Shown one piece after another: positions 1 to 64,000 of a stretch of 64,000 nucleotides of DNA. Location of the stretch: positions 62,001 through 126,000 of the forward strand of contig JAQBVJ010000002.1 of assembly GCA_027623235.1 (NCBI GenBank), in the 5' to 3' direction. Both the position numbers and the translations under genes were made by a program. This stretch comes from Planctomycetota bacterium (GTDB lineage: Bacteria; Planctomycetota; Planctomycetia; Planctomycetales; Planctomycetaceae). The notes under the pieces were generated by a model. That model made no database searches and was not told where the DNA came from. It saw only the letters and a list, made by a program, of their open reading frames with translations. Every line of letters starts with the position of its first letter. Position 1 is the first letter of the stretch.

Positions 1-5
1 GTGGA

Positions 6-947
6 CTATTCCGCGAAGGGATCCCAGTCGCCACTCCGAGGCTTGCCGAAAACATCGCGCAGTACAGCCTTCGTCAGAAAGCGGAAATTCCGCCAGTACC
101 GGCCAGCCGGCCGCGAGGGCTCCATGGCGAGGCGATACGCCCACTCCATGCCGAGCTTTTGAATAAGTTTCGGAGCCCGGGAGACATTGCCGACGACGAA
201 ATCGAACGACGCACCGACTTGAACACAGAGTGGAATGCCCAGTGACTGACAGTGCTCAGCGATCCACTTTTCCCCTCTGGGTTGCCCAAACGCGACGAAG
301 AGAATGTCCGGCTTCGCTTCGCGGATTCGGTTGAGCATCGCGTTTTCCTCGTCGTCGGTCAGTTCGCGAAATGGCGGACACTCGGTTCCGGCGACCTGCA
401 GTCCCGGATAGCGGTCGGTGAGAATTCCGGCCGCCGTTTCCGCGACGCCCTCTGCTCCGCCGAGCAGGAACACGCGGTGACCTCGCCTGGACGCCCACTC
501 GTTCATGGAGAAGATCAGCTCCGAGCCCGCGACACGTTCCGGGATCGTCGTTTCACCGGGAAGCAATCGTGACCACCAGACGATGGGCATCCCGTCGGCA
601 ATGATGAAAGCCGCCTGGCGGTTGATCCGATCAAGTTCCGGAAACTCATCAGTCAGCATCACGTAGTTGAGATTGGCTGTGATGAAGTAGCCGGGTTCGC
701 GGCTTCGAATCCGCTGATCGGCGAGGTACAGAGTCTGCTCGAGCGTCAATCGGGAGAACGAGACGCCCCAGATCCAGGAGGGTCTGGGAATAGCCACTCG
801 CGAATCATCTGTGTTGAGCAGTCGCTCGGTTTCCTGAAGATTCGCGAGATGACGCTCGACATGACCGAGAATTTCTTTCGGGCTCTGATTGAGAGCGTCG
901 AGTTCTCCTCGTGAGACATTCGCCTCTGCAATTGCGGCTTTGGTCAT
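6..947 (-). CDS. WecG/TagA/CpsF family glycosyltransferase
   Basis: The 313-residue product matches the WecG/TagA/CpsF family, which transfers a sugar (typically ManNAc or ManNAcA) from UDP-sugar to a lipid-linked acceptor during exopolysaccharide or teichoic acid-like polymer synthesis at the inner face of the membrane. Family hallmarks are visible: the N-terminal FITANLNYVMLTDEFPELD segment, IADGMPIVWWSRLL with the conserved DG(M/x)P, the FLLGGAEGVAE loop, and the C-terminal ILFVAFGQPRGEKWIAEH followed by VGASFDFVVGNVSRAP. The first 60 residues are an extra charged helix. The ATG at 947 is preceded by GAGGAA seven bases away. It stands alone at the window edge; the acceptor cannot be told. 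Confidence 0.92.
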   Translation of the reverse strand: MTKAAIAEANVSRGELDALNQSPKEILGHVERHLANLQETERLLNTDDSRVAIPRPSWIWGVSFSRLTLEQTLYLADQRIRSREPGYFITANLNYVMLTDEFPELDRINRQAAFIIADGMPIVWWSRLLPGETTIPERVAGSELIFSMNEWASRRGHRVFLLGGAEGVAETAAGILTDRYPGLQVAGTECPPFRELTDDEENAMLNRIREAKPDILFVAFGQPRGEKWIAEHCQSLGIPLCVQVGASFDFVVGNVSRAPKLIQKLGMEWAYRLAMEPSRPAGRYWRNFRFLTKAVLRDVFGKPRSGDWDPFAE

Positions 948-1242
948 CGTCGTTTCCTCGTTCTGAGGGGATCACTTCAGGCGTTGAGTCATATGCCGGT
1001 CTGACAGTCCTGCCTCGTCGCGTTTCGTTGGCAGCAGGACGCATGAATGTAGCTCACGCTGCTCAGTCTCCTGGGAGGTGTCTGTCGCAATCTGCCTGTT
1101 TTGTCTGAGCGGTGACTTCGCGGCTATCCAGCCGACCTATGGTTGCGGCACGACCGGAGTCCGGCGCGTCCTGGCACCGGGCTCTGGTGGCCCAGAAACA
1201 CCGCACCGACTCATTGCGATACTTCGATCCGGAAGGAATGTC
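948..1242. other. Divergent intergenic region
   Basis: This 295-base gap separates two divergent genes and must hold both promoters. It contains a weak hairpin (gtcctgc at about 1006 with gcaggac at about 1033). An open frame from 1078 runs into the phosphorylase but lacks family similarity and a Shine-Dalgarno site, so I treat it as non-coding. No confident promoter boxes were found. Confidence 0.4.
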
Positions 1243-2592
1243 ATGACAACAGCGACATCGACTCACGAAACGTCAACACTCTCTCCACAGGCCTCGAACC
1301 TTCGCGACTCGATCGCGCGGCATCTCAGATACACCGTCGGAGTCACGCGAAACGACGCGCGGCGTACCGACGTCCTGAACGCACTCGCCTCCTCGATTCG
1401 GGAACGTCTGGTCGACGGGATCGAGGAAACGGAAACCCGATACAACGATGCCGGGGCCAAGCGGCTTTATTACCTGTCGATGGAATTCCTTGTCGGGCAG
1501 TCTCTGGAAAACAACCTTCGTAATCTGCACCTCTATGATGAGACGGTCGCTGCTCTGGCCGATCTTGGTTACGACCTGTCGTCACTGTTTGATGCGGAAG
1601 CGGATGCCGCACTGGGCAACGGTGGACTTGGCCGACTTGCCGCGTGCTTCCTGGATTCTCTCGCGACGCTCGGCATGCCTGGCTTCGGCTACGGGATCAA
1701 TTACGAGTACGGGCTCTTCCGTCAGGAGATTAAAGGCGGGTCTCAGCGGGAACGCCCCGACGCGTGGATGACGGGCGAAACTCCCTGGCTGATCGAGCGC
1801 AAGGCGGAAGCGTGCCTCATCCCGCTTTACGGCCGCATCGTGCATGACTACTTCGCGATCACCGAAGACAACTGGACTCCGCAGGTTCCGCGAACGTACA
1901 TCTTCTCCGGAAAAGCGGCCCCGGGTTACTGGGCGGCCAGGCAGATCATCCGATTGATCAGTCAGCTGGGACGGATCATCAACAGCGACCCGTGTGCCAG
2001 CCAGCACATGCGCGTTGTCTTTCTGCCGAATTATCGGGTCAGCCTTGCCGAGCGAATCTTTCCGGCGTCGGATCTCAGTGAGCAGATTTCGACAGCCGGT
2101 TATGAAGCGTCCGGAACCGGCAACATGAAATTCATGTTGAACGGGGCGATCACGATGGGCACGCTGGACGGAGCCAACGTCGAGATGCTTGAGGAAGTCG
2201 GCGACGACAACATGTTCATTTTCGGCGCGGACGCCGCGGAAGTTCAGCATGCCAAACACTCCGGCCGCTACCGACCGGAAGACTACTACAACGCGAATCC
2301 GCATATTCGTCGCGTGATGGACTCTCTGAATTCGAGCCGCTTCTGTCCGAGCGAGCCGGGTCTGTTCGAGTGGATCTTCCATTCGCTGATGCTCGACAAC
2401 GAGTCGTACTACCACCTCGGTGACTTCGAGTCGTACCTCGACGCGCAGCATCAGGCGGGCGAGCTGTTCGCGGACCGAACCGCGTGGGCTCAGCAGGCGA
2501 TCCGCAATACGGCGGCCGCGGGAAAATTCTCCAGCGACCGAACGATCCGCGAGTACGCCAGCGAGATCTGGGATATCCGTTCTTTCGTGTGA
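1243..2592 (+). CDS. glgP: Glycogen/alpha-glucan phosphorylase lacking its central region
   Basis: Full-length phosphorylases of about 800-830 residues cleave alpha-1,4-glucan with phosphate to glucose-1-phosphate using pyridoxal phosphate. This product has 449 residues. Residues 1 to about 200 match the normal N-terminus (YYLSMEFLVGQSLENNL, ALGNGGLGRLAACFLDS, NYEYGLFRQ), and from about residue 212 it continues directly into the C-terminal domain (VPRTYIFSGKAAPGYW, VVFLPNYRVSLAE, DLSEQISTAG, EASGTGNMKFMLNG). The PLP lysine (K296 here) is kept. Missing are the NDTHP, TNHT, NGV and NGITPRRW blocks, about 350-360 residues, which carry much of the active site. The reading frame is open across the junction near 1840-1885. 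The ATG at 1243 follows GGAAGGA. Activity as a phosphorylase seems unlikely; an assembly misjoin is possible. Confidence 0.85.
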   Translation: MTTATSTHETSTLSPQASNLRDSIARHLRYTVGVTRNDARRTDVLNALASSIRERLVDGIEETETRYNDAGAKRLYYLSMEFLVGQSLENNLRNLHLYDETVAALADLGYDLSSLFDAEADAALGNGGLGRLAACFLDSLATLGMPGFGYGINYEYGLFRQEIKGGSQRERPDAWMTGETPWLIERKAEACLIPLYGRIVHDYFAITEDNWTPQVPRTYIFSGKAAPGYWAARQIIRLISQLGRIINSDPCASQHMRVVFLPNYRVSLAERIFPASDLSEQISTAGYEASGTGNMKFMLNGAITMGTLDGANVEMLEEVGDDNMFIFGADAAEVQHAKHSGRYRPEDYYNANPHIRRVMDSLNSSRFCPSEPGLFEWIFHSLMLDNESYYHLGDFESYLDAQHQAGELFADRTAWAQQAIRNTAAAGKFSSDRTIREYASEIWDIRSFV

Positions 2593-2610
2593 TGTTTCCG
2601 GCTGAACTGA

Positions 2611-2667
2611 GTCCGCGAGCGTTGCCTCGCGGACTTGTCTGCAGCTGTGCCCTCTGGATGAGGGCAC
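2611..2667 (+). repeat. Two tandem perfect hairpins in the glgP-kinase gap
   Basis: A 9-bp perfect stem (2611-2619 with 2626-2634, six-base loop) is followed twelve bases later by an 8-bp perfect stem (2647-2654 with 2660-2667, five-base loop). Neither has a long T-run, so they are weak as intrinsic terminators. They could slow RNA decay or attenuate read-through into the kinase gene at 2721. Confidence 0.5.
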
Positions 2668-2720
2668 GGCGACAGGTTGCCTCGCCCTGGGCGATTTGCC
2701 CGCCAGCGGATTCAGAAACC

Positions 2721-4997
2721 ATGACTCCTACTTCGCATCAAATTCCGCCAACTTCAGACGACGCCCAAGACGCATCGGACGATTATGACGATGTTGTCTC
2801 AGTGGCTGATGACGATCCGGATCGGGCGGCGGCGTCAAAGAGCGACTGCTCTGAGGGCGACACGGACTCTGTCCGTGAGAACGACCATGAGCAGAATCTG
2901 ACCCGCGCACTTCAGGCGGCCGAGGACGGCAGTCGACACAAGACGGAGTTTCTGACGAACATGAGCCACGAGTTGCGTACGCCGCTCAACGGAATTCTTG
3001 GCATGTCGGAATTGATTCTGGATACGGAACTGTCTCCGGTTCAGAGCGAATACCTGGGACTGATCCAAACATCCGCGCACGACCTGCTGGCGATCATCAA
3101 TGACGTCCTGGATTTCTCGCGAATCGAGGCCGGACGGTTCCGGCTCGTCCCTGCCCGGTTCGATATTCGGGAACAGCTCAAAACATCCATTCGAGCTCTG
3201 GCAGTGCGGGCTCAGCAGAAGGGACTGGAATTCGTTTATCGAATCACGCCTGGCGTACCGGGAACAGTCATCGCCGATGCGCGGCGGCTCGTGCAGGCCT
3301 TGTCGAACCTCGTCGGAAACGCCATCAAGTTTACCGAGCAGGGTGAAATCGTCGTTGAGGTCGCAGTCGCCTCTCAGACAGATTCGACGGTCACACTGAA
3401 TTTTCAGGTCCGCGATACCGGCATTGGAATTGCGCCGGAAGCGGCGGAAACGATCTTTGACGCGTTTCGACAAGTCGACGGTTCGACGACTCGAAAGTTC
3501 GGCGGAACCGGGCTCGGTCTGGCGATCACAAATCAACTTGTCGAGATGATGGGCGGTCGCATCTGGCTGGAAAGTCGACACGGTAAAGGCAGCCTCTTTC
3601 AGTTTACGGCTGAGTTCGGACGGACCGCTGACGAGCGTCAGGACCGGACCGCTCTACCCGCGATTCTGAAGGGACTCGAAGTCCTCGTGGTCGACGACAG
3701 TCTCATGAGCCGGAAGGTTCTTGAGGAAATGCTCTGCCGCAACGGCATGAAGCCGACCCTCGTGGCCGACGGAACGATCGCGCTGCAGATGCTCGAGAAG
3801 GCTCACAAAGCGGGCTCGCCGTGGCCTCTGGTTCTGGTCGACGATCGAATGCCGCGCGTTCACGGATTCATCATCGCTGAAACAATCAAGGAGAGACCGG
3901 AACTCGCCAGCGGCCTGATCATGATGATCACGCCGGGTGACCGCCGGACCGCGCAGCAGCGGCTGAGAGAACTTCACGAAGCCAGCCGGCTGATTCCGGA
4001 CTCGATCAAGTATCGCGAGGCAGGTGATCCTCACCGTCGCCGGACTTCCCTTGAGCGATGTCAGCACCTGGAGCTGTCCTGTGTGCTGAAGCCAGCCAGT
4101 GAAGAAGAGCTGATCCGTGTGATCTGCGAGGTGGCGGAAGAATCGGTCCAGGCGGCAAGGCCGGTCGGCGAAGCGAACTTGAATCGCGCTCCACGCAAGT
4201 CGGAAGCTCTGAAAGTGCTTCTGGCTGAAGACAACCGAATCAACCAGACCTGCGCCGTGCATCTGCTCCACAAAAAGGGATACGAGGTCGCCGTCGCAAA
4301 CAACGGACGGGAAGTTCTGGCTTTGCTCGCCAGTGAGTTTTTTGATGTCATCCTGATGGATGTGCAGATGCCCGAACTCGATGGCTATGGGGCAACGATC
4401 GAGATTCGTTCGTCGACAGATTCGGTCATCAGCAATCTGCCAATCATCGCTTTGACCGCTCACAACAACGCAGGGGATCGCGAGCGATGTCTGGCGGCCG
4501 GAATGGACGGATACGTCGCGAAGCCGATTCAGCCAGGCGATCTGTTCGCCGAAATCGACCGAATCCTCAACAAAACAGAGAAGTCGGATCTGGTTGAGCC
4601 AGTCGACTTACTCTCAGGCGATGCGATCGCCGATGGAGACGATGAACTTCCCGTTCTTGATCGAGAAGAAGTCCTGCGACGTGTTGAGGGAAATATCGAA
4701 TTGCTGAGAATTCTGGTCGGCACGTTCGAGTCATCCCGGATCGAGTATGTCCGCCACATTCGCGCAGCGGTCGATGCCGGGGACACGGAAACTCTGGAGA
4801 CGGCCGCTCACGGGCTCAAAGGAGCGGTTGCGACGCTCGGAGGGGCTCGCGCCCGCGACGCAGCATTCCGGCTGGAAACAATGGGCCGGAATGGTCAGCT
4901 CGAACGAGACGCGGCCAACGCCGTGGGGGCGCTGGAGGGCGAACTGGGACGGCTTCAAACGGAGCTGAGGGATCTTGTTGCGGAAGGAACGGACTGA
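2721..4997 (+). CDS. Soluble hybrid histidine kinase (HisKA-HATPase-REC-REC-Hpt)
   Basis: A 758-residue phosphorelay protein. Residues 1-60 are an acidic, low-complexity leader without membrane spans or a PAS/GAF domain. The HisKA H-box has the phospho-accepting H83 in FLTNMSHELRTPLNGILG; the ATPase domain spans about 187-300 with NLVGNAIKF and GGTGLGLAI. A first receiver (about 317-475) holds LVVDDS and the phospho-Asp of LVLVDDRMP, with a longer than usual stretch before its KPA. A second receiver (about 497-620) holds LLAEDNRIN, VILMDVQMP and YVAKP. A C-terminal Hpt domain carries AAHGLKGAVATLGG. This architecture resembles BarA/EvgS-type relays, but the sensor is absent, so its input must come from a partner or the acidic leader. 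The stop overlaps the next start as TGATG. The ATG at 2721 is chosen because upstream codons lie in the phosphorylase gene; its Shine-Dalgarno is weak. Confidence 0.9.
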   Translation: MTPTSHQIPPTSDDAQDASDDYDDVVSVADDDPDRAAASKSDCSEGDTDSVRENDHEQNLTRALQAAEDGSRHKTEFLTNMSHELRTPLNGILGMSELILDTELSPVQSEYLGLIQTSAHDLLAIINDVLDFSRIEAGRFRLVPARFDIREQLKTSIRALAVRAQQKGLEFVYRITPGVPGTVIADARRLVQALSNLVGNAIKFTEQGEIVVEVAVASQTDSTVTLNFQVRDTGIGIAPEAAETIFDAFRQVDGSTTRKFGGTGLGLAITNQLVEMMGGRIWLESRHGKGSLFQFTAEFGRTADERQDRTALPAILKGLEVLVVDDSLMSRKVLEEMLCRNGMKPTLVADGTIALQMLEKAHKAGSPWPLVLVDDRMPRVHGFIIAETIKERPELASGLIMMITPGDRRTAQQRLRELHEASRLIPDSIKYREAGDPHRRRTSLERCQHLELSCVLKPASEEELIRVICEVAEESVQAARPVGEANLNRAPRKSEALKVLLAEDNRINQTCAVHLLHKKGYEVAVANNGREVLALLASEFFDVILMDVQMPELDGYGATIEIRSSTDSVISNLPIIALTAHNNAGDRERCLAAGMDGYVAKPIQPGDLFAEIDRILNKTEKSDLVEPVDLLSGDAIADGDDELPVLDREEVLRRVEGNIELLRILVGTFESSRIEYVRHIRAAVDAGDTETLETAAHGLKGAVATLGGARARDAAFRLETMGRNGQLERDAANAVGALEGELGRLQTELRDLVAEGTD

Positions 4998-6660
4998 TGG
5001 TGGAGGCACTCGCCAATGATGGAATTCTGGTTCTCGGACATCGCAATCCGGACACCGACGCGTCGGTGTCGGCCCATGCCTGCGTCAGTTTTCTACAGCG
5101 AACCGGACGCTATCAGGAACCCGTCACCGCAGGGATCACGGGGCCGCTTGGCCCGCAGCGCAGGCCAGCTACGTGTGCGAACGGGCCGGGGTCGCTCATC
5201 CGCCGCTCGTCACCGATCTTCGTCCGCAGGTTCGCCATGTGGCGAGGCGGACGACGGACTACCTCACGACATCGCATCGGCTGCGCGACGCCATGACACT
5301 GCTGATTCGGACCGGGCACAGCATGCTGCCGATCCTTAACAGCGACAATCGACTGCAGTGCGTCTTCAGCCATCGCCAGGACGCAAGTCGGTTTCTGCTC
5401 GGCTTCGATGCGGCGTCCGTGCTGAGCACGCTGCTCGACTGGAATGATCTTGCGGCACTGCCGGGCGCGACGTCGCTGGGGCAACTGCCCGAGTCACCGG
5501 TGCTGACGGGCAACCTGCATGTCGCGCTCGAGTCATCGACCGACCCGGAAATCGACGACGTCTTCGTCTGCGGCTCGCTCGACACGGCGGCCCGCATTTC
5601 CAGCGACAAGACACCAAAGTGGATTCTGTGCGTCTCGACCGTCGTTCCGCCGGGCGCGGGAGTCGACGCGCTCAACCGTCGCGGCAGCTTCATCATCCAC
5701 TACCAGAACACGCTGACAAATCTGCTGTCGTCCCTGACCGGGCAGGTTCGACTCGGGTCGCTCAGTCTTGCGGGCGGAGCGTGCGTCGGCGAAACCGACT
5801 TTGTCCACGACGTCCGGGACATCATTCGCGGCGCGCGACATGCCCTGCCGGTCGTTAACGAACATCAGTCGCTCGCCGGTGTCGTCTCGGCCAGCGATCT
5901 GCGGAACGCTCCGAAGCGGCAATTGATTCTCGTCGATCATTTTGAGTCGTCGCAGTCGGTCCGAGGCGTCGAATTGGCAGAGATTCTGGAGATCGTCGAC
6001 CACCACCACATTGGCGACATCGTCACGACGACTCCGGCGCGAGTCGACTGCCGTCCTGTCGGGTCGACTTCGACAATCATCGCGCTGAAACACGAAGAGC
6101 ACGGAATCGAGCCGACACCGGAAGTGGCCATGCTGCTTCTGGGTGGTCTGGTGTCCGACACGCTGTGCCTGACCGGACCGACGACGACGGATTCGGATCG
6201 ACGCATCGCACCGCGGCTCGCCGAGCTGGCCGGTGTCGAGCTCCAGGAGTTCGGACTGGATGTCCTGCGGTCCGGCGACGATCTCCTCACCGCGGACCCG
6301 GCCAGTATCTGGAGCCGCGATCAGAAGGTCTTCAGTATCCGGAACCAGAAATTCGCGGTCGCCCAGCTGGAAACGGTCTCACTGGAGTCGCTTCCGGAAG
6401 ATCGCCTGAATGCGTTCCGGAAGGAACTGCTGGCCGACTTCCAGAAGAACCAGTGGCTGCTCAGTCTGCTGGTCGTCACGGATGTGCTCACGGGCAATTC
6501 GTGGATCACGGCCGCGGAATCGGGAGCGGCAGAAAGCGTCCTGCAGACATCGTTTGGCGACGAGCATCCTCAACCGGACTGGACGCTCGCGTCCGGTGTG
6601 GTGTCACGCAAGAAACAGGTCATCCCGCGTCTCATGCAGGCGCTGGCCGAGTCGAACTGA
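4997..6660 (+). pseudogene. Family II (Mn-dependent) inorganic pyrophosphatase with CBS-DRTGG-CBS insert, frameshifted
   Basis: The protein is split over two frames: 4997 to about 5158 encodes the N-terminus with the metal-binding LGHRNPDTDASVSAH motif, and about 5159 to 6660 encodes the rest. Restoring one G between 5158 and 5159 gives a smooth GPQAQASYVCERAGV junction. The remainder has a first CBS repeat (RLRDAMTLLIRTGHSMLPI), a DRTGG-like middle, a second CBS repeat (ARHALPVVNEHQSLAGVVS), then the DHH core (ILVDHFES, IVDHHHIGD, GGLVSDTLC) and the C-terminal SRKKQ substrate motif. All catalytic residues are therefore present except for the break. The family hydrolyses pyrophosphate and is controlled by adenine nucleotides at the CBS pair. 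The start overlaps the kinase stop (TGATG). No slippery heptamer is present. Either a recent lesion or a one-base sequencing error. Confidence 0.85.
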
Positions 6661-6729
6661 GCCGGCCCCGATCGGCGGCCTGTTCAATAACGATCAGAAT
6701 TTCACGTATCACTTATCAGGAACATTCTC

Positions 6730-7737
<1,008 letters not shown>

Positions 7738-7758
7738 AGTTGATGCCGCTGGGGACGA

Positions 7759-7793
7759 AGAAAGCCCGGTCGCGTTTTGCAGCCGGGCTTTCT
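7759..7793. terminator. Intrinsic terminator, bidirectional
   Basis: A perfect 11-bp stem, agaaagcccgg (7759-7769) with ccgggctttct (7783-7793), encloses a 13-base loop. It lies between the convergent decarboxylase and VWA genes and can serve both. Confidence 0.8.
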
Positions 7794-7849
7794 GTATTCT
7801 GTCCGCCAGTTTTTTGCGTGACCGTTTCGGCTTCATTGAAGTTCGGGTG

Positions 7850-8848
7850 TCACACGATCGAGCGCTGTCGAGCTCCGACTCGCTGCTCCGCGACCTTCGT
7901 CCCCGGTTTCCAACTCGTGCCCCGGAAGTGAAGCAGCATCGGCAGAAATGCGTAAATCAGCCCGCCGGCTGCACAGGCGATAAGGGCATACTCGCGCCGC
8001 GAAAGTTTCTCCAGAACGCTCGCTTCCGTTTCTTCGGTGAGCGACTTCAGCGTTGCCGTCGACAGGTGATTTTCATTTCCATTGTGGTACGTCCCGCCAA
8101 GCCGCACAGCGATCTGCCTGAGCGTTGCCGTGTCCTGACGGGATTGCCGGCCGGCGATAAACGATCCCTTCGTGGGGTCGCCAATTCCCACGATGAGCAC
8201 GTCCCTTACGGAGGCCGGCATTTTCGGCATTCCTGTCGCGGGCACCGTGTCGCCATCGCTGATCAGAATCAGTGTCGTACTGTGAGGTTTCCAGGGCTTC
8301 GCGAGTTTGACGGCTTCTTTCAGACCGGCAAACAGATCCGTCTCTCCCGCGACAAACGCGTAGTGCATCGGCAGGTCGCCAAGAATGTTACGCACGACGT
8401 CGATGTCCTTCGTGTCGACGACGACCGGTTTCGCCTCGTTGTAGACTGCGACAACGCTCACCCGGTACTGCTCCATCGGCACGCGTTTGAAAAACGATTC
8501 CATCACGTCCCGTGCTCGATGCATGCGACTCTGTTCGAGTTCCGGGCCGGCATCCTCAAGCCGCATGCTCGGCGAAACGTCCAGCACCATCATGACATGC
8601 TTGTAGTCGCCGTCCGCCAGCACCTCTCCTTTGTGAACTTTTGGAGTCAGGTCGATCAGCGTGAGCATTCCCCAGGTCAGCGCGGCCAGCGAAGCGACTC
8701 GCAGCAGCGGCGCAGACCGAGCCCAGTATGACGGACGACAATCCGGTCCGAACGCCAGCGCAGCGATGCGCCGAACACGCCGGGCATGGAGCAATTCGGC
8801 TCCCGCGGCGAGAATCAGAATTCCGGCTGCGGCCAGTTCTGCTACCAC
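7850..8848 (-). CDS. Membrane-anchored VWA domain protein (BatA/B-like), second of pair
   Basis: A 332-residue protein with an N-terminal helix (about 5-22), a second hydrophobic segment (about 48-65), a von Willebrand A domain with the MIDAS motif VLDVSPSMR near residue 90 and the downstream ISDGD, and a C-terminal membrane helix (ALIACAAGGLIYAFLPMLL). Proteins of this form occur in Bat (Bacteroides aerotolerance) operons and place a metal-dependent protein-binding domain on the periplasmic side. Its start overlaps the end of the upstream VWA gene by seven bases, implying coupled translation. The MoxR ATPase and DUF58 genes that usually accompany such pairs are not next to it. The binding partner is unknown. 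Confidence 0.85.
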   Translation of the reverse strand: MVAELAAAGILILAAGAELLHARRVRRIAALAFGPDCRPSYWARSAPLLRVASLAALTWGMLTLIDLTPKVHKGEVLADGDYKHVMMVLDVSPSMRLEDAGPELEQSRMHRARDVMESFFKRVPMEQYRVSVVAVYNEAKPVVVDTKDIDVVRNILGDLPMHYAFVAGETDLFAGLKEAVKLAKPWKPHSTTLILISDGDTVPATGMPKMPASVRDVLIVGIGDPTKGSFIAGRQSRQDTATLRQIAVRLGGTYHNGNENHLSTATLKSLTEETEASVLEKLSRREYALIACAAGGLIYAFLPMLLHFRGTSWKPGTKVAEQRVGARQRSIV

Positions 8849-9762
8849 GGCGTGTACCTCAACCCGAACAGTGCCAGAAACGACATGGCGAGGACCGACA
8901 GCCCCGCGTACGAGTACGGAGCAAAATTGTCCATCGTCTCCGCGGAGACTTTTTCCATCTTCGTATCCTGCATCTCGTCGATTCGCTTGAAAACAGATTC
9001 GAGTGCACCCGGAGCGTCCGGGCTGAACACCTCGCCGCCGGTCAGCGCGGTGATGTTCACAACCGGTCCGGGGACCTCTGACGTCGCAATGTGGATGCCG
9101 TACACGACGATGTTGTCGTTGCGAAGCTTCTGTGCGATTTCCAGATCGTTGCCGTTGACCAGGTCGAAGCTGCTGCCATCGGACACGAGGATGATCATGC
9201 GGTCGCCCTCTTTGCGGGTGATCAGCACCTCTCGACAGGCCATGAGTGCCTTGCCGATGGCCGTTCCACCAAGCCAGGGGGGATGGTTCGGATTCTTCGG
9301 ATCCATGAACGGCGGAGCGCAGCGAATCGCGGTCACATCATTCGTCAGCGGCACCCAGTGCAGCACCTCGTTCCCGAAGAACGTCAGGCCGAACGCGTCG
9401 CCCTCGCGGTAGTCGAGAAAACTGTCGATGGCCGCCATCGAGGCGTCATAGCGCGTGCCTTCTCCGAATGTCGCGGTCATGCTGCCCGACACGTCGACGC
9501 AGAATTCGATATTGGTGAGCATTTTCTGAGTCTTCGGCTCACCCATCTGAGTGGGTCCGGCCAGCAACACGATCACAACGGCAAGGATGAGAGCCGGCAA
9601 TCGCTCTGCCTGATTGATGAGGAATCTGAACATTCGGCCGGCGGATTGCGTCCCGTAGTCAAACGGCAGAACGACCCGGTTTCCTGCCCGGTACCCGATG
9701 TGGGCAATGAGTGCTGCCGGGATCACCAGAAGGAGCAGAACTGCGGGATACGTGAAAATCAT
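8842..9762 (-). CDS. Membrane-anchored VWA domain protein (BatA-like), first of pair
   Basis: The 306-residue product has the BatA layout: an N-terminal transmembrane segment (YPAVLLLLVIPAALIAHIGY), a second at about 53-70 (LPALILAVVIVLLAG), a VWA domain beginning near 83 with the intact MIDAS CVDVSGSMT and later IILVSDGSS, and a final transmembrane helix around 280-300. The MIDAS Asp-x-Ser-x-Ser is complete, so metal-dependent ligand binding is plausible. It is the promoter-proximal gene of a two-gene unit. Homology to a specific characterised Bat protein cannot be claimed from sequence reading alone. Confidence 0.86.
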   Translation of the reverse strand: MIFTYPAVLLLLVIPAALIAHIGYRAGNRVVLPFDYGTQSAGRMFRFLINQAERLPALILAVVIVLLAGPTQMGEPKTQKMLTNIEFCVDVSGSMTATFGEGTRYDASMAAIDSFLDYREGDAFGLTFFGNEVLHWVPLTNDVTAIRCAPPFMDPKNPNHPPWLGGTAIGKALMACREVLITRKEGDRMIILVSDGSSFDLVNGNDLEIAQKLRNDNIVVYGIHIATSEVPGPVVNITALTGGEVFSPDAPGALESVFKRIDEMQDTKMEKVSAETMDNFAPYSYAGLSVLAMSFLALFGLRYTPW

Positions 9763-10026
9763 TCGCCAGAATCCAGTTGAAGTCGATCTTCAGGCGGCAA
9801 ACACTGAAGCAGCCGTCAGAAACCTTTTGTAGCCAACCGGGTACGGCCGCGAACAGTCTTCACGTTCAATTGGAAGATTCGATCTGCCAGCCTTCATTCG
9901 GCTGCCGAAATGGAATGAGCGGCAAATCCGGAGTCGTCTGGCGGCCTCGATCCCAAGAAGAAACGTTTGGAGAATTCTCGCTGAAGTGAGCGCCGCTTCG
10001 CGACTGCGACATCATCGGCCAATCAA
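9763..10026. other. Intergenic region upstream of the VWA pair
   Basis: About 260 bases between the VWA start and the DUF1501 terminator. Short open frames here have no recognisable product. It should contain the VWA-pair promoter on the minus strand, but I see no convincing boxes. Confidence 0.35.
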
Positions 10027-10060
10027 AAAGCCCTCTGCGTCCGAAGGCGCAGAGGGCTTT
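10027..10060. terminator. Intrinsic terminator after the orphan DUF1501 gene
   Basis: A perfect 13-bp stem, aaagccctctgcg (10027-10039) with cgcagagggcttt (10048-10060), has an eight-base loop. On the minus strand it runs into CTTTTTG, so it ends the gene stopping at 10091. Confidence 0.85.
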
Positions 10061-10090
10061 TCCCATTTCGTGTGGCCCTTCGAGTTCGAA

Positions 10091-11398
10091 TCACACGAGT
10101 TCGCTGATGAGCGATCGATTTTCCATGAGGTACTGCGGCCGTCCGTTCGGGTCGGTCAGCGTGACGACCTCCGGATCGATGCCCAGCTGTTTGTAAACTG
10201 TCGTAAAGACGTGCTGCAGATCGACCGGGCGATCCTGCGGGCGTTCGCCGCGGGCGTTGGTCGAACCGATGAACTGACCGTGCTTGAAGCCGCCACCGGC
10301 GAGGAAGAAGGACGACGCCTGTGGCCAGTGGTCTCGGCCTGCGGTTCCGTTGACTCGCGGCGTACGACCGAACTCGCCGGACATCATGATGATCGTGTCG
10401 TCGAGCTGGCCGTGAGCGTCGAGGTCCTCGATCAGAGCGCTCATCGCTTTGTCGAGAGCCGGAAGCTGCTTTCCAAGAGTCACAAAGTTCTGGCTGTGAG
10501 TGTCCCAGCCTCCCCATGAGAAGGACACGCAGCGAACGCCCGCCTGGATAAGTCGGCGGGCCGTGATGAAGCGGTCGGTGTCGCGCCGTTCGGGGTAGCC
10601 GTAGCGGGCCACACGGCGAGGATCCTCCTGGCTGATGTCCAGAGCACCGGCAATCTCACCGGAAGTCACGATGCCGACAGCTCGTTCAGTGAAGCTGTCG
10701 AGGGCGTTCATCATGCCGCTGCCGTCGATGTCTCGTCGCAGATTATCGAAGCCGCTGAGCAGACTCTGGCGATCCGACAGCCGGTTGCGGGTGATCGATT
10801 GATTCAGAATCAGATTTGCCCGCCCCGTCGAATCCGGACGGTAAGCCGCGTTGACCTGGCCGAGAAATCCGGGACGAGTGGTGCCGCTCAAGTCGACAAA
10901 CGTCGGAGCCGTTCCGCGTTCGGTCGTCTGAGCCGCTCCGTAGACTTTGGACATGACCGAGCCAACGCTCGGGCGGCCACCCAGAGAATCCAGCGATCGA
11001 ATCGACCAGCCGGAATCGGACTGCGAGGACGAGTGCTCATTATTCACACCGGTCATCGAGCGGATGGCCGTGATCTTTTCGCCCATCGTCGCGAGGATCG
11101 GAAAGTGCTGGCAGATGTCGAAGCCTGGAACAGTCGTGGCGATCGGAGTGAACTCGCCCCGGTATTCGACAGGAGCATTCGGCTTCAAATCAAACATATC
11201 CATGTGCGACGGTCCACCGCCCAGGATGATGTTGATAATGTTCTTCTTCGTCGCCCTCGGGCCCGCAGCCTCTTCGGCACGCAGAAGGTCAGGCAGACTC
11301 AGACCGGCCATCGCCACGCTGCCGATCTTCAGGAAATGCCGCCGGCTCAAGCCGTCGCAGAAGTTACCCTTCTGACCGTTTCCAAAGAAATTGAACAT
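10091..11398 (-). CDS. DUF1501 protein with twin-arginine-type leader (orphan copy)
   Basis: The 435-residue product has an SRRHFLKIG Tat-type motif near residue 18 followed by a short hydrophobic stretch, so export as a folded protein is inferred. DUF1501 belongs to the alkaline phosphatase-like sulfatase superfamily and is abundant in planctomycetes; its function is not established. Visible family blocks are LGGGPSHMDMFDLKPNAP, SWGGWDTHSQN, SGEFGRTPRVN and GRDHWP. Unlike the second copy in this window it has no DUF1549/DUF1553 partner. The ATG at 11398 follows GAAGG at good spacing; upstream in-frame codons would place the Tat motif too deep. It diverges from the TPR gene at 11668. Confidence 0.92.
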   Translation of the reverse strand: MFNFFGNGQKGNFCDGLSRRHFLKIGSVAMAGLSLPDLLRAEEAAGPRATKKNIINIILGGGPSHMDMFDLKPNAPVEYRGEFTPIATTVPGFDICQHFPILATMGEKITAIRSMTGVNNEHSSSQSDSGWSIRSLDSLGGRPSVGSVMSKVYGAAQTTERGTAPTFVDLSGTTRPGFLGQVNAAYRPDSTGRANLILNQSITRNRLSDRQSLLSGFDNLRRDIDGSGMMNALDSFTERAVGIVTSGEIAGALDISQEDPRRVARYGYPERRDTDRFITARRLIQAGVRCVSFSWGGWDTHSQNFVTLGKQLPALDKAMSALIEDLDAHGQLDDTIIMMSGEFGRTPRVNGTAGRDHWPQASSFFLAGGGFKHGQFIGSTNARGERPQDRPVDLQHVFTTVYKQLGIDPEVVTLTDPNGRPQYLMENRSLISELV

Positions 11399-11483
11399 CG
11401 TTTTGCCTTCGTGGGATGTGAAAATTCTGCCAGCCGGTATCGCTCGTCCGTGACGCGAAATCCACCCGGTTGAGAACCAGGAG

Positions 11484-11511
11484 AGATTACACAATTTATC
11501 GTTCCCATCAA
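11484..11511 (-). promoter_or_regulatory. Possible housekeeping promoter for the orphan DUF1501 gene
   Basis: On the minus strand TTGATG (11511-11506) and TAATCT (11489-11484) are 16 bases apart, near the sigma-70 consensus, about 85 bases before the start at 11398. Sequence match only. Confidence 0.3.
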
Positions 11512-11667
11512 TCTCATCCGATGAGTCAAACGTACTCCTGACCGGTTGGAGGGACTGTCGTCTGCTGGTTTTCAGGGGTAGTATCCGGCAAGGCAGAGCG
11601 ACGTTGTCTCGGGAGTGTCGTTCGTCCGGATGCGAGTTGAAGTTGGCCAGAAGTTGCGAGATTTGAA

Positions 11668-14600
11668 ATGAGTCGTTTTCCCTTGTTTGCCAGTCGCTTG
11701 TTCCTCTCGATTTTCCTCGCCGCCACTTTCCTCGTGCCGTTCGGTTCCGTGCGAGCCGACGAAGGCGACGATGATTACAAGCTCGCCCTGGGGCTGTATC
11801 AGGACAAAGGCTGGACGTTTGCCGAGGAAGCCTTTCAGAAATTCCTCACGAAGCACGCCGATCATCCGCGAAGTCCACTGGCCAGGTTGTATCTTGGCCT
11901 GAGTCAGGTGCAGCTGGAGAAGTACGCCAAGGCAGCCAGCACGCTGCGCAACTTCATCAAGAAACACCCGAAGAGCCCCGACGTTCCGCACGCGGAATAC
12001 CGCATCGCCGAATGCAGTTACCACCTCGGCAACCTCGCCGACGCGGCGAAGGAGTTTGAGGCGTTTTCGGCGGCTCATCCGAAAGACCCGCTCAACGAGT
12101 GGGCGTGGGCTTACCAGGGAGACGCACAACGGCGGCTCGACCAGTTCGACAAGGCGGCTGTCAGCCTGCAGAAATCGATTGAGCTGTTTCCGAAAGGCCG
12201 CATGGTGGACGAGGCTCGCTTCGGTCTGGCGCAGTCGACGGAGCGGCTCAACAAGACGGACGAGGCGATCGCTCTTTACCGAGTCGTCGCCGCGGACATG
12301 ACGTCCAAGCGAGCGGACGCGGCACAGCTTCAGATCGGCAATCTCCTGTTTGGAACGAAGAAGTTCGCGGAAGCGACGAAGGAGTACGAGCTGCTTTCCA
12401 CCCGGTTCCCGAAAAGTGACCTCATTCCCACCGCGCGGCTGAATGCCGGATTTTCTCTCTATGAACAGGAAGAATATCAGCGAGCCATCACAGCGTTTGA
12501 TCAGGCGGAAAGCGGTTTCGAAAGTCGACCGGGGGCCCGATCGCAGTTCGTGACCTCCAGCTATTGGAAAGGACTCAGTCTGAAAGCCCTGGGAGCTTAC
12601 GATGACGCGGCGGAAGTTTTGTCGGGCGTCGCAAAGGCTGGCGGCGAAGAGGCCCTCGCCGAGTCAATTCTCTACCAGCTGGCCGACTGCACGTTTCGAG
12701 CCGGCGATCTGGCGAAAGCCGAACAGCGATTCCTCGTCGTGACAACCCGCTGGCCGAAGGGACAATACGGCGACCACAGCCTGTACTTCGCGACGGAGTG
12801 TGCCCTCAAACTCGCATCGGATCAAAGTGGCGCCAACCGGACGAGGCACATCCAGGAAGCGGGACTGCTGCTCGACAAATTTGATCGCGATTTCCCGGAA
12901 AGCCGCATCAGCTTTTCGCACGACATGCAGCGAGGTCACTTCCTCGTTCTGCGAGACAACCCGGGCGACCTGAAGGCTGCCGAAGAACTCTACAACCGCA
13001 TCATCAGCAGCAGCCAGAAATCGCAAACGCGCGGCGAGGCGCGATTCGAACTTGCGCGACTCCTGAAAAATAAAGGCGATGCCAAAGCCGCTCTGGCAAT
13101 GATCACACCGCTCGCCCGTGAGGTGATGAACGATCCCAAAGCCGGGTTCTCCGAATCGCTGATCCTGTACTCACACCTTTCGCTTTCCGAGGGCGATCTC
13201 TCGGCTGTCAAGGACGCGGCCGACAGCTATCTGAAGGCCAATCCCACCGGATCCAACCGCGATCAGGCCCTGGCTTATCTCGCGCTCGCGTCGTGCCAGG
13301 CAAAAGACTGGCAGGAAGCGGACCTGGCGATCGGCCGGCTTCTCAATGATCACGCCGACAGCCCGATCGTTTCCCGCACGATCAACTCCGTTGCCGAGAC
13401 CGCCTACGAAGGCAAAGCATGGGATGAGGCTATCCGATTTTTTAAGGTTCTGGCCGAGACCGGCGAAGAGTCTCCCTTTTTCCCGGTCGCTCAATCGGGG
13501 CTTGGCTGGAGCCACTTCAACAAGGGCGAGTTCGCGAACGCCGCAACGCATTTTCAGATCGTCGTTGACAAGACTCCCAAACATGAGACCGCGCCCGAAG
13601 CCGGGTTCAAGATCGGCGAGTGTCTGCTGAAGTCCGGAAAGAAAGCGGAAGCGGCAAAGGCCTTTGAATCCGCATTCGAAAAATTCCAGCCGGCACGCCG
13701 AGCATTCCTCGCCGGCCTTCAGGCGGCCCGGGTGTACGTCGATCTTGCCGATGTGAAATCCGCCGATGCGTCGTACGCGGCCGTGGATAAGACGTTTCTC
13801 AAGATTGCCGAGCATGACCTCGTTCTGAACGAGTGGGCTTTGCTCCTCTACGAAGCAGAAGATTACAAGCGGTCAGACTCGCTGTTTGCCCGGCTCGTGA
13901 TGGAACACCCGGAGAGCAGCTTTGCGGACAACGCCCGCTTCAGCCTCGCCGAAAGCAAGCTGGTCAATGGCGATGAGAAGAAAGCCGCCGCTGAATTCGC
14001 AGCCCTCGCTGTCGACAAAACTGCTGACCCGGATGTGCAGATCGATTCGCTGTACCGCCTGGTCGGAATCGCATCTGGCAACGAAGACTGGATGACTGTC
14101 GTCGCACGGTCGGGCGAACTGAACGATCGATTCAAAGAGAACCGGTATCGAGTCGAGATGCTGTTTCAGCTTGGCAATGCGCAGCTCAATCTGAATGAGT
14201 TTTCCAAAGCCGAAACGGTCCTGCAGGATGTTTTGAAATATCGAGAAGCTCCGGAAGTCGCAAAGTCAGACTGGCTGCCTCACACCTGGATGCTGCTCGC
14301 CGAAGCGCAGGTCCGTCAGAAGTCCGATCCGAAGAAAGCCACAGAAGCACTCGCCACAGCAAAACAATTTCGCGACGAGATGCCAGATTCGCCACTCACC
14401 TATCGCATCGACGAAATTGCCGGCCGGGCTCTCCTTCGCGAGGCAAAGTTCGACGAAGCCCGAGCGGCATTCAAACGCGTCGTCGACTCCAAAGACGGAA
14501 CGCGAACGGCAACTGCCGCGAAGGCACAGTTCATGATCGCCGAGTCGTTCACGACTCAAAAGAATTACAAAGAAGCGGCGGCGGCCTACAGTCGGGTCTA

Positions 14601-14775
14601 CATCCTCTACAAGCACCCGGCCTGGCAGGAGCCAGCTCGATTCCAGATGGCGGTCTGTTATCAGGCTCTCGGCGATAAACCGCAGGCGATCAGCACGTTT
14701 GAGAATTTCCTCAAAGAGTACCCCGAAAGCACTTACCGGGCCGACGCTGAAAAGCGACTGCAGTCGCTCAAGTAA
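11668..14775 (+). CDS. Exported tetratricopeptide-repeat protein, 1035 residues
   Basis: After a signal peptide (basic start, LFLSIFLAATFLVPFGSVRA, cleavage near residue 30) the whole chain consists of helical TPR/YbgF-like repeats, recognisable by recurrent A-x-x-x-F/Y and D-A-A/P patterns such as ALGLYQDKGWTFAEEAFQKF, AATHFQIVVDKTPKHETAP and AISTFENFLKEYPESTYRAD. No catalytic domain is evident. Such proteins act as periplasmic scaffolds; the partner is not known. The C-terminus resembles the TPR module of YbgF/CpoB, involved in envelope integrity in other bacteria. The ATG at 11668 fits the signal peptide; the Shine-Dalgarno is weak. A 52-base palindrome begins five bases after the stop. 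Confidence 0.88.
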   Translation: MSRFPLFASRLFLSIFLAATFLVPFGSVRADEGDDDYKLALGLYQDKGWTFAEEAFQKFLTKHADHPRSPLARLYLGLSQVQLEKYAKAASTLRNFIKKHPKSPDVPHAEYRIAECSYHLGNLADAAKEFEAFSAAHPKDPLNEWAWAYQGDAQRRLDQFDKAAVSLQKSIELFPKGRMVDEARFGLAQSTERLNKTDEAIALYRVVAADMTSKRADAAQLQIGNLLFGTKKFAEATKEYELLSTRFPKSDLIPTARLNAGFSLYEQEEYQRAITAFDQAESGFESRPGARSQFVTSSYWKGLSLKALGAYDDAAEVLSGVAKAGGEEALAESILYQLADCTFRAGDLAKAEQRFLVVTTRWPKGQYGDHSLYFATECALKLASDQSGANRTRHIQEAGLLLDKFDRDFPESRISFSHDMQRGHFLVLRDNPGDLKAAEELYNRIISSSQKSQTRGEARFELARLLKNKGDAKAALAMITPLAREVMNDPKAGFSESLILYSHLSLSEGDLSAVKDAADSYLKANPTGSNRDQALAYLALASCQAKDWQEADLAIGRLLNDHADSPIVSRTINSVAETAYEGKAWDEAIRFFKVLAETGEESPFFPVAQSGLGWSHFNKGEFANAATHFQIVVDKTPKHETAPEAGFKIGECLLKSGKKAEAAKAFESAFEKFQPARRAFLAGLQAARVYVDLADVKSADASYAAVDKTFLKIAEHDLVLNEWALLLYEAEDYKRSDSLFARLVMEHPESSFADNARFSLAESKLVNGDEKKAAAEFAALAVDKTADPDVQIDSLYRLVGIASGNEDWMTVVARSGELNDRFKENRYRVEMLFQLGNAQLNLNEFSKAETVLQDVLKYREAPEVAKSDWLPHTWMLLAEAQVRQKSDPKKATEALATAKQFRDEMPDSPLTYRIDEIAGRALLREAKFDEARAAFKRVVDSKDGTRTATAAKAQFMIAESFTTQKNYKEAAAAYSRVYILYKHPAWQEPARFQMAVCYQALGDKPQAISTFENFLKEYPESTYRADAEKRLQSLK

Positions 14776-14780
14776 GGATA

Positions 14781-14832
14781 GTCGCCTTTCGCTCCGCGAA
14801 AGCAGCGCTACTTTCGCAGAGCGAAAGGCGAC
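14781..14832. repeat. Palindromic element A, copy 1
   Basis: A 52-base near-perfect palindrome: gtcgcctttcgctc (14781-14794) pairs exactly with gagcgaaaggcgac (14819-14832), and an inner gcgaaag/ctttcgc pair continues the stem after one mismatch, leaving an eight-base loop. A second, altered copy lies at 28154. It follows the TPR stop and may fold in the transcript 3' end. Confidence 0.85.
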
Positions 14833-14902
14833 ACTTGTTGATTCGCTGGCCTCAAGCAGGTTCCCGTCGTGAGGGTGAAAATCCGACCTGGTCGCGCGGC
14901 GA

Positions 14903-15184
14903 TCAATGGCGGATTTCGAATCGGGTCAATGCCACATCGGGATTAACCGCACTGACGTCGGCCAGTTTGATGTTGGCCGCGAGCCTTTCGCCGACCGCCG
15001 CAAGGAATCCGTCGACTTCCTCCGGCTCACCCTGAGCCAGCAGTTCCACGGTCCCGTCGCTGAGATTCCGGACGAAGCCGACCACGTCAAATCGTTTCGC
15101 AATGCCACGCGATGTGTAACGGAAGCCGACTCCCTGGACTCGACCGTGGTAGATCACACGTTTCGCCTGGAAATTATCAGCCAT
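14903..15184 (-). CDS. acyP: Acylphosphatase
   Basis: A protein of about 93 residues that hydrolyses carboxyl-phosphate bonds such as acetyl phosphate and 1,3-bisphosphoglycerate in the cytoplasm. The family signature is complete: GRVQGVGFRYTSRGIAKR with the phosphate-binding loop and catalytic Arg, and GFVRNLSDGTVE with the catalytic Asn. Start choice is uncertain: ATG 15184 gives the usual N-terminal length, while ATG 15196 or GTG 15202 would add four or six residues; none has a strong Shine-Dalgarno. A terminator separates it from the gene upstream, so it is probably a single-gene unit. Confidence 0.93.
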   Translation of the reverse strand: MADNFQAKRVIYHGRVQGVGFRYTSRGIAKRFDVVGFVRNLSDGTVELLAQGEPEEVDGFLAAVGERLAANIKLADVSAVNPDVALTRFEIRH

Positions 15185-15224
15185 ACCAGATGTCATCTTC
15201 ACCAGAAGGATTCTGAAACAAAAA

Positions 15225-15251
15225 ACGGGGAGCCAAATTTCGGCTCCCCGT
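15225..15251 (-). terminator. Intrinsic terminator after the LTXXQ-like gene
   Basis: acggggagcc (15225-15234) pairs with ggctccccgt (15242-15251) around a seven-base loop. On the minus strand it continues into GTTTTTTG, ending transcription of the gene that stops at 15279. Confidence 0.82.
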
Positions 15252-15278
15252 CTGTATCGTCGTCTGAAGTTTGTTGCC

Positions 15279-15905
15279 TCAAGCAGCGTCTTTCTTCACT
15301 GGCTTCCTGGCGTCTGGCTTCTTCGCACCCGGCTTCTTGTCGCCCTTGGCAGGACGCTTGCCGCTGTCCTTCAGCTTGGTTTTCTGATCGGCTGTCAGAA
15401 TCGAATCGACTTTGGCGAGGTAGGCTGTTCGCAGTTCGCCCTGAGCTTTTCGAAGTTCAGCCTGCCTGGCTTTCTGTTCGTCGGTCAGTTTGACTGAACT
15501 GGCTGCGGCTTTTCGCTGTTCAGCTGCTGCTTTTCGCTGTTCAGGAGTCGCGTCCTTGCCGGCTTCACGAATTTTCGCGAAGGCTTCTTTCTGAGTCTTG
15601 AGCTGGTCTTCAGTCAGGATGCTCTGCTGAGCCTTCTGCAGTTCGGCGAACTTCGGGCCGAACTCGGCGTCGAACGGTGCAACGGCCTTCTGCTGTTCTT
15701 CGGTCAGCTCGATGCCACGCAACACGAGTGCAGAAACTGCAGGAGCCTTGCGGCCTTTGCCCTTCTTTGCGTCGCCTTTTCTGGCGGCGGCAGGTTTCCT
15801 GGCCTCGCCTTTCTTTTCGCCGGGTTTCTTTTCGTCTTCAGCCATGGCTCCACCGGCGATTGCCAGGGTCAGGGCCAGGCTCAGAAGTGTACGGAACGCT
15901 TTCAT
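15279..15905 (-). CDS. Secreted Lys/Ala-rich protein with LTXXQ (Spy/CpxP-like) features
   Basis: A 208-residue product with a clear signal peptide (MKAFRTLLSLALTLAIAGGAMA), a Lys/Gly/Ala-rich linker (about 25-55), a helical core containing ELTEEQQKAV, SILTEDQL, KLTDEQKARQAEL and SILTADQKTKL, and a strongly basic tail rich in KKPGAKKP-type repeats. The L-T-x-x-Q repeats recall the periplasmic chaperone-like Spy/CpxP family; function here is an inference. GAGGAG sits seven bases before the ATG at 15905, which beats the more distal in-frame start at 15962. It follows the DUF1501 gene on the same strand after a terminator. Confidence 0.8.
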   Translation of the reverse strand: MKAFRTLLSLALTLAIAGGAMAEDEKKPGEKKGEARKPAAARKGDAKKGKGRKAPAVSALVLRGIELTEEQQKAVAPFDAEFGPKFAELQKAQQSILTEDQLKTQKEAFAKIREAGKDATPEQRKAAAEQRKAAASSVKLTDEQKARQAELRKAQGELRTAYLAKVDSILTADQKTKLKDSGKRPAKGDKKPGAKKPDARKPVKKDAA

Positions 15906-16050
15906 CTCAAACTCCTCGAGGGGATTCAGGAAACTGGATACTGCAAATTGAAAGCGAGTCATCAGGCTCGCCAGTGTTCTTACACGAACGCCTGAGCGTC
16001 ACATTTGATTCTGTGAAAATGCCCGGCAATACACAGAACCGATAGAAAAA

Positions 16051-16079
16051 CACCCCGGCAGTCGAAAACGGCCGGGGTG
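16051..16079 (-). terminator. Intrinsic terminator after the DUF1501 gene
   Basis: caccccggc (16051-16059) pairs with gccggggtg (16071-16079). The minus-strand continuation is TTTTTCTATC, a typical U-tract. It ends the DUF1549-DUF1501 unit. Confidence 0.83.
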
Positions 16080-16089
16080 CTGATCGGGT

Positions 16090-17391
16090 TTAGCCAAACA
16101 GTTCGTTGATCACGTTTCCGTCACGGACGAGCATGATCGGCCGGCCGGTGTTCGTGTGGAATTCCTGCGTGTGGTCGATACCGAGCGTGTGGTACAGCGA
16201 GGCTGCCACGTCGTCCGGAGAGTAGCCCTTCTCATCCTTCGGCAGGGTCGCCAGGTCGTTGGACTCTCCAAGTACCTGTCCGCCTTTGACTCCACCACCG
16301 GCCATCAGCATGAACATGCAGCGTGGGTAGTGGTCGCGGCCAACTCGTTCGGTGTTGATCTTCGGCGTTCGGCCGAACTCACCCGTGACGAAAACAGTTG
16401 TCGTTTCGAGCAGACCTTTCAGCTCAAGGGACTGCAACAGGCCAGCAAGGCCGCTGTCGAGTGGCGGCAGGCGACGATCTTTCAGAGCGTTCCAGCCGTC
16501 TCGGTGAGTGTCCCAGCCGCCGAGCGAAATGGTGACAAACCGCGTGCCCGCCGCGACGAGTCGGGTTGCCAGCAGACAGCTCTGATCGAAGCCATCTTCG
16601 CCAAACAGTTTGGCGGACTCAGCCGGCTCTTTGCTGATATCGAAGGCTTCGCGAGAGGCCTTCGAGGTGATCATGTCGTAAGCCTGCTGTGAGAAGCGAT
16701 CCAGGCCGTCGAGCAACTGGTTGTCTTTCTCGACAGTCTTGAACGTTGTGTCGAGATCGCGAAGCAGACTCTGGCGCTTTTCGACTTCCTGAATCGTGAT
16801 GCCGTTGTCCAGCTTGATCCCGCGAACGCTGTAAGGCTGTCCGAAGGCTGGTGTCGAGCCTGTGTTCAGAGCGGCATAGCGAACACCCAGAAAGCCAGGC
16901 TTCTGAGCACTACGGGGAACGGCGACGAACGGCGGGATGTCCTGCGGGGCGGTCATGGACTTGCTGATGACAGCTCCGTATCCCGGGTATTCCAGCGACG
17001 GCAGCGGACGGCTGCCCGTGTTGACGTACTCGGTGCCCAGCTGGTGAGCTCCCAGTGTGTGGCTCACGCCGCGAAGAATCGTGAACAGGTTCTGGCATTT
17101 GGCGAGCTTCGGCAGGTGCTCGGAAATTCGAATGCCAGGCACATTCGTGTCGATCGGGTTGAACTCACCACGGTGCGTGTCCGGGGCGTCCGGCTTCAAA
17201 TCGAAGGTGTCCATGTGAGATGGTCCACCCTGCAGATTGATGAAGATCGCGGCTTTGGCTTTTCCTTCTTTGACCTCGCCGGCTTCCGTCATCCGCAGGT
17301 AGTTCGACATGGTGAGGCCAGTCGCGCCGATCGCTCCCACTTTGAGAAAGTCACGTCGCGTCGCACCTTCGCAGTTTCTGTGAATAGCCAT
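16090..17391 (-). CDS. DUF1501 protein with twin-arginine-type leader (paired copy)
   Basis: A 433-residue member of DUF1501 (alkaline phosphatase superfamily fold). ATRRDFLKVGAIGATGL at residues 10-26 is a Tat-type signal. Conserved blocks are LQGGPSHMDTFDLKPDAP, SLGGWDTHRDGWN, VTGEFGRTPKIN and GRDHYP. It lies 119 bases downstream of the DUF1549/DUF1553 gene, the usual planctomycete order, and the two products are thought to act together at the cell surface or in the periplasm, with unknown substrate. AAAGGA precedes the ATG at 17391. It is clearly a paralogue of the protein at 10091-11398 but differs through most of its length. Confidence 0.93.
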   Translation of the reverse strand: MAIHRNCEGATRRDFLKVGAIGATGLTMSNYLRMTEAGEVKEGKAKAAIFINLQGGPSHMDTFDLKPDAPDTHRGEFNPIDTNVPGIRISEHLPKLAKCQNLFTILRGVSHTLGAHQLGTEYVNTGSRPLPSLEYPGYGAVISKSMTAPQDIPPFVAVPRSAQKPGFLGVRYAALNTGSTPAFGQPYSVRGIKLDNGITIQEVEKRQSLLRDLDTTFKTVEKDNQLLDGLDRFSQQAYDMITSKASREAFDISKEPAESAKLFGEDGFDQSCLLATRLVAAGTRFVTISLGGWDTHRDGWNALKDRRLPPLDSGLAGLLQSLELKGLLETTTVFVTGEFGRTPKINTERVGRDHYPRCMFMLMAGGGVKGGQVLGESNDLATLPKDEKGYSPDDVAASLYHTLGIDHTQEFHTNTGRPIMLVRDGNVINELFG

Positions 17392-17510
17392 TGTCAGTCC
17401 TTTCAAAATTGCCTTTTGGCGAATGTGGTTGGTTTTGTTTCGGCAGGATGGGCACTGTTGCCCGTCTCTTTGACTGCAGCGAAGACGGACGCGAATGCCC
17501 GTCCTGACCG

Positions 17511-20243
17511 TTAGTGATTGACGATGAACTCTTTCGTATTGATGAGAGCCCACAAGACGTCGCGAACTCCGTTCAGTTGGTCTTCAGAGGCGTTGACGTA
17601 GGCAACCGCCTTTTCCAGTTCGTCGACCTTCGGCTGGCGACTGAGCGTTCGCAGATAAGTCGACCGGATGGCCTTCTCGATTTTTTCCGGTTCGGCTTTC
17701 TGGGCGAGACCGCTTCCTTCGTCGTCTTTTGAGCCGCTCCCTTTCAGGGCATCCAGCCGCTTGCTGCCAAACTCAATCCGGCGTTTCAGCTGGGCGGCGG
17801 CTTTTTCGTCCTTGTCTTTCTCGGCCTTTTTCAAATCGGCCTTCGCCCGCTTGATCTGGGCGTTGAGACTGGCAATCTGGCGAGCGGTCGTGTTCCCGCC
17901 GGCGCCTCGACCTGGACTGGAGACGCGCGACTGCTTCAGCCCGAGATCCGATGAGACCTGGTTGATCCAGCCACCCTTGCCACGATCGATCAGATCGTAA
18001 ATGTACGAGTCATTCTGCAGGAAGACGGTCTGCAGCAGGCTTGGTTCCTGCGAACGGTCGCAGTCGCAATTCGACTCGCGAATCGATCGGCCGAAGACGG
18101 ACAGAGCGTAGTTCTGCGGATTCTCGTTGTAGCGGGAACCAGCCGAGATCTGAGCAATGTTTCGGTCCAGGACGTCGGTGTGCAGTTCTGCGAATGCGTC
18201 GTCCGATGACGTTGCCGCGACGAGGGCATCCATCGCAACCTCGGCAGGCATCCGACGAGGGATCGAGTGGCTGAAATTGCGGTCATCCAGCAGGTTCGTT
18301 TCGTTTGTTGCCCAGGTCCGCTGGTAAGTATCGCTGCTCGTAATCTCGCGGTGGACCCACTTCAGGTCGTAACCGCTCGCCACGAAGCCGGTTGTCAGGT
18401 AGTCGAGCAGATCCGAATTGCTCGGCGGATTGGCCAGCGAAAGATCATCAGGCGGCTCGACAATGCCTACGTTGAAGTAGCACGACCAGATTCGATTGAC
18501 GACTGATTTGGCAAAGAGCTGCTTTTTGTCTTCACGCAACCAGTCCATCAGCGGCTGCCGAGGATCTTCAAACTTGCTCAGGTCGGTTGCTTCCGCTTCA
18601 CCCAGCAGTTTGGCTTCCCGGGCCCCTGCTCCTGCCCCGTTACGCTGCCGGACAGGTCGCCCTTTACCGTCATTTCGCGGTGGCTGTGGCACGTTCGTCC
18701 AGACTTCCTCAAAGGGCGTGACCTTTCCTTCGGCAATCTGCGATTGCAGTTGACGACGCAGGTCGTTGCCTCGCAATGAGTCATCGACTCCGAGCTCCTT
18801 CAGGATTTCTTTCGCTCCTTCGCGGGACTCAGGACTCCCTCGAAACCGGGTGTTGACGAAGAAGTTTTTGAACTGATGGAAATCGTCCATCGTCCACTGG
18901 TCGAACGGGTGTTTGTGGCACTGAGCACACTGAATGCGAATGCCCAGAAAGTTGTAGGCAAATCCAATCGCACGATCTTCCGGTGTCCGAAAGTTGTTTC
19001 GAGCCCAGTAGTGCGGCATTGTCGAACGATCAGCGTAGGTGCCATTCGCATTCTCTTTGCTGGCATAAAGCGGTGCCATCTTTTCACAGAACTCGCGATA
19101 ACTCTCGCCCTTCTCACGGCTGTTTGCGAGGACGAAGCCTTCGGCGATTTTGTCGTAAGGTTCGTTTCGTTCGAGCCGGACTCGAAGCCACTCGTACCAG
19201 TCACGAGCAGCCATGGACCGAACCGGTGTGACATTGTTGAGCTGATCGTCGCTGTTTCCTGTCCAGTCCGCGAATCGGGTTGCCCACCACGCGGCGTAGG
19301 CCGGACGCTCCAGCAGTTCGTCAATCTTGCGGGCTCGCTTGTCGTCGCTCGAATCGGCGACGAACGCTTCGATTTCCTGCGGGGTTGGCAGCGTGCCAAC
19401 CATGTCGAGCGAAACTCGACGCAGAAATTCTGTATCGCCTGCTACGTCCGACGGCATGACGCCCAGCTTGGACAACTTGACAAGGACGAGTTCATCGACC
19501 TTCGTGCTCGTCTTCACGAGCGGATAGTTCGTGCCGGCTTTGTCGCTGACAGGTCGAATGACGGGAACGGGCAGCACGCCGTTGTCATAAAACACGACGA
19601 CGTGGGTATCACCCGACTGGTGGCTGGAGACTTCGCCGGTCTTTGAAACGTCGGCGATGACTTCGTCGTTGGTCTGAAAACGGCTCAGGCAGGTGACATC
19701 TTCCCGGCTGCCGTCGGACCAGACACTGACGACTTTCAGTTGAATTTTCTCGTCGTCCTTCGTGAAGCGAATTTCGCTCGGCGTGATTTCCAGTCGCTCG
19801 AAGCGAGGTGTCGTTTCAAGGTCGATCGACTTCGCTCCGCCGGCAATCCATTTCACAAAGAGGTTGTACTCCCAGCAACTTTTTTCGAATCGTTTTCCGC
19901 CGCGGTGAGGCTCTTCGAGGATCGCCTTCTGGATCGCGTAACTGCCGGCCGCGTCGTCCGTGTCGACTCGATCGACCAGACCTTCGTGGTCCATCTTGAA
20001 GTCATACCCGAACAGAGAGAGGCGGAAATCGCCCTGCCCCTGGAACGACCCATGACAAGCCCGGCTGTTGCAGCCAACTTTGCCAAGCAGCGGCACCAGG
20101 TGGCGACGGAAGTTCGGAATTTCGTCGGTGTCGCCGGTTGCGAACCGCTCGGTGACCGGTTTGAGTTCGGGATCAGCAGCGGCCGAAATTGAGACCTGGC
20201 TGAGCCCGATAATCAGCAGCGTTAAACCGATTCGATTCGACAT
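17511..20243 (-). CDS. DUF1549/DUF1553 protein with cytochrome-like CXXCH motif
   Basis: A 910-residue exported protein: signal peptide at 1-24, a CNSRACHG segment (CX4CH) at about 60, a Big-2-like immunoglobulin domain (KVVSVWSDGSREDVTCLSRF), DUF1549 with IQCAQCHKHPFDQW, and DUF1553 with FAKSVVNRIWSCYFNVGI, NPPSNSDLLDYL and SIPRRMPAEVAMDAL. A charged coiled-coil-like Lys/Ala segment lies near 775-830 inside the C-terminal part. CXXCH suggests covalent haem c, though this has not been shown for the family. GAGG lies seven bases before the ATG at 20243, which also gives the best signal peptide. It heads the pair with the DUF1501 gene and follows the sigma/anti-sigma genes. Confidence 0.92.
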   Translation of the reverse strand: MSNRIGLTLLIIGLSQVSISAAADPELKPVTERFATGDTDEIPNFRRHLVPLLGKVGCNSRACHGSFQGQGDFRLSLFGYDFKMDHEGLVDRVDTDDAAGSYAIQKAILEEPHRGGKRFEKSCWEYNLFVKWIAGGAKSIDLETTPRFERLEITPSEIRFTKDDEKIQLKVVSVWSDGSREDVTCLSRFQTNDEVIADVSKTGEVSSHQSGDTHVVVFYDNGVLPVPVIRPVSDKAGTNYPLVKTSTKVDELVLVKLSKLGVMPSDVAGDTEFLRRVSLDMVGTLPTPQEIEAFVADSSDDKRARKIDELLERPAYAAWWATRFADWTGNSDDQLNNVTPVRSMAARDWYEWLRVRLERNEPYDKIAEGFVLANSREKGESYREFCEKMAPLYASKENANGTYADRSTMPHYWARNNFRTPEDRAIGFAYNFLGIRIQCAQCHKHPFDQWTMDDFHQFKNFFVNTRFRGSPESREGAKEILKELGVDDSLRGNDLRRQLQSQIAEGKVTPFEEVWTNVPQPPRNDGKGRPVRQRNGAGAGAREAKLLGEAEATDLSKFEDPRQPLMDWLREDKKQLFAKSVVNRIWSCYFNVGIVEPPDDLSLANPPSNSDLLDYLTTGFVASGYDLKWVHREITSSDTYQRTWATNETNLLDDRNFSHSIPRRMPAEVAMDALVAATSSDDAFAELHTDVLDRNIAQISAGSRYNENPQNYALSVFGRSIRESNCDCDRSQEPSLLQTVFLQNDSYIYDLIDRGKGGWINQVSSDLGLKQSRVSSPGRGAGGNTTARQIASLNAQIKRAKADLKKAEKDKDEKAAAQLKRRIEFGSKRLDALKGSGSKDDEGSGLAQKAEPEKIEKAIRSTYLRTLSRQPKVDELEKAVAYVNASEDQLNGVRDVLWALINTKEFIVNH

Positions 20244-20391
20244 AAAACAACCTCTTCCTGAAAACATTTCATGGAGGACCACGAGGCCAAAACCGCGAAG
20301 CAGAATTGACAGCTCGAAAGGAAGGCGATTGATGACCGTCCGCTCCTGCGGGGATCAGCAATCGGGTTGGAAGGTGCTTTGATAACTTCTT

Positions 20392-21231
20392 TTAAGGTGC
20401 GTCTTTGGAACGAGTTCCACCAATGGGAGACTCTTTCCGCGGGGGTTGTGCTCGAATATCAGACGCGTTCTTTACAGTGGGCTTCTTTACAGTGGGCTTA
20501 CTGGGGGCCGGATTCTTCGAGCGGGGGGACGCCGACTGTGTCCGAGCTCGGCCTTTCGCGGCAAGCGTCTTCCGCAATCGGTCGATTTCGGCATTGATTC
20601 GTTCCTCCGGATTCGCGGCGAGCATGTCGATCTGTTCGTCCAGCCGCTGGTGCCGGGTCTTTGCCCGGTCCCGGTCCAGTTTCAGGCAGGCCAGCCTGGC
20701 TTTCTGGCGAGAGATCATCAGGTGTCGCAGCTTTTTCTCTGTCTCTTCCGAGGGGTCCATCGAGAACCGAGCGGCCTCGAGACGAATCCTCGAGTCGAAT
20801 TTCCAGATCTGCACCAGGGCCTCATGCCGCTCCGGGTCCCGCTGTTCGTTCCGGCCGATCCGGTCCGCGTCGCGAGCAACTTCCCGCACGGCATTTTCGT
20901 AGTGCTTCTGATCAGCGCCCTTGAGTCCGCTCAGCAGGTCCGCCAGTTCGCGATGGTGCATCCGGGCAAAGTTGAGGGCACGCTCTTCACGTTCGGGAGT
21001 CACCGGCACGCTCGAAAGTTCTGCCCGTTTCTTCGCGCCGATGGTCTTCGCGGCACTGGCTCGCTGAGCAGTCCGTTCTACTTCCGATTTCTCAGCAGCC
21101 ACGGACTCTGGAGCTGGTTTGGTGACGCGCGTCGGCTCTGCTGGGGGATCCGCCGCTGCGGTGCCCGCCAGAAGTGCAAACATTAATGTCAGCAGAATCA
21201 AACGCACGTCAGTTCTCCAGAGTTTCGTCAT
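20392..21231 (-). CDS. Secreted charged helical protein of unknown function
   Basis: A 279-residue product with a signal peptide (LILLTLMFALLAGTAAA, residues 11-27) and then almost wholly charged helix rich in Arg, Glu, Lys and Ala, for example RLEAARFSMDPSEETEKKLR and DEQIDMLAANPEERINAEID. The basic C-terminus has the short duplication KPTVKKPTVK. I do not recognise a family. The ATG at 21231 lies within the end of the anti-sigma gene (23-base overlap) and has GAGG nine bases upstream, so it is translated with that gene. Its position between the anti-sigma factor and the DUF1549 gene suggests a periplasmic part in the same response. Confidence 0.75.
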   Translation of the reverse strand: MTKLWRTDVRLILLTLMFALLAGTAAADPPAEPTRVTKPAPESVAAEKSEVERTAQRASAAKTIGAKKRAELSSVPVTPEREERALNFARMHHRELADLLSGLKGADQKHYENAVREVARDADRIGRNEQRDPERHEALVQIWKFDSRIRLEAARFSMDPSEETEKKLRHLMISRQKARLACLKLDRDRAKTRHQRLDEQIDMLAANPEERINAEIDRLRKTLAAKGRARTQSASPRSKNPAPSKPTVKKPTVKNASDIRAQPPRKESPIGGTRSKDAP

Positions 21232-21814
21232 CGTTACCGACCTCACCACGCTGGTTCTCCAGAGCGACCAGCATCCATTCCGGCACGCCGGCGACGAGAT
21301 CCACAGGTGCCAGGCGATCTTCACCCGGCACGCTGGGGGAGTCATCATTCTCGAGGATTGGCGGCAACTGAATTTCTTCCAGATGTGGAGCTCGTCCCGC
21401 CTCTGTCCACAGAACTGCGAGTTCGCGATTCCGTGCGGCATCACTGGAAAGCCGAGTTTGATTCAGCTCGTGAAAACTCGCGACCGACAGCACGAGGACC
21501 ATCGCCAGGACACTGACTGCAAAACTGATCCAGCGAGCGGACTTTGCCGGGCCACGAGTCGCAACGACTGTCACAGGCACAGATTTCGTGTGTCTGCTCC
21601 GGGCCGGAGCACTCTCGACGGACTCAGACTCGAATACCGCCCTCGCGGAACAAACGGTCTGAACCGCGATCGAAACGGCTTCGCAGGCCGCTTGATTTGT
21701 GCTCAGTCGCTCTTCAAATGCAGCGGCCTCGTCACTCGTCATTTCGCCCCCGACGTAGCGCAGAGCCAGCCAGCTCAGCTCGTCGGACTGCGTGTTTTTC
21801 AATTCGTCGCTCAT
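21209..21814 (-). CDS. Putative transmembrane anti-sigma factor
   Basis: A 201-residue protein encoded 47 bases downstream of an ECF sigma gene. The N-terminal 55 residues (WLALRYVGGEMTSDEAAAFE and following) resemble the sigma-binding helical domain of anti-sigma factors, but the zinc-binding HxxxCxxC signature is missing. A single transmembrane helix lies at about 93-113 (ISFAVSVLAMVLVLSVASF), with an acidic outer part to the C-terminus. It would hold the sigma factor at the inner membrane until a signal acts outside. Role is inferred from gene order and topology. Confidence 0.78.
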   Translation of the reverse strand: MSDELKNTQSDELSWLALRYVGGEMTSDEAAAFEERLSTNQAACEAVSIAVQTVCSARAVFESESVESAPARSRHTKSVPVTVVATRGPAKSARWISFAVSVLAMVLVLSVASFHELNQTRLSSDAARNRELAVLWTEAGRAPHLEEIQLPPILENDDSPSVPGEDRLAPVDLVAGVPEWMLVALENQRGEVGNDDETLEN

Positions 21815-21861
21815 TGGAAATCGCTTCGTGAACCGTGCGTCGCTGAACCGCGTGTCGCTGT

Positions 21862-22500
21862 TTATTCCGAGTCACGGTGTCGAGAAAGAACTCGCTGCAG
21901 CTTCTGCATCGCCAGTCGCATCCGTGTGAGGACAGTTCCGAGTGGCACGCCGAGCTCTTCCGCAATCACCGCAAAAGTCTTGTCTTCGTAGATTCTGCTG
22001 CGAACGACGTTTCGCTGATCTTCCGGCAAGTCGCCGATCGCTTTCCGAACCGCTTCAACCGTTTCGTTCTGAACCAGAGCTGACTCTGGAGAAACCTGAT
22101 CCGGTCGATCCAGATCACGATTCCAGACGGCTTTCCTGAGGAGTTCCTGATGTCGGGCTCGAACCCGCCGCACCAGCATCGCCTCATTCCAGCCAACTCG
22201 AAACAGCCAGCCGCGAGGGCTTTGCCACTTCAAGAGCAGCTCTTCCGCCGTAATTCCTGCCGTAATTTCTTCCGCTTTCACCTCGCCGGCTTCAAGCTCC
22301 GCCAGAAACTCCAGAGCCTTTCGAAACACAACCTGAACGACCTCAGAGGCCTGGTGCCGATCTCGAAGCACTCCAATAAGGAACGCTTCCAAATCCGCCC
22401 CGTGCTCCCGATAAAGAGCCTCGACGGCCCTCACGTGAACAGGTGTGTCGTCGCCCCCAGAGCCAGTCGCTCGTTCCGGGCTGCTCGAAGATTCTGTCAC
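21862..22500 (-). CDS. ECF-type RNA polymerase sigma factor
   Basis: The 212-residue product has the two-domain ECF arrangement: region 2 (about 20-115, including SPRGWLFRVGWNEAMLVRRV) and region 4 (about 145-205, with AIGDLPEDQRNVVRSRIYED and the helix-turn-helix FAVIAEELGVPLGTVLTRM). The segment around 60-90 is unusually rich in Glu between regions. The start is a GTG at 22500 with only a weak Shine-Dalgarno; later starts would cut region 2. It leads the unit sigma, anti-sigma, secreted protein, DUF1549, DUF1501, and so probably controls that locus, possibly including itself. Confidence 0.9.
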   Translation of the reverse strand: MTESSSSPERATGSGGDDTPVHVRAVEALYREHGADLEAFLIGVLRDRHQASEVVQVVFRKALEFLAELEAGEVKAEEITAGITAEELLLKWQSPRGWLFRVGWNEAMLVRRVRARHQELLRKAVWNRDLDRPDQVSPESALVQNETVEAVRKAIGDLPEDQRNVVRSRIYEDKTFAVIAEELGVPLGTVLTRMRLAMQKLQRVLSRHRDSE

Positions 22501-22651
22501 CGCCGAAACCGGTTTCCGTGCTGAGAATCAAGCGGTCGGGGAGATCAATGCGCACCGCAGGCCGCCTATTTCAGCGATTTGCAGATTCCCGGAAAACTAT
22601 GCCAGGTTGCAATGTGGGGCCGCAGAACACCAACGGCAAGACTTCCGCTGG

Positions 22652-23383
22652 TTAATTCAGGCTGAACCCTGGCGGGAATGTCCTCTGGCCGGTCGGCAGG
22701 ATCGGCTTGCGACACTGCAGTCGCAGCAACTGCAGGACGAGGTCGCTTCGCTGGTCGACGTCAGACTGCTCAAGCAGACGGTGAGCGTGGAACGCGTTGA
22801 GCCTCATCGCGTGGGCGATGACGTCGCACAACTCGCCAAGCGGCACTCCCTCTTCCATCGTGGACAGCAACTCCGCATCCATGTCGAGCTTCGGGAAGAT
22901 CTGGCGGAACGCACTGACAAGTTCCTGCTGGCGCCGGATTCGGTCGATCACGGGCGGCAGCGGATATTCGTCTTCGATGACTTCGACATGACCAAGACGG
23001 TACGGCAGATCGGTCATCGGTTCACCGGTCAACCTGGCCCGGCACAGGCCCTGTGTCAGCAGATGAAAACGGCCATCTTCCAGACGTTCTTCGGCAACGA
23101 CTCGTGCCAGACAAACAGTCGGGTGAATCGAACAGTCTTTGGTTTCATATTGAGGCTCCCATCCGTCTTTCAACAGGGCGATCGCCAGAACGCGGTTTGC
23201 TTTGAGGATGTCCTCAACCATGCAGCGATACCGCGGCTCAAAAATATGGAGCGGCAGCATGACGTTCGGAAAGAGCGTCGCGTTGGGAAGCGGGAAGAGC
23301 GGCACAGTTCCGGAAAAGTGCGGACCCGAAAAAGCTGAGTCGGCAGGTGAATTGCCCGAATCGGAGAAGTCCCAGGAGTTCAT
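22652..23383 (-). CDS. Lon protease substrate-binding-domain protein
   Basis: A product of about 243 residues resembling the stand-alone Lon N-terminal (LON substrate-binding, PUA-like) domain: VPLFPLPNATLFPNVMLPLHIFEPRYR at the N-terminus, then the beta-rich core and a helical C-terminal half. There is no AAA or protease domain, so it does not degrade proteins itself; a role in binding damaged proteins is inferred by analogy. The ATG at 23383 is preferred to the in-frame ATG at 23449, but neither has a strong Shine-Dalgarno. It precedes no obvious operon partner. Confidence 0.88.
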   Translation of the reverse strand: MNSWDFSDSGNSPADSAFSGPHFSGTVPLFPLPNATLFPNVMLPLHIFEPRYRCMVEDILKANRVLAIALLKDGWEPQYETKDCSIHPTVCLARVVAEERLEDGRFHLLTQGLCRARLTGEPMTDLPYRLGHVEVIEDEYPLPPVIDRIRRQQELVSAFRQIFPKLDMDAELLSTMEEGVPLGELCDVIAHAMRLNAFHAHRLLEQSDVDQRSDLVLQLLRLQCRKPILPTGQRTFPPGFSLN

Positions 23384-23459
23384 GGCGGTGCGTCTCGATT
23401 CGCGTTTCTGAGTCGTCGTGAGGCCGTTCTGTCCAAATCGGCTGCCCATGGTCAGTGGT

Positions 23460-23858
23460 CTATGGTGTCGCGTAACCGTCCGGGTCCACGAATCGAATCA
23501 CTGGAATCCGTTCGTCCTGAAGTTCCACTCCGTCGGGATACACCTCACCCGCTTCCAGAATTTCTTGAAAGCAGTGTTCCAGATCGAGCAGAAACTGCAG
23601 CAGGTCCATCTCCCAGAAAGGCGACGGATACTTGTCCAGTTTCTGGCGAGCCGCAACGTACATCTTCCTCGCCCCACCCAGGTTTCCGTTCCAGAAATGG
23701 AACATCCCGACGGAGGCCTGGATCAGTCCCTGCAGGAAAAGATGAGGCTCACCGAGCGTCTCCGACCACAGTTCCTCCAGTACGTCGTGGCACTCGAAAA
23801 ACTCCTGCTCATTGAAAAGCCGGATCCCTTCCAGATACTTTTCCGGCAGCTCATCCAT
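23460..23858 (-). CDS. DUF309 domain protein
   Basis: A 132-residue DUF309 protein, recognised from the GIRLFNEQEFFECHDVLEEL motif followed by FLQGLIQASVGMFHFWNGN. These all-helical proteins have a conserved His and acidic residues (FFECHDVLEELW) suggesting metal binding, but no reaction is known. GGAG lies five bases before the ATG at 23858; longer in-frame versions to 24026 would overlap the endonuclease III gene and are rejected. It diverges from that gene. Confidence 0.9.
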   Translation of the reverse strand: MDELPEKYLEGIRLFNEQEFFECHDVLEELWSETLGEPHLFLQGLIQASVGMFHFWNGNLGGARKMYVAARQKLDKYPSPFWEMDLLQFLLDLEHCFQEILEAGEVYPDGVELQDERIPVIRFVDPDGYATP

Positions 23859-23973
23859 GACCGCTCCGTTTCCAGATTGACACGCTGAGACGAATGCCAC
23901 AGCGGGGGTGAAGAGTCTATGAGCGTTGAATTCAGAATTACCATCACAAACAGTCGGGATTCGCATAGCCGTC

Positions 23974-24651
23974 ATGACTGATTCCATCGAGCCGGAACTT
24001 GCTGACAAACGTAAACGAGCCCGCAAAATCGTCAGAATTCTCGCGCGAGGATATCCGGACGCCGTGTGCGCCCTCGCCCACGAATCGGCATATCAGCTGA
24101 CCGTGGCGACGATTCTTTCGGCTCAGTGCACGGACGAAAGGGTCAACGCGACAACGCCTGCCCTCTTTGCGAAGTACCCGACGGCGGAAGCTCTTGCCAA
24201 ATCGCGCCAGGCGGACGTCGAGAAGATCGTCCGTCCGCTTGGCTTCTTCCGGAACAAGGCCGAGAACATTCGCGGCTTCGCGAAGAAACTGATCGAGGAC
24301 TTCGACGGCGAGCTTCCGAAGACGCTCGAAGAAATGACGACACTCCCCGGAGTCGGCCGCAAAACAGCCAACGTTGTCCTGGGAACCTGGTACGGCCTGC
24401 CGACGGGGGTCGTGGTCGATACACACGTGAAGCGGATTTCGAATCTGCTCGGTCTGGTCGACACGAAAAACGCGGACATCATCGAGCGGGAACTCAACGA
24501 GATCCTGCCAAAGAAAGAGTGGATCATGTACTCGCACCGAGTCATCCACCACGGCCGCCAGGTCTGCATCGCTCGTCGCCCGCAGTGTGCCAACTGTGCC
24601 CTGCTCACAGTCTGCGAGCGGGTCGGCCTGAACGAACTCGCCAATGAGTGA
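23974..24651 (+). CDS. nth: Endonuclease III (DNA glycosylase/AP lyase)
   Basis: A 225-residue base-excision repair enzyme that removes oxidised pyrimidines and cuts at abasic sites. Seen are the SAQCTDERVN motif with the region of the catalytic Lys, the helix-hairpin-helix LPGVGRKTANVVL followed by the catalytic Asp in VVVDTHVKRISN, and the four cysteines of the [4Fe-4S] cluster with C-x6-C-x2-C-x5-C spacing (CIARRPQCANCALLTVC). The strongest Lys candidate lies in TLPGVGRKT. The ATG at 23974 starts MTDSIEPEL; a longer start at 23926 is less likely because it lies in the divergent promoter region. Confidence 0.95.
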   Translation: MTDSIEPELADKRKRARKIVRILARGYPDAVCALAHESAYQLTVATILSAQCTDERVNATTPALFAKYPTAEALAKSRQADVEKIVRPLGFFRNKAENIRGFAKKLIEDFDGELPKTLEEMTTLPGVGRKTANVVLGTWYGLPTGVVVDTHVKRISNLLGLVDTKNADIIERELNEILPKKEWIMYSHRVIHHGRQVCIARRPQCANCALLTVCERVGLNELANE

Positions 24652-24667
24652 TGCGGTTCGTGCGATT

Positions 24668-24886
24668 TCAGTGGGTTGCCCGCATGCACTCAGATTTTCG
24701 GATCGAGACCAGAATCTCGGACAACGCCCGGCAGACCAGACGGAGTTTCTCCACCTGTCTTTCAAGCCGATCGATGTCTGACAGACCGCTGGATGAAGGC
24801 CCGGTCGGTTCTGACTGACGCCGCTGCTGCTCATCAGCCCAGACGGCATCGTACAAGTTGTCATTCAGGAATGTTTCAAGCTGCAT
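24668..24886 (-). CDS. Small helical protein of unknown function, 72 residues
   Basis: A very good Shine-Dalgarno (AAAGGAG, seven bases before the ATG at 24886) supports this short gene. The product begins MQLETFLNDNLYDAVWADEQ, has a polar linker, then a probable coiled coil (DIDRLERQVEKLRLVCRALS). No known domain is recognised. It lies 38 bases after the glycerol kinase stop on the same strand, so it may be co-transcribed, and converges with nth. Confidence 0.7.
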   Translation of the reverse strand: MQLETFLNDNLYDAVWADEQQRRQSEPTGPSSSGLSDIDRLERQVEKLRLVCRALSEILVSIRKSECMRATH

Positions 24887-24924
24887 TGATAGCTCCTTTG
24901 AGCTGAGGGTGCCGTTCGGCGGGA

Positions 24925-26418
<1,494 letters not shown>

Positions 26419-26507
26419 TCAATCCTTGAGCGAGTGTGACGGCGGCGGCAGGCCGCATCCTGGGTGCCTCACAGCGTCACGGGCAAGCCCACTTCCATCA
26501 CCGTAGC

Positions 26508-26597
26508 AGGTCAGGCTCTGCCTGACGAAGTTGCGAAGTGAATTTGGATTGGGGATTGCCGGAGCGTCGGGAAACACCGTCAGGCAGAGCCTGACCT
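26508..26597. repeat. Palindromic element C (20-bp inverted arms)
   Basis: aggtcaggctctgcctgacg at 26508-26527 is an exact inverted copy of 26578-26597. The two arms enclose 50 bases. Each arm is itself a short hairpin (gtcagg / cctgac with ctctg loop). It lies between the glpK and flavoprotein genes, downstream of the latter. No coding frame is associated. Confidence 0.85.
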
Positions 26598-26646
26598 ACG
26601 GAGGCATCTCCCTGACGGCCAGGTCTTTGGCCGGTAGGAACTGGCC

Positions 26647-28041
26647 CTACTTTGGAAACAGTTTGCCGGGGTTCATGATGTTGTGCGGATCGAGGCTCGC
26701 TTTGATCGCGCGCATCACGTCGACGCCCTCGCCGTGTTCCCGCCTCAACGCGTCGAGTTTTCCGATGCCGATGCCGTGCTCGCCGGTGCAGGTTCCGTCC
26801 AGGTCGAGGGCGTGCTGGACGAGGATCTCGCCATATCGTTTCGCCTCAGCTAACTCCGCTGCGTCGCCAGGCATGATCGGAAACACGACATGAAAGTTTC
26901 CGTCGCCGACGTGACCGAACAGCGGCGCCGGCAGCGAGCACGATTTCAGATCCTCTTTCGCGCGGCGAATACACTCGGCCAGGTTTCCGACCGGGACGCA
27001 GACGTCGGTCACGTACCCGACCGAACCTTCGCGAAGGCCAATAACGGAGTAGTAGCCATCGTGTCGGGCCTGCCATAGCCGGTCGCGGTCGCCCTCGCCG
27101 GTCGCTGCTCGAAAGTTGCGGACTCCGTGCGAATTCAGGATGTCGCGGGTCCGCGCGGACTGTTCCTCGACCGAGGTCCGGCTGCCGTGAAACTCAAAGA
27201 ACAGTGTCGGGGCGACTTCGTAGTCGAGGCTCGAGTAGCGGTTGACGGCGTCCATCTGAATTTCGTCGAGCAGCTCAATCCGGGCGATCGGGATGCCCGT
27301 CGACATGACGTCGATGACCGACGAGACCGCGGCTTCAATCGTCTCGAACGAGCACACCGCGGCAGAAATCGCCTCGGGGTTCGGAGCGAGCTTCAACGTC
27401 ACCTGCGTGATAATGCCGAGCGTGCCCTCAGAGCCGACAAACAGATGCGTCAGATCGTAACCGGCCGAGCTCTTCCGCGATCGGCCTCCCGTGTGAATGA
27501 TCCTGCCGTCGGCGAGAACGACCTGCAGGCCGAGCACCCTCTCCCGCATTGTGCCGTAGCGGACCGCGGTCGTGCCGGACGCTCGTGTCGCCGCCATTCC
27601 GGCCAGCGAGGCATCCGCACCAGGATCGATCGGAAAGTGCAGCCCGGTCCCCTGCTCTGCCAGCACAGCGTTCAATTGAAGCCGAGTCACTCCGGCCTGC
27701 ACAGTTGCGTCCATGTCCGGCACGCTGACCCGCAGCACCTTGTTCATTCGCCGAACGTCGATCGTCACGCCACCGTGAATCGCAACGACTCCACCCTCGA
27801 CCGCTGTGCCCGTTCCAAACGGAATGATCGGCACACGATGCTCGGCGCAGACGCGAACGCACGCGGCGGTTTCCTCGACGGTCTCCGGGAACACGACCGC
27901 GTCGGGAGGCTGCGGCTGGTGATGGGCCGAGTCCTTTGCGTGCTCGGCGAGAATGTCCTCGGCCTGAGAAAGCCGATCGCCAACGAGGGTGCGCAGAGCC
28001 TCGATGCACTCAGCGGTGCGGGATTGTGTGGTGCCGGCCAT
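26647..28041 (-). CDS. FAD-linked D-lactate dehydrogenase (cytochrome-type) / GlcD-like oxidase
   Basis: A 464-residue flavoprotein of the vanillyl-alcohol oxidase superfamily. FAD-binding PCMH domain: PIIPFGTGTAVEGGVVA (residues about 71-87) and HFPIDPGADASLAGMAATRA, GGRSRKSSAGYDLTHLFVGS; C-terminal FAD-oxidase domain: LFGHVGDGNFHVVFP and GTCTGEHGIGIGK. Such enzymes oxidise D-lactate, glycolate or related 2-hydroxy acids and pass electrons to the respiratory chain. The exact substrate cannot be fixed from sequence. No GlcE/GlcF partners are near, favouring D-lactate. ATG at 28041. Confidence 0.9.
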   Translation of the reverse strand: MAGTTQSRTAECIEALRTLVGDRLSQAEDILAEHAKDSAHHQPQPPDAVVFPETVEETAACVRVCAEHRVPIIPFGTGTAVEGGVVAIHGGVTIDVRRMNKVLRVSVPDMDATVQAGVTRLQLNAVLAEQGTGLHFPIDPGADASLAGMAATRASGTTAVRYGTMRERVLGLQVVLADGRIIHTGGRSRKSSAGYDLTHLFVGSEGTLGIITQVTLKLAPNPEAISAAVCSFETIEAAVSSVIDVMSTGIPIARIELLDEIQMDAVNRYSSLDYEVAPTLFFEFHGSRTSVEEQSARTRDILNSHGVRNFRAATGEGDRDRLWQARHDGYYSVIGLREGSVGYVTDVCVPVGNLAECIRRAKEDLKSCSLPAPLFGHVGDGNFHVVFPIMPGDAAELAEAKRYGEILVQHALDLDGTCTGEHGIGIGKLDALRREHGEGVDVMRAIKASLDPHNIMNPGKLFPK

Positions 28042-28153
28042 GAGCTGATCGGATTAAGAATCAGGAACGAGTGAGTTGATGACTCTCCTCAAATCGGATG
28101 CCGGCTGCAACTGACATCTGGAGTGAAGCCAATTCAAAAGTGTTCTGCTGATA

Positions 28154-28289
28154 GTCACCTTTCGCTCCGCGAAAGTAGCGTTCCTTTCGCAGAGCGAAAG
28201 TGGGATAAGCTTCCAGCTTGCCGGGCCTGAAGATCGCAAGCTGGAAGCTTACGCCACGATAAATTCACAGCCTCGGAGCGAAAGGCGAC
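28154..28289. repeat. Palindromic element A, copy 2, split by element B
   Basis: 28154-28199 repeats element A (gtcacctttcgctccgcgaaag, then ctttcgcagagcgaaag) with a few changes, but its right terminus is replaced. About 85 bases later the expected end, gagcgaaaggcgac, appears at 28276-28289. The intervening DNA contains element B. The order suggests insertion into, or composite formation with, element A. Confidence 0.75.
28206..28251. repeat. Palindromic element B
   Basis: A perfect 16-bp stem: taagcttccagcttgc (28206-28221) with gcaagctggaagctta (28236-28251), 14-base loop. It sits between the two halves of element A copy 2, downstream of the flavoprotein's upstream region and of the MBL hydrolase stop at 28304. 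No T-run follows, so it is a dispersed repeat candidate rather than a typical terminator. Confidence 0.8.
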
Positions 28290-28303
28290 AATACGGCGAG
28301 TCC

Positions 28304-29143
28304 TCACACCCAGATTTCGAGCCGGTCTCGAAGTTGCTCGGGCACGCGTTTCTGGACGGCCCTTGCGAGCTCGTTTTCATGGTACCTCGTGCTGAAGTGG
28401 CCCGCGATGATCAGCTCATTCTGGAACTTGTCCGCGCGCTCGATGAAATCGTCGAGATGCATGTGACCGAATTTGTGGATCTTTTCCCGCCGGTGCTCCG
28501 GCCGGTAGAAGGTCAGCTCCGTGATCAGAATCCGTGCCTTGAATGCGGCCTCGCAATCGTCGAGGCCTTTGGGAGACGTGTCGCCGGTGTAGCAGACCAG
28601 CGGAAATCGGACTTCTTCCGTGACATTCTCGCCCGCCAGTTTGCGGTCGCGGATTTCGTTCTGAGGGAGTCCCTGCAGCTCCGCTTTGAGCTTGTTGCGA
28701 CGGTCCCAGACGACGTAGCCGACTGACGGCACGGTGTGAGTCGTTTTGAAAACCGTCACAACGTGCTCGCGCGAGAGTTCGAATTCGTCGCCCGGATTCA
28801 CGCCGATCAGCTCAACATTCATTCGACCCCGGTCGAGCCGCTGCCAGGCCTCCAGCAGAGTTCGCGTTGGGCCAACGATCTCGGCCGGAACGTAAACCGT
28901 CGGCGGCTCCATCTTCATCATCCGCCGCCGGGCGACGAAGGCCGGTAGAGCGGCCATGTGGTCGAGGTGGCCGTGAGAGATAAAGAACGTCGGCGTGCCG
29001 GTGAACGACCACGGGCTGCCGCCCAGGTCGAATCCGAGTTTCAGTTCCGGGATCCGCCAGTAGCTCTGCACAGCCGCCCGAGAGTACCCCTCGATCGTCA
29101 GTCCTTTGAACTCGCGTGTCTTCAGCGGCAGATTTTCGACCAT
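28304..29143 (-). CDS. MBL-fold metallohydrolase, RNase Z-like
   Basis: The 279-residue product has the metallo-beta-lactamase zinc motif [14 protein letters not shown] (H57, H59, D61, H62), a later [10 protein letters not shown] with metal-bridging Asp, and [12 protein letters not shown] near the end with the final His. This pattern matches the tRNase Z/ElaC branch, which matures tRNA 3' ends, but the proteins of this size in planctomycetes are annotated variously, and the long exosite arm is not obvious. Substrate is therefore open. ATG at 29143 with weak Shine-Dalgarno. Confidence 0.88.
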
Positions 29144-29219
29144 GACTTTTCATTTTGACAACTGGCGAATTCGGTCGGGCGAATTCCAATTTTCCCCACC
29201 CGCGGTCTCTCGGCAGCAA

Positions 29220-30317
29220 TCAGACTTCCACAATCTGGCCGGTCGAAATGCTCTTCGCCTCGGCATAGCACAATTTCAGAGCGTCACGCGCAAGAGTTCC
29301 GGACAGCATCGGATTGATCTCGCCTGAGTTGAGACCGTCGACCGCCGCCTGAAGTTCGGCCGTGAATGCAGAACACCACTCGTCACCGCCTGGCAGTTCC
29401 GGATTGGTCACCTTCTCGCCGTCGCTGCGGATCAGGGTCAGCGACCGATCGGCGATCCACTCTTTGTCATAGGTGCCGGCGTTGTAAACGATCGTCGCGT
29501 CGTCGAGGTACAGTTCAAAGCCGTGCGCGAAGTCGAGTCCGCCGGCAGCGATGCCACCGCTCACGCAGCTCACCGCGAGGTCGCCGTCGCCGTACACGTA
29601 GTTCGAGTGGACGTGATTGACAAATCCTTCGACGAGGGTTCCCTGGGAGAAGACCGCTTTGGGAACTCCACAGAGAGCACTGATGAAATGGTTGTCGTGA
29701 ATGTGGAGATCGATGCCCCAGCCGCCGAGGTTGCGGAAGTTCGCCATGTCCGAAGACCAGTCCGGTTCGCAGATAACACGCCGAAAATGAGCCGCCCGCA
29801 GTCTGCCGAACTGCTCGGTCCGGACAGCGTTCGCGACATACGCAAACTCTGGAAAAAAGGGCAGCACGTGAGCCACCATCAGGTGCACTCTGGCTTCTTC
29901 CGCAGCGGCGACCATTCGGTCAGCCGCTTCCAGGCTCACGGCGATCGGTTTTTCGACCAGCGTGTTCTTCCCGGCCGCGATCGACTCGAGCGCGACTTTT
30001 TCGTGCTGGTCGGTCGGCAGGCAAATGTCGACCAGATCGATATCAGGATCGGCGAGGAGGTCGTGGTAGTCGGCGTAGGCCTTGATCGATGACAGATCGT
30101 TGAGACCCCCTCGCGGACCGAAGTTGCCTTGAATCGACGTCCAGTCACCGGTTCGCTTCGCCTCATTCCGAGTCGCGATGGCGGTGATGACTCCGCCAGC
30201 GAGTTTGCTGCCGTCGATGACTCGCCGTCCGGATTCCGCGTCTTCTCGAAAGCGCGTCGCCCCCTCGATATGCGTCATCCCCATGAACCCGACGCCGATC
30301 ACGCCAATCCGAAGCAT
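29220..30317 (-). CDS. Gfo/Idh/MocA family oxidoreductase (cytoplasmic)
   Basis: A 365-residue NAD(P)-dependent sugar oxidoreductase-like protein. N-terminal Rossmann motif RIGVIGVGFMGMTH; middle KNTLVEKPIAVSLEAADRM contains the family EKP Lys; C-terminal alpha/beta domain includes NLGGWGIDLHIHDNHFISAL with a GxxxDxxxH catalytic pattern. No signal peptide, unlike the paralogue at 33302. GAGGAA lies eight bases before the ATG at 30317, preferred to the earlier in-frame start at 30332. Substrate unknown; likely a sugar or inositol derivative. Confidence 0.9.
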   Translation of the reverse strand: MLRIGVIGVGFMGMTHIEGATRFREDAESGRRVIDGSKLAGGVITAIATRNEAKRTGDWTSIQGNFGPRGGLNDLSSIKAYADYHDLLADPDIDLVDICLPTDQHEKVALESIAAGKNTLVEKPIAVSLEAADRMVAAAEEARVHLMVAHVLPFFPEFAYVANAVRTEQFGRLRAAHFRRVICEPDWSSDMANFRNLGGWGIDLHIHDNHFISALCGVPKAVFSQGTLVEGFVNHVHSNYVYGDGDLAVSCVSGGIAAGGLDFAHGFELYLDDATIVYNAGTYDKEWIADRSLTLIRSDGEKVTNPELPGGDEWCSAFTAELQAAVDGLNSGEINPMLSGTLARDALKLCYAEAKSISTGQIVEV

Positions 30318-30760
30318 GCTGAAGTTCCTCAAATCGAAAACAAATCCTTCACTGAAGAGCCCACTTCAACACAAGCGTCTCGCCGGTTCAAGACAGTGCG
30401 GTTGCGGAACAATTTTCCGGCGAGCAGAGGCACGCCAGGAGTCAGTGATCCAGAAAGAATTGCGGGTTTGGGATCTCATCGACATTACTCAGGGACTTGC
30501 GGTGTTTAGACGCGACATTTTGCGTTCACATTTAGCTTCCGAGCTGCCGGCAAATCGTCACAAACCGCGAAATTGAATAGACATTCGGGTCTGTCCTGAT
30601 ATTCTCTGCGGCTATGACTCGCCTGTGTGGCGCGACTTATGCACTGGATGTTCGACTGGGTGGTGCCTCGGACTCTTGTGACGCGCCGTTGCAGGTGGGT
30701 TTTGTCGCTCAGGAAAGAGCATGGAAGCAACGGTGGGATCTCCAATGAGGAGGCGGAAAA
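30318..30760. other. Long csrA upstream region
   Basis: A 443-base gap between divergent genes. Short open frames lack good starts or recognisable products. It must carry two promoters and a csrA leader. A plausible csrA promoter is noted separately at 30573. Confidence 0.4.
30573..30602 (+). promoter_or_regulatory. Possible promoter upstream of csrA
   Basis: TTGAAT (30573-30578) and TGATAT (30597-30602) are 18 bases apart, resembling sigma-70 boxes. It would give a leader of about 150 bases. Pattern match only. Confidence 0.3.
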
Positions 30761-30958
30761 ATGCTGGTACTGTCAAGGAAGCCAGGCGAACGAATTCTGA
30801 TCGGTGATCAGGTTCAGATTACGATTGTGAGGATTGGGCCGAACACTGTGAGGCTCGGGATCGACGCCCCTCGCGATATGAATATCGTGCGTGAGGAATT
30901 GTGTGTTGAAAAGTCCGAGGAGAATCTGGTTTCAACTAAACCGGCCTCTCCCCGCTGA
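30761..30958 (+). CDS. csrA: Carbon storage regulator, RNA-binding translational regulator
   Basis: The 65-residue product is a standard CsrA: MLVLSRKPGERILIGD at the N-terminus with conserved L4 and R6, then VRIGPNTVRLGIDAPRDMNIVREEL including the RNA-contacting Arg near residue 44. CsrA dimers bind GGA-containing hairpins in mRNA leaders and block or alter translation. GAGGAGG lies about eight bases before the ATG, itself a potential GGA target for self-regulation. It is not beside fliW or flagellar genes. A strong terminator follows. Confidence 0.96.
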   Translation: MLVLSRKPGERILIGDQVQITIVRIGPNTVRLGIDAPRDMNIVREELCVEKSEENLVSTKPASPR

Positions 30959-30977
30959 CATTTTCTGAACGAATGAG

Positions 30978-31010
30978 ACGCCCGTCGAGAAATCGGCGGG
31001 CGTTTTTTTT
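30978..31010 (+). terminator. Intrinsic terminator after csrA
   Basis: An 11-bp stem (30978-30988 with 30993-31003, one G-U pair) is closed by a GAAA tetraloop and followed by a run of eight T. Textbook Rho-independent terminator. Confidence 0.92.
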
Positions 31011-31054
31011 GTGCATGGATCAGCAGTGTGCACGGATCAGCGGAATAACAGCGT

Positions 31055-32113
31055 TCATTTTTCAGGAGCCGATTTTCGAACGACCGTCAGTTTCCGAAAT
31101 CCCGGCGTCTCAGCCGTAACCACTCGCCCGGACCGCTGAGTCACCACGAAGGCCTCCGTCCCCTTTTTCGTTTCCACCAGGCGGAATCCCGCTTCTGCAC
31201 GCAATACGCTGACAGCCGATGCAAGGCTGTCCGCGGCCATTCCGTTCGGGGCGACGACGGTCACACTCGATGTCGTCGTGAGCGGCCATCCGGTCCGTGG
31301 GTCGATGATGTGCGAGTAGCTTGTACCCGCGATCTGGACTGCCTGAAACGCGTCTCCGGATGTCGCGACCGCACAATTTGCAATTTCGATCGAAACAGGA
31401 TCGGCGTCCGCTGAGTCGCGCAGCGCGGCAATTTCGATACGCCAACTGGCTCGGCCGGGTGGCGGATCACCGACGGCAATGTCTCCGCTGCCGTCGACGA
31501 GCGCTTGCTTGATCCCGTTCTCCCGAAGCGTCTTCAATGCCTCGTCGACCGCGTACCCTTTTGCGATACCGCCCAGGTCGATACGCAGTCCAGAGTTTTT
31601 CAGTCGAACGCGAGCCATTGCCGGATCCACATCCAGAAACCGGTAACCCGTCTGTTTCGAGACGAACTGTAGTTCGGCCGCCTCTGGCAGCACCTTCCGC
31701 CGCCGAGCTCGCCGCCAGAGCTTTGTGTAGTGGCCCACCGTGACGTCGAATACACCTTCGGTTTCCGCCGAGAGTTGATTGGCGTGCAGGAGCACTCGAT
31801 GCAGATCCTCGCTGACGGGCAGCCAGGTGTCCGGAGCTTGCTCGCAGAGCTGCCGGACTTCGCTCTCCGATTCGTAGTCGGACAGTCTGGAATTCAGCTC
31901 GCGAATTCTGTCAAACGCAGCCCTGACGGCCTTGTTTGCGACGCCGGAATCACAGGCATATACTGCGATGCGGAATTCGACGCCCATTTCAATTCGTTCG
32001 AAGTCGAATCGCTGGAGCGGTTTTGGCTCCTCGGCAGTTCCCGACCGCGATACCGTAAGAGTCGCGACAAGGAGAGCTCCAGCAACGATCTGAGACAGCC
32101 TCGCATTTTTCAT
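31055..32113 (-). CDS. apbE: FAD:protein FMN transferase (ApbE)
   Basis: A 352-residue exported protein with a signal peptide (about 1-27). ApbE links FMN through phosphoester to a Thr/Ser of target proteins such as Rnf/Nqr subunits, using FAD and Mg2+. Family landmarks are [11 protein letters not shown], the [12 protein letters not shown] block, [19 protein letters not shown] with the FAD-binding [18 protein letters not shown], and [11 protein letters not shown] with the Mg-binding Asp. No target gene with an obvious flavinylation motif is adjacent. It is divergent from the SUMF1-fold gene. Confidence 0.93.
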
Positions 32114-32194
32114 TCGAACGCCCCCATCGGTTTTATTCAGCTCCAGCAGCTCCGCACTCGCCGAACCGCTTCACTCATCGAGAGTACATCCCTC

Positions 32195-33235
32195 ATGACT
32201 TCCTTGCGATCGATCCTTGTGTTGCTGAGTCTTCTGGCTGTTGTGATGTCGTCACGATTGCTGGCTGGAGAGGCTGACGCAACATCTGCAGCCGAAATGA
32301 AGCCGTACAAACAGCAGATCGACCAAAGCGACGTCTCGTTCGAAATGCTGCCAATTCCTGGCGGCGAATTTCTGATGGGCAGCCCGAAGGACGAAGCCGA
32401 CCGAAAACCCGATGAGGGACCTCAAGTCAAAGTCAAAGTCGAGCCATTCTGGATGGGCAAGTACGAGGTTACGTGGGAAGAGTACGACATCTGGAGTTAC
32501 CGACTCGACATTCAGCGACGCAAGCTGCAGGGACTCAAGTCGACTCCACGCGACCCGAAAGCCGACGCGGTGACTCGCCCGACGGCTCCCTACACGGACA
32601 TGACGTTCGGCATGGGGCACGATGGCTACCCGGCGATCTGCATGACTCAGCACGCCGCCAAGATGTACTGCCGGTGGCTCAGCGAAAAGACCGGCCACTA
32701 CTACCGCCTGCCGACTGAAGCCGAGTGGGAATACGCCTGCCGGGCTGGTACGACCACGGCTTACTCCTTCGGAGACGACCCCGAAATGCTCAAGGAATTC
32801 GGTTGGTTCTACGACATCAGTGACGAGCAGTACCAGAAGGTCGGCAAAAAGAAGCCCAACCCCTGGGGCCTGTACGACATGCACGGAAATGTTTCCGAGT
32901 GGGTCCTCGACAAGTACGACGCGAAATTCTTTTCGACGCTCAAAGCGGGTGCGGAATCTCCGCTCAACGTTCCAACGGATATGTACCCGCGAATCGTCAA
33001 GGGCGGCTCATGGGACGACGACCCGGACGGGTTGCGAAGTGCGGCTCGCTTTGCCTCCGATCCCGAGTGGAAGTATCAGGACCCGCAGGTACCCAAGAGC
33101 ATCTGGTACCACACGGACGCTCTGCACGTTGGTTTTCGGATCATCCGCCCGCTTAAAGTTCCGGCTGAGGCTGAGCAGAAAAAACTGAAGCTCGGCCCCG
33201 AACCGGAAATCGGCAAGCAGGGCCGTGCCGGCTGA
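32195..33235 (+). CDS. Exported SUMF1/formylglycine-enzyme fold protein, catalytic Cys absent
   Basis: A 346-residue protein with a signal peptide ([22 protein letters not shown]) followed by a SUMF1 domain: [91 protein letters not shown] and [10 protein letters not shown]. True formylglycine-generating enzymes use two cysteines near the C-terminus; here the RIVKGGSW segment lacks them, so sulfatase activation is unlikely and another role (ligand binding or a different reaction) is more probable. Starts upstream of 32195 overlap apbE and are rejected. It precedes a Tat-exported oxidoreductase by 66 bases. Confidence 0.9.
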
Positions 33236-33301
33236 ACCGCTCCACTCGATCACTTCGACTTCATTTCCTACTGGCAACCAGTCTCACTCAGGAGAACCTC
33301 A

Positions 33302-34642
<1,341 letters not shown>

Positions 34643-34668
34643 CATCCATTCTTGAATTGACGATTCCG

Positions 34669-34702
34669 ACGCCCGGCTTCACTCGAAGCCGGGCGTTTTC
34701 TT
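34669..34702 (+). terminator. Intrinsic terminator after the Tat oxidoreductase
   Basis: A perfect 12-bp stem (34669-34680 with 34685-34696), four-base loop, then TTTTCTT. It isolates the moaE gene that follows. Confidence 0.9.
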
Positions 34703-34724
34703 CATTGAGGAAGGCTGCTTCAAG

Positions 34725-35192
34725 ATGATCGAACTGACGCACGAGGTCATCGACTATCACAGACTCACCGAAGACGTACGGTCCAGCCAGGCCGGTGCGG
34801 TGGTTCTGTTTCTCGGAACGGTTCGAGAAATGACGGCCGATCGGCAGACTCTGGCCCTCGACTACGACGCCTTCCCTGCGATGGCGATCGCGAAAATGGA
34901 AGAGCTCGAAGCGGAAGCACGCGAGCGATGGCCCGTCGTCAACGTGAGAATCAGTCATCGGCTCGGGCATCTCGAACTCGGTGAGGTCAGCGTGGCGGTT
35001 GCCGTGAGCAGCCCGCACCGCGACGTCGCCTTTGAGGCCGGACGGTTTCTGATCGACACGCTGAAAGTCACAGTCCCCGTCTGGAAAAAAGAAAACTGGT
35101 CAGACGGGACGACCGAGTGGGTTCATCCAGGCACGGGAGAAGTCGCCGACTCTTCACCGCTGGAGCGTGGCTCTGGCGGGGCGATCGAGTGA
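34725..35192 (+). CDS. moaE: Molybdopterin synthase catalytic subunit
   Basis: A 155-residue MoaE, which with thiocarboxylated MoaD converts cyclic pyranopterin monophosphate to molybdopterin. Seen are GAVVLFLGTVREMT, LDYDAFPAMAIAKMEE, SHRLGHLELGEVSVAVAVSSPHR and the active-site PVWKKENW with its Lys residues. The C-terminus is about ten residues longer than usual and low in complexity. No moaD or other cofactor genes are adjacent. It may be co-transcribed with the DUF1592 gene 75 bases downstream only by read-through. Confidence 0.94.
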   Translation: MIELTHEVIDYHRLTEDVRSSQAGAVVLFLGTVREMTADRQTLALDYDAFPAMAIAKMEELEAEARERWPVVNVRISHRLGHLELGEVSVAVAVSSPHRDVAFEAGRFLIDTLKVTVPVWKKENWSDGTTEWVHPGTGEVADSSPLERGSGGAIE

Positions 35193-35267
35193 ATCCGATT
35201 GCCGCAGCGGCTGAAATCCGGTTATCGTAGATGCCCCACCGTCGCCTCTCCCTCGCAATTCCCGCCC

Positions 35268-37664
35268 ATGAAAACTCTCCTCTCACTTCTCCTTCTGGCT
35301 GTTGTTGCGCAGGCCGGCGCTGCCGCTGATCCGCCGCAGTTCGAGAACTCCGGTGTTGCTTTCCTCAAGAAGCACTGCCTGGACTGCCACGGAGCCGAGG
35401 ATCCGGAAGCCGGTCTGTCGCTGACCGTTTTTCAGAAGAACGCGTCGCTCATTCCCAAACGCGACAAGTGGGATGCCATCCTGCGAATGGTCGAGACGGG
35501 TGTCATGCCTCCTGTCGATGCGACGCAGCCTGCTCCGGCCGAGCGGGCGGAATTTGTGAAGCTCGTGCGAGCCATCTTCGACGAGTATGACCGCACCGCA
35601 CCGCCTGATCCGGGGCGAGTCACGATGCGTCGCCTTAACCGCCGTGAGTATGCCAACACGGTCCGCGATCTGCTCGGCGTCGACTTCAACCCGACCGAGA
35701 ACTTCCCCGCCGACGACGTCGGGCACGGCTTCGACAATATCGGAGACGTGCTGACTCTCTCGCCGCTTCTGATGGAACGCTACCTCGACGCGGCCGAGAC
35801 GATCGCCAGTCGCGTCATTGTGGTGGATCCGCCGAAACCGTCGGTGCGGTACCTCGCCGGGAAATACCTGCAACCCGGTGGCAGCACGACGGAAGACCGG
35901 TTTCGAAAAATGGATCCGTCGGAGGAAGATCCGAAACTCGCCGGACCATTCACCGGGCCGGGTGGCTACCTGAAATTCACCGCCGATGCCGAGCTTTATT
36001 TTCGAGCCACGCTTTATGCGGAGACGGAAAGCAAGTCTCCCGTCAAAGTCGCCCTCTTCATTCAGGGCGGAAACCTGACAGACGTTTCGACGGAGGAAGA
36101 ACTCGCACAATTGATGGGAGCAGACCGCCTTAAGAGCTCAAAGATTCTGAAGACGTTTGAAATCACCGCCCGGAAAGCTGATGAGCGGCAGACGATCGAG
36201 TTTCTCATCAGTCGCAACGGAGACATCAACAATGCGGGAGTCGCTCTCGTGAAACCGCCGGAAGGCGAGAAGCCGGCGATTCTCCACATCGAACATCTCT
36301 GGAGTGAAGGGCCGCTGGAGACCCGACCAGCCTCGCAGCTGAAAATCCTCGCGAGTTCACCTGACAAGCCGGAAGCTGAACAGCGACTCGAGGTGGTCAC
36401 CCGGCTGCTCCGCCGCGCTTACCGGCGAATGCCGACTCCGCAGGAAGTCGAGCGGCTCAGTGGGTTCGTCGAGTCCGCGATGGCTGGCGGGGACAAGTGG
36501 GAAGCCGCAATGCAGAAGGCAATTCTCGTCGTCCTGAGCTCACCGAAGTTTCTGTTTCGAACCGAACCCGACGATCGCCCAACGAGCTCCGAACGGCGGC
36601 CACTCGACGAATTCCACATCGCCTCACGGTTGTCGTACTTTCTGTGGAGCTCGATGCCGGATGACGAGCTGCTCGACCTGGCAGAGAAAAAACAGCTGAC
36701 AGCAAAGCTTGAAGAGGTCGTGCAGCGAATGCTCGCCGACGAACGATCCTCGGAGTTCGTCAGCAACTTTGCGCGGCAGTGGCTGCAGATCGGCCGACTG
36801 GAACAATTCAGTCCGGACCCGAAGCTGTTTCCTTCGTTCTCGGAACCGCTGCGGGCTGCAATGTTCAAAGAAACGGAGCTGTTCTTCGCGTCCGTCCTGC
36901 GCGAAGACCGCAGCCTCGTCGAGTTACTCGATGCGGATTACACGTTCCTCAACGCCACTCTCGCCCGGCACTACGGCATCGCCGATACCAACGGCAACTG
37001 GATGGGACAAAAGGAGGACCAACCAAAAGGCTCGCCAATCAAAGGCGACGAGTTTGTCCGAGTTTCGATTCCGCACGACCTGCGAGGCGGACTGCTGACT
37101 CAAGCGAGCATTCTGACCGTCACGTCGAATCCAACCCGCACTTCACCGGTCAAACGAGGCAAGTGGGTACTGGAGCAGTTGCTCGGTGCGCCACCTCCGC
37201 CTCCGCCGCCAAACGTGCCGGAACTGAACGGCGACGGCCGCGAATTGACCGGGACCCTGCGCGAGCAGATGGTGCAGCACCGGGCGAATCCGAGCTGCGC
37301 GGCCTGTCACGCGACGATGGACCCGCTCGGCTTTTCGTTTGAGAATTACGACGCGATCGGTGCCTGGCGATCCAAAGACGGCGAGCACGACATCGACGCG
37401 TCAGGCGAGCTGCCGGGAGGAAAGCAGTTCTCGGGACCGGCAGGGCTGAAGCAGATCCTGCTGGAACGAAAGGACGACTTCGCGAAATGTCTCGCCGAAA
37501 AAATGCTGATCTACGCTCTCGGCCGAGGCCTCGAGTATTATGACCGACCCACGCTGAAGCGGATCGTGAAGCGAGTTGAGGAAAAGGATGACAGGTTGTC
37601 GGCGCTGATCGTCGAGATTGTAAAAAGCGAACCGTTTCTGAATCGACGCGGCCTGACTGAATAA
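35268..37664 (+). CDS. DUF1592-type planctomycete cytochrome-like protein
   Basis: A 798-residue exported protein. Signal peptide at 1-21, then a PSCyt1-like c-type motif HCLDCHGAEDPE near residue 41, DUF1587 (RRLNRREYANTVRDLLGVD), DUF1595/DUF1592 (RLLRRAYRRMPTPQEVERLS, RLSYFLWSSMPDDELLDLA), DUF1588 (HDLRGGLLTQASILTVTSN, then a second CAACHATMDPLGFSFENYD) and DUF1585 at the end. Two CXXCH motifs suggest haem attachment, but haem binding is not proven for the family. Always found with a DUF1552 partner, as here. The ATG at 35268 gives the signal peptide; the Shine-Dalgarno is poor. Confidence 0.93.
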   Translation: MKTLLSLLLLAVVAQAGAAADPPQFENSGVAFLKKHCLDCHGAEDPEAGLSLTVFQKNASLIPKRDKWDAILRMVETGVMPPVDATQPAPAERAEFVKLVRAIFDEYDRTAPPDPGRVTMRRLNRREYANTVRDLLGVDFNPTENFPADDVGHGFDNIGDVLTLSPLLMERYLDAAETIASRVIVVDPPKPSVRYLAGKYLQPGGSTTEDRFRKMDPSEEDPKLAGPFTGPGGYLKFTADAELYFRATLYAETESKSPVKVALFIQGGNLTDVSTEEELAQLMGADRLKSSKILKTFEITARKADERQTIEFLISRNGDINNAGVALVKPPEGEKPAILHIEHLWSEGPLETRPASQLKILASSPDKPEAEQRLEVVTRLLRRAYRRMPTPQEVERLSGFVESAMAGGDKWEAAMQKAILVVLSSPKFLFRTEPDDRPTSSERRPLDEFHIASRLSYFLWSSMPDDELLDLAEKKQLTAKLEEVVQRMLADERSSEFVSNFARQWLQIGRLEQFSPDPKLFPSFSEPLRAAMFKETELFFASVLREDRSLVELLDADYTFLNATLARHYGIADTNGNWMGQKEDQPKGSPIKGDEFVRVSIPHDLRGGLLTQASILTVTSNPTRTSPVKRGKWVLEQLLGAPPPPPPPNVPELNGDGRELTGTLREQMVQHRANPSCAACHATMDPLGFSFENYDAIGAWRSKDGEHDIDASGELPGGKQFSGPAGLKQILLERKDDFAKCLAEKMLIYALGRGLEYYDRPTLKRIVKRVEEKDDRLSALIVEIVKSEPFLNRRGLTE

Positions 37665-37734
37665 CCCAACGAATTTTCGGACTGCACACTCAAGGCCGAC
37701 TCAATCGGCCACAGGAAAATGAACGGGGCTCCCA

Positions 37735-39075
37735 ATGCGAACTCTCCACCTGACTCGACGAACGATGCTTCGCGGCGCTGGCGTGACCCTCGCCCTGCCC
37801 TGGCTGGAAGCGATGGGGCCGCAACTTGGGTGGGCCGACGACACGAAGAAAAGCGAGGCTGCTCCAAACCGGATGGCCCTCCTGTACGTGCCCAACGGCA
37901 AGAACATGGTGGACTGGACTCCGGAAGAAGTCGGGACTGACTTCAAGCTGAAGCCGATTATGGAGCCGCTGGCCGCACTCAAAGAAAAGCTCCTTGTGAT
38001 CAGCGGGCTCGCTGCCGACGGCGCTCGAGCTCACGGAGACGGGGGTGGCGACCACGCGAGAGCACTGGCGGCGTTTCTGACCGGGGCTCACCCGAAAAAG
38101 ACAGACGGCACAGACATTCGCAACGGCATCTCGGTCGATCAGATCGCGGCGTCTCAGCTGGGTAACCACACGCGGCTGGCCTCGCTGGAAGTCGGGACCG
38201 AGCACGGCTCGATGGCCGGAAACTGCGACTCGGGTTACTCGTGCGTCTATTCGTCGACGATGTCCTGGCGATCGGCCACTCAGCCTTTGCCGAAAGAGAT
38301 CAACCCGAAGCTCGTGTTTGAAAGGCTGTTTTCGTCGACTCCGAATGCGTCACGCAAGAAGCGGGATGAGCAGCGAAAAAGCGTTCTCGATTTTGTGCGT
38401 GAGGATTCGAAAGACCTGACCGGAAAGCTTGGCGCGGCAGACGCACGAAAGCTCGATGAGTACTTCACGGCCGTGCGGGATATCGAAGTCCGCATCGAGC
38501 GCGCGGCGACGCTGCCTCCAGTCAAAACGCCGGACTATCCGGTGCCGTCGGGCATCCCGAACTCCTATGAGGAACACATCAAGCTGATGTGCGACCTCGT
38601 CGTGCTCGCGTTTCAGACAGACGTCACTCGCGTCTGCACTTTCGTGCTGGCCAACGAGGGCAGCAACAAACCCTACCCGTTCATCGATGTCGCCGAGGGC
38701 CACCACGACCTCTCGCATCACGGTAACAAGGAAGACAAAAAGGCGAAGATTCGGCAGATCAACACCTTCCATACGAGTCAGCTGGCTTACCTGCTGCAGA
38801 AATTGAATGCGGTTCAGGAAGGCGACGGGACTTTGCTGGATCACTCGATGATCGCGTACGGCAGTGGCAATTCGGATGGCAATGCTCACAACCATGATGA
38901 CCTGCCGATCCTTCTGGCCGGTGGCGGTTGCGGTACGATCAAAACGGGCCGGCACATGCGGCTTGAAAAAGAAACGCCGCTGAGCAATCTGTGGCTGTCG
39001 ATGTTGAACCGAATGGACGTCGACGTGGCAAAGCTTGGCGACAGCACGGGCGACTTGCCCGGACTGGCTGGTTGA
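37735..39075 (+). CDS. DUF1552 protein with twin-arginine-type leader
   Basis: A 446-residue DUF1552 protein with TRRTMLRGAGVTLALPWLEA as a Tat-type leader. Conserved blocks are ALLYVPNGKNMVDWTP, GLAADGARAHGDGGGDHARA, SLEVGTEHGSMAGNCDSGYS, LDEYFTAVRDIEVRIE and SMIAYGSGNSDGNAHNHDDL. The fold appears related to DUF1501 and alkaline phosphatases; function is unknown. It lies 70 bases after the DUF1592 gene and its stop overlaps the next start as TGATG, so three genes are likely made together. Confidence 0.93.
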   Translation: MRTLHLTRRTMLRGAGVTLALPWLEAMGPQLGWADDTKKSEAAPNRMALLYVPNGKNMVDWTPEEVGTDFKLKPIMEPLAALKEKLLVISGLAADGARAHGDGGGDHARALAAFLTGAHPKKTDGTDIRNGISVDQIAASQLGNHTRLASLEVGTEHGSMAGNCDSGYSCVYSSTMSWRSATQPLPKEINPKLVFERLFSSTPNASRKKRDEQRKSVLDFVREDSKDLTGKLGAADARKLDEYFTAVRDIEVRIERAATLPPVKTPDYPVPSGIPNSYEEHIKLMCDLVVLAFQTDVTRVCTFVLANEGSNKPYPFIDVAEGHHDLSHHGNKEDKKAKIRQINTFHTSQLAYLLQKLNAVQEGDGTLLDHSMIAYGSGNSDGNAHNHDDLPILLAGGGCGTIKTGRHMRLEKETPLSNLWLSMLNRMDVDVAKLGDSTGDLPGLAG

Positions 39076-39710
39076 TGAGATCCGCGTCGGAGCCTGAGCC
39101 TCTTCTTCCTGAAACACCTCCGACCCGGCTACAGGTTTTAGAGGTTGCACTGGGATGTGAAGGTGGCCTCGCCGGGTTCGCCTTGTTGTTCGCCTGGCTT
39201 TCGGGACGCGACATTCTGGATGGAATTCGATTCGACGGTCGCAGCATTGCGATCGGGTTGGCCGCGTCGCTGCCGATGTTTGTGCTTCTTGCCGTCACCG
39301 TTCAGAGCCAGTCTCGGCCATTTGCTCGGATTCGAGAAATCCTCAACGGCTTTCTACTTCCGTGGCTGAGCCGGTGCCGGACGATCGATCTGCTCCTGCT
39401 GTCAATCCTCGCAGGCATTGGCGAAGAACTTCTTTTCCGAGCATTTCTGCAGTCGCTTTTAGCAGACTGGCTCGGCGTGGCGACTGGCCTGGTTCTGGCA
39501 AGCCTGCTGTTCGGAGCAGCTCACTGGATTACGACGGGGTATGCCGTGCTGGCAGCGGTCGCCGGTTTCTATCTGGGAGCCGTCTGGCTGGCGACGGGCG
39601 AGAACACTCTTGTCGTGATCATTGCTCACGGGTTTTACGACTTCGTCGCGTTGTTCCTGCTTTTGCGATGGCATCGCCGAAAGGCAGGCTCTGCAATTAC
39701 GGTCGACTGA
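39075..39710 (+). CDS. CPBP family intramembrane glutamic protease
   Basis: A 211-residue membrane protein with about six hydrophobic segments and the Abi/CPBP (Rce1-like) motifs: AGIGEELLFRAFLQ (EExxxR) near 118-131, LLFGAAHW with the catalytic His, and IIAHGFYDFVAL. These enzymes cleave within membranes or process prenylated/bacteriocin-like substrates. Its start overlaps the DUF1552 stop (TGATG), an unusual coupling. Several CPBP proteins in bacteria have unknown targets; here a link to the DUF1592/DUF1552 pair is inferred from position only. Confidence 0.9.
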   Translation: MRSASEPEPLLPETPPTRLQVLEVALGCEGGLAGFALLFAWLSGRDILDGIRFDGRSIAIGLAASLPMFVLLAVTVQSQSRPFARIREILNGFLLPWLSRCRTIDLLLLSILAGIGEELLFRAFLQSLLADWLGVATGLVLASLLFGAAHWITTGYAVLAAVAGFYLGAVWLATGENTLVVIIAHGFYDFVALFLLLRWHRRKAGSAITVD

Positions 39711-39852
39711 ACCAGTCGCGGAACGGAGCAAGCTGTCCGATCGATTGCTGATTCGTCCTGCGTGTCACCGAGCGGCCTCAGTTACTTCGTCAGGCTGAAC
39801 TTGACCTGCGGAAAGTCGGGAATAAACGAGTCTCGTGCTGCATCAATGTGGC

Positions 39853-40290
39853 ATGTCCATTCTCTATCGACTCGCCGCCGATTTGACAGTCGTCTTCCAC
39901 ATGTCCTATGCGATGTTCATCGTCGTCGGGCAGCTACTGATCCTTGTCGGAGCGATCCGGAAGTGGCGGTGGATCCTCAACGTCTGGTTCCGCTCAATCC
40001 ATCTGGCCATGATCGCGATCGTCGTTGCAGAGAGCCTGCTGGGAATTGTCTGCCCACTGACGACGCTGGAAAAATGGCTGCGCCGAGAGGCTGGTCAGAC
40101 GAGTTACCAGGGAGACTTTCTCGCTCGGTGGGTACACGATCTGCTCTTTGTTGAGTTCTCGCCGGCAACGCTGACGGCGGCGTACGCAACGTTCGGGTTG
40201 CTCGTCGTCGTGACTTTCTGGCTCGCGCCGCCGGTTCGCCGGACGAACGATTCGTCTGATGAATCGTCACCGACTATTCTTCACTCCTGA
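39853..40290 (+). CDS. DUF2784 membrane protein
   Basis: A protein of about 145 residues with four hydrophobic helices and the DUF2784 pattern: AADLTVVFHMSYAMFIVVGQ, WRWILNVWFRSIHLAMIAIV, GIVCPLTTLEKWLR and YQGDFLARWVHDLLF. Function is unknown; the His and Cys residues in helices resemble small membrane oxidoreductase-like proteins, but this is only an impression. A GTG at 39835 could add six residues. It precedes the SDR gene by 33 bases. Confidence 0.88.
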   Translation: MSILYRLAADLTVVFHMSYAMFIVVGQLLILVGAIRKWRWILNVWFRSIHLAMIAIVVAESLLGIVCPLTTLEKWLRREAGQTSYQGDFLARWVHDLLFVEFSPATLTAAYATFGLLVVVTFWLAPPVRRTNDSSDESSPTILHS

Positions 40291-40323
40291 ATTCAGAAAC
40301 TCATTTTCTCTCAGGAGCAGTCG

Positions 40324-41175
40324 ATGTCGCGGCTTCAAGGCAAGATCATCATCACCACCGGAGGGACTCAGGGGGTTGGCGAGGCCATCGCACTGGACGC
40401 GGCTCGCGAGGGAGCGGCCGGAATCGTGCTGTGCGGACGGCAGGAAGAAAAAGGCAACGCCGTCGCGGCGAAGCTTGAGGATCTCGGGTGTGCGGCCGAG
40501 TTTGTTCGAGCCGACCTCGCCAGTGTCGAGGACTGTCGCAACGTCGTGCGGAGATGCGACGAGCGGTTCGGGCGAGTCGACGGGCTCGTCAATGCCGCGG
40601 CAGATACCAATCGAGGCAATCTGGAAAACACCTCCGTCGAGTTCTGGGACCACCAGTTTGCAGTCAACGTGCGCGGTCCGTTTCTGCTCTGCCAGGAAGC
40701 CGTCGCGATCATGAAACGCGAAAACATTTCCGGCTCGATCGTCAACATTCAATCGGTCGCCGCGTACTGCGGCCTGCCCTTCATTTTCAGTTACAGCTGC
40801 ACGAAAGGGGCTCTGGTCACGATGACGAAGAATCTGGCGAACACGCTGCGGCAGGATCGGATTCGCGTCAACGGAGTGAACCTCGGCTGGACCGACACTC
40901 CCGCTGAGCACGTCGTGCAGAAACTTCAGGGAGCTCCCGACAACTGGCTGGAACTGGGCGAGCAAAGCTCCCCGTTCGGCCGGCTGCTCAAACCGGAAGA
41001 CGTTGCGAAACTGTGCAGCTATCTGCTGAGCGACGACTCAGGAATCCTGACGGGCTCAAACATCGACTACTCGCAGCGGGTCGTCGGGGTCTTCCCACCC
41101 GAGCCGTCTGCAGCAGAAGTCGCCGGCTGGGCGAATGTTGGCGGTGGTGCGCTGCCGGTCGACGGTCTGATATAA
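40324..41175 (+). CDS. Short-chain dehydrogenase/reductase
   Basis: The 283-residue product is a classical SDR: nucleotide-binding TGGTQGVGEAIA at 12-23, NAAADTNRGN, catalytic Ser region IVNIQSVAAYCG, and YSCTKGA with YxxxK. The usual Asp/Arg after beta-2 (CGRQEEKG) suggests NADP(H) preference. The last 30 residues (PPEPSAAEVAGWANVGGGAL) extend beyond the common SDR end. Substrate is unknown. AGGAG precedes the ATG at good spacing; likely co-transcribed with the DUF2784 gene. Confidence 0.92.
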   Translation: MSRLQGKIIITTGGTQGVGEAIALDAAREGAAGIVLCGRQEEKGNAVAAKLEDLGCAAEFVRADLASVEDCRNVVRRCDERFGRVDGLVNAAADTNRGNLENTSVEFWDHQFAVNVRGPFLLCQEAVAIMKRENISGSIVNIQSVAAYCGLPFIFSYSCTKGALVTMTKNLANTLRQDRIRVNGVNLGWTDTPAEHVVQKLQGAPDNWLELGEQSSPFGRLLKPEDVAKLCSYLLSDDSGILTGSNIDYSQRVVGVFPPEPSAAEVAGWANVGGGALPVDGLI

Positions 41176-41386
41176 GACGTGAGTCGAAGCACCGCAACTT
41201 CCGTTGCCTGTCGCAATGTTCGGAATTCCGGGTGGTGCATGACATCCTTGCCTGACACGAACTTACCTGACACGAATACTCGGGATTCTTTTCGACAGTC
41301 CGGATTTCTGTGCTGATTCGAAGTGACTCGACGTCAGAATAGGCTCGAACAATCGATGGATCCCGGTTCACCCGTAGAGAACAGCT

Positions 41387-42019
41387 ATGTCGTTTGAAGA
41401 GCATCTTGAAGTTCAGGAAGCGGGCGGATTCAGCATCGTCCGTTTTCGAAATAGCATCATCGAAGTGGGCAACCGGGCGGAAGATGCCTTCGAAGCTCTA
41501 CGGCGATTCGTCAGCACGTTCAGTTGCATGAAAATTGCGATTGACGTGTCGGCGGATCCTTACCTGCCGAGCAGCGTGCTTGGCCTGCTCGTTCGGCTGC
41601 ACACTCAGGAAGGGGTGGAGGTTCATCTCGTCAACGCACCGGCGGAAGTGGTGGAGATCATTCACATCACGCGGCTCGACCGGATGCTGCATCTTAACGA
41701 TATCGAGATCGGTGCCTGGAGTTCATCAGGTTCGGACAGTGAGGCATCCTCGACCGTCGGACTGGGCGGCTACTTCGTCGAGTGCCCCTCCTGCGAAGCG
41801 GAGCACCGAATCGACAAACATGACCTGGGCATTCGCATGACTTGCGCGGAATGCCAGGCGAAACACACCGTTTCGGCCGAGATGCTGCACAACGCGACTC
41901 ACGTCTACGCAAAATGTCCCCGATGCGAGCAGGAAGTAAGAATCCCGCACGAAGATTTGAAAACCGTTCTGTCGTGCGAACACTGTGACGCGACGATCGA
42001 AATACGAACGGTCGTTTGA
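41387..42019 (+). CDS. STAS domain fused to two MJ0042-like zinc ribbons
   Basis: A 210-residue protein. Residues 1-108 form a STAS domain like anti-anti-sigma factors (VSADPYLPSSVLGLLVRLH places Ser residues where SpoIIAA is phosphorylated). After an acidic Ser-rich linker come two zinc ribbons: ECPSCEAEHRIDKHD with TCAECQA, and KCPRCEQEVRIPHED with SCEHCDA. The four CxxC pairs match MJ0042-type zinc fingers. It may sense or bind nucleic acid or protein under control of serine phosphorylation, but no kinase or phosphatase is adjacent. Single-gene unit; Shine-Dalgarno weak. Confidence 0.88.
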   Translation: MSFEEHLEVQEAGGFSIVRFRNSIIEVGNRAEDAFEALRRFVSTFSCMKIAIDVSADPYLPSSVLGLLVRLHTQEGVEVHLVNAPAEVVEIIHITRLDRMLHLNDIEIGAWSSSGSDSEASSTVGLGGYFVECPSCEAEHRIDKHDLGIRMTCAECQAKHTVSAEMLHNATHVYAKCPRCEQEVRIPHEDLKTVLSCEHCDATIEIRTVV

Positions 42020-42042
42020 CGTGACTGTCCTGTCGGAGCGGC

Positions 42043-42519
42043 TTAAAGCTCTGCGATGAAGTGGACCTGCCGTGCGACTTCCCGGAAGCCGCAACCGGGG
42101 TAGAGATGGTTGCCGATCGGATTGTGGGCCATCGTCTCGATCTTTGAATGCGTCAGCCCGTGTTGCCGAAATCGGTCGAGGGCAGCCTCGATTAATTTTC
42201 GACCGATCCCCTGCCCTCGACACTCGGGGATCAGGCTGATATTCGGGATGTGGCCGATGCCGGTGTCGTATTCCAGCCACGTCGAGATGAAACCGAGAAT
42301 TCGCCCCTCGTGTTCCGCGACGATGATTCCTTCGCGATCGCGCGCGACGTCGTCGTCGAAGTGGCGAGCCTTCCGCCACTTCCAGTCGTGGCCGTTGAGG
42401 ACGCCAAATTCCTTCTCGATTGCCTGGTCAATCGAGACACCCTCGAACGCTTCGACCATGATCTCTGTGAGCGTCGTGCGGTCACTGTCCCGGTAGGCTC
42501 GCAGCGTCACTTCGGGCAT
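42043..42519 (-). CDS. GNAT family N-acetyltransferase
   Basis: The 158-residue product has the acetyl-CoA-binding motif A (ISLIPECRGQGIGRKLIEAA, with the R/Q-x-x-G-x-G/A core) and motif B ending in NHLYPGCGFREV. It therefore acetylates an amine of unknown nature. ATG at 42519. It converges with the STAS gene with 23 bases between stops and no visible terminator. Confidence 0.92.
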   Translation of the reverse strand: MPEVTLRAYRDSDRTTLTEIMVEAFEGVSIDQAIEKEFGVLNGHDWKWRKARHFDDDVARDREGIIVAEHEGRILGFISTWLEYDTGIGHIPNISLIPECRGQGIGRKLIEAALDRFRQHGLTHSKIETMAHNPIGNHLYPGCGFREVARQVHFIAEL

Positions 42520-42997
42520 TGTTCCGTTCCAGCAGGTTGGGTTCCGTAAAGTGTGCCGATGATACCGGTTCCGCGCGAGCTCAACAGCGATGCGACTGCC
42601 ACCAGAACGGCGTTCGTGCCGATCGGAACTGTTCAGCCAGTCAGGCCGACTTTGCCGGCTGTTCCAGCGATGCGGCGAATGACCGGATTGCTCACTGTCC
42701 CGGCGGTGCCGGTCGATACCTCACCTGGATGACGGTCGCGCGGATTGCGATTGTCGTTTCTGTTGTCAGAACGGCAGCGAACCGGACGTCTGGTCGGGCT
42801 GTTCACCAGATTGGACAGGCGAGTCGGGAACGGTTCGTCACCGTTCGGTTCGTACGTAAGAGAAAAGTGACACTGCCTGCTCGGACGGATCCGACGCGGT
42901 ACAACTCACCGGGACCCGTGAGGAAACCTGACCAGAGTCAACGTAACACCTTTTCCTTCGTGTTGCGGATTCTGAATGGCCCCACCAGGAGGTTGTG
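42520..42997. other. Intergenic region without supported genes
   Basis: A 478-base stretch between divergent genes. The plus-strand frame from 42519 is open but has Cys/Arg-rich random-looking composition, no family resemblance and no Shine-Dalgarno. Only the AGGAGG for the next gene (near 42987-42992) is clear. Confidence 0.4.
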
Positions 42998-43861
42998 ATG
43001 CGTGCTTTCGTCCTGCTGACTCTGACTGTCGCGTTAACCGGATGCCATCAGATTCCTTCGTGGAATCCGCAGGCTTCGCCGCTCATCGGCCAGAGCATTC
43101 TGCCGAACTGCAATCGCACGTCGAGCGGCCTTGGAGCGTTGTCACAGTCCGGAACGCAGCGTCTGAAAGGCCAATGCGAAACAAAGGACGGCGAGCTGCA
43201 CGTCACAATCCAGCAGCCAGCGGAGACCCAGCAACAGGCAGTCTGCGCTCAACAGATGGCCGCTCCGATGGGAGCTTACGGGCAGCAGTTTCGAGTTGTA
43301 CCTGGCCGGACTCATCGAGCCATGGCGTTGGGATGGACGGGGATTCCGCTGCCATACCCACGGATGGAAAAGATCAACGTTCCGCCACAAACCCAGGCGG
43401 TTCAACAGCCACTGATGGCTCAGCCCGCTGGTCTTTCTCAGATGGGAGTGATGCCGATGGGGTATGCCGGAATGCAGGCGTTCAATCCGCAGATGCTTCA
43501 GGTTCAGCAGAACAACAATCAGCAGCTACTGTTGCAGCAAGCTCTCAGAGAGCTTCAGTCCAGTCAGGCCAGCACTCAGTCGAATCAGGACTGCGAACGG
43601 GCGGAGCAGCTTCGCAATCAGACACGACAACTTGAAAATCGTGTCGACCAGTTGATGGAAATGCTGGAGCGAAAGAACGGCTGCAACTCCGGTGCGAGTG
43701 CCTCTCCCGCACCACTGCCGAGCACGGCATCTCAGAACCGCGTTCCGCAGATTATCGAACAGACCGGCGCGACATCACGATCACTGCAACCCGCCAATCG
43801 ATCCGCCTCGCAGGTCGAGATGTGGCCATACAGCCCGCAGAACAAATACCGGGGCTATTGA
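42998..43861 (+). CDS. Gln-rich lipoprotein of unknown function
   Basis: A 287-residue product with a lipoprotein signal peptide (MRAFVLLTLTVALTGCHQIP; lipobox LTGC, acylated Cys at residue 16) and a low-complexity mature chain rich in Gln, Pro, Met and Asn. A coiled-coil-like segment with NQDCERAEQLRNQTRQLENR and MEMLERKNGC lies near 195-230. AGGAGG is six bases before the ATG at 42998. It converges with the next gene with a seven-base overlap of 3' ends. No known domain. Confidence 0.8.
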   Translation: MRAFVLLTLTVALTGCHQIPSWNPQASPLIGQSILPNCNRTSSGLGALSQSGTQRLKGQCETKDGELHVTIQQPAETQQQAVCAQQMAAPMGAYGQQFRVVPGRTHRAMALGWTGIPLPYPRMEKINVPPQTQAVQQPLMAQPAGLSQMGVMPMGYAGMQAFNPQMLQVQQNNNQQLLLQQALRELQSSQASTQSNQDCERAEQLRNQTRQLENRVDQLMEMLERKNGCNSGASASPAPLPSTASQNRVPQIIEQTGATSRSLQPANRSASQVEMWPYSPQNKYRGY

Positions 43862-46314
43862 GTCCCGGCAGCCGCGTCTGCTTTTCGAGCGTCTGCCGAC
43901 TTCGAGCTCAGTGCTCCCGTGAAGCCACGCAGCAGAGCAACTCGGTCTTCGGGCTTGAGTTTCCTCTCGGCCTCAATGAAGGCCAGAATCGTTTTTCTAT
44001 CCCCGCGGGATGTGATCAGTCCGGCAACGAGTTCGAAGCCGGCGTGCCTCGGAATCGGATCTCCATCGAGCGATTTGACGAAGGTCAGGGCTTCCGTGTA
44101 CTTTCCCGCCGCCGCCAGACGAGTGGCGAGTCGCAGTTTCGTTTCGGCCGACCAGCGTGAATCCGCCTCACCGTTTCTGGGATCATCAAATGACTCAAGA
44201 CCTCGAGCGGCACTCACCGGTTCAGAGGCGGCCAGCGAATCCGCTTTGAGCTGAAACCACGTCCGCTTATAGCGATGCTGCTCAAGTTGTTCGGTACCGA
44301 CAGTCTGCTCAACGTCGTTCTCTTTGTCAGTCGTACCGGCAACGTTGAAGGCGGTTTTCACGATCGCCGGTAGTTCGGTATCGAACCACGGTTCCCGTTC
44401 CGTAGGCAGTGAGTCGGTTGCCCGTTCACGAATTTCCGACCAGACCGACTCAAAAAGTCCCCAGTCGCAGGCGGCCCTCAGGATCAAACGTTCGGTTTCG
44501 AATCGTGCGTCGGCGCTGGCAATGAGGCGGTTACAGTTGCTTCGATAAATGATGTAGGCCTCAGCGGCTTCGTTGTCTGTCTGAAAATTGAATTCGACTT
44601 TCAGCATCGCTGCGACCGCCGATTTGGGTTCCGCAAGAGCCCGTTGAGTTGCGACAGGGCTTTGAGCCATTCCTCGCGCGAAGGCGAGCGCGTTTCTGAC
44701 AGAATCCCAGACGCCCTCTTTGCCGAGCATGTGCTGAGCATGTGCGATCTCGGCGGCGGCAATCGCTGCCTCTCGCATCGAGGACGTATCTTTCGGTTTC
44801 AGCTCGTAAATTTCCCTGAGAGTCGGAAATGTCGTTGCGGCCGGACTGGCTGCCGATTTGAGGGCGGTCTGAGCTTTCGCCAGAGTTGCGTCGGCCGACG
44901 CATTGTCTCCTTTCGCGTAAACTGCCATCGCCAGCCGACTCAGGACCATCGCTCGATTGGCCGGCGAGAATACTGCGAGTTCCTTTTCAATGGCCGGCAG
45001 TGCGGCAGAGCCTTCCGACTGAATTCGAGCCTCACCCCACGCAGAAATGCATTGCAGAGCAGCCTGCGGATCCGTCGCCGCCTTCGCCCAGGCAAGAGCC
45101 TTTGCCTGCTCACCTCGACTGGCAAGCCCGACTGTCACGGCAACTCGTGCCGGGGCAGCCCAGTGAGTGACGGGTCTCATCTGGATCGCCAGATCGACAT
45201 TTCGCGTTCCGGTCGCCTGTGCCCGGATGACGGATTCCATGAGCTGGCCGAGGGCGTTGTTACTGGACCTCGGAGCCAGCAAAGCCTCTGCGGCGGGCAC
45301 TCGGTCGAGAGCGACAAGCAGCGTCGAAAGTTCAATGGCCGCGTCGAGGGCGTCTGTTCCGAAATCCGGCAGTTCTTTGGCAAGCGTCAGAGCTCTGTCT
45401 GCGATGGCTCCAGCACCGGCCACGTCGCCGGCAGCGAGTCGACCCCAGGCGTAAATGACAAGTGGTTTGATGCCGAGGTGCTTCTGTGACGCTCGGACAA
45501 TGGCCAGCCGCGAAAGTTGCTCATCGATAGATTTCAAGTCTCCTCGGATTGCGTATGCCTCGGCGGCGAGTTGACGCGAAAGCTCTTTCCGCTGATTCCC
45601 CTCTTCGCGCGCGTCATTGACCATTCGGTCTAGTGAACTCGCCCAGAGCTCTTCGGTTGTTGGCCCAGTGGGCTTCACTTCGACCGGCAGCGGGTCAGTG
45701 CCGTTCGGCGTGGTCTCGGTTCCCCCGCCCGTCGTTCCCGGATTGCCCGACTGAGCTATCGTCGGTAGTTCAAAAGGCTCGTCCTGAACTTCCGGTTCGC
45801 TGGTGAAATACCACGCGCCGCCAGCGATCGCGAGTCCGGCAGCCGTACAGATTCCGATGATCAGCCCGATCGACGAACCGGTCTTCTGCGGAACTTCGGC
45901 ACGAGGAGCCTCTTCGACTTCCTCACCTTCCGGTCGAGGCGCTGTGAAGATCGGCACGAGGCATTCTTTGTTCGCGCATCGGACTTCCTTGCCGGCGACC
46001 TTCTTCGACTGGAAGCCCGCCGTTTCACACATGGGACAGACGACTCGATGCAGACGGCCTTTCGCCGGTTTGGGGAGAAGCGGAATCGATTTTCCTGTGA
46101 CGCTCGACGCGACGCCGAACGGATTGTCGTCGTCGCCGTCTGCCTTTTTCGCTGTGGCCTTCTGGCTTGTCGCTGCCTTTGGCTTTTGAGTCGGCGCAGG
46201 TGCGGCCGGCGCTGAGCCCCGTTTGGCGGTCATCGAGGCGCCACAAAACGGGCACTCGGTCGCCTCGTCATCCAGTACCGACTGATCGCACGACGGGCAC
46301 GTTGGAAGATCCAT
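43855..46314 (-). CDS. Zinc-ribbon, transmembrane, helical-repeat protein, 819 residues
   Basis: Architecture in order: N-terminal zinc ribbon (TCPSCDQSVLDDEATECPFCG), a basic Ala/Lys/Pro linker, a second ribbon (VVCPMCETAGFQSKKVAGKE, then CANKEC), one transmembrane helix near 150-170 (IGLIIGICTAAGLAIAGGAW), a Gly/Thr/Pro spacer, and about 600 residues of Ala-rich helical repeats that look like degenerate TPR/Sel1 units. With the ribbons on the cytoplasmic side, the repeats would be outside. Function unknown; this layout recurs in planctomycetes. ATG 46314 with AGAGGA is preferred over GTG 46326. Confidence 0.82.
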   Translation of the reverse strand: MDLPTCPSCDQSVLDDEATECPFCGASMTAKRGSAPAAPAPTQKPKAATSQKATAKKADGDDDNPFGVASSVTGKSIPLLPKPAKGRLHRVVCPMCETAGFQSKKVAGKEVRCANKECLVPIFTAPRPEGEEVEEAPRAEVPQKTGSSIGLIIGICTAAGLAIAGGAWYFTSEPEVQDEPFELPTIAQSGNPGTTGGGTETTPNGTDPLPVEVKPTGPTTEELWASSLDRMVNDAREEGNQRKELSRQLAAEAYAIRGDLKSIDEQLSRLAIVRASQKHLGIKPLVIYAWGRLAAGDVAGAGAIADRALTLAKELPDFGTDALDAAIELSTLLVALDRVPAAEALLAPRSSNNALGQLMESVIRAQATGTRNVDLAIQMRPVTHWAAPARVAVTVGLASRGEQAKALAWAKAATDPQAALQCISAWGEARIQSEGSAALPAIEKELAVFSPANRAMVLSRLAMAVYAKGDNASADATLAKAQTALKSAASPAATTFPTLREIYELKPKDTSSMREAAIAAAEIAHAQHMLGKEGVWDSVRNALAFARGMAQSPVATQRALAEPKSAVAAMLKVEFNFQTDNEAAEAYIIYRSNCNRLIASADARFETERLILRAACDWGLFESVWSEIRERATDSLPTEREPWFDTELPAIVKTAFNVAGTTDKENDVEQTVGTEQLEQHRYKRTWFQLKADSLAASEPVSAARGLESFDDPRNGEADSRWSAETKLRLATRLAAAGKYTEALTFVKSLDGDPIPRHAGFELVAGLITSRGDRKTILAFIEAERKLKPEDRVALLRGFTGALSSKSADARKADAAAGTQ

Positions 46315-46479
46315 AATTCCTCTCACTCAGGCGGTCAATCAGGCAGAAAGCGTCACAAAATTACGCGACCGGAGCTTAACAACTGCTCCGGCGTGTTGCA
46401 GCAGGAATAGACCCCACGCGAAGCGCCGGCATTTGAAGGGGAACGCCGTGACTCAGGCATTTTCTGGCGGCTGAATAAT

Positions 46480-47475
46480 TTATGCACCGAGTGTTTCAAC
46501 CATGCGGCCGCGTCGGGATTTTGCTTCGAGCCAGAGAACCAGAACCAGCGCGAGCACTGCCAGACCGATCGTCAATGCCGTCGAACCGTCGAGCGCCTCG
46601 GGCAGAACATTCTCAAACCGTTTGAGGTTCAGCTTCGGTTCGTCGGGCGTCCGATCAATCTTGAATGGCCAGATTTTCCGCAGGGAACCGAGCATCAGGC
46701 CACACAGCGTCGCCAGCGTCACCGCTTCGTACCGGGCGAGCAGCCAGCGAAGAACCCGGCTGAACGCGAGCAGGCCACACAGGCACCCGGCACAGAACAC
46801 GGCAACAGCCAGTAATTTCTCCAGCTCCCAGGATCCCTTGAGGACTTCCCTCAGGAGTCCCGTTATGGCCTTGTATTTCCCAAGAATGAGCAGGATGAAT
46901 GCACCGCTGATGCCCGGCAGAATCATCGCGCAGATTCCGATCATGCCGCACAGAAAAAGATACCACAGCCCGTCGGGCGGATTCTGAAATGTCTTGAGCC
47001 CGACAACGAGGTAAGCACCGATCGTTCCCGATGCGAGCGCCACGATCTGAGGCACAGTCCACTTCGAGATACTGCGGGCCACGATCAGCCCGGATGCGAG
47101 AATGAGCCCGAAGAAAACGCCGTTGGTATGCCGGGCCTGATGCTCAAGCAGGTAGTGCATCAGAAATGCCAGGCCGCCAATTCCGATCAGGATGCCGGCA
47201 CCCAGCGCAACGACAAACCGCAAATCCACATGCTCTGCGGCGACTCTCCAGCGGCGATTCGCGACGTGCCGGACCAGTTCCCGATCGAATCGGCTGACGG
47301 CCGTCACCAGGCGATTGTAAATTCCCAGAATGAGGGCGACTGTGCCACCGGAAACTCCGGGCACGATATCGGCGGCTCCCATGAGCAATCCGCACCCCAG
47401 CGTCCGGAAATCGGCGGCCCCTGGCCCCCCTGAAAATCGCTTGATGTTCGCTGCATCGTCTGGATTAAGTGTCAT
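46480..47475 (-). CDS. DUF368 membrane protein (PopT-like polyprenyl-phosphate transporter)
   Basis: A 331-residue protein with about eight hydrophobic segments. The DUF368 signature is plain: LGCGLLMGAADIVPGVSGGT with a partner ICAMILPGISGAFILLILG motif in the second half, forming the internal pseudo-repeat. Some DUF368 (PopT) proteins have been shown in other bacteria to recycle undecaprenyl phosphate across the membrane; assigning that role here is by family. It has an extra N-terminal 20 residues. Planctomycetes make peptidoglycan and polysaccharides that need such a carrier. Single-gene unit. Confidence 0.9.
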   Translation of the reverse strand: MTLNPDDAANIKRFSGGPGAADFRTLGCGLLMGAADIVPGVSGGTVALILGIYNRLVTAVSRFDRELVRHVANRRWRVAAEHVDLRFVVALGAGILIGIGGLAFLMHYLLEHQARHTNGVFFGLILASGLIVARSISKWTVPQIVALASGTIGAYLVVGLKTFQNPPDGLWYLFLCGMIGICAMILPGISGAFILLILGKYKAITGLLREVLKGSWELEKLLAVAVFCAGCLCGLLAFSRVLRWLLARYEAVTLATLCGLMLGSLRKIWPFKIDRTPDEPKLNLKRFENVLPEALDGSTALTIGLAVLALVLVLWLEAKSRRGRMVETLGA

Positions 47476-47787
47476 GCTGACGTCGATTGATTCTCAAGAA
47501 TCGTGAGGACCGCTACAGTCTGCCTGCCCGCAGTGATGATTCGTCGCCACCGCCGCATCAGAAGGCAGGATAGTTCAAGGCGGGCGAGACGCGGAGGAGC
47601 ATTTGACCGCACGAGTGTTTCGGCAGGCCTCGCTTACGGCCGAATCGGTTCTGCGGACTGAACCTCAACGACAGCCCTCGCTGGATGACGGAGCGGCAGA
47701 CGCCTCACCGGAAACCGGCACCCGACAGGCTCGTCACGGAAAAGGAATACGACCATCAAAGGCCCCGGACTTCGAATTCGACACGGA
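47476..47787. other. Divergent intergenic region, possibly holding the true 5' end of the next gene
   Basis: A 312-base gap. In the frame of the gene annotated at 47788 the coding pattern seems to continue upstream (encoding TIKGPGLRIRHG before the ATG), and AAGGA sits at about 47743-47747. No ATG, GTG or TTG lies in frame at the right place, so the start is unresolved. Confidence 0.4.
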
Positions 47788-48579
47788 ATGCGTCGCGCGT
47801 GGGTGTGTCCGCGCTGCAGCGAGCGAGCTGTCACGTCGTGCCAGTTCACGTCGCAGAAATGCGCCTGCCAGCCGGGTGGAGTCTGGATGACTCTGCTTGA
47901 GGAAGAACCACCGGCATTTGATTTCACTCCGCCGGAAATCGAACCGAGCCACCGGCCTGACAAGGCGGATTTCGAATTTGAACTCGAAGAGGAAGTGGCT
48001 CCGCCACCGAAACCGGCAATTTCAACCACCGAGCTGGGTCTGTCCGCTCCCGAAAACTCGCTCGCGAACGCGTCGCCTGACGAATCCACGGCGGAAAGTG
48101 GCGACGACGACGAGAGCGACTTCGCCGCAGGGCTGGACGATCCGGACGTAGTCACCGCGAAGGTTCAGACCAGGCCCGAAACCGACTCCGCCAATTCGCT
48201 GCCAACGGTCGCTGCTGACAGCCAGCCCGCTTCCATCGGGGTAGAAGTCGTGGCGACAACAGAGACAGCGGCGACAACAGAGTCAACGGCGACAACAGAG
48301 TCAACGGAGAAAACAGCGATCGCGGTGACAGAGACCGCGGTGACAATGGTCACAGAGAAAACAGTCACAGAGAAAACGGTCGCGGTTGAATCGGGTAGCG
48401 ACGAGCCCATCTCTGACTCGTCGGTCGATGGCAAGTCTGGCGAATCCGCGGACGAGGCCGACGAAAAAGGAAAACGACGGCGTCGCCGGAAACCTCGCCG
48501 CGGGCGGAAGAAGGACCGCGGTGGAAAATCCGGAGGAAAACCCGGCGGGGGGACCCCAGCGGCCGGAGGCGGAGACTGA
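47788..48579 (+). CDS. Zinc-binding-type protein with acidic middle and Arg/Gly-rich tail
   Basis: A product of at least 263 residues. It opens with a Cys-rich head (WVCPRCSERAVTSCQFTSQ, then CACQPGGVWMTLLEEE), continues with an acidic, Pro-containing region, a Thr/Glu repeat tract (three 18-base repeats encoding ATTETA and ATTEST units), and a basic tail with KGKRRRRRKPRRGRKK followed by Gly-rich sequence. Such tails bind RNA or DNA. The head looks like a zinc ribbon whose natural N-terminus lies about 10-15 codons earlier. No known family assigned. It converges with the phosphatase gene at seven bases distance. Confidence 0.68.
   Translation: MRRAWVCPRCSERAVTSCQFTSQKCACQPGGVWMTLLEEEPPAFDFTPPEIEPSHRPDKADFEFELEEEVAPPPKPAISTTELGLSAPENSLANASPDESTAESGDDDESDFAAGLDDPDVVTAKVQTRPETDSANSLPTVAADSQPASIGVEVVATTETAATTESTATTESTEKTAIAVTETAVTMVTEKTVTEKTVAVESGSDEPISDSSVDGKSGESADEADEKGKRRRRRKPRRGRKKDRGGKSGGKPGGGTPAAGGGD
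48253..48306 (+). repeat. Three 18-base tandem repeats within the gene at 47788
   Basis: Units 48253-48270, 48271-48288 and 48289-48306 each start gcgacaacagag; the last two are identical (gcgacaacagagtcaacg). They are in frame and encode ATTETA, ATTEST, ATTEST, with degenerate copies continuing downstream. Confidence 0.85.
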
Positions 48580-48586
48580 CCCGTGA

Positions 48587-49219
48587 CTAATCGAGGCCCC
48601 GCATGTGAAATGCGGAGTTCATCGTCTCGACGCTGACGGCCCCGTCGCGGACTTTCAAGATGTTGATGCAGCAGTTTTCCTGCGCGAGATTCTGGGCGTC
48701 CGCCAGGTCCATTCCCAGAAATGTCCCGAGCAGCGTTCGGTTGATGACGGTGTGCGCGACGACGGCAATCTGCCGGCCGCTGTGCTCTCTGGCAACGGCC
48801 TTGAACACCGGCAGGACCCGGTCCTGAACCTGACCGTACGATTCGCCACCGAGGTATCCGTTCTTCACCGGGTCTTCCATGAACCGCCGGTAGTCGTCCG
48901 GAAAATCCCGCTCAATCGTCTTCCAGTCAAGCCGTTCCCATCTCCCGACGTCGACCTCCTCGAGCCCTGGAACGTCCTGCGTGGGCAACGAATGCGGCGT
49001 GGCAATTTCGGCGGCGGTCTCTCTGGCGCGAACCAGCGGGCTGCTGAGGATCGCGTCGAATTTCACCGTCGCGAGAAACTCACCGACACGCCTCGCCTGC
49101 CGGAAGCCGCGTTCGCTGAGGCTGGTGTTGACGGAACTTCCCTGCAGAATTCGCGGGCGCTGCTCGTTCGACGGCGTTGCGGCGTGCCGAATCAGATAGA
49201 TCGTCGTTGTGTCATTCAT
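48587..49219 (-). CDS. Histidine phosphatase (phosphoglycerate mutase-like) protein
   Basis: The 210-residue product has the histidine phosphatase core: IYLIRHAATPSNEQRPRILQ with the phospho-accepting His (RHA in place of the common RHG), ILSSPLVRARETAAE with the second active Arg, LEEVDVGRWE, and AVVAHTVINRTLLGTFLG with the second His. Members act on phosphosugars, sugar acids or alpha-ribazole phosphate; substrate here is unknown. Its ATG overlaps the stop of the arginyltransferase-like gene upstream by four bases (ATGA), giving coupled translation. Confidence 0.92.
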   Translation of the reverse strand: MNDTTTIYLIRHAATPSNEQRPRILQGSSVNTSLSERGFRQARRVGEFLATVKFDAILSSPLVRARETAAEIATPHSLPTQDVPGLEEVDVGRWERLDWKTIERDFPDDYRRFMEDPVKNGYLGGESYGQVQDRVLPVFKAVAREHSGRQIAVVAHTVINRTLLGTFLGMDLADAQNLAQENCCINILKVRDGAVSVETMNSAFHMRGLD

Positions 49220-50016
49220 ACGGCAGACGGCTCAGTGGGCCCGACCTCGGGCTGGCATGGGGAATCGGACTCGGCATCGACCGCCGCACGCCAGACTGGC
49301 TCGACGCTGTCATCGACGTAAGCCTCAAGAAGTTCGTGCGGACGAAAACGCGATTTGTAATTCATCGACGGGTTTTGCGCGATCCAGTATCCGAGATAGA
49401 CGAACGGCAGACCGAGCCTTCGCGCGAACTCGACCTCATTCAAAATCGAAAACGTCCCCGGGGCGAGCGGCCGCCAGGCGGGGTCGTGGAAAAAGTAAAC
49501 GCTTGAAACACCCGTCGTCACGACATCGACGAGGCTCACCCCGACGAGCCGCTCCTGATTGAAGTATCGAAACTCCCGAGCGAATTCGAACTGACCGCCG
49601 ATAAAGCTCTCGTAGTAATCCTGAATCGACGTCGCGTTTTCCGGCCAGCCGCGCAGAGTGGTCATGTCGCGGTGCCAGGAATTGAACAGGGAAACGTGCT
49701 CATTGGTGACGGTCGGCGGGCCGGAGACACAACGGATGTCGCTGTTCCTGTTGAGTGTTCTGCGAAGACTTTTTGAAGGACGAAAGTCGTCGACACGAAT
49801 CCGCAGGCTGCGACACTTGCGACACACCGGACACTGAGGACGGAAGACGTAGTTTCCGAATCGTCGCCAGCCTCTTCTCACGAGTTCGCCGTAAACGGCT
49901 TCGTCGAGATTCCACGGAACGCGATATTCGAGCTGCGCAGTTTCTTCGCGGATGTACGAGCAGACCGAGGGCTGGGCGACAAATCGGAACAGGTCTGTGA
50001 CTTTCACTTCGGTCAT
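49216..50016 (-). CDS. bpt: Arginyltransferase-type (bacterial protein aminoacyltransferase) protein
   Basis: A 266-residue member of the Ate1/Bpt family, which transfers an amino acid (Leu in bacterial Bpt, Arg in eukaryotic ATE) from tRNA to the N-terminus of proteins, creating N-degrons. Conserved elements are the N-terminal SYIREETAQLEYRVPW, GNYVFRPQCPVCRKCRSLRI with its Cys cluster, LNRNSDIRC, GVSLVDVVTTGVSSVYFF, and YLGYWIAQNPSMNYKSRFRP. Specificity for Leu is inferred from bacterial members. ATG 50016 is preferred; farther starts reach into a tandem duplication. Coupled to the downstream phosphatase gene by ATGA. Confidence 0.9.
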   Translation of the reverse strand: MTEVKVTDLFRFVAQPSVCSYIREETAQLEYRVPWNLDEAVYGELVRRGWRRFGNYVFRPQCPVCRKCRSLRIRVDDFRPSKSLRRTLNRNSDIRCVSGPPTVTNEHVSLFNSWHRDMTTLRGWPENATSIQDYYESFIGGQFEFAREFRYFNQERLVGVSLVDVVTTGVSSVYFFHDPAWRPLAPGTFSILNEVEFARRLGLPFVYLGYWIAQNPSMNYKSRFRPHELLEAYVDDSVEPVWRAAVDAESDSPCQPEVGPTEPSAV

Positions 50017-50087
50017 CGTGTCGCCTGAGATCACTCCAGCAGGAATCGGGACCGGCATTCGTAGCGGACCCCGGCAGACCTGTCGAG

Positions 50088-50117
50088 CCCGCTGCAGGTT
50101 CGCCCGCTGCAGGTTCG
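50088..50117. repeat. Exact 15-base tandem duplication
   Basis: cccgctgcaggttcg occurs twice in a row (50088-50102, 50103-50117) in the promoter region between bpt and the divergent membrane protein gene. Probably a slip-strand duplication. Confidence 0.8.
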
Positions 50118-50234
50118 CTCGAAAACGGAATCTTCGAACGTTGAAGCTCGATTCCGCGTTACTCTCCTGGCGAAATCTCGACTTCTGGCCATCGAATTGG
50201 ATTCGTCGATTCATCCGCGAACGGGAGTTGTCAC

Positions 50235-50963
50235 GTGAGCACGTCAGAAAAAGCGATCTCGAAACAGCCAGCACACAGAATTCCGCTCTGGCTGAAAGTG
50301 TCCTACACCACGTTTATGGCCGTTTTGATTCCGGTTTACGCCGTGAATTACGGGATGGCGAATTTTCTCTGGTTCTGCGACGTCGCGCTGATTGTGACTC
50401 TGGCTGGACTGTGGCGCGAGGATCGATTGCTGGTCAGCATCGCCTCGGTCGCGATCGTTCTGCCGCAAATTCTGTGGGTGATCGATTTTTCGTACGGGCT
50501 CGCAACAGGCGGCGGGACTTTGATCTCACTGGCCGCTTACATGTTTGAGCCGGACCGTTCGCTGTTTCTGCGAGCCATTTCGCTGTTCCACGGCTGGCTG
50601 CCCTTCCTGCTTGTGTACGCGGTGTGGAAGCTGGGATACGACAAACGGGCTTTTCGATTTCAGATTGTCGTCGCGTGGGTCGTACTGGTGGGAGCGTTTC
50701 TCGCGCTGCCTGTCCCGGCAGGCGAACCCGGCCCGCTCGACGCAGAGGTCTATCCGGCTGGCAACGTCAACAAGGTTCTCGGCTGGGATGACACGTCGCT
50801 TCCGCAGGAGTCGATGCCTCGACTTACCTGGCTCGGTGTTCTGATGGTTGCTTATCCGCTCTGCATTTACGTGCCGAGCCACCTCGCATTCTCGCGACTC
50901 GTCCCTCATCCGCACGACGAGCGAGCAGTGACGCCAGAATGCGGTCCGGTCCTTGTGTCGTGA
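50235..50963 (+). CDS. Multi-pass membrane protein of unknown function
   Basis: A 242-residue protein with about six hydrophobic segments (for example YTTFMAVLIPVYAVNYGMAN, VSIASVAIVLPQILWVIDFS, IVVAWVVLVGAFLALPVPAG, WLGVLMVAYPLCIYVPSHLA). It resembles conserved planctomycete membrane proteins without an assigned role. Starts with GTG at 50235 after a GGGAG Shine-Dalgarno at seven bases. No catalytic motif visible. Ends before a strong terminator shared with the aldolase gene. Confidence 0.82.
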   Translation: MSTSEKAISKQPAHRIPLWLKVSYTTFMAVLIPVYAVNYGMANFLWFCDVALIVTLAGLWREDRLLVSIASVAIVLPQILWVIDFSYGLATGGGTLISLAAYMFEPDRSLFLRAISLFHGWLPFLLVYAVWKLGYDKRAFRFQIVVAWVVLVGAFLALPVPAGEPGPLDAEVYPAGNVNKVLGWDDTSLPQESMPRLTWLGVLMVAYPLCIYVPSHLAFSRLVPHPHDERAVTPECGPVLVS

Positions 50964-50979
50964 GTTGCGTTTCGCCTAC

Positions 50980-51015
50980 GAAAAAGCCCGCCACCGTAAG
51001 GTGACGGGCTTTTCG
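50980..51015. terminator. Intrinsic terminator, bidirectional
   Basis: aaaagcccg (50982-50990) pairs with cgggctttt (51005-51013), extended inside by cacc/ggtg around a GTAA loop with one mismatch. Flanking A and T runs let it serve the convergent membrane-protein and aldolase genes. Confidence 0.85.
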
Positions 51016-51058
51016 ATTTGGTCCGGCAGTTCACTGCGGCTCCTGAGAGCCGTCTGGA

Positions 51059-52090
51059 TCACAGCTTGCCGAAGATGCTCTGGCCGGTCGACTTGAGGTC
51101 GTCGCAGGCTCGTCCCATCCGGTTGGCGACTCCCGTTTCTGCCAGCTTCAGATAGGTTCGCGGGTCGTACGATTTCTTCGAACCGATCTCGCCATCGATC
51201 ATGAGGACTTCGTTGTAGTTTCTCATCATGTGGTCGACGATCGGCCGCGTGAAGGCGTACTGCGTGTCCGTGTCGATGTTCATCTTGATAACGCCGTAAT
51301 CGAGCGTTTCCTGTAGCTGAGCCTGCGGCGTTCCCGACCCGCCGTGGAAGACGAGATCGAATTCCGAGGCCGCACCGAACTTGTCTGTCACCGCTTTCTG
51401 ACCGGCCTTCAGAATTTCCGGACGCAGCTTGACGGCACCTGGTTTGTAGTGGCCATGCACGTTTCCGAACGTGGCAGCAAACATGTACCGGCCGATTCCG
51501 CTGAGTGTCTCATGGACCTGAACCATGTCTTCCGGAGTCGTGTATAGCTTGTCGGCCGGCACGTCGCTGTGGTCGATCCCGTCTTCCTCGCCGCCGACGA
51601 CACCGGCTTCCACTTCAAGAATGATTTCATTTTCGACGCACAGCGCCAGCAGGTCTTTGCTGATCGCCAGGTTTTCGGCCAGTGGCAGTTCCGAGCCATC
51701 AAACATGTGAGACTGAAACAAGTTGCCGTTGCCGGCCGCGCGGCGATCGGCCGTTGCCTGGATGAGTGGCCGCAGGAAGCCGTCGACTTTCTTCGGCTGG
51801 CAATGGTCGGTGTGAAGGCCGATAAAGATGTCGTACTTCTCAGCCAGACGATGAGCTGCCTCAGCCAGGACGATGCACCCGAACACGGCATCTTTCACGT
51901 TGAGCCCCGAAGCGAACTCGCCAGCTCCGGTTGAAAACTGAATGATCCCGTCCGATTTCTTATCGGCGAAGCCTTTAAGGGCCGCGTTGATTGTCGTGAT
52001 CGATGTCACGTTAATTGCGGGATAGGCGTACCCGTTCTGCTGGGCGGAATCGAGCATGGCGGCGTACTGCGCCGGAGTTGCGATGGGCAT
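51059..52090 (-). CDS. fbaA: Class II fructose-bisphosphate aldolase
   Basis: The 343-residue product is a class IIA zinc aldolase of the E. coli FbaA type, splitting fructose-1,6-bisphosphate to glyceraldehyde-3-phosphate and dihydroxyacetone phosphate. Zinc and substrate motifs: FIGLHTDHCQPKKVDGFLRP (catalytic Asp and metal His), LEVEAGVVGGEEDGIDHS, FGNVHGHYKPGAVKLRPE, FHGGSGTP and GVIKMNIDTDTQYAFTRP. Length is normal and all motifs intact. ATG at 52090. No neighbouring glycolytic gene. Confidence 0.96.
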   Translation of the reverse strand: MPIATPAQYAAMLDSAQQNGYAYPAINVTSITTINAALKGFADKKSDGIIQFSTGAGEFASGLNVKDAVFGCIVLAEAAHRLAEKYDIFIGLHTDHCQPKKVDGFLRPLIQATADRRAAGNGNLFQSHMFDGSELPLAENLAISKDLLALCVENEIILEVEAGVVGGEEDGIDHSDVPADKLYTTPEDMVQVHETLSGIGRYMFAATFGNVHGHYKPGAVKLRPEILKAGQKAVTDKFGAASEFDLVFHGGSGTPQAQLQETLDYGVIKMNIDTDTQYAFTRPIVDHMMRNYNEVLMIDGEIGSKKSYDPRTYLKLAETGVANRMGRACDDLKSTGQSIFGKL

Positions 52091-52220
52091 TTTGAATTCC
52101 TTCGATGTTGTACGGCCTCGGAATTGAAGCCGGGATTACTCTGTCAAACTGTCAAACTGAGTTCGACGCTGGCAGACCGGATGCGCCGAAAGAAGTCGTG
52201 AGGATCGCCGTCGTTCTGCC

Positions 52221-52280
52221 GGCCGCTTTCGTCTTTCGAGCGCCGCTTTCGTCTTTCGAGCGCCGCTTTCGTCTTTCGAG
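52221..52280. repeat. Triple 20-base tandem repeat
   Basis: Three units of cgccgctttcgtctttcgag (52221-52240, 52241-52260, 52261-52280); the first differs by one base (g instead of c at its start). Lies in the 284-base gap upstream of the aldolase gene and downstream of the 1038-residue protein gene. Confidence 0.9.
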
Positions 52281-52374
52281 CGATTGCACGGAATCACGGA
52301 ACAAAGGGGTCGCGGAGCGAAGGGCGGCTGTCGAGGTTCTGTCCGGCAACCTCAGCGGATATACGGCTCAGAAG

Positions 52375-55300
52375 TCACGGCACTCTACGGAATCCCCTGA
52401 GGAAATCCAAGCCACCCAATCCGCCTCGATCGTCACCCGACGGCGGCTTGATCGGACCCGGCAGACTTCCTCCCGTCTGCTGAATTCCGTTCTGAAGGCC
52501 AGCCGCCAGAGGGTTCCACGCGACAACTCGAAGATCGTCAAACCGGGCCTCGCCGAGCCCGTGCAGAGTCAGTTTCAGGGTGAGCTCCGAATCCGCCGAA
52601 ACCTCTCGCAGCAGTTCAAAATTCCACCAGCCACGTGTCTGTTTCCAGTGCAGTCGTGAGCCCGAGAGACTCTCGTAAAGTGAAACTCCTTCGAGACTGC
52701 CGACTGCCGGTGCCGGCACGCGGACCCGGCCCGTAATTCGCACGATGTCACCCGCTCGGAGCGAAACCGGCGGAGTCCGAATTGAAATGGGTGTCCCGGA
52801 CAGCGAGACGGGGATTTCCTGATTCGGATCCGGAATCGCGATCAGCCGGAGGCTCGACCCCGTATCGCCTCGCAACTGAGTCAGCTCGGCGGACGCTCGA
52901 ATTCCTGGCAGATCACCCTGGGAGTGCTTCCAGCCGTCCTTGATCATCTGGGCCGTGTCCGTGTTCTCGAAGTTGCCGGCCGGAAGGAGATTGCTGCTCG
53001 ATCCAGAATCGAGCCCGGTGTCCATCGCCCGGAGGCTTCCGGCCTGCCTCATGAACCGCCAGTGATCAGGCAGTGTGTTAAACGAGACGGTCCACGGACT
53101 CGACAGCGGCGAGGACTGGCCGCGAACTGCCTGGTCCCAGTGAGCTCGCTGCAGAATCCGCAACGCCCGCATCGCCGCAGCACTCCAGATTCGAATGTTG
53201 TGGTAGCTCGCTCCGCCAGGCGTGTAACCAGCCGTGAGAACATCGGTGGGCTCGGAGTCCGGCTTCGGAAACCCCTTCTGAGCCAGCGCCATTAATGTGT
53301 CGGCCTGTTGAAGCAGGCGCACGCTGTCTGGAAGTCCCGCGCCGAGCCGCTGAAGTTCCTGATCAACCAATTTGACCCGGGCCAGTTTCTCTGCGGCGAG
53401 CTGCATCCACAGTGACGCCGATCGTTCACGGATTTGCTCGATCTGCTGACGAAGGATTCGTCCCCAGTTGGGATCGGTCGAAATCATCAATGCCGCGACC
53501 TGATCGAAATTCTCCAGCACGATCCTGGCTCCGCCCGGCCCCGCTCGTTTCGGCAGACTTCGAACCTGCGTCGTCGACACTTCCCAGATCGTGGCCGTGT
53601 CCTGAATTCCGGGGATTGTGATTTCCAGACGAGACGTCGTCATCTGCCCAGGAACAAACTGCGAGCCATCCTGATACCACAGAGGAATCAACAGTTGCCC
53701 GTTCGGCGCACTGATGATTGCCATCTCGACATGATCCGGTCCGACGACGGGCGTCGGCTGTGTTGAGATGTTCTTTCGCGCGGCCTGATTCTGAGCGTCC
53801 TCACGAAGTTCACGAGCTCGCGACGTCACGGTCAGCCGGCGATCCTGCGGCCTGCTTGAGGTGACGATCTCTGCAGAGCGAATCGGCACTGGCTGATATT
53901 CAACCACACTGTGAGTCGCGAGCCACGGTTCCAGCAGACTGATTTCCTGATTGACGATTGCGATTGCCAGTTCCCGCTCGCGAGCTCCCGGCGCGTCGAT
54001 ATCAAAACCGGTTCTCTTCCAGAAACCGATCCCTTTCATGCCGGCGCAGATGGCCGACCAGGTGAGCTGCCGAATCTGTTCCGGCTCAACAACCGGCACC
54101 GGGCCGTTGGGTCCTGCGGGGTAGTTGCTCGGATCGACCTCTGTCTGAACCCACGTGGTGACAAAGGCCCCGGGGCGAAGCTTCTGAGACTTCTGAGAGA
54201 GAAAACGACGGTATTCCTGCAGCTCGAACTCGGTCTGCAGCGGGTGCCGTGTCAGGCCGACTCCGTCGAGAACTCGCGAGTAGGCTCGCTCCGCGCCGCC
54301 AATGTCACCGAAGATTGGCCGGTTCCGCTCGCGATCAGCGGACCGGATCAGCCGCACGTGATTCTCAACTTCGTCGAGCGCCGAAGCCGGAACTCTTGTC
54401 GAAATATTCCAGCCGACGATTCCGTCCGTCGACATGTTGAACGGTTCAAGGCTCAGTGAAATCTGGCCGGTTGGCCCTGGTTCGGAAGCGGTCCCGCGTG
54501 GTGGAGTTGCCATCGCCCACAGACCGAGACTTCTTAGCTGCCGAATTTTCTCCGCGTCGCGGTAATCGTCGATCCAGACTGCGTTCACCCCGAGCGAAGC
54601 AAATCGCGAGAGATCCTCGCCGTGGTGCGGAGAGTACCGAAGTACGACCGGTCGCCCGTCAATGAGTAATCGATCCAGTTTCATGGCTGTTCGCGGTGCG
54701 GAATCGGACTCGGTCGCACTCACCTGGACGATGTCCCGCTGTGGCGACGCGTAGCCAGTCCACTTCAGATCGTCGAGAAGAAATCCCGAAGTGCCACTCG
54801 GCAGGTCCGCCTGCAGGACGACTCGATCGATGTAGGCGTTGCTCAGGTCGAGCGTCATCTGCCGTAACTCGGCACGCAGTCGCTTCGTTCGCTGAGAGAC
54901 CGCCTGACGGTCTGGCCGCACCCGCAACGTCTTCCAGACGCCGGTATCCGAATAGCCCTCGCCGGCCACCAGAGCGGTCATGACTTTGCCCGATCGAGGA
55001 TCGATCTGGTTTGGGAAAACGACCCGCACGGCAAGCGTCAGATTTCCACGATTGCTCCGCACGCCAAGTTCCAGCCGGAGATCCTGCAGCGGGACCGACG
55101 GAGGCAGTTCATGATGCAGTTCGAGTCGGACAACGTCGCGTCGGCATTCGACTTCGATCAGCTCTGCGGCCTCGCCACTTTGCTGGAGAGTCGTCGTCCG
55201 GGTGCGGGACTTCAGCGCGATGTCCGTTCGGTTGGGAATCACCACCTGCCACGACGGCTCATCAGAATCGAAGCCGTCCGAATGATCTGTCGCGAGGCTC

Positions 55301-55491
55301 GTCCCGTGCGAAACAACGCAGACCAGGCAAACCAGAACGAGACAGATGCCGCGCCGAAATGGCCCGCAGAACGGCGCAACGAAGCCCGCAACAATCCGCA
55401 CAACTCGGCGGGTTGCAACCGGTTTCCGTACTTCCCTGAATCCAACGGACACAGACAATCCCTGTCGTTTGCCCTGTGGGAACGACCCCAC
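52375..55491 (-). CDS. Large exported protein with a glycosidase-like barrel, 1038 residues
   Basis: The N-terminus has a hydrophobic export segment (ICLVLVCLVCVVSHGTSLA, about 49-67). A beta-rich domain follows (about 75-260), then a segment reminiscent of glycoside-hydrolase barrels (LLIDGRPVVLRYSPHHGEDL, LGVNAVWIDDYRDAEKIRQL, LTWSAICAGMKGIGFWKRTG), a helical middle, and a C-terminal jelly-roll-like carbohydrate-binding-type region (about 830-1000). No catalytic acid pair can be assigned by eye, so enzyme activity is unproven. The start is a GTG at 55491 with no Shine-Dalgarno; a shorter form beginning nearer the signal is possible. No partner gene is adjacent. Confidence 0.78.
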   Translation of the reverse strand: MGSFPQGKRQGLSVSVGFREVRKPVATRRVVRIVAGFVAPFCGPFRRGICLVLVCLVCVVSHGTSLATDHSDGFDSDEPSWQVVIPNRTDIALKSRTRTTTLQQSGEAAELIEVECRRDVVRLELHHELPPSVPLQDLRLELGVRSNRGNLTLAVRVVFPNQIDPRSGKVMTALVAGEGYSDTGVWKTLRVRPDRQAVSQRTKRLRAELRQMTLDLSNAYIDRVVLQADLPSGTSGFLLDDLKWTGYASPQRDIVQVSATESDSAPRTAMKLDRLLIDGRPVVLRYSPHHGEDLSRFASLGVNAVWIDDYRDAEKIRQLRSLGLWAMATPPRGTASEPGPTGQISLSLEPFNMSTDGIVGWNISTRVPASALDEVENHVRLIRSADRERNRPIFGDIGGAERAYSRVLDGVGLTRHPLQTEFELQEYRRFLSQKSQKLRPGAFVTTWVQTEVDPSNYPAGPNGPVPVVEPEQIRQLTWSAICAGMKGIGFWKRTGFDIDAPGARERELAIAIVNQEISLLEPWLATHSVVEYQPVPIRSAEIVTSSRPQDRRLTVTSRARELREDAQNQAARKNISTQPTPVVGPDHVEMAIISAPNGQLLIPLWYQDGSQFVPGQMTTSRLEITIPGIQDTATIWEVSTTQVRSLPKRAGPGGARIVLENFDQVAALMISTDPNWGRILRQQIEQIRERSASLWMQLAAEKLARVKLVDQELQRLGAGLPDSVRLLQQADTLMALAQKGFPKPDSEPTDVLTAGYTPGGASYHNIRIWSAAAMRALRILQRAHWDQAVRGQSSPLSSPWTVSFNTLPDHWRFMRQAGSLRAMDTGLDSGSSSNLLPAGNFENTDTAQMIKDGWKHSQGDLPGIRASAELTQLRGDTGSSLRLIAIPDPNQEIPVSLSGTPISIRTPPVSLRAGDIVRITGRVRVPAPAVGSLEGVSLYESLSGSRLHWKQTRGWWNFELLREVSADSELTLKLTLHGLGEARFDDLRVVAWNPLAAGLQNGIQQTGGSLPGPIKPPSGDDRGGLGGLDFLRGFRRVP

Positions 55492-55936
55492 TCGAAGCGG
55501 GTCCAGTCTCCAGAATCCTTGCCGTCGATCTTCCTCGGACCGGCCTCCGGCCGTCGCATTCTGTTAGGATTCCGCGAGGTCTCAAATCGACTTAAGTGCG
55601 AACCATAAAGCAGGTTGCGGATTCCGCCAAGACCAGACGTCGCCAGCATTCGACGCGACTTTTCCTGACAATCCGCTGTCGTCCGATCGGTTAAACCCCG
55701 ACGTGATCAGAGTTTAAAAGCAACCTCTTGTGAACGATCCGTGGCCTGGGCAGAATCGCTTTTCTTTCACAGACGACGGTTTGCAGTCCGGCTGGCTCCA
55801 TCGGGAGCCCAGGGCAACAGGCACACGAACACGAGACCCACCGGAGCCTGATCTGGCTCCACTGATGAATGCCAAATCACATCGAGCCGCTTTCAACGGT
55901 TCCCCTCCGCGGGCAAACAACGGAGATACACCTCAG
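55492..55936. other. Divergent intergenic region
   Basis: 445 bases between divergent genes. An open plus-strand frame from 55730 leads in frame into the next gene but has no Shine-Dalgarno and looks non-coding. A minus-strand stretch near 55790 superficially recalls a tRNA-Cys anticodon loop but lacks a foldable cloverleaf. Confidence 0.4.
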
Positions 55937-56212
55937 ATGAATCCCAGCGATCGATTTCCGGACAGCGGCGAAAATGATCTCCCGCGAGAGCTTGTTGATC
56001 TCGCGAAAGCGATCGCTGCTCTTCCCGATGAATTCCAGTCAGATCTGGAGCCGGTTTATTCACGAGTCGTCGATTCCGTGAAACGCCGACGACGAATCCT
56101 GGCTCTCGTCCAGGAGGCTCTGTCTCAGCTGAGGCTCGACATTAAATATCTGATGTTCGACCTCGAGGTCACACGAAAAGAGCGAGACGAACTCCGCGAG
56201 CGGCTCAACTGA
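55937..56212 (+). CDS. Small conserved helical protein, possible regulator
   Basis: A 91-residue protein: acidic N-terminus, then a conserved-looking helical core (LVDLAKAIAALPDEFQSDLE, VVDSVKRRRRILALVQEALS, LRLDIKYLMFDLEVTRKERD). The same kind of protein occurs in other planctomycetes, sometimes labelled a transcriptional regulator without proof. The RRRRILALVQEAL helix suggests nucleic-acid or protein binding. GGAG lies about ten bases before the ATG. It converges closely with the BASS transporter gene. Confidence 0.75.
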   Translation: MNPSDRFPDSGENDLPRELVDLAKAIAALPDEFQSDLEPVYSRVVDSVKRRRRILALVQEALSQLRLDIKYLMFDLEVTRKERDELRERLN

Positions 56213-56220
56213 CCAGCGTC

Positions 56221-57258
56221 TTACGTCGCGGCCGTTTCCTTCTCATCCGGTGCCGACCGCCCCCAGATCTGGGCGAGGACCGTCCCCGTCAACATGCAGC
56301 CAAACGTGTAAACCGCCGTGGGAATCGCAGCCGCCGGCTCGTCTTTGAAAAGTTCCAGAACGAGCACCGTGCCCAGCCCCGCGTTCTGCATGCCAACTTC
56401 CAGCGTCAACGCTCGACGCATGCCCTGCTTCAGGCCGAGTGCCCGTCCGCCAAAGTATCCGGCCGCATAACCAAGCAGATTGATCAACAGCAGCGTGATC
56501 AGCAGCGCTCCGGCCGCCTCCGCCTCGCCCCCGAACACACCCAGCAACCGGCTCCGATTCAGCGCCACCACAATCCCAATCAGCGCCACGATTGTCCCGT
56601 TGGCTGCAAGGGATGCGACTTTCCGCATGAAGTCGGCGGCAGTGGTCGAGTACCGACACAGCAGATGCCCGATCAGGACCGGCCCGACGACCTGCGTGAC
56701 CAGCTTCGCCGCCTCTGCCAGAGGATCGATCTCGACGAATCGACTGAGCGTCAACTGAAACGCCAGCGGCACGATGATCGGCGAGAGAATTGTCGCCGAC
56801 GTGGTGAGGCTCACCGAGTAGCTGACGTTGCCCCGGGCAGCCAGCGTCAGCACGTTTGACGCCATCGCCCCTGGCACGCAGCCGACGACGATGACCCCGA
56901 TCAGGTATTCCCGCTCCAGCCCGAACAGATGCCCGAGCCCCCACGCCAGCAGAGGCATCGTTGTGTACTGAATCGCCGTCCCACCCAGCACGAGCGGCCA
57001 CCGACGAAACACCTCGTTGACCTCCTCAACACTGATGAGGCACCCGATGCAGAACATCGTGACCTGAATCATCAGTCCCAGCAGCGGCCGGGACGTGCCG
57101 AAGAAAAGCACCGAATCGACCGACTTCGGCAGCTGGAAATCCGCGACCCACAAAAACGGATCAGCGATCTCCAGACGATCCCAGAACAAAGCCGCAGCGG
57201 AAAACGCAACGAGCCACACCAGCAGTGTCTTCTGAATAAACCGCCCTGCCCGTTCCAT
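56221..57258 (-). CDS. Bile acid:sodium symporter (BASS/SBF) family transporter
   Basis: A 345-residue membrane protein with about nine to ten helices. It matches the SBF family through IQVTMFCIGCLISVEEV, VVGCVPGAMASNVLTLAARG (Na+/substrate site) and LTLEVGMQNAGLGTVLVLEL. Members import organic anions with sodium; the planctomycete substrate is unknown. ATG at 57258 follows AAGGA at six bases. It lies 23 bases after the DUF455 gene on the same strand, so they form a small operon. Confidence 0.92.
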   Translation of the reverse strand: MERAGRFIQKTLLVWLVAFSAAALFWDRLEIADPFLWVADFQLPKSVDSVLFFGTSRPLLGLMIQVTMFCIGCLISVEEVNEVFRRWPLVLGGTAIQYTTMPLLAWGLGHLFGLEREYLIGVIVVGCVPGAMASNVLTLAARGNVSYSVSLTTSATILSPIIVPLAFQLTLSRFVEIDPLAEAAKLVTQVVGPVLIGHLLCRYSTTAADFMRKVASLAANGTIVALIGIVVALNRSRLLGVFGGEAEAAGALLITLLLINLLGYAAGYFGGRALGLKQGMRRALTLEVGMQNAGLGTVLVLELFKDEPAAAIPTAVYTFGCMLTGTVLAQIWGRSAPDEKETAAT

Positions 57259-57281
57259 CACGCGTCCTTCGTCGTCAGGTC

Positions 57282-58088
57282 TCAGTCGCTTTGTCGACTG
57301 TCCTCATTCTGTGCGAGCCGCAGATTCTCGATGAACTCGTCGCTGAGCCCCGCCTGCTTCCGCGCTTCGATCTGAAATTGCTCGCCCTTCGCTTTGACCG
57401 GACGAAGCGGCCATTTCAGATGCTGACAAAAAGCGTCCCAGTCGGACAGCCCGTCGGGTTTGAGCTTCCGCAGCCACTCGATGCCGAACGCGACGTGCTC
57501 GATTTCGTCCCGATGAATCGTCCTGATGAGAGCGGCACTGCGAGTGTCGCCGACTGCCTCAAACCACCCGGAAAACTCGATCGTGTGATCCAGGTTCCGA
57601 CCCTCAAACAACAATGGTAGAGTCGCGACGTAGTCGAGCAGCGATTCAAACTCGCGCGACTTTTCCCAGATGTAGCTGTTGACGGGAAGCTCGCCGAACC
57701 GCAGTCCAAGCGTCGCCGCCCGCTCGACGTGCATCCGCGTGTGCCGCTGCTCATCCTGCATGATCCTCGCCAGGCCAAGCCGGAATTCCGTCGGCGCTTC
57801 CGGGAACCGCAACGCGACATCGGCCATCACCTCGAGCGCCTGCAGTTCATGATTGGCGAGAATGTGATGCGCGACCGCCCGTTTCCTCTGATCTCGAAGC
57901 CCCCCCGGCTTCGGCATCGCCGGAGCCGTCCTCCGCGCCGCAAACCGCAGGTCCTCCGTCCGAGCCGGCTCGCTAACCGACACAGCTTCCCCCGGAGCAT
58001 CGTCCGTCAAAGCCCCGTCCGGCTTCCGAAGCTTGTCCTCCAGAGCCGCACTCCGCAGCACTCGCTCAGCAAACGCACGCACTTCCAT
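57282..58088 (-). CDS. DUF455 ferritin-like protein
   Basis: The 268-residue product belongs to DUF455, an all-helical ferritin-like family. Candidate di-iron ligands occur in AVAHHILANHELQALEVMAD, ARIMQDEQRHTRMHVERAA and IHRDEIEHVAFGIEWL (E/H repeats at helix spacing). Related proteins hydroxylate tRNA or act as oxidases; no function is proven for DUF455. ATG 58088 follows GAGG at eight bases and matches the usual family start; in-frame starts at 58118 and 58127 (TTG) are less supported. Upstream partner of the BASS transporter. Confidence 0.9.
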   Translation of the reverse strand: MEVRAFAERVLRSAALEDKLRKPDGALTDDAPGEAVSVSEPARTEDLRFAARRTAPAMPKPGGLRDQRKRAVAHHILANHELQALEVMADVALRFPEAPTEFRLGLARIMQDEQRHTRMHVERAATLGLRFGELPVNSYIWEKSREFESLLDYVATLPLLFEGRNLDHTIEFSGWFEAVGDTRSAALIRTIHRDEIEHVAFGIEWLRKLKPDGLSDWDAFCQHLKWPLRPVKAKGEQFQIEARKQAGLSDEFIENLRLAQNEDSRQSD

Positions 58089-58240
58089 CGAGAGCGCCTC
58101 AGAAACTGATTGCCACATAACGAACAACGCTCGATAAATTCCGGATTCATAAAGCCACTTCGCAGAGGAATCGTCGGTCGAATCAGGAGCCTGAAAATGT
58201 CGAAGCAGAAGTTCCGATCGTTAGTGCCAACGTCCTGTGC

Positions 58241-58756
58241 TTATCCGCTCTGCGATTCGGCGGCCACACCAATACTCCGGAGATAGAGCGAAGCGTTTGC
58301 GAACTGCTGGAGTTGCAGTCCCAATAAGCGGCCATGCTGATGATTTGGGTCTGGAGTCGAGCGTAGTTCTGTGATTTTGCGGCACGCCTGGTCGCAGCAC
58401 CATTTCACACAGTCTGCGATCGTGACTGTTGAGATGGACATCAGTTGAGACCGTGGAATGGCGTGTGCCAGCAGCCGATCCGCGTATCTCTCGTTTGAGT
58501 GATGGTACGTTTGAAACGTCGAACATGAAGGGTCGCCAATCAGTTTTCCCAATGACCGGCGATCAATGATTCTTCCGGAGTTTTGGGCAAGCGTCTGAAA
58601 GTCTCCACCGGAACTAAATGGATTATGCGACGTCCGCAAATCTTGCAGGGTCGCGGTTGCCGTAATCGGCTGTAGCCTTGTCATGCAACCAGGGAGCAAC
58701 CCATCGTTGGCTTCCGTTTCGGCGAGGATTTCAAATCGTGTGATGACCGACTTCAT
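58241..58756 (-). CDS. Hypothetical protein, 171 residues
   Basis: A good GGAG lies eight bases before the ATG at 58756. The product has ordinary, non-repetitive composition (RFEILAETEANDGLLPGCMT, AIPRSQLMSISTVTIADCVK, LLGLQLQQFANASLYLRSIG) but no domain I recognise, no signal peptide and no membrane span. Base composition is slightly lower in GC than its neighbours. It could be a lineage-specific gene; a chance frame is not excluded. Confidence 0.55.
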   Translation of the reverse strand: MKSVITRFEILAETEANDGLLPGCMTRLQPITATATLQDLRTSHNPFSSGGDFQTLAQNSGRIIDRRSLGKLIGDPSCSTFQTYHHSNERYADRLLAHAIPRSQLMSISTVTIADCVKWCCDQACRKITELRSTPDPNHQHGRLLGLQLQQFANASLYLRSIGVAAESQSG

Positions 58757-58935
58757 CGAGGTGTCTCCAATGCAATTGCGTGACAACTTCGAAGTAGATC
58801 AAGAGCTTATCCAGTTGTCCATCTGGCCCGTTTGCTCGGTTGGGCAACCAGACTTCACCAGTCGAACGCGGCGGCCAACGGTTCAACGTAATGAGCGTCC
58901 GGCGTTGGCGTGACGCGGCCCTGGCTTCCGACTGA

Positions 58936-59613
58936 TCAGGTCCACCAGACTCGTTTGCACAGGTCCTTGATGTAGGCTTCGATCAGGACGGCGACGATTC
59001 TGCCCCGGGCGATCAAGGGGTCGGCGGTCTCTTTGGGAAGGAAGCCTCGCTCGATCGCGCTTTGCAGGCTCACGATGGCCTTGTCCGCTGCTTTCAGAGC
59101 CTTGCGGCAGCACAGGATGTTGGCGCAGAGGTATTCGTCGGCAAACCCCTGGTCTCGCCCTTTTTCGAGTTCGTGCTGGGGATCCAACACATCCCAGAAC
59201 AGCCAGTCCAGCGCCTTGAAAGCTTCCGGATCACTGTCTCTTGTTGCATTCATCAACGGGCCGAGTATTGGCAGCACCGCCTCAGCACAGCGTTCGGCAT
59301 GCTGCCAGACCGGCAACTCTTCCAGGCAGATCAGTTTGCACTGGTGCAGCTCTTCGTATTCTTCTTCCGTTTTCGGGTCCTGGTCGTAATGCGGACGTCT
59401 CGGGAAGTCACGCGAGATGAATTCGAGGTCCGCTTCAAGAACCTCCTTGTCCTCAGGATGACTCTCGATTGTCTCAAGGAGTTCTTTGCGTTTGGCGTGG
59501 ATCGTTGCCGTGGCCCGGTAGTACTCGGTCCAATTCCGTTCGGTCCACGGTTTGATGTGGACCCACTGCCCGTCCTCGTCTTCGATTCTGAATGGGTCGC
59601 CGAATTCGTCCAT
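58936..59613 (-). CDS. Hypothetical acidic protein, 225 residues
   Basis: The ATG at 59613 begins MDEFGDPFRIEDEDGQWVHI; the chain is acidic and helical with many Cys and Trp (ICLEELPVWQHAERCAEAVL, WLFWDVLDPQHELEKGRDQG, CANILCCRKALKAADKAIVS). The frame stays open far upstream to 60777 but there it lies antisense to the 59869 gene and is not coding. No known domain; soluble. Shine-Dalgarno not evident. Confidence 0.65.
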   Translation of the reverse strand: MDEFGDPFRIEDEDGQWVHIKPWTERNWTEYYRATATIHAKRKELLETIESHPEDKEVLEADLEFISRDFPRRPHYDQDPKTEEEYEELHQCKLICLEELPVWQHAERCAEAVLPILGPLMNATRDSDPEAFKALDWLFWDVLDPQHELEKGRDQGFADEYLCANILCCRKALKAADKAIVSLQSAIERGFLPKETADPLIARGRIVAVLIEAYIKDLCKRVWWT

Positions 59614-59868
59614 GGCTGTCTGCTGATCAGAAGGGGGCGAAAGCTGTGGAACAATCGTACGGCTCCGCAGCAATGAGGGCCAACTCAACTTCCTGCCCGG
59701 GCATGAGCCTGGCGGATCGCGGCCAGTGTGACTCTGCGTTGCCTGATGCTGGTGAGGAACCTCGCCGGGTGAATGTGAACCCGGGGTGAAGCGGACTTTG
59801 GGCTTTTTCGCGATTACACTCCGGACACACTCGACCCTGCCTCTCCCGGTTCGCTGAAAGCCTGTTTG

Positions 59869-61074
59869 ATGGGAATTCTTGATCGTTTTTTTGGACCTCC
59901 CAGTGCCGATCGGTTTGCTCGGCAGATGATTGATGTGTTTCGGGAAGTTGGCAGCGATCGCGACTACCAGTACGACGCCGAGCAGTTTCGGCTGGTGGGG
60001 GGTGAGGACGGCAAGGAGATTCTCAACCTGCAGAATTTTTATGCCGAGCATTGCGGGCTGCCTCGCAAGCTGAGGAAGCCGCATTTGAAGCAGGTGGTCC
60101 GGGGAGTTCTGCAGAGCCAGCTCGAACTGCCGGACGAGTTTGAGCATGCGAAGCCGGATTTGCGGCCGAAGCTGTGGATGCGGGCGGCGTTTACGAAGCT
60201 CAATCTCAGGCAGAAACTTGAGGGCGGAACGGGGATGGATGTGCCGCTGTATCCGCTCGGCGAGCACCTCAGTATTGGCATCGTCTATGACCTCCCGCAC
60301 TCGATGAGGTCGATTACGAACGGCGATCTGAAAGGCTGGGACACGTCCTGGTACGAAGCCTTCGAGGCGTCGCGGCACAGCCTTGAGGAGTGCGATTTCA
60401 CGTTCGCGAAGATTGGCGACGGACTTTATGCGTCGCTCACCGGAGACAATTACGATGCGTCGCGAATTCTGCTGCAGTCGCTGATCGAACAGCTCGAAGT
60501 CGACGGAGCTCCGGTGGCGATGCTGCCGAACCGGGACTGCCTGATCGTCACCGGCGAGAACGATCAGATGGGCGTCTGCATGATGGCGGACCTGGCCGCG
60601 AAAGCTCTCGACGATCCCCGGCCGATGAGTGCGCATCCGCTGCGGCTGGAAGGCGACGAGTGGGTCGACTGGATGCCACCAGAATCGCATCCGGCGTACA
60701 GGGACCTCGCGCTGCTGCAGACTCAGTTTCTCTACCAGGAATACGCCGACCAGAAAACGCTGCTCGACCAGTTTCACGAGGCAGAGCAGATCGACATTTT
60801 TGTCGCTTCGTGCTCGGCACTGCAGGACAAGAACACGAACGACGTTTTCACGTATTGCGTCTGGGGCGAGGGAGTGGAATCGCTGCTACCTCGAACCGAC
60901 CGCATCATGCTGGCCCTGGAGGGCGGCGGAATCGCGTCAGGGGATTGGGACGAGGTCGCGACTATCGTCGGCGATCTGATTGTGAAAGACGAAGAGCTCT
61001 ACCCCGCCCGGTATCGCGTTCAGGAGTTCCCGTCGCGAAGTCAGCTCGAAGCGATCGGGTTTGAATCCCCTTAA
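59869..61074 (+). CDS. DUF1444-like protein, 401 residues
   Basis: A soluble protein resembling DUF1444 in its C-terminal two thirds (WYEAFEASRHSLEECDFTFA, PVAMLPNRDCLIVTGENDQM, MMADLAAKALDDPRPMSAHP). These families have no known activity but share a repeated alpha/beta unit. ATG at 59869 is preferred to the preceding in-frame TTG at 59866. It is followed by the glutamine synthetase terminator region. Assignment to DUF1444 is by general pattern and not certain. Confidence 0.75.
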   Translation: MGILDRFFGPPSADRFARQMIDVFREVGSDRDYQYDAEQFRLVGGEDGKEILNLQNFYAEHCGLPRKLRKPHLKQVVRGVLQSQLELPDEFEHAKPDLRPKLWMRAAFTKLNLRQKLEGGTGMDVPLYPLGEHLSIGIVYDLPHSMRSITNGDLKGWDTSWYEAFEASRHSLEECDFTFAKIGDGLYASLTGDNYDASRILLQSLIEQLEVDGAPVAMLPNRDCLIVTGENDQMGVCMMADLAAKALDDPRPMSAHPLRLEGDEWVDWMPPESHPAYRDLALLQTQFLYQEYADQKTLLDQFHEAEQIDIFVASCSALQDKNTNDVFTYCVWGEGVESLLPRTDRIMLALEGGGIASGDWDEVATIVGDLIVKDEELYPARYRVQEFPSRSQLEAIGFESP

Positions 61075-61231
61075 CAGCCCGTTTAGAACCGAAAGTAGCG
61101 GCACGGCGCAAACGATTTCACATTTCCAACCTGCTGCCGCCATCATCCCGTTCCTGCACACAAGAAATACGGTCAGCCTTGATCAGGTCTTTACTGTGTG
61201 TCCCCCGGCGGATGGGTCCCTCACCATTAAA

Positions 61232-61259
61232 AAAGCCGCCCGACGAATCGGACGGCTTT
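61232..61259 (-). terminator. Intrinsic terminator after glutamine synthetase
   Basis: aaagccgcccga (61232-61243) pairs with tcggacggcttt (61248-61259) with one mismatch and a CGAA tetraloop. The minus-strand side runs into TTTTTAATGG. Confidence 0.85.
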
Positions 61260-61296
61260 CTTGATCTTTCAGTGGATCCACTCAGCAGGTCATGGC

Positions 61297-62283
61297 TCAG
61301 CCATTGACCGTCGTGATGATCCGGCCAACGACCTTGTACGGGTCCATGTTGGACGCCGGACGCCGGTCTTCCAGATAGCCCTTCCAGCCAGCCTGGACCG
61401 TGCCGATCGGAATTCGGATCGAGGCACCACGGTCAGAGACACCGTAGCTGAACGTGTCGATCGACTGCGTTTCGTGCAGACCAGTCAAACGCTGATCGTT
61501 GTCAGACCCGTAAAGTGCGATGTGAGAAGCGTGCTGTCCACGGAACTTCTCACAGATGCCCTTGATCATGTCCTCTCCACCCTGCTCACGGATGGCGGTA
61601 TTCGAGAAGTTGGTGTGACAGCCACTGCCGTTCCAGTCCCCTTTGATGGGTTTGGGATGGAGTGAAACGGTCACGTCGAACGACTCGGCAACACGGTGCA
61701 GCAGGTATCGAGACAGCCACAGGTCATCAGCGGCCTGCTTGCCTTCGCCGAGCAGTTGGTATTCCCACTGTCCCTTCATCACTTCCGCGTTGATTCCGGT
61801 GATGCCCAGGCCCGCAGCCAGGCAGGTGTCCAGGTGAGCTTCGACGATCTCACGACCGACGCAGTTGTTGATTCCGACGGAGCAGTAGTACGGTCCCTGA
61901 GGGCCCGGGTAGCCATCCTTCGGGAAACCAAGCGGCAGAGCCCCTTCCATCAGGGTGTATTCCTGCTCGAAGCCGAACCAGAAATCCGGATCGTCCTCGA
62001 AGGTCCCGCGCGAGTTGGTCGGGTGAACGGATCCATCGGCTGCCAGCACTTCACACATCACAAGTGCCGAGTCGTCCCGCTGAGGGTCTTCAATAAATCG
62101 GACGGGTTTCAGCAGACAGTCAGAGGAGCTTCCCGCGGCCTGTTGCGTCGAGCTTCCGTCAAAAGACCAGCCCGGGCAGCCGGCAACGTCTGTGACGTCT
62201 TCGGTCATGACTTTGGTTTTGCTGCGCAGGGAAGGTTCCGGTTTGTAACCGTCGAGCCAGACGTATTCGAGTTTTCTTGCCAT
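61297..62283 (-). CDS. glnII: Type II glutamine synthetase (GSII, eukaryote-like)
   Basis: The 328-residue length and motifs place this in GSII, the eukaryotic-type enzyme, rather than the 450-470-residue GSI. It makes glutamine from glutamate, ammonia and ATP. Seen are the N-terminal YVWLDGYKPEPSLRSKTKV, CPGWSFDGSSTQQAAG, FGFEQEYTLMEG with metal-binding Glu, INAEVMKGQWEYQL, GDWNGSGCHTNFSN and the RGASIRIPIG substrate Arg region. AGGAG precedes the ATG. No PII, amt or glnA-type regulator is adjacent. Confidence 0.95.
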   Translation of the reverse strand: MARKLEYVWLDGYKPEPSLRSKTKVMTEDVTDVAGCPGWSFDGSSTQQAAGSSSDCLLKPVRFIEDPQRDDSALVMCEVLAADGSVHPTNSRGTFEDDPDFWFGFEQEYTLMEGALPLGFPKDGYPGPQGPYYCSVGINNCVGREIVEAHLDTCLAAGLGITGINAEVMKGQWEYQLLGEGKQAADDLWLSRYLLHRVAESFDVTVSLHPKPIKGDWNGSGCHTNFSNTAIREQGGEDMIKGICEKFRGQHASHIALYGSDNDQRLTGLHETQSIDTFSYGVSDRGASIRIPIGTVQAGWKGYLEDRRPASNMDPYKVVGRIITTVNG

Positions 62284-62959
62284 CGCTGTGATACTCCTGA
62301 GACTTTTCTGAACATTGATTGATAGCGGTCAGGTTTCCGAACCGGCGGTCCGGACATGTTATTTCGATCCGTATTGACGAAGTCCGAACTGGGTTGTCGG
62401 ACATCGTCGCTCGGGCTGGCACGGGGAAGTCCAGATCGAAAATCGGGGAATTCTTCCGTTCCGAGTCCGTTGTCACGGACCGCACAATTCACAGGCAGAT
62501 TTGCCCGTGAAGCCGGCAGAGCTCTCAAACTGGCTTCCACACTTTTCACCAGGGAATCAACGATTCCTCAATGCCGGGGTCAACAAAGCTGCCTGCAAAC
62601 AGAGCAGAGTGTGAACCCGATCCAGAAGTCAGCAACGATCATGCCAGTCGTCAATCCGTGAGCGGCAATTCGTCCGTGACCCTGCTGCCGCTGCGAGCAT
62701 CTTCGTCACCGCGTTACCAGCGTCCTGCTCCAAATGAGCTTTCCAACCGGCTCTGAAACAGCGGCTCAGACCGGATGATGCGGTGCGAGCAGGGCAGCCA
62801 CCAGACTGGCATCCCCAATGGGGCGGAAGCATAATCACCGGCCGATTGAAATTCCATCGAATGGCCGGCGATGACAGCCTTCCGTGTCTCTCGTCGATGC
62901 AGGCTTCTCTGCGAACCGAACTGCCTGTTCGCCCGGCGATTCATTCCAACGGATTTGCC
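62284..62959. other. Divergent intergenic region, 676 bases
   Basis: Several short open frames on both strands overlap one another and have no good starts or family resemblance. The region should hold the glutamine synthetase and arsenate reductase promoters. I saw no riboswitch fold that I could support, including the glnA RNA type. Confidence 0.45.
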
Positions 62960-63421
62960 ATGAGTCCCGGAAAATTACGAGTCCTGTTTCTCTGCACCGG
63001 CAACTCGTGCCGAAGTCAGATGGCCGAGGGACTGCTGCGCGAAACGGCTGGCGAACGGTTTGAGGCGTTGTCTGCCGGCTCGAATCCGGCGGGGTACGTT
63101 CACGAAAACGCTGTCCGTGTGATGGGCCAGATCGGGATCGACATTTCTTCATTGAGAAGCAAGTCGATCAACGAGTTTCTGCCGCCGGAAGGCACCCCGC
63201 CTGACCTCATCATCAGCGTGTGTTCGGGCGCAGAGAAAGACTGCCCCACCTTCCCTGGCAAGGTCGAGCGCTGGCACTGGCCGTTCGACGATCCGGCTCA
63301 CGCAGTTGGAACCGACGAAGAAAAGCTCGCCGAGTTCACCCGAGTCCGTGACGAAATTCGCGAGTCACTCCAGACACGGCTGGTGAATCTCGACATTCCT
63401 CTCTCGGCCGATAACTCTTAG
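62960..63421 (+). CDS. arsC: Arsenate reductase (thioredoxin-coupled, LMW phosphatase fold)
   Basis: The 153-residue product has the low-molecular-weight phosphatase loop FLCTGNSCRSQMAEG (CX5R, C12/R18) and two further cysteines seven apart (VCSGAEKDCP; C88 and C95), the arrangement of Bacillus/Staphylococcus-type ArsC, which reduces arsenate to arsenite by a Cys triad recycled by thioredoxin. WHWPFDDPAHA with the general-acid Asp is intact. ATG at 62960; the open frame upstream is not coding. No arsR or arsB gene is adjacent, so it is an orphan. Confidence 0.94.
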   Translation: MSPGKLRVLFLCTGNSCRSQMAEGLLRETAGERFEALSAGSNPAGYVHENAVRVMGQIGIDISSLRSKSINEFLPPEGTPPDLIISVCSGAEKDCPTFPGKVERWHWPFDDPAHAVGTDEEKLAEFTRVRDEIRESLQTRLVNLDIPLSADNS

Positions 63422-63838
63422 AGAACGTCATCTCTTCCGACAGGGCAGCGAGAATAGATTTCTTCGTGATCTTCGGTTGTTACGCAGGTCAGGTCAGAGA
63501 AGTCAAAACCGTCTGCTTTGCTGTGACGTATTTGTACGTCGCCCTCTGGCCAGCTACCTGGACTGTGGTGGTGTGTGCAGAACGAGCAGGTTCGCCCCGG
63601 AGCGGCATGGACTTCAGGATATTGCTCGGCCCTGCTCGTCGCTCTCAGCCATTCCGATTTTCATTTTGCTCGGCGTGATCATTCAGACCACCCGATTCTC
63701 GACCCGAATATTGTGACAATTCGGCCGCTCGCCAGTTGCGGAAGCTGCGTGAGCAAATTCGCGGCAGGCACTCATCATTTCCTGGCCTACCTTTCACCAG
63801 ACGTCTGATACTCACCTGACGATTCGGAGAAGGTACGC
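63422..63838. other. Intergenic region without supported genes
   Basis: 417 bases with only overlapping short frames of no recognisable content. Contains the Shine-Dalgarno GGAGAAGG (near 63826-63833) for the next gene. Confidence 0.4.
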
Positions 63839-64000
63839 ATGTCTCGGAAACGCAAGTCGAAGAAAAAAAAGAGCAGCTCAAAATCATGCCCTCATTGCAG
63901 CTCCGGTCCGGAGACCTTCCGGTTCATGGACAACATCTACAACTTTGACGTGGATCTCGCGCGGGAAATTGTTCGAGATGGCCGCGAGGCGATCGAACTT
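63839..64000 (+). CDS. Partial gene, basic N-terminus with CPHC motif, truncated by window end
   Basis: The first 54 codons are visible: a very basic start (MSRKRKSKKKKSSSKS), then CPHCSSGPETFRFMDNIYNF and a helix DVDLAREIVRDGREAIEL. GGAGAAGG precedes the ATG at good spacing, supporting the start. A single CxxC suggests a zinc site completed farther on. Product not identifiable from this fragment. Confidence 0.7.
   Translation, partial: MSRKRKSKKKKSSSKSCPHCSSGPETFRFMDNIYNFDVDLAREIVRDGREAIEL

Follow-up and report, generated by a model that had tools for sequence, protein, structure and literature searches.

The open reading frame at positions 1243-2592 (forward strand) of the window, by which we mean the whole 64,000-nucleotide stretch analyzed here (bases 62001-126000 of a 131-kb contig), encodes a 449-residue protein that fuses, in frame, the N-terminal ~200 residues of a GT35/GlgP phosphorylase to its C-terminal ~250. 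We consider it likely that a second GlgP-type alpha-glucan phosphorylase gene, specific to this lineage, survives here as an inactive remnant created by one recent deletion of ~1.12 kb. Such a deletion, which we infer to have occurred in the real genome and to be recent, would have removed the codons for a stretch that corresponds to roughly residues 208-581 of the human liver enzyme.

The PF00343 profile matched the open reading frame in two stretches (467 bits in total, exceeding the cut-off of 27), the best of which paired residues 199-445 with profile positions 468-713, while the N-terminal stretch extended to profile position 96. Glycogen phosphorylases were the best solved-structure relatives, and in the alignment with the human liver enzyme residues 18-203 corresponded to 25-210 and residues 202-446 to 586-828, with nothing between. 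The product missed the curated cut-off of TIGR02093 (543.7 versus 552.9 bits) and fell short of the full-length GT-B architecture (about 800-850 residues). The ATG at 1243 is preceded by a putative Shine-Dalgarno sequence, GGAAGGA (1231-1237, forward strand). Profile and structure-relative alignments placed the N-terminal phosphorylase part (residues 1-197) at 1243-1833, with the glycine loop LGNGGLGRL retained at residues 124-132. The C-terminal part, placed by profile and alignments, occupies 1846-2592 including the stop codon and retains the PLP-attaching lysine, K296 (nucleotides 2128-2130), in the motif EASGTGNMK, an invariant column of the family. Between these parts, which like the junction lie on the forward strand, alignment with full-length relatives revealed a single gap of 373-374 codons (about 1119-1122 nucleotides) at 1834-1845 (codons 198-201, CGC ATC GTG CAT). 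The first-pass annotation had recognized the in-frame fusion of N- and C-terminal regions and the retention of the PLP lysine, both of which we confirmed; it had also recognized the in-frame central loss, but its estimate of about 350 residues was too low, and the junction, which it placed near 1840-1885, in fact lies at the very start of that interval.

It had further reported that NDTHP, TNHT and NGITPRRW, blocks of the glucan site, are absent, and this too proved correct. The PLP-phosphate block, VKRIHEYKRQ, likewise falls in the deleted columns and is presumably the block that contains K534 and K540 of E. coli MalP. Those two lysines coordinate the phosphate of PLP (PMC11046441). Since these four blocks are deleted, the 449-residue product, to judge from its sequence, cannot function as a phosphorylase through the known mechanism. 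The frame itself remains open, having accumulated no further stop or frameshift.

We also compared AlphaFold2 models of the short form and of an intact orthologue, using the same 18 alignment rows for both. With so few rows the contrast is a weak one: the short form reached a mean pLDDT of 55.8 and a pTM of 0.47, the intact orthologue 68.9 and 0.54. Around the PLP lysine (residues 263-320) most pLDDT values of the short form stayed under 50, and those of the intact orthologue were mainly between 52 and 78. Because the glycine-loop region was modeled poorly in both, the difference between the two models is weak evidence for an impaired fold. A fold search with the short model returned phosphorylases for all of the best 50 matches listed (query TM 0.41-0.46), and no alternative fold was among them.

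The position of the gene ties it to a full-length counterpart. A block of six genes has the same order and orientation in the window genome and on contig C124 of a relative (G069), namely those for a PP2C-type response regulator, WecG, GlgP, a hybrid histidine kinase-Hpt protein, a DHH/CBS/DHHA2 protein and a UDP-sugar epimerase-like protein. In the window genome the block spans L115:8653-17737, that is, window positions 1-7737 plus the preceding 1.35 kb. Immediately upstream of the shortened gene is a WecG/TagA/CpsF glycosyltransferase gene (6-947, reverse strand; PF03808). Downstream, assigned by domain matches and all on the forward strand, are genes for a hybrid histidine kinase with HisKA, HATPase_c, two Response_reg and Hpt domains (2721-4997), for a DHH/CBS/DHHA2 pyrophosphatase-like protein (4997-6660) and, at the end of the block, for an NAD-dependent epimerase/UDP-glucuronate decarboxylase-like protein (6730-7737). 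The G069 block has an additional response-regulator-like frame of ~321 codons between the hybrid kinase and DHH genes.

The G069 phosphorylase gene (L133:7853-10354), the nearest relative in the family (170 genomes), sits like the shortened gene between WecG and the hybrid kinase on the same strand, but it is a complete frame of 834 codons, whereas its counterpart encodes only 449 residues; the two are 63% identical in the C half and 52-53% identical in the N half. Given the synteny of the six genes, the shortened gene is the positional orthologue of the G069 glgP, and the full-length state is ancestral. The first-pass annotation had looked to related genomes for a full-length or equally shortened orthologue; the former is thus present in G069, and none of 107 loci in which the spacing between N- and C-terminal regions could be measured (a set that includes a few overlapping fetches of one gene) was equally shortened, their spacing being 982-1150 nucleotides with a median of 1120. 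Our search, which covered the family (170 genomes), the class (398 genomes) and cross-phylum loci, yielded no shortened phosphorylase architecture and no congeneric genome, and a literature search returned nothing on shortened phosphorylases. Short-frame matches in three genomes (G300, G389 and G420) were set aside, as they either continued without a break across the middle region or were truncated at contig ends. In public drafts, apparent frameshifts divide two phosphorylase relatives, L035 (4191, 5794) and L066 (3055, 4594), into two frames each.

Phylogenetic analysis placed the C half of the shortened gene as sister to the G069 gene (support 100/96) and left the position of the N half open. 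The N half was nearest to rows other than G069 (57-58% identity), and this unsettled difference between the halves might be taken to mean that they derive from two phosphorylase genes joined by recombination, an account to which we give almost no credence. Sisterhood of the N half with G069 was not rejected (p-AU 0.279), the 10-point difference in identity between the C and N halves is modest, exceeding the mean for intact pairs by about 1.1 sd, and synteny extends to both sides of one gene. A two-gene chimera therefore appears not to be needed and is not supported by these comparisons.

Of the alignment columns conserved across 95% or more of the intact relatives, the shortened gene kept 52 of 53 in the N half and 66 of 71 in the C half, which is within the range of intact enzymes, and Tajima counts against the intact orthologue disclosed no significant excess of changes on its side in either half. 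No relaxation of constraint was therefore seen, as would be expected if the loss were very recent but also if it were an artefact of assembly. The ratio dN/dS over the remaining sequence, which the first-pass annotation had thought informative, did show dN below dS in both halves (Nei-Gojobori; 0.47/1.45 in the N half and 0.31/1.70 in the C half), but it is a weak guide, because dS is close to saturation and the values describe mostly the time before the deletion. The simplest reading is that normal phosphorylase selection acted on the gene until very recently, or that it still does and the assembly is wrong.

This pattern also bears on a further possibility, that a single in-frame deletion gave rise to a stable, selected fragment of 449 residues, for example a PLP-binding protein or a subunit-exchanging regulator that pairs with the intact phosphorylase. 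The open frame, the start codon, the Shine-Dalgarno-like sequence, the PLP lysine and most residues of the PLP loop have all been kept, which speaks for such a protein. We nevertheless regard this account as improbable: the family, class and cross-phylum loci searched offer no equally shortened protein, the syntenic orthologue is full length, the PLP-phosphate lysines of VKRIHEYKRQ are gone and the predicted fold is poor. Moreover, the constraint is that of the whole enzyme and not of a new protein, and a fragment kept for long would be expected to lose residues that serve only in packing against, or acting with, the deleted half. Of the three options raised in the first-pass annotation, then, the repurposed PLP protein is disfavored, the inactive remnant is favored and an assembly deletion survives.

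How might the deletion have come about? The junction reads YGRI-VHDYF (the hyphen marking the join), and the corresponding flanks in relatives are ...YGR(I/V)EH... on the left and ...(H/R)(I/V)(I/V)HDYF... on the right. When the sequence as it now stands was scanned for repeats, no long one was found at the junction; the first-pass annotation's statement that no obvious repeat is present thus holds for long repeats, but the parental sequence is likely to have had a brief stretch of microhomology. The parental flanks, now lost, probably had a short word in common, in one and the same codon phase (CGCATCG, for instance), across which replication slippage or microhomology end-joining could have acted. 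Same-phase microhomology would explain both the site of the junction and the open frame, which could otherwise have been preserved by chance (about 1 in 3).

The main competitor of a real deletion, less probable in our judgment but carrying appreciable weight, is that the genome contains a full-length second glgP from which ~1.12 kb was dropped in contig building or consensus calling. The draft (7.4 Mb) is fragmented into 253 contigs, the remaining residues resemble those of a working enzyme and a frameshift in the neighboring DHH/CBS gene could be a base error. On the other hand, completeness (93.65%) and contamination (0.57%) are good, the junction is internal to the 131-kb contig and the flanks share at most the short junction word, far too short for the usual k-mer collapse in assembly. 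Nor was the missing segment left on another contig: when the middle segment of the nearest relative was used as query, it matched only a paralogue on contig C30, and we therefore rejected the idea that the missing middle had been misplaced. Together, the short junction word and the absence of a leftover middle favor a real deletion in the sampled population. The C30 paralogue, the only other phosphorylase of the draft, is an intact GlgP of 822 residues (G000:C30:8971-11376; L001, L114) on a short contig of 11.5 kb, close to its end; it is distant, being about 47% identical to the shortened protein in the C half, and its presence may have made the loss tolerable.

The frameshift next door calls for caution against over-trusting this stretch. 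The DHH start (GHRNPDTD, 5024-5164) and the remainder of the gene (5161-6651) are in different frames, with a net frameshift near 5150-5165, whereas the G069 orthologue is one frame of 560 codons; the disruption may reflect either another genuine lesion or an erroneous base. Tiling the window by codon usage did not yield a firm number of additional frameshifts. Meanwhile, GC and GC3 of the shortened gene match those of neighboring genes, so that composition was uninformative as to horizontal arrival.

Counting against an inactive remnant, then, are the possibility of an assembly deletion, the open frame with no second lesion in it and the insecure placement of the N half with the syntenic orthologue. 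In practice, automated pipelines will annotate 1243-2592 as a glycogen phosphorylase even though most of the active site is missing, and the real GlgP of this genome is encoded on a different contig. Should the deletion be real, a freshly broken duplicate has been caught before decay; if it is not, the open reading frame serves as a flag for assembly error.

Finally, we compare the shortened gene with known systems. Like GT35 enzymes of the GlgP/MalP type (PF00343, TIGR02093), it has the glycine loop and the PLP lysine, and its N-terminal ~200 and C-terminal ~250 residues are about 42-63% identical to those of intact bacterial enzymes. Unlike them, it lacks ~373 central codons, including those for the glucan-site and PLP-phosphate blocks, and scores under the TIGR02093 cut-off. 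We read it as an ordinary case of a broken gene rather than as a novel type of enzyme. With in-frame deletion pseudogenes of duplicated metabolic genes it shares a single internal deletion, an intact paralogue in the genome, an intact orthologue that occupies the corresponding locus of a relative (the G069 block) and the lack, as yet, of a second lesion; we see no difference of note from that class, of which it is an ordinary instance.

Follow-up and report, generated by a model that had tools for sequence, protein, structure and literature searches.

The window analysed here, a stretch of 64,000 nucleotides from a Planctomycetota genome (G000; 7.4 Mb in 253 contigs), holds a composite palindromic structure at positions 28154-28289. 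The structure lies in a 262-bp gap between two minus-strand ORFs, 26647-28041 and 28304-29143, which by eye resemble an FAD-linked oxidase and a protein of the metallo-beta-lactamase fold. A further inverted repeat (AGGTCAGGCTCTGCCTGACGAAGTT / AACACCGTCAGGCAGAGCCTGACCT) was seen at 26508-26597, just downstream of ORF 26647-28041.

Within the composite, a palindrome that we call A is interrupted by a second palindrome, B, and the right terminus of A comes only after B (Table 1). An earlier note on this DNA, made from its letters alone, had described this order of A-left, a perfect 16-bp stem of B and the A terminus, and both the sequence and in silico removal bear it out: deletion of the inserted cassette together with one copy of the flanking repeat leaves 52 nt, exactly the length of the uninterrupted A in the same window. 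When folded, the composite strand far exceeded its shuffles in stability (z -6.8), and none of 200 equalled it. What the note lacked was the 17-nt linker between B and the right end of A, GATAAATTCACAGCCTC, which ends in TCACAGCCTC and proved to be the key to the case.

Table 1. Features of the composite palindrome and of the empty target in the window
Feature	Position	Strand	Description
A-left	28154-28200		two sub-hairpins, CTTTCGC-TCC-GCGAAAG and CTTTCGC-AGA-GCGAAAG
Host A, left part	28154-28193	+	matches intact A (14777-14836) and about 40 genomic places
Sub-hairpin 1 of host A	28159-28175		followed by spacer 28176-28183
Sub-hairpin 2 of host A	28184-28193		5' arm 28184-28190, loop AGA 28191-28193
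Left copy of duplicated target	28191-28196	+	AGAGCG; best fit about 6 nt here
Inserted cassette	28197-28274	+	78 bp; AAAG, B and 17-nt linker; putative one-ended miniature element
Palindrome B (cargo)	28200-28257	.	GTGGGATAAGC...GCTTACGCCAC
Stem of B	28206-28221 / 28236-28251		16 bp, perfect; TAAGCTTCCAGCTTGC pairs with GCAAGCTGGAAGCTTA
Linker	28258-28274	-	IS1182-type terminal inverted repeat; minus-strand reading GAGGCTGTGAATTTATC
Right copy of duplicated target	28275-28280	+	GGAGCG
Right terminus of host A	28275-28289	+	GGAGCGAAAGGCGAC
Uninterrupted A (empty target)	14781-14832	.	same window

Palindromes A and B across the genome

Palindrome A is built from two small hairpins in inverted arrangement, CTTTCGC-TCC-GCGAAAG and CTTTCGC-GGA/AGA-GCGAAAG. 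It occurs at a minimum of 40 places in the genome, at least three of them interrupted; all copy numbers given here for A, B and the composite are lower bounds. Many A copies form the core of a longer palindrome whose arms resemble CCCAATGGCCCCAGAGTTGTG, a second feature absent from the earlier note. Palindrome B is met in three forms: inside composites, alone, and as a longer variant, B', with different outer arms. Stand-alone B, without linker or A, is present in a different genus as well as here.

Spread of the cassette within the genome

The composite was found at 16 sites of the same genome. It is not a chance match, the second copy reaching 201 bits (E 3e-52), with many further matches below it. 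Beyond A the flanks are unrelated: compared over up to 500 nt, they match one another only within A, save for a single 26-nt stretch that C102 and C67 share, so the composites represent separate sites. Left out of the count were C125 (left side missing), C216 (at a contig end, sharing its flank with C102), C174 (divergent on the right), the stand-alone B copies C184a, C14 and C184b, the B' copies (L059-L078) and the fragments L103 and L105.

In each of the 16 aligned copies the cassette starts with TGGGGTAAGC or a close variant, continues with B and finishes with the 17-nt linker, and its total length from that start is 74 nt in all copies except C156 (83 nt). The right end of A also follows the cassette in C175a, C45, C18, C51 and C185, and in C67 after a small tandem duplication, so the match at 28276-28289 is not a stray A terminus, the case by which the earlier note would have been refuted. 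On the left, A is not recognisable in C231a, C102, C162, C156 and C18.

The spacer within B is near-constant among composites and different in stand-alone B, which indicates that one cassette has spread. Because the host A copies differ between composites in their inner loops, and two cassettes (C51 and C185) sit in the first, and thus the other, sub-hairpin of A, the mobile unit is, on the evidence of these alignments, the cassette and not the A-B pair. The proposal of a hybrid unit that moves together is therefore upheld for B plus linker and fails for A plus B; that of a mobile palindrome lodged within another is broadly correct, the insert being B with an IS1182-type terminal repeat rather than B alone.

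A single insertion could also have been copied among the dispersed A copies by homologous recombination or gene conversion, with no further transposition. This would accord with the near-identity of the cassette across all copies, with the 50-150 bp or so that A copies have in common around the site, and with the identical 36-nt left part of A in C67 and C231b. We consider it unlikely, however, as C231a, C102, C162 and C156 have no recognisable A on either side beyond the flanking short repeat, two copies occupy the other sub-hairpin, and other genomes contain two-ended relatives whose targets are duplicated (see below).

Target duplication and boundaries of the cassette

The earlier note had suggested looking for target-site duplications around the insert. 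Across the 16 copies, the 6-mers on either side of the cassette agree within a copy at 77 of 96 letters, where shuffling gives a mean of 63.6 (p 2e-5; type I copies only, p 0.0015). Positions 7-10 show no within-copy excess (p 0.25), on which ground a duplication of 10 nt was rejected; a duplication of 3 nt, conceivable in itself, would not account for the excess at positions 4-6 (p 0.002). The left AAAG is retained in 14 of 16 copies and the right one in seven (p 0.02). The same AAAG precedes TGGGG in other B-family copies without any A, which makes it less likely that A supplied the whole of the left GCGAAAG. Taken together, the 6-mer agreement, the retention of the left AAAG and its presence before TGGGG elsewhere suggest that the cassette begins at 28197, instead of 28194 or 28201; the element is thus probably 28197-28274, between copies of a duplicated target of about 6 nt (AGAGCG / GGAGCG), a boundary picked after seeing the data.

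The linker and IS1182-family insertion sequences

Read on the other strand, the linker is GAGGCTGTGAATTTATC, and nearly the same sequence (GAGGTTGAGAATTT..) begins an insertion sequence in contigs C121, C29 and C45. The protein of this insertion sequence in the genome is an IS1182-family transposase (NF033551; 320 bits against a cut-off of 270). Its left end (GAGGTTGAGAATTTATT in C121, AAGGTTGAGAATTTATT in C45) comes immediately after the TTTCGCTCC arm of A, and in C29 an internally deleted copy with both ends kept lies inside A as GTCGCCTTTCGC-TCC-IS-TCC-GCGAAAG. In another genome, the insertion sequence at loci L168 and L174 begins the same way after GTCGCCTTTCGCTCC. Such ends are present on both sides at the IS1182 loci L189, L186 and L192, that of L186 being flanked by an inverted repeat, GTAGGGTCCGCTGT and ACAGCGGACCCTAC; about 54 of the 64 IS1182 loci scanned are without them.

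In the assembled genome we found no intact IS1182 element bearing these ends; the copy in C121 is without its right end, that in C29 is internally deleted and that in C45 runs off the contig. The cassette itself is without the left terminal repeat. At up to three mismatches to the end-plus-hairpin pattern, no two-ended copy was recognised in this genome (weak matches, C109 and C124), and the left-end pattern at three mismatches gave mostly about as many matches as its reversed control. In C45 (L042), the N-terminal part of IS1182 adjoins a composite directly, so that three elements are nested.

REPs and REPINs have been proposed to be mobilised as single-stranded hairpin DNA by RAYT or IS200-like tyrosine transposases, and an enzyme of this kind might have moved B or the composite. 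The resemblance of A and B to paired REPs, the ends of stand-alone B (near GTGG..CCAC, with no linker) and the Y1-type transposase genes of this genome (three of four matches above the cut-off) would suit such a route. No RAYT flanked by A or B was found, though: the loci around L035, L036 and L038 contain no A or B seed, and only near L037 is there an A-like hairpin, at a distance of about 1 kb. As target duplications and DDE-type terminal repeats also misfit this route for the cassette, we regard it as distinctly unlikely.

Two-ended relatives in other genomes

In a scan of named genomes, the junction was found in Planctomycetota MAGs; a clostridial contig with the junction looks like a chance match. 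The spelled-out linker pattern, ATAAATTC, matched nothing in relatives (eight of nine genomes gave no match), and the shorter pattern TCACAGCCTC does match in relatives. There, two-ended elements of about 99-260 bp, composed of GAGGCTGTGA, an inner palindrome and TCACAGCCTC, commonly lie in the loop of a CTTTCGC-GGA-GCGAAAG hairpin. Choosing on the ends alone, we obtained 36 distinct candidates in nine genomes (G025, G031, G083, G084, G085, G088, G090, G091 and G092). All counts below come from this ends-only set, an earlier selection of copies by duplication and stem scores having been circular.

The 3-nt flanks are identical in 24 of the 36 candidates (shuffled pairing: mean 10.9, maximum 19 in 5000) and alike at two or more of the three positions in 32, although the left flank alone counts as independent evidence, the right one having been part of the pattern by which the loci were retrieved. 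The arm of the inner palindrome beats all 60 shuffles in 26 candidates, and the palindrome itself varies by genome (GTGGGATAGGC.. in G084, GTAGGACGCCC.. in G083, GTAGGGTGCGTG.. in G091, and others). A stem around the element was scored in 19 of 36, no excess over the shuffled mean of 18.8; this test is uninformative because most flanks share one hairpin. Several G084 copies occupy GGA sites without a stem which, with the composites that have no recognisable A on the left, indicates that a hairpin is not strictly needed. The element at L165 and the insertion sequences at L186 and L189 lie between inverted flanks with no duplication.

These copies bear on a further reading, in which the linker and the right end of A belong together as an independent terminal module, the composite being an old and larger element with two halves that merely resemble A. 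The linker followed by GGAGCGAAAGGCGAC is indeed found without the left half of A at several places and in other genera. Yet the two-ended copies have the matching triplet, and often the CTTTCGC arm, on their left too, and C29 is a complete A split by an insertion sequence with TCC on both sides, which makes this reading very improbable. An assembly artefact of the metagenome bin, conceivable with 253 contigs, can be practically dismissed, as many contigs contain the composite internally, between different flanks, and independent genomes have related structures.

A probable miniature element with palindromic cargo

We interpret the composite, with a probability of about 0.77, as a non-autonomous, IS1182-ended miniature element that carries the REP-like palindrome B as cargo and has inserted in the hairpin loop of the REP-like palindrome A. 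An IS1182-type DDE transposase would join the ends of the element to the A hairpin, and repair would then duplicate the loop, in this genome probably together with three bases of the stem. Given the ends and the target that they have in common, an IS1182 transposase probably moved the cassette. The ancestor of this genome's cassettes may have lost the left terminal repeat, after which they would nevertheless have gone on spreading, and B would be a passive cargo that gains dispersal.

A broader and decidedly tentative extension is that IS1182-type miniature elements serve as general REP carriers in Planctomycetota, taking up whatever REP a genome has in quantity, placing it in the hairpin loops of others through a pathway that duplicates the loop, and thereby spreading REPs without a RAYT. 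The one-ended version in this genome would have kept spreading, its insertion re-forming an intact left hairpin in A because AAAG comes after the duplicated GCG. In C45, IS1182 lies at such a re-formed hairpin site.

Relation to known systems

Hairpin targeting by IS1182 relatives, the targeting of REPs by insertion sequences, REP families and MITEs are all already known. IS1272, of the IS1182 family, is reported to target stem-loops and remove them without duplication (PMC5678879), and similar targeting is described in PMC4923244. The elements reported here share with these systems the transposase family, present in this genome, and in many cases insertion into an inverted repeat, a large share of the targets being CTTTCGC-GGA-GCGAAAG hairpins, while several G084 sites have no stem. 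They differ in being non-coding miniatures with palindromic cargo and in duplicating the 3-nt loop (or about 6 nt), whereas the cases in the portion of PMC5678879 available to us delete the stem-loop with no duplication. Stem-loop deletion of that type does not describe our material, where most two-ended copies carry a duplication. The same paper drew possible pathways that duplicate the whole stem-loop or the loop only; the loop duplications here match the latter, and would be natural cases of a pathway that, in the available portion, is only drawn as a possibility.

Like REPs and BIMEs, including the GTAG-/CGTC-tagged families (in the part of PMC3733652 consulted), A and B are short, high-copy palindromes paired in inverted orientation. 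A begins with GTCG or GTCA and B with GTGG, and neither has a GTAG or CGTC tag, although several cargo palindromes of the relatives do begin with GTAG. In contrast to REPs and BIMEs, B is spread within a miniature element of the DDE type. The REP-targeting insertion sequences named in the accessible text of Tobes and Pareja (PMC1525189), which likewise insert in REP hairpins, are IS3, IS110, IS4, IS256 and IS5; the terms IS1182 and MITE are absent from that text.

With bacterial MITEs such as RUP, NEMIS and ERIC, as covered in the same part of PMC3733652, the elements have in common that they are short and non-coding, with terminal inverted repeats of an insertion sequence and target duplication. 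IS1182-family repeats stand at both ends in the relatives (nine genomes) and at the right end only of the own-genome cassette, and the duplication is about 6 nt in the latter and 3 nt, exact in two-thirds of candidates, in the former. Here, by contrast with those MITEs, the inner part is a REP-like palindrome that varies by genome, and the target is another palindrome. In the literature searched, we found no description of IS1182-type miniature elements with REP cargo or of natural loop duplications. The spread of REP palindromes without a dedicated transposase is treated as an open question in the consulted part of PMC3733652, and a DDE-type element offers a possible route. It would also explain nested palindromes in planctomycete intergenic DNA, which could otherwise be read as complex RNA elements.

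Further B-like palindromes

In the B' family of this genome, the core is B-like but its spacer is longer; outer inverted arms (GTGCTCTGTCAGGGCTGAA / TTCAGCCCTGACAAAGCAC) are present, as is a spacer of about 18 nt on the right side. G016 (L014) contains a similar unit. One stand-alone B (L057, G000:C14:9022-9084) lies in frame within a 700-aa open frame, spanning about 21 codons, and in this it is like the palindromic elements of Rickettsia, which occur in frame inside open frames. At L110 (G009:C73), B is followed by AAAAAATCACAGCCTC and then by a different hairpin (CATCACTCGGAGAGTGATG), an arrangement that suggests the same element type next to another REP.
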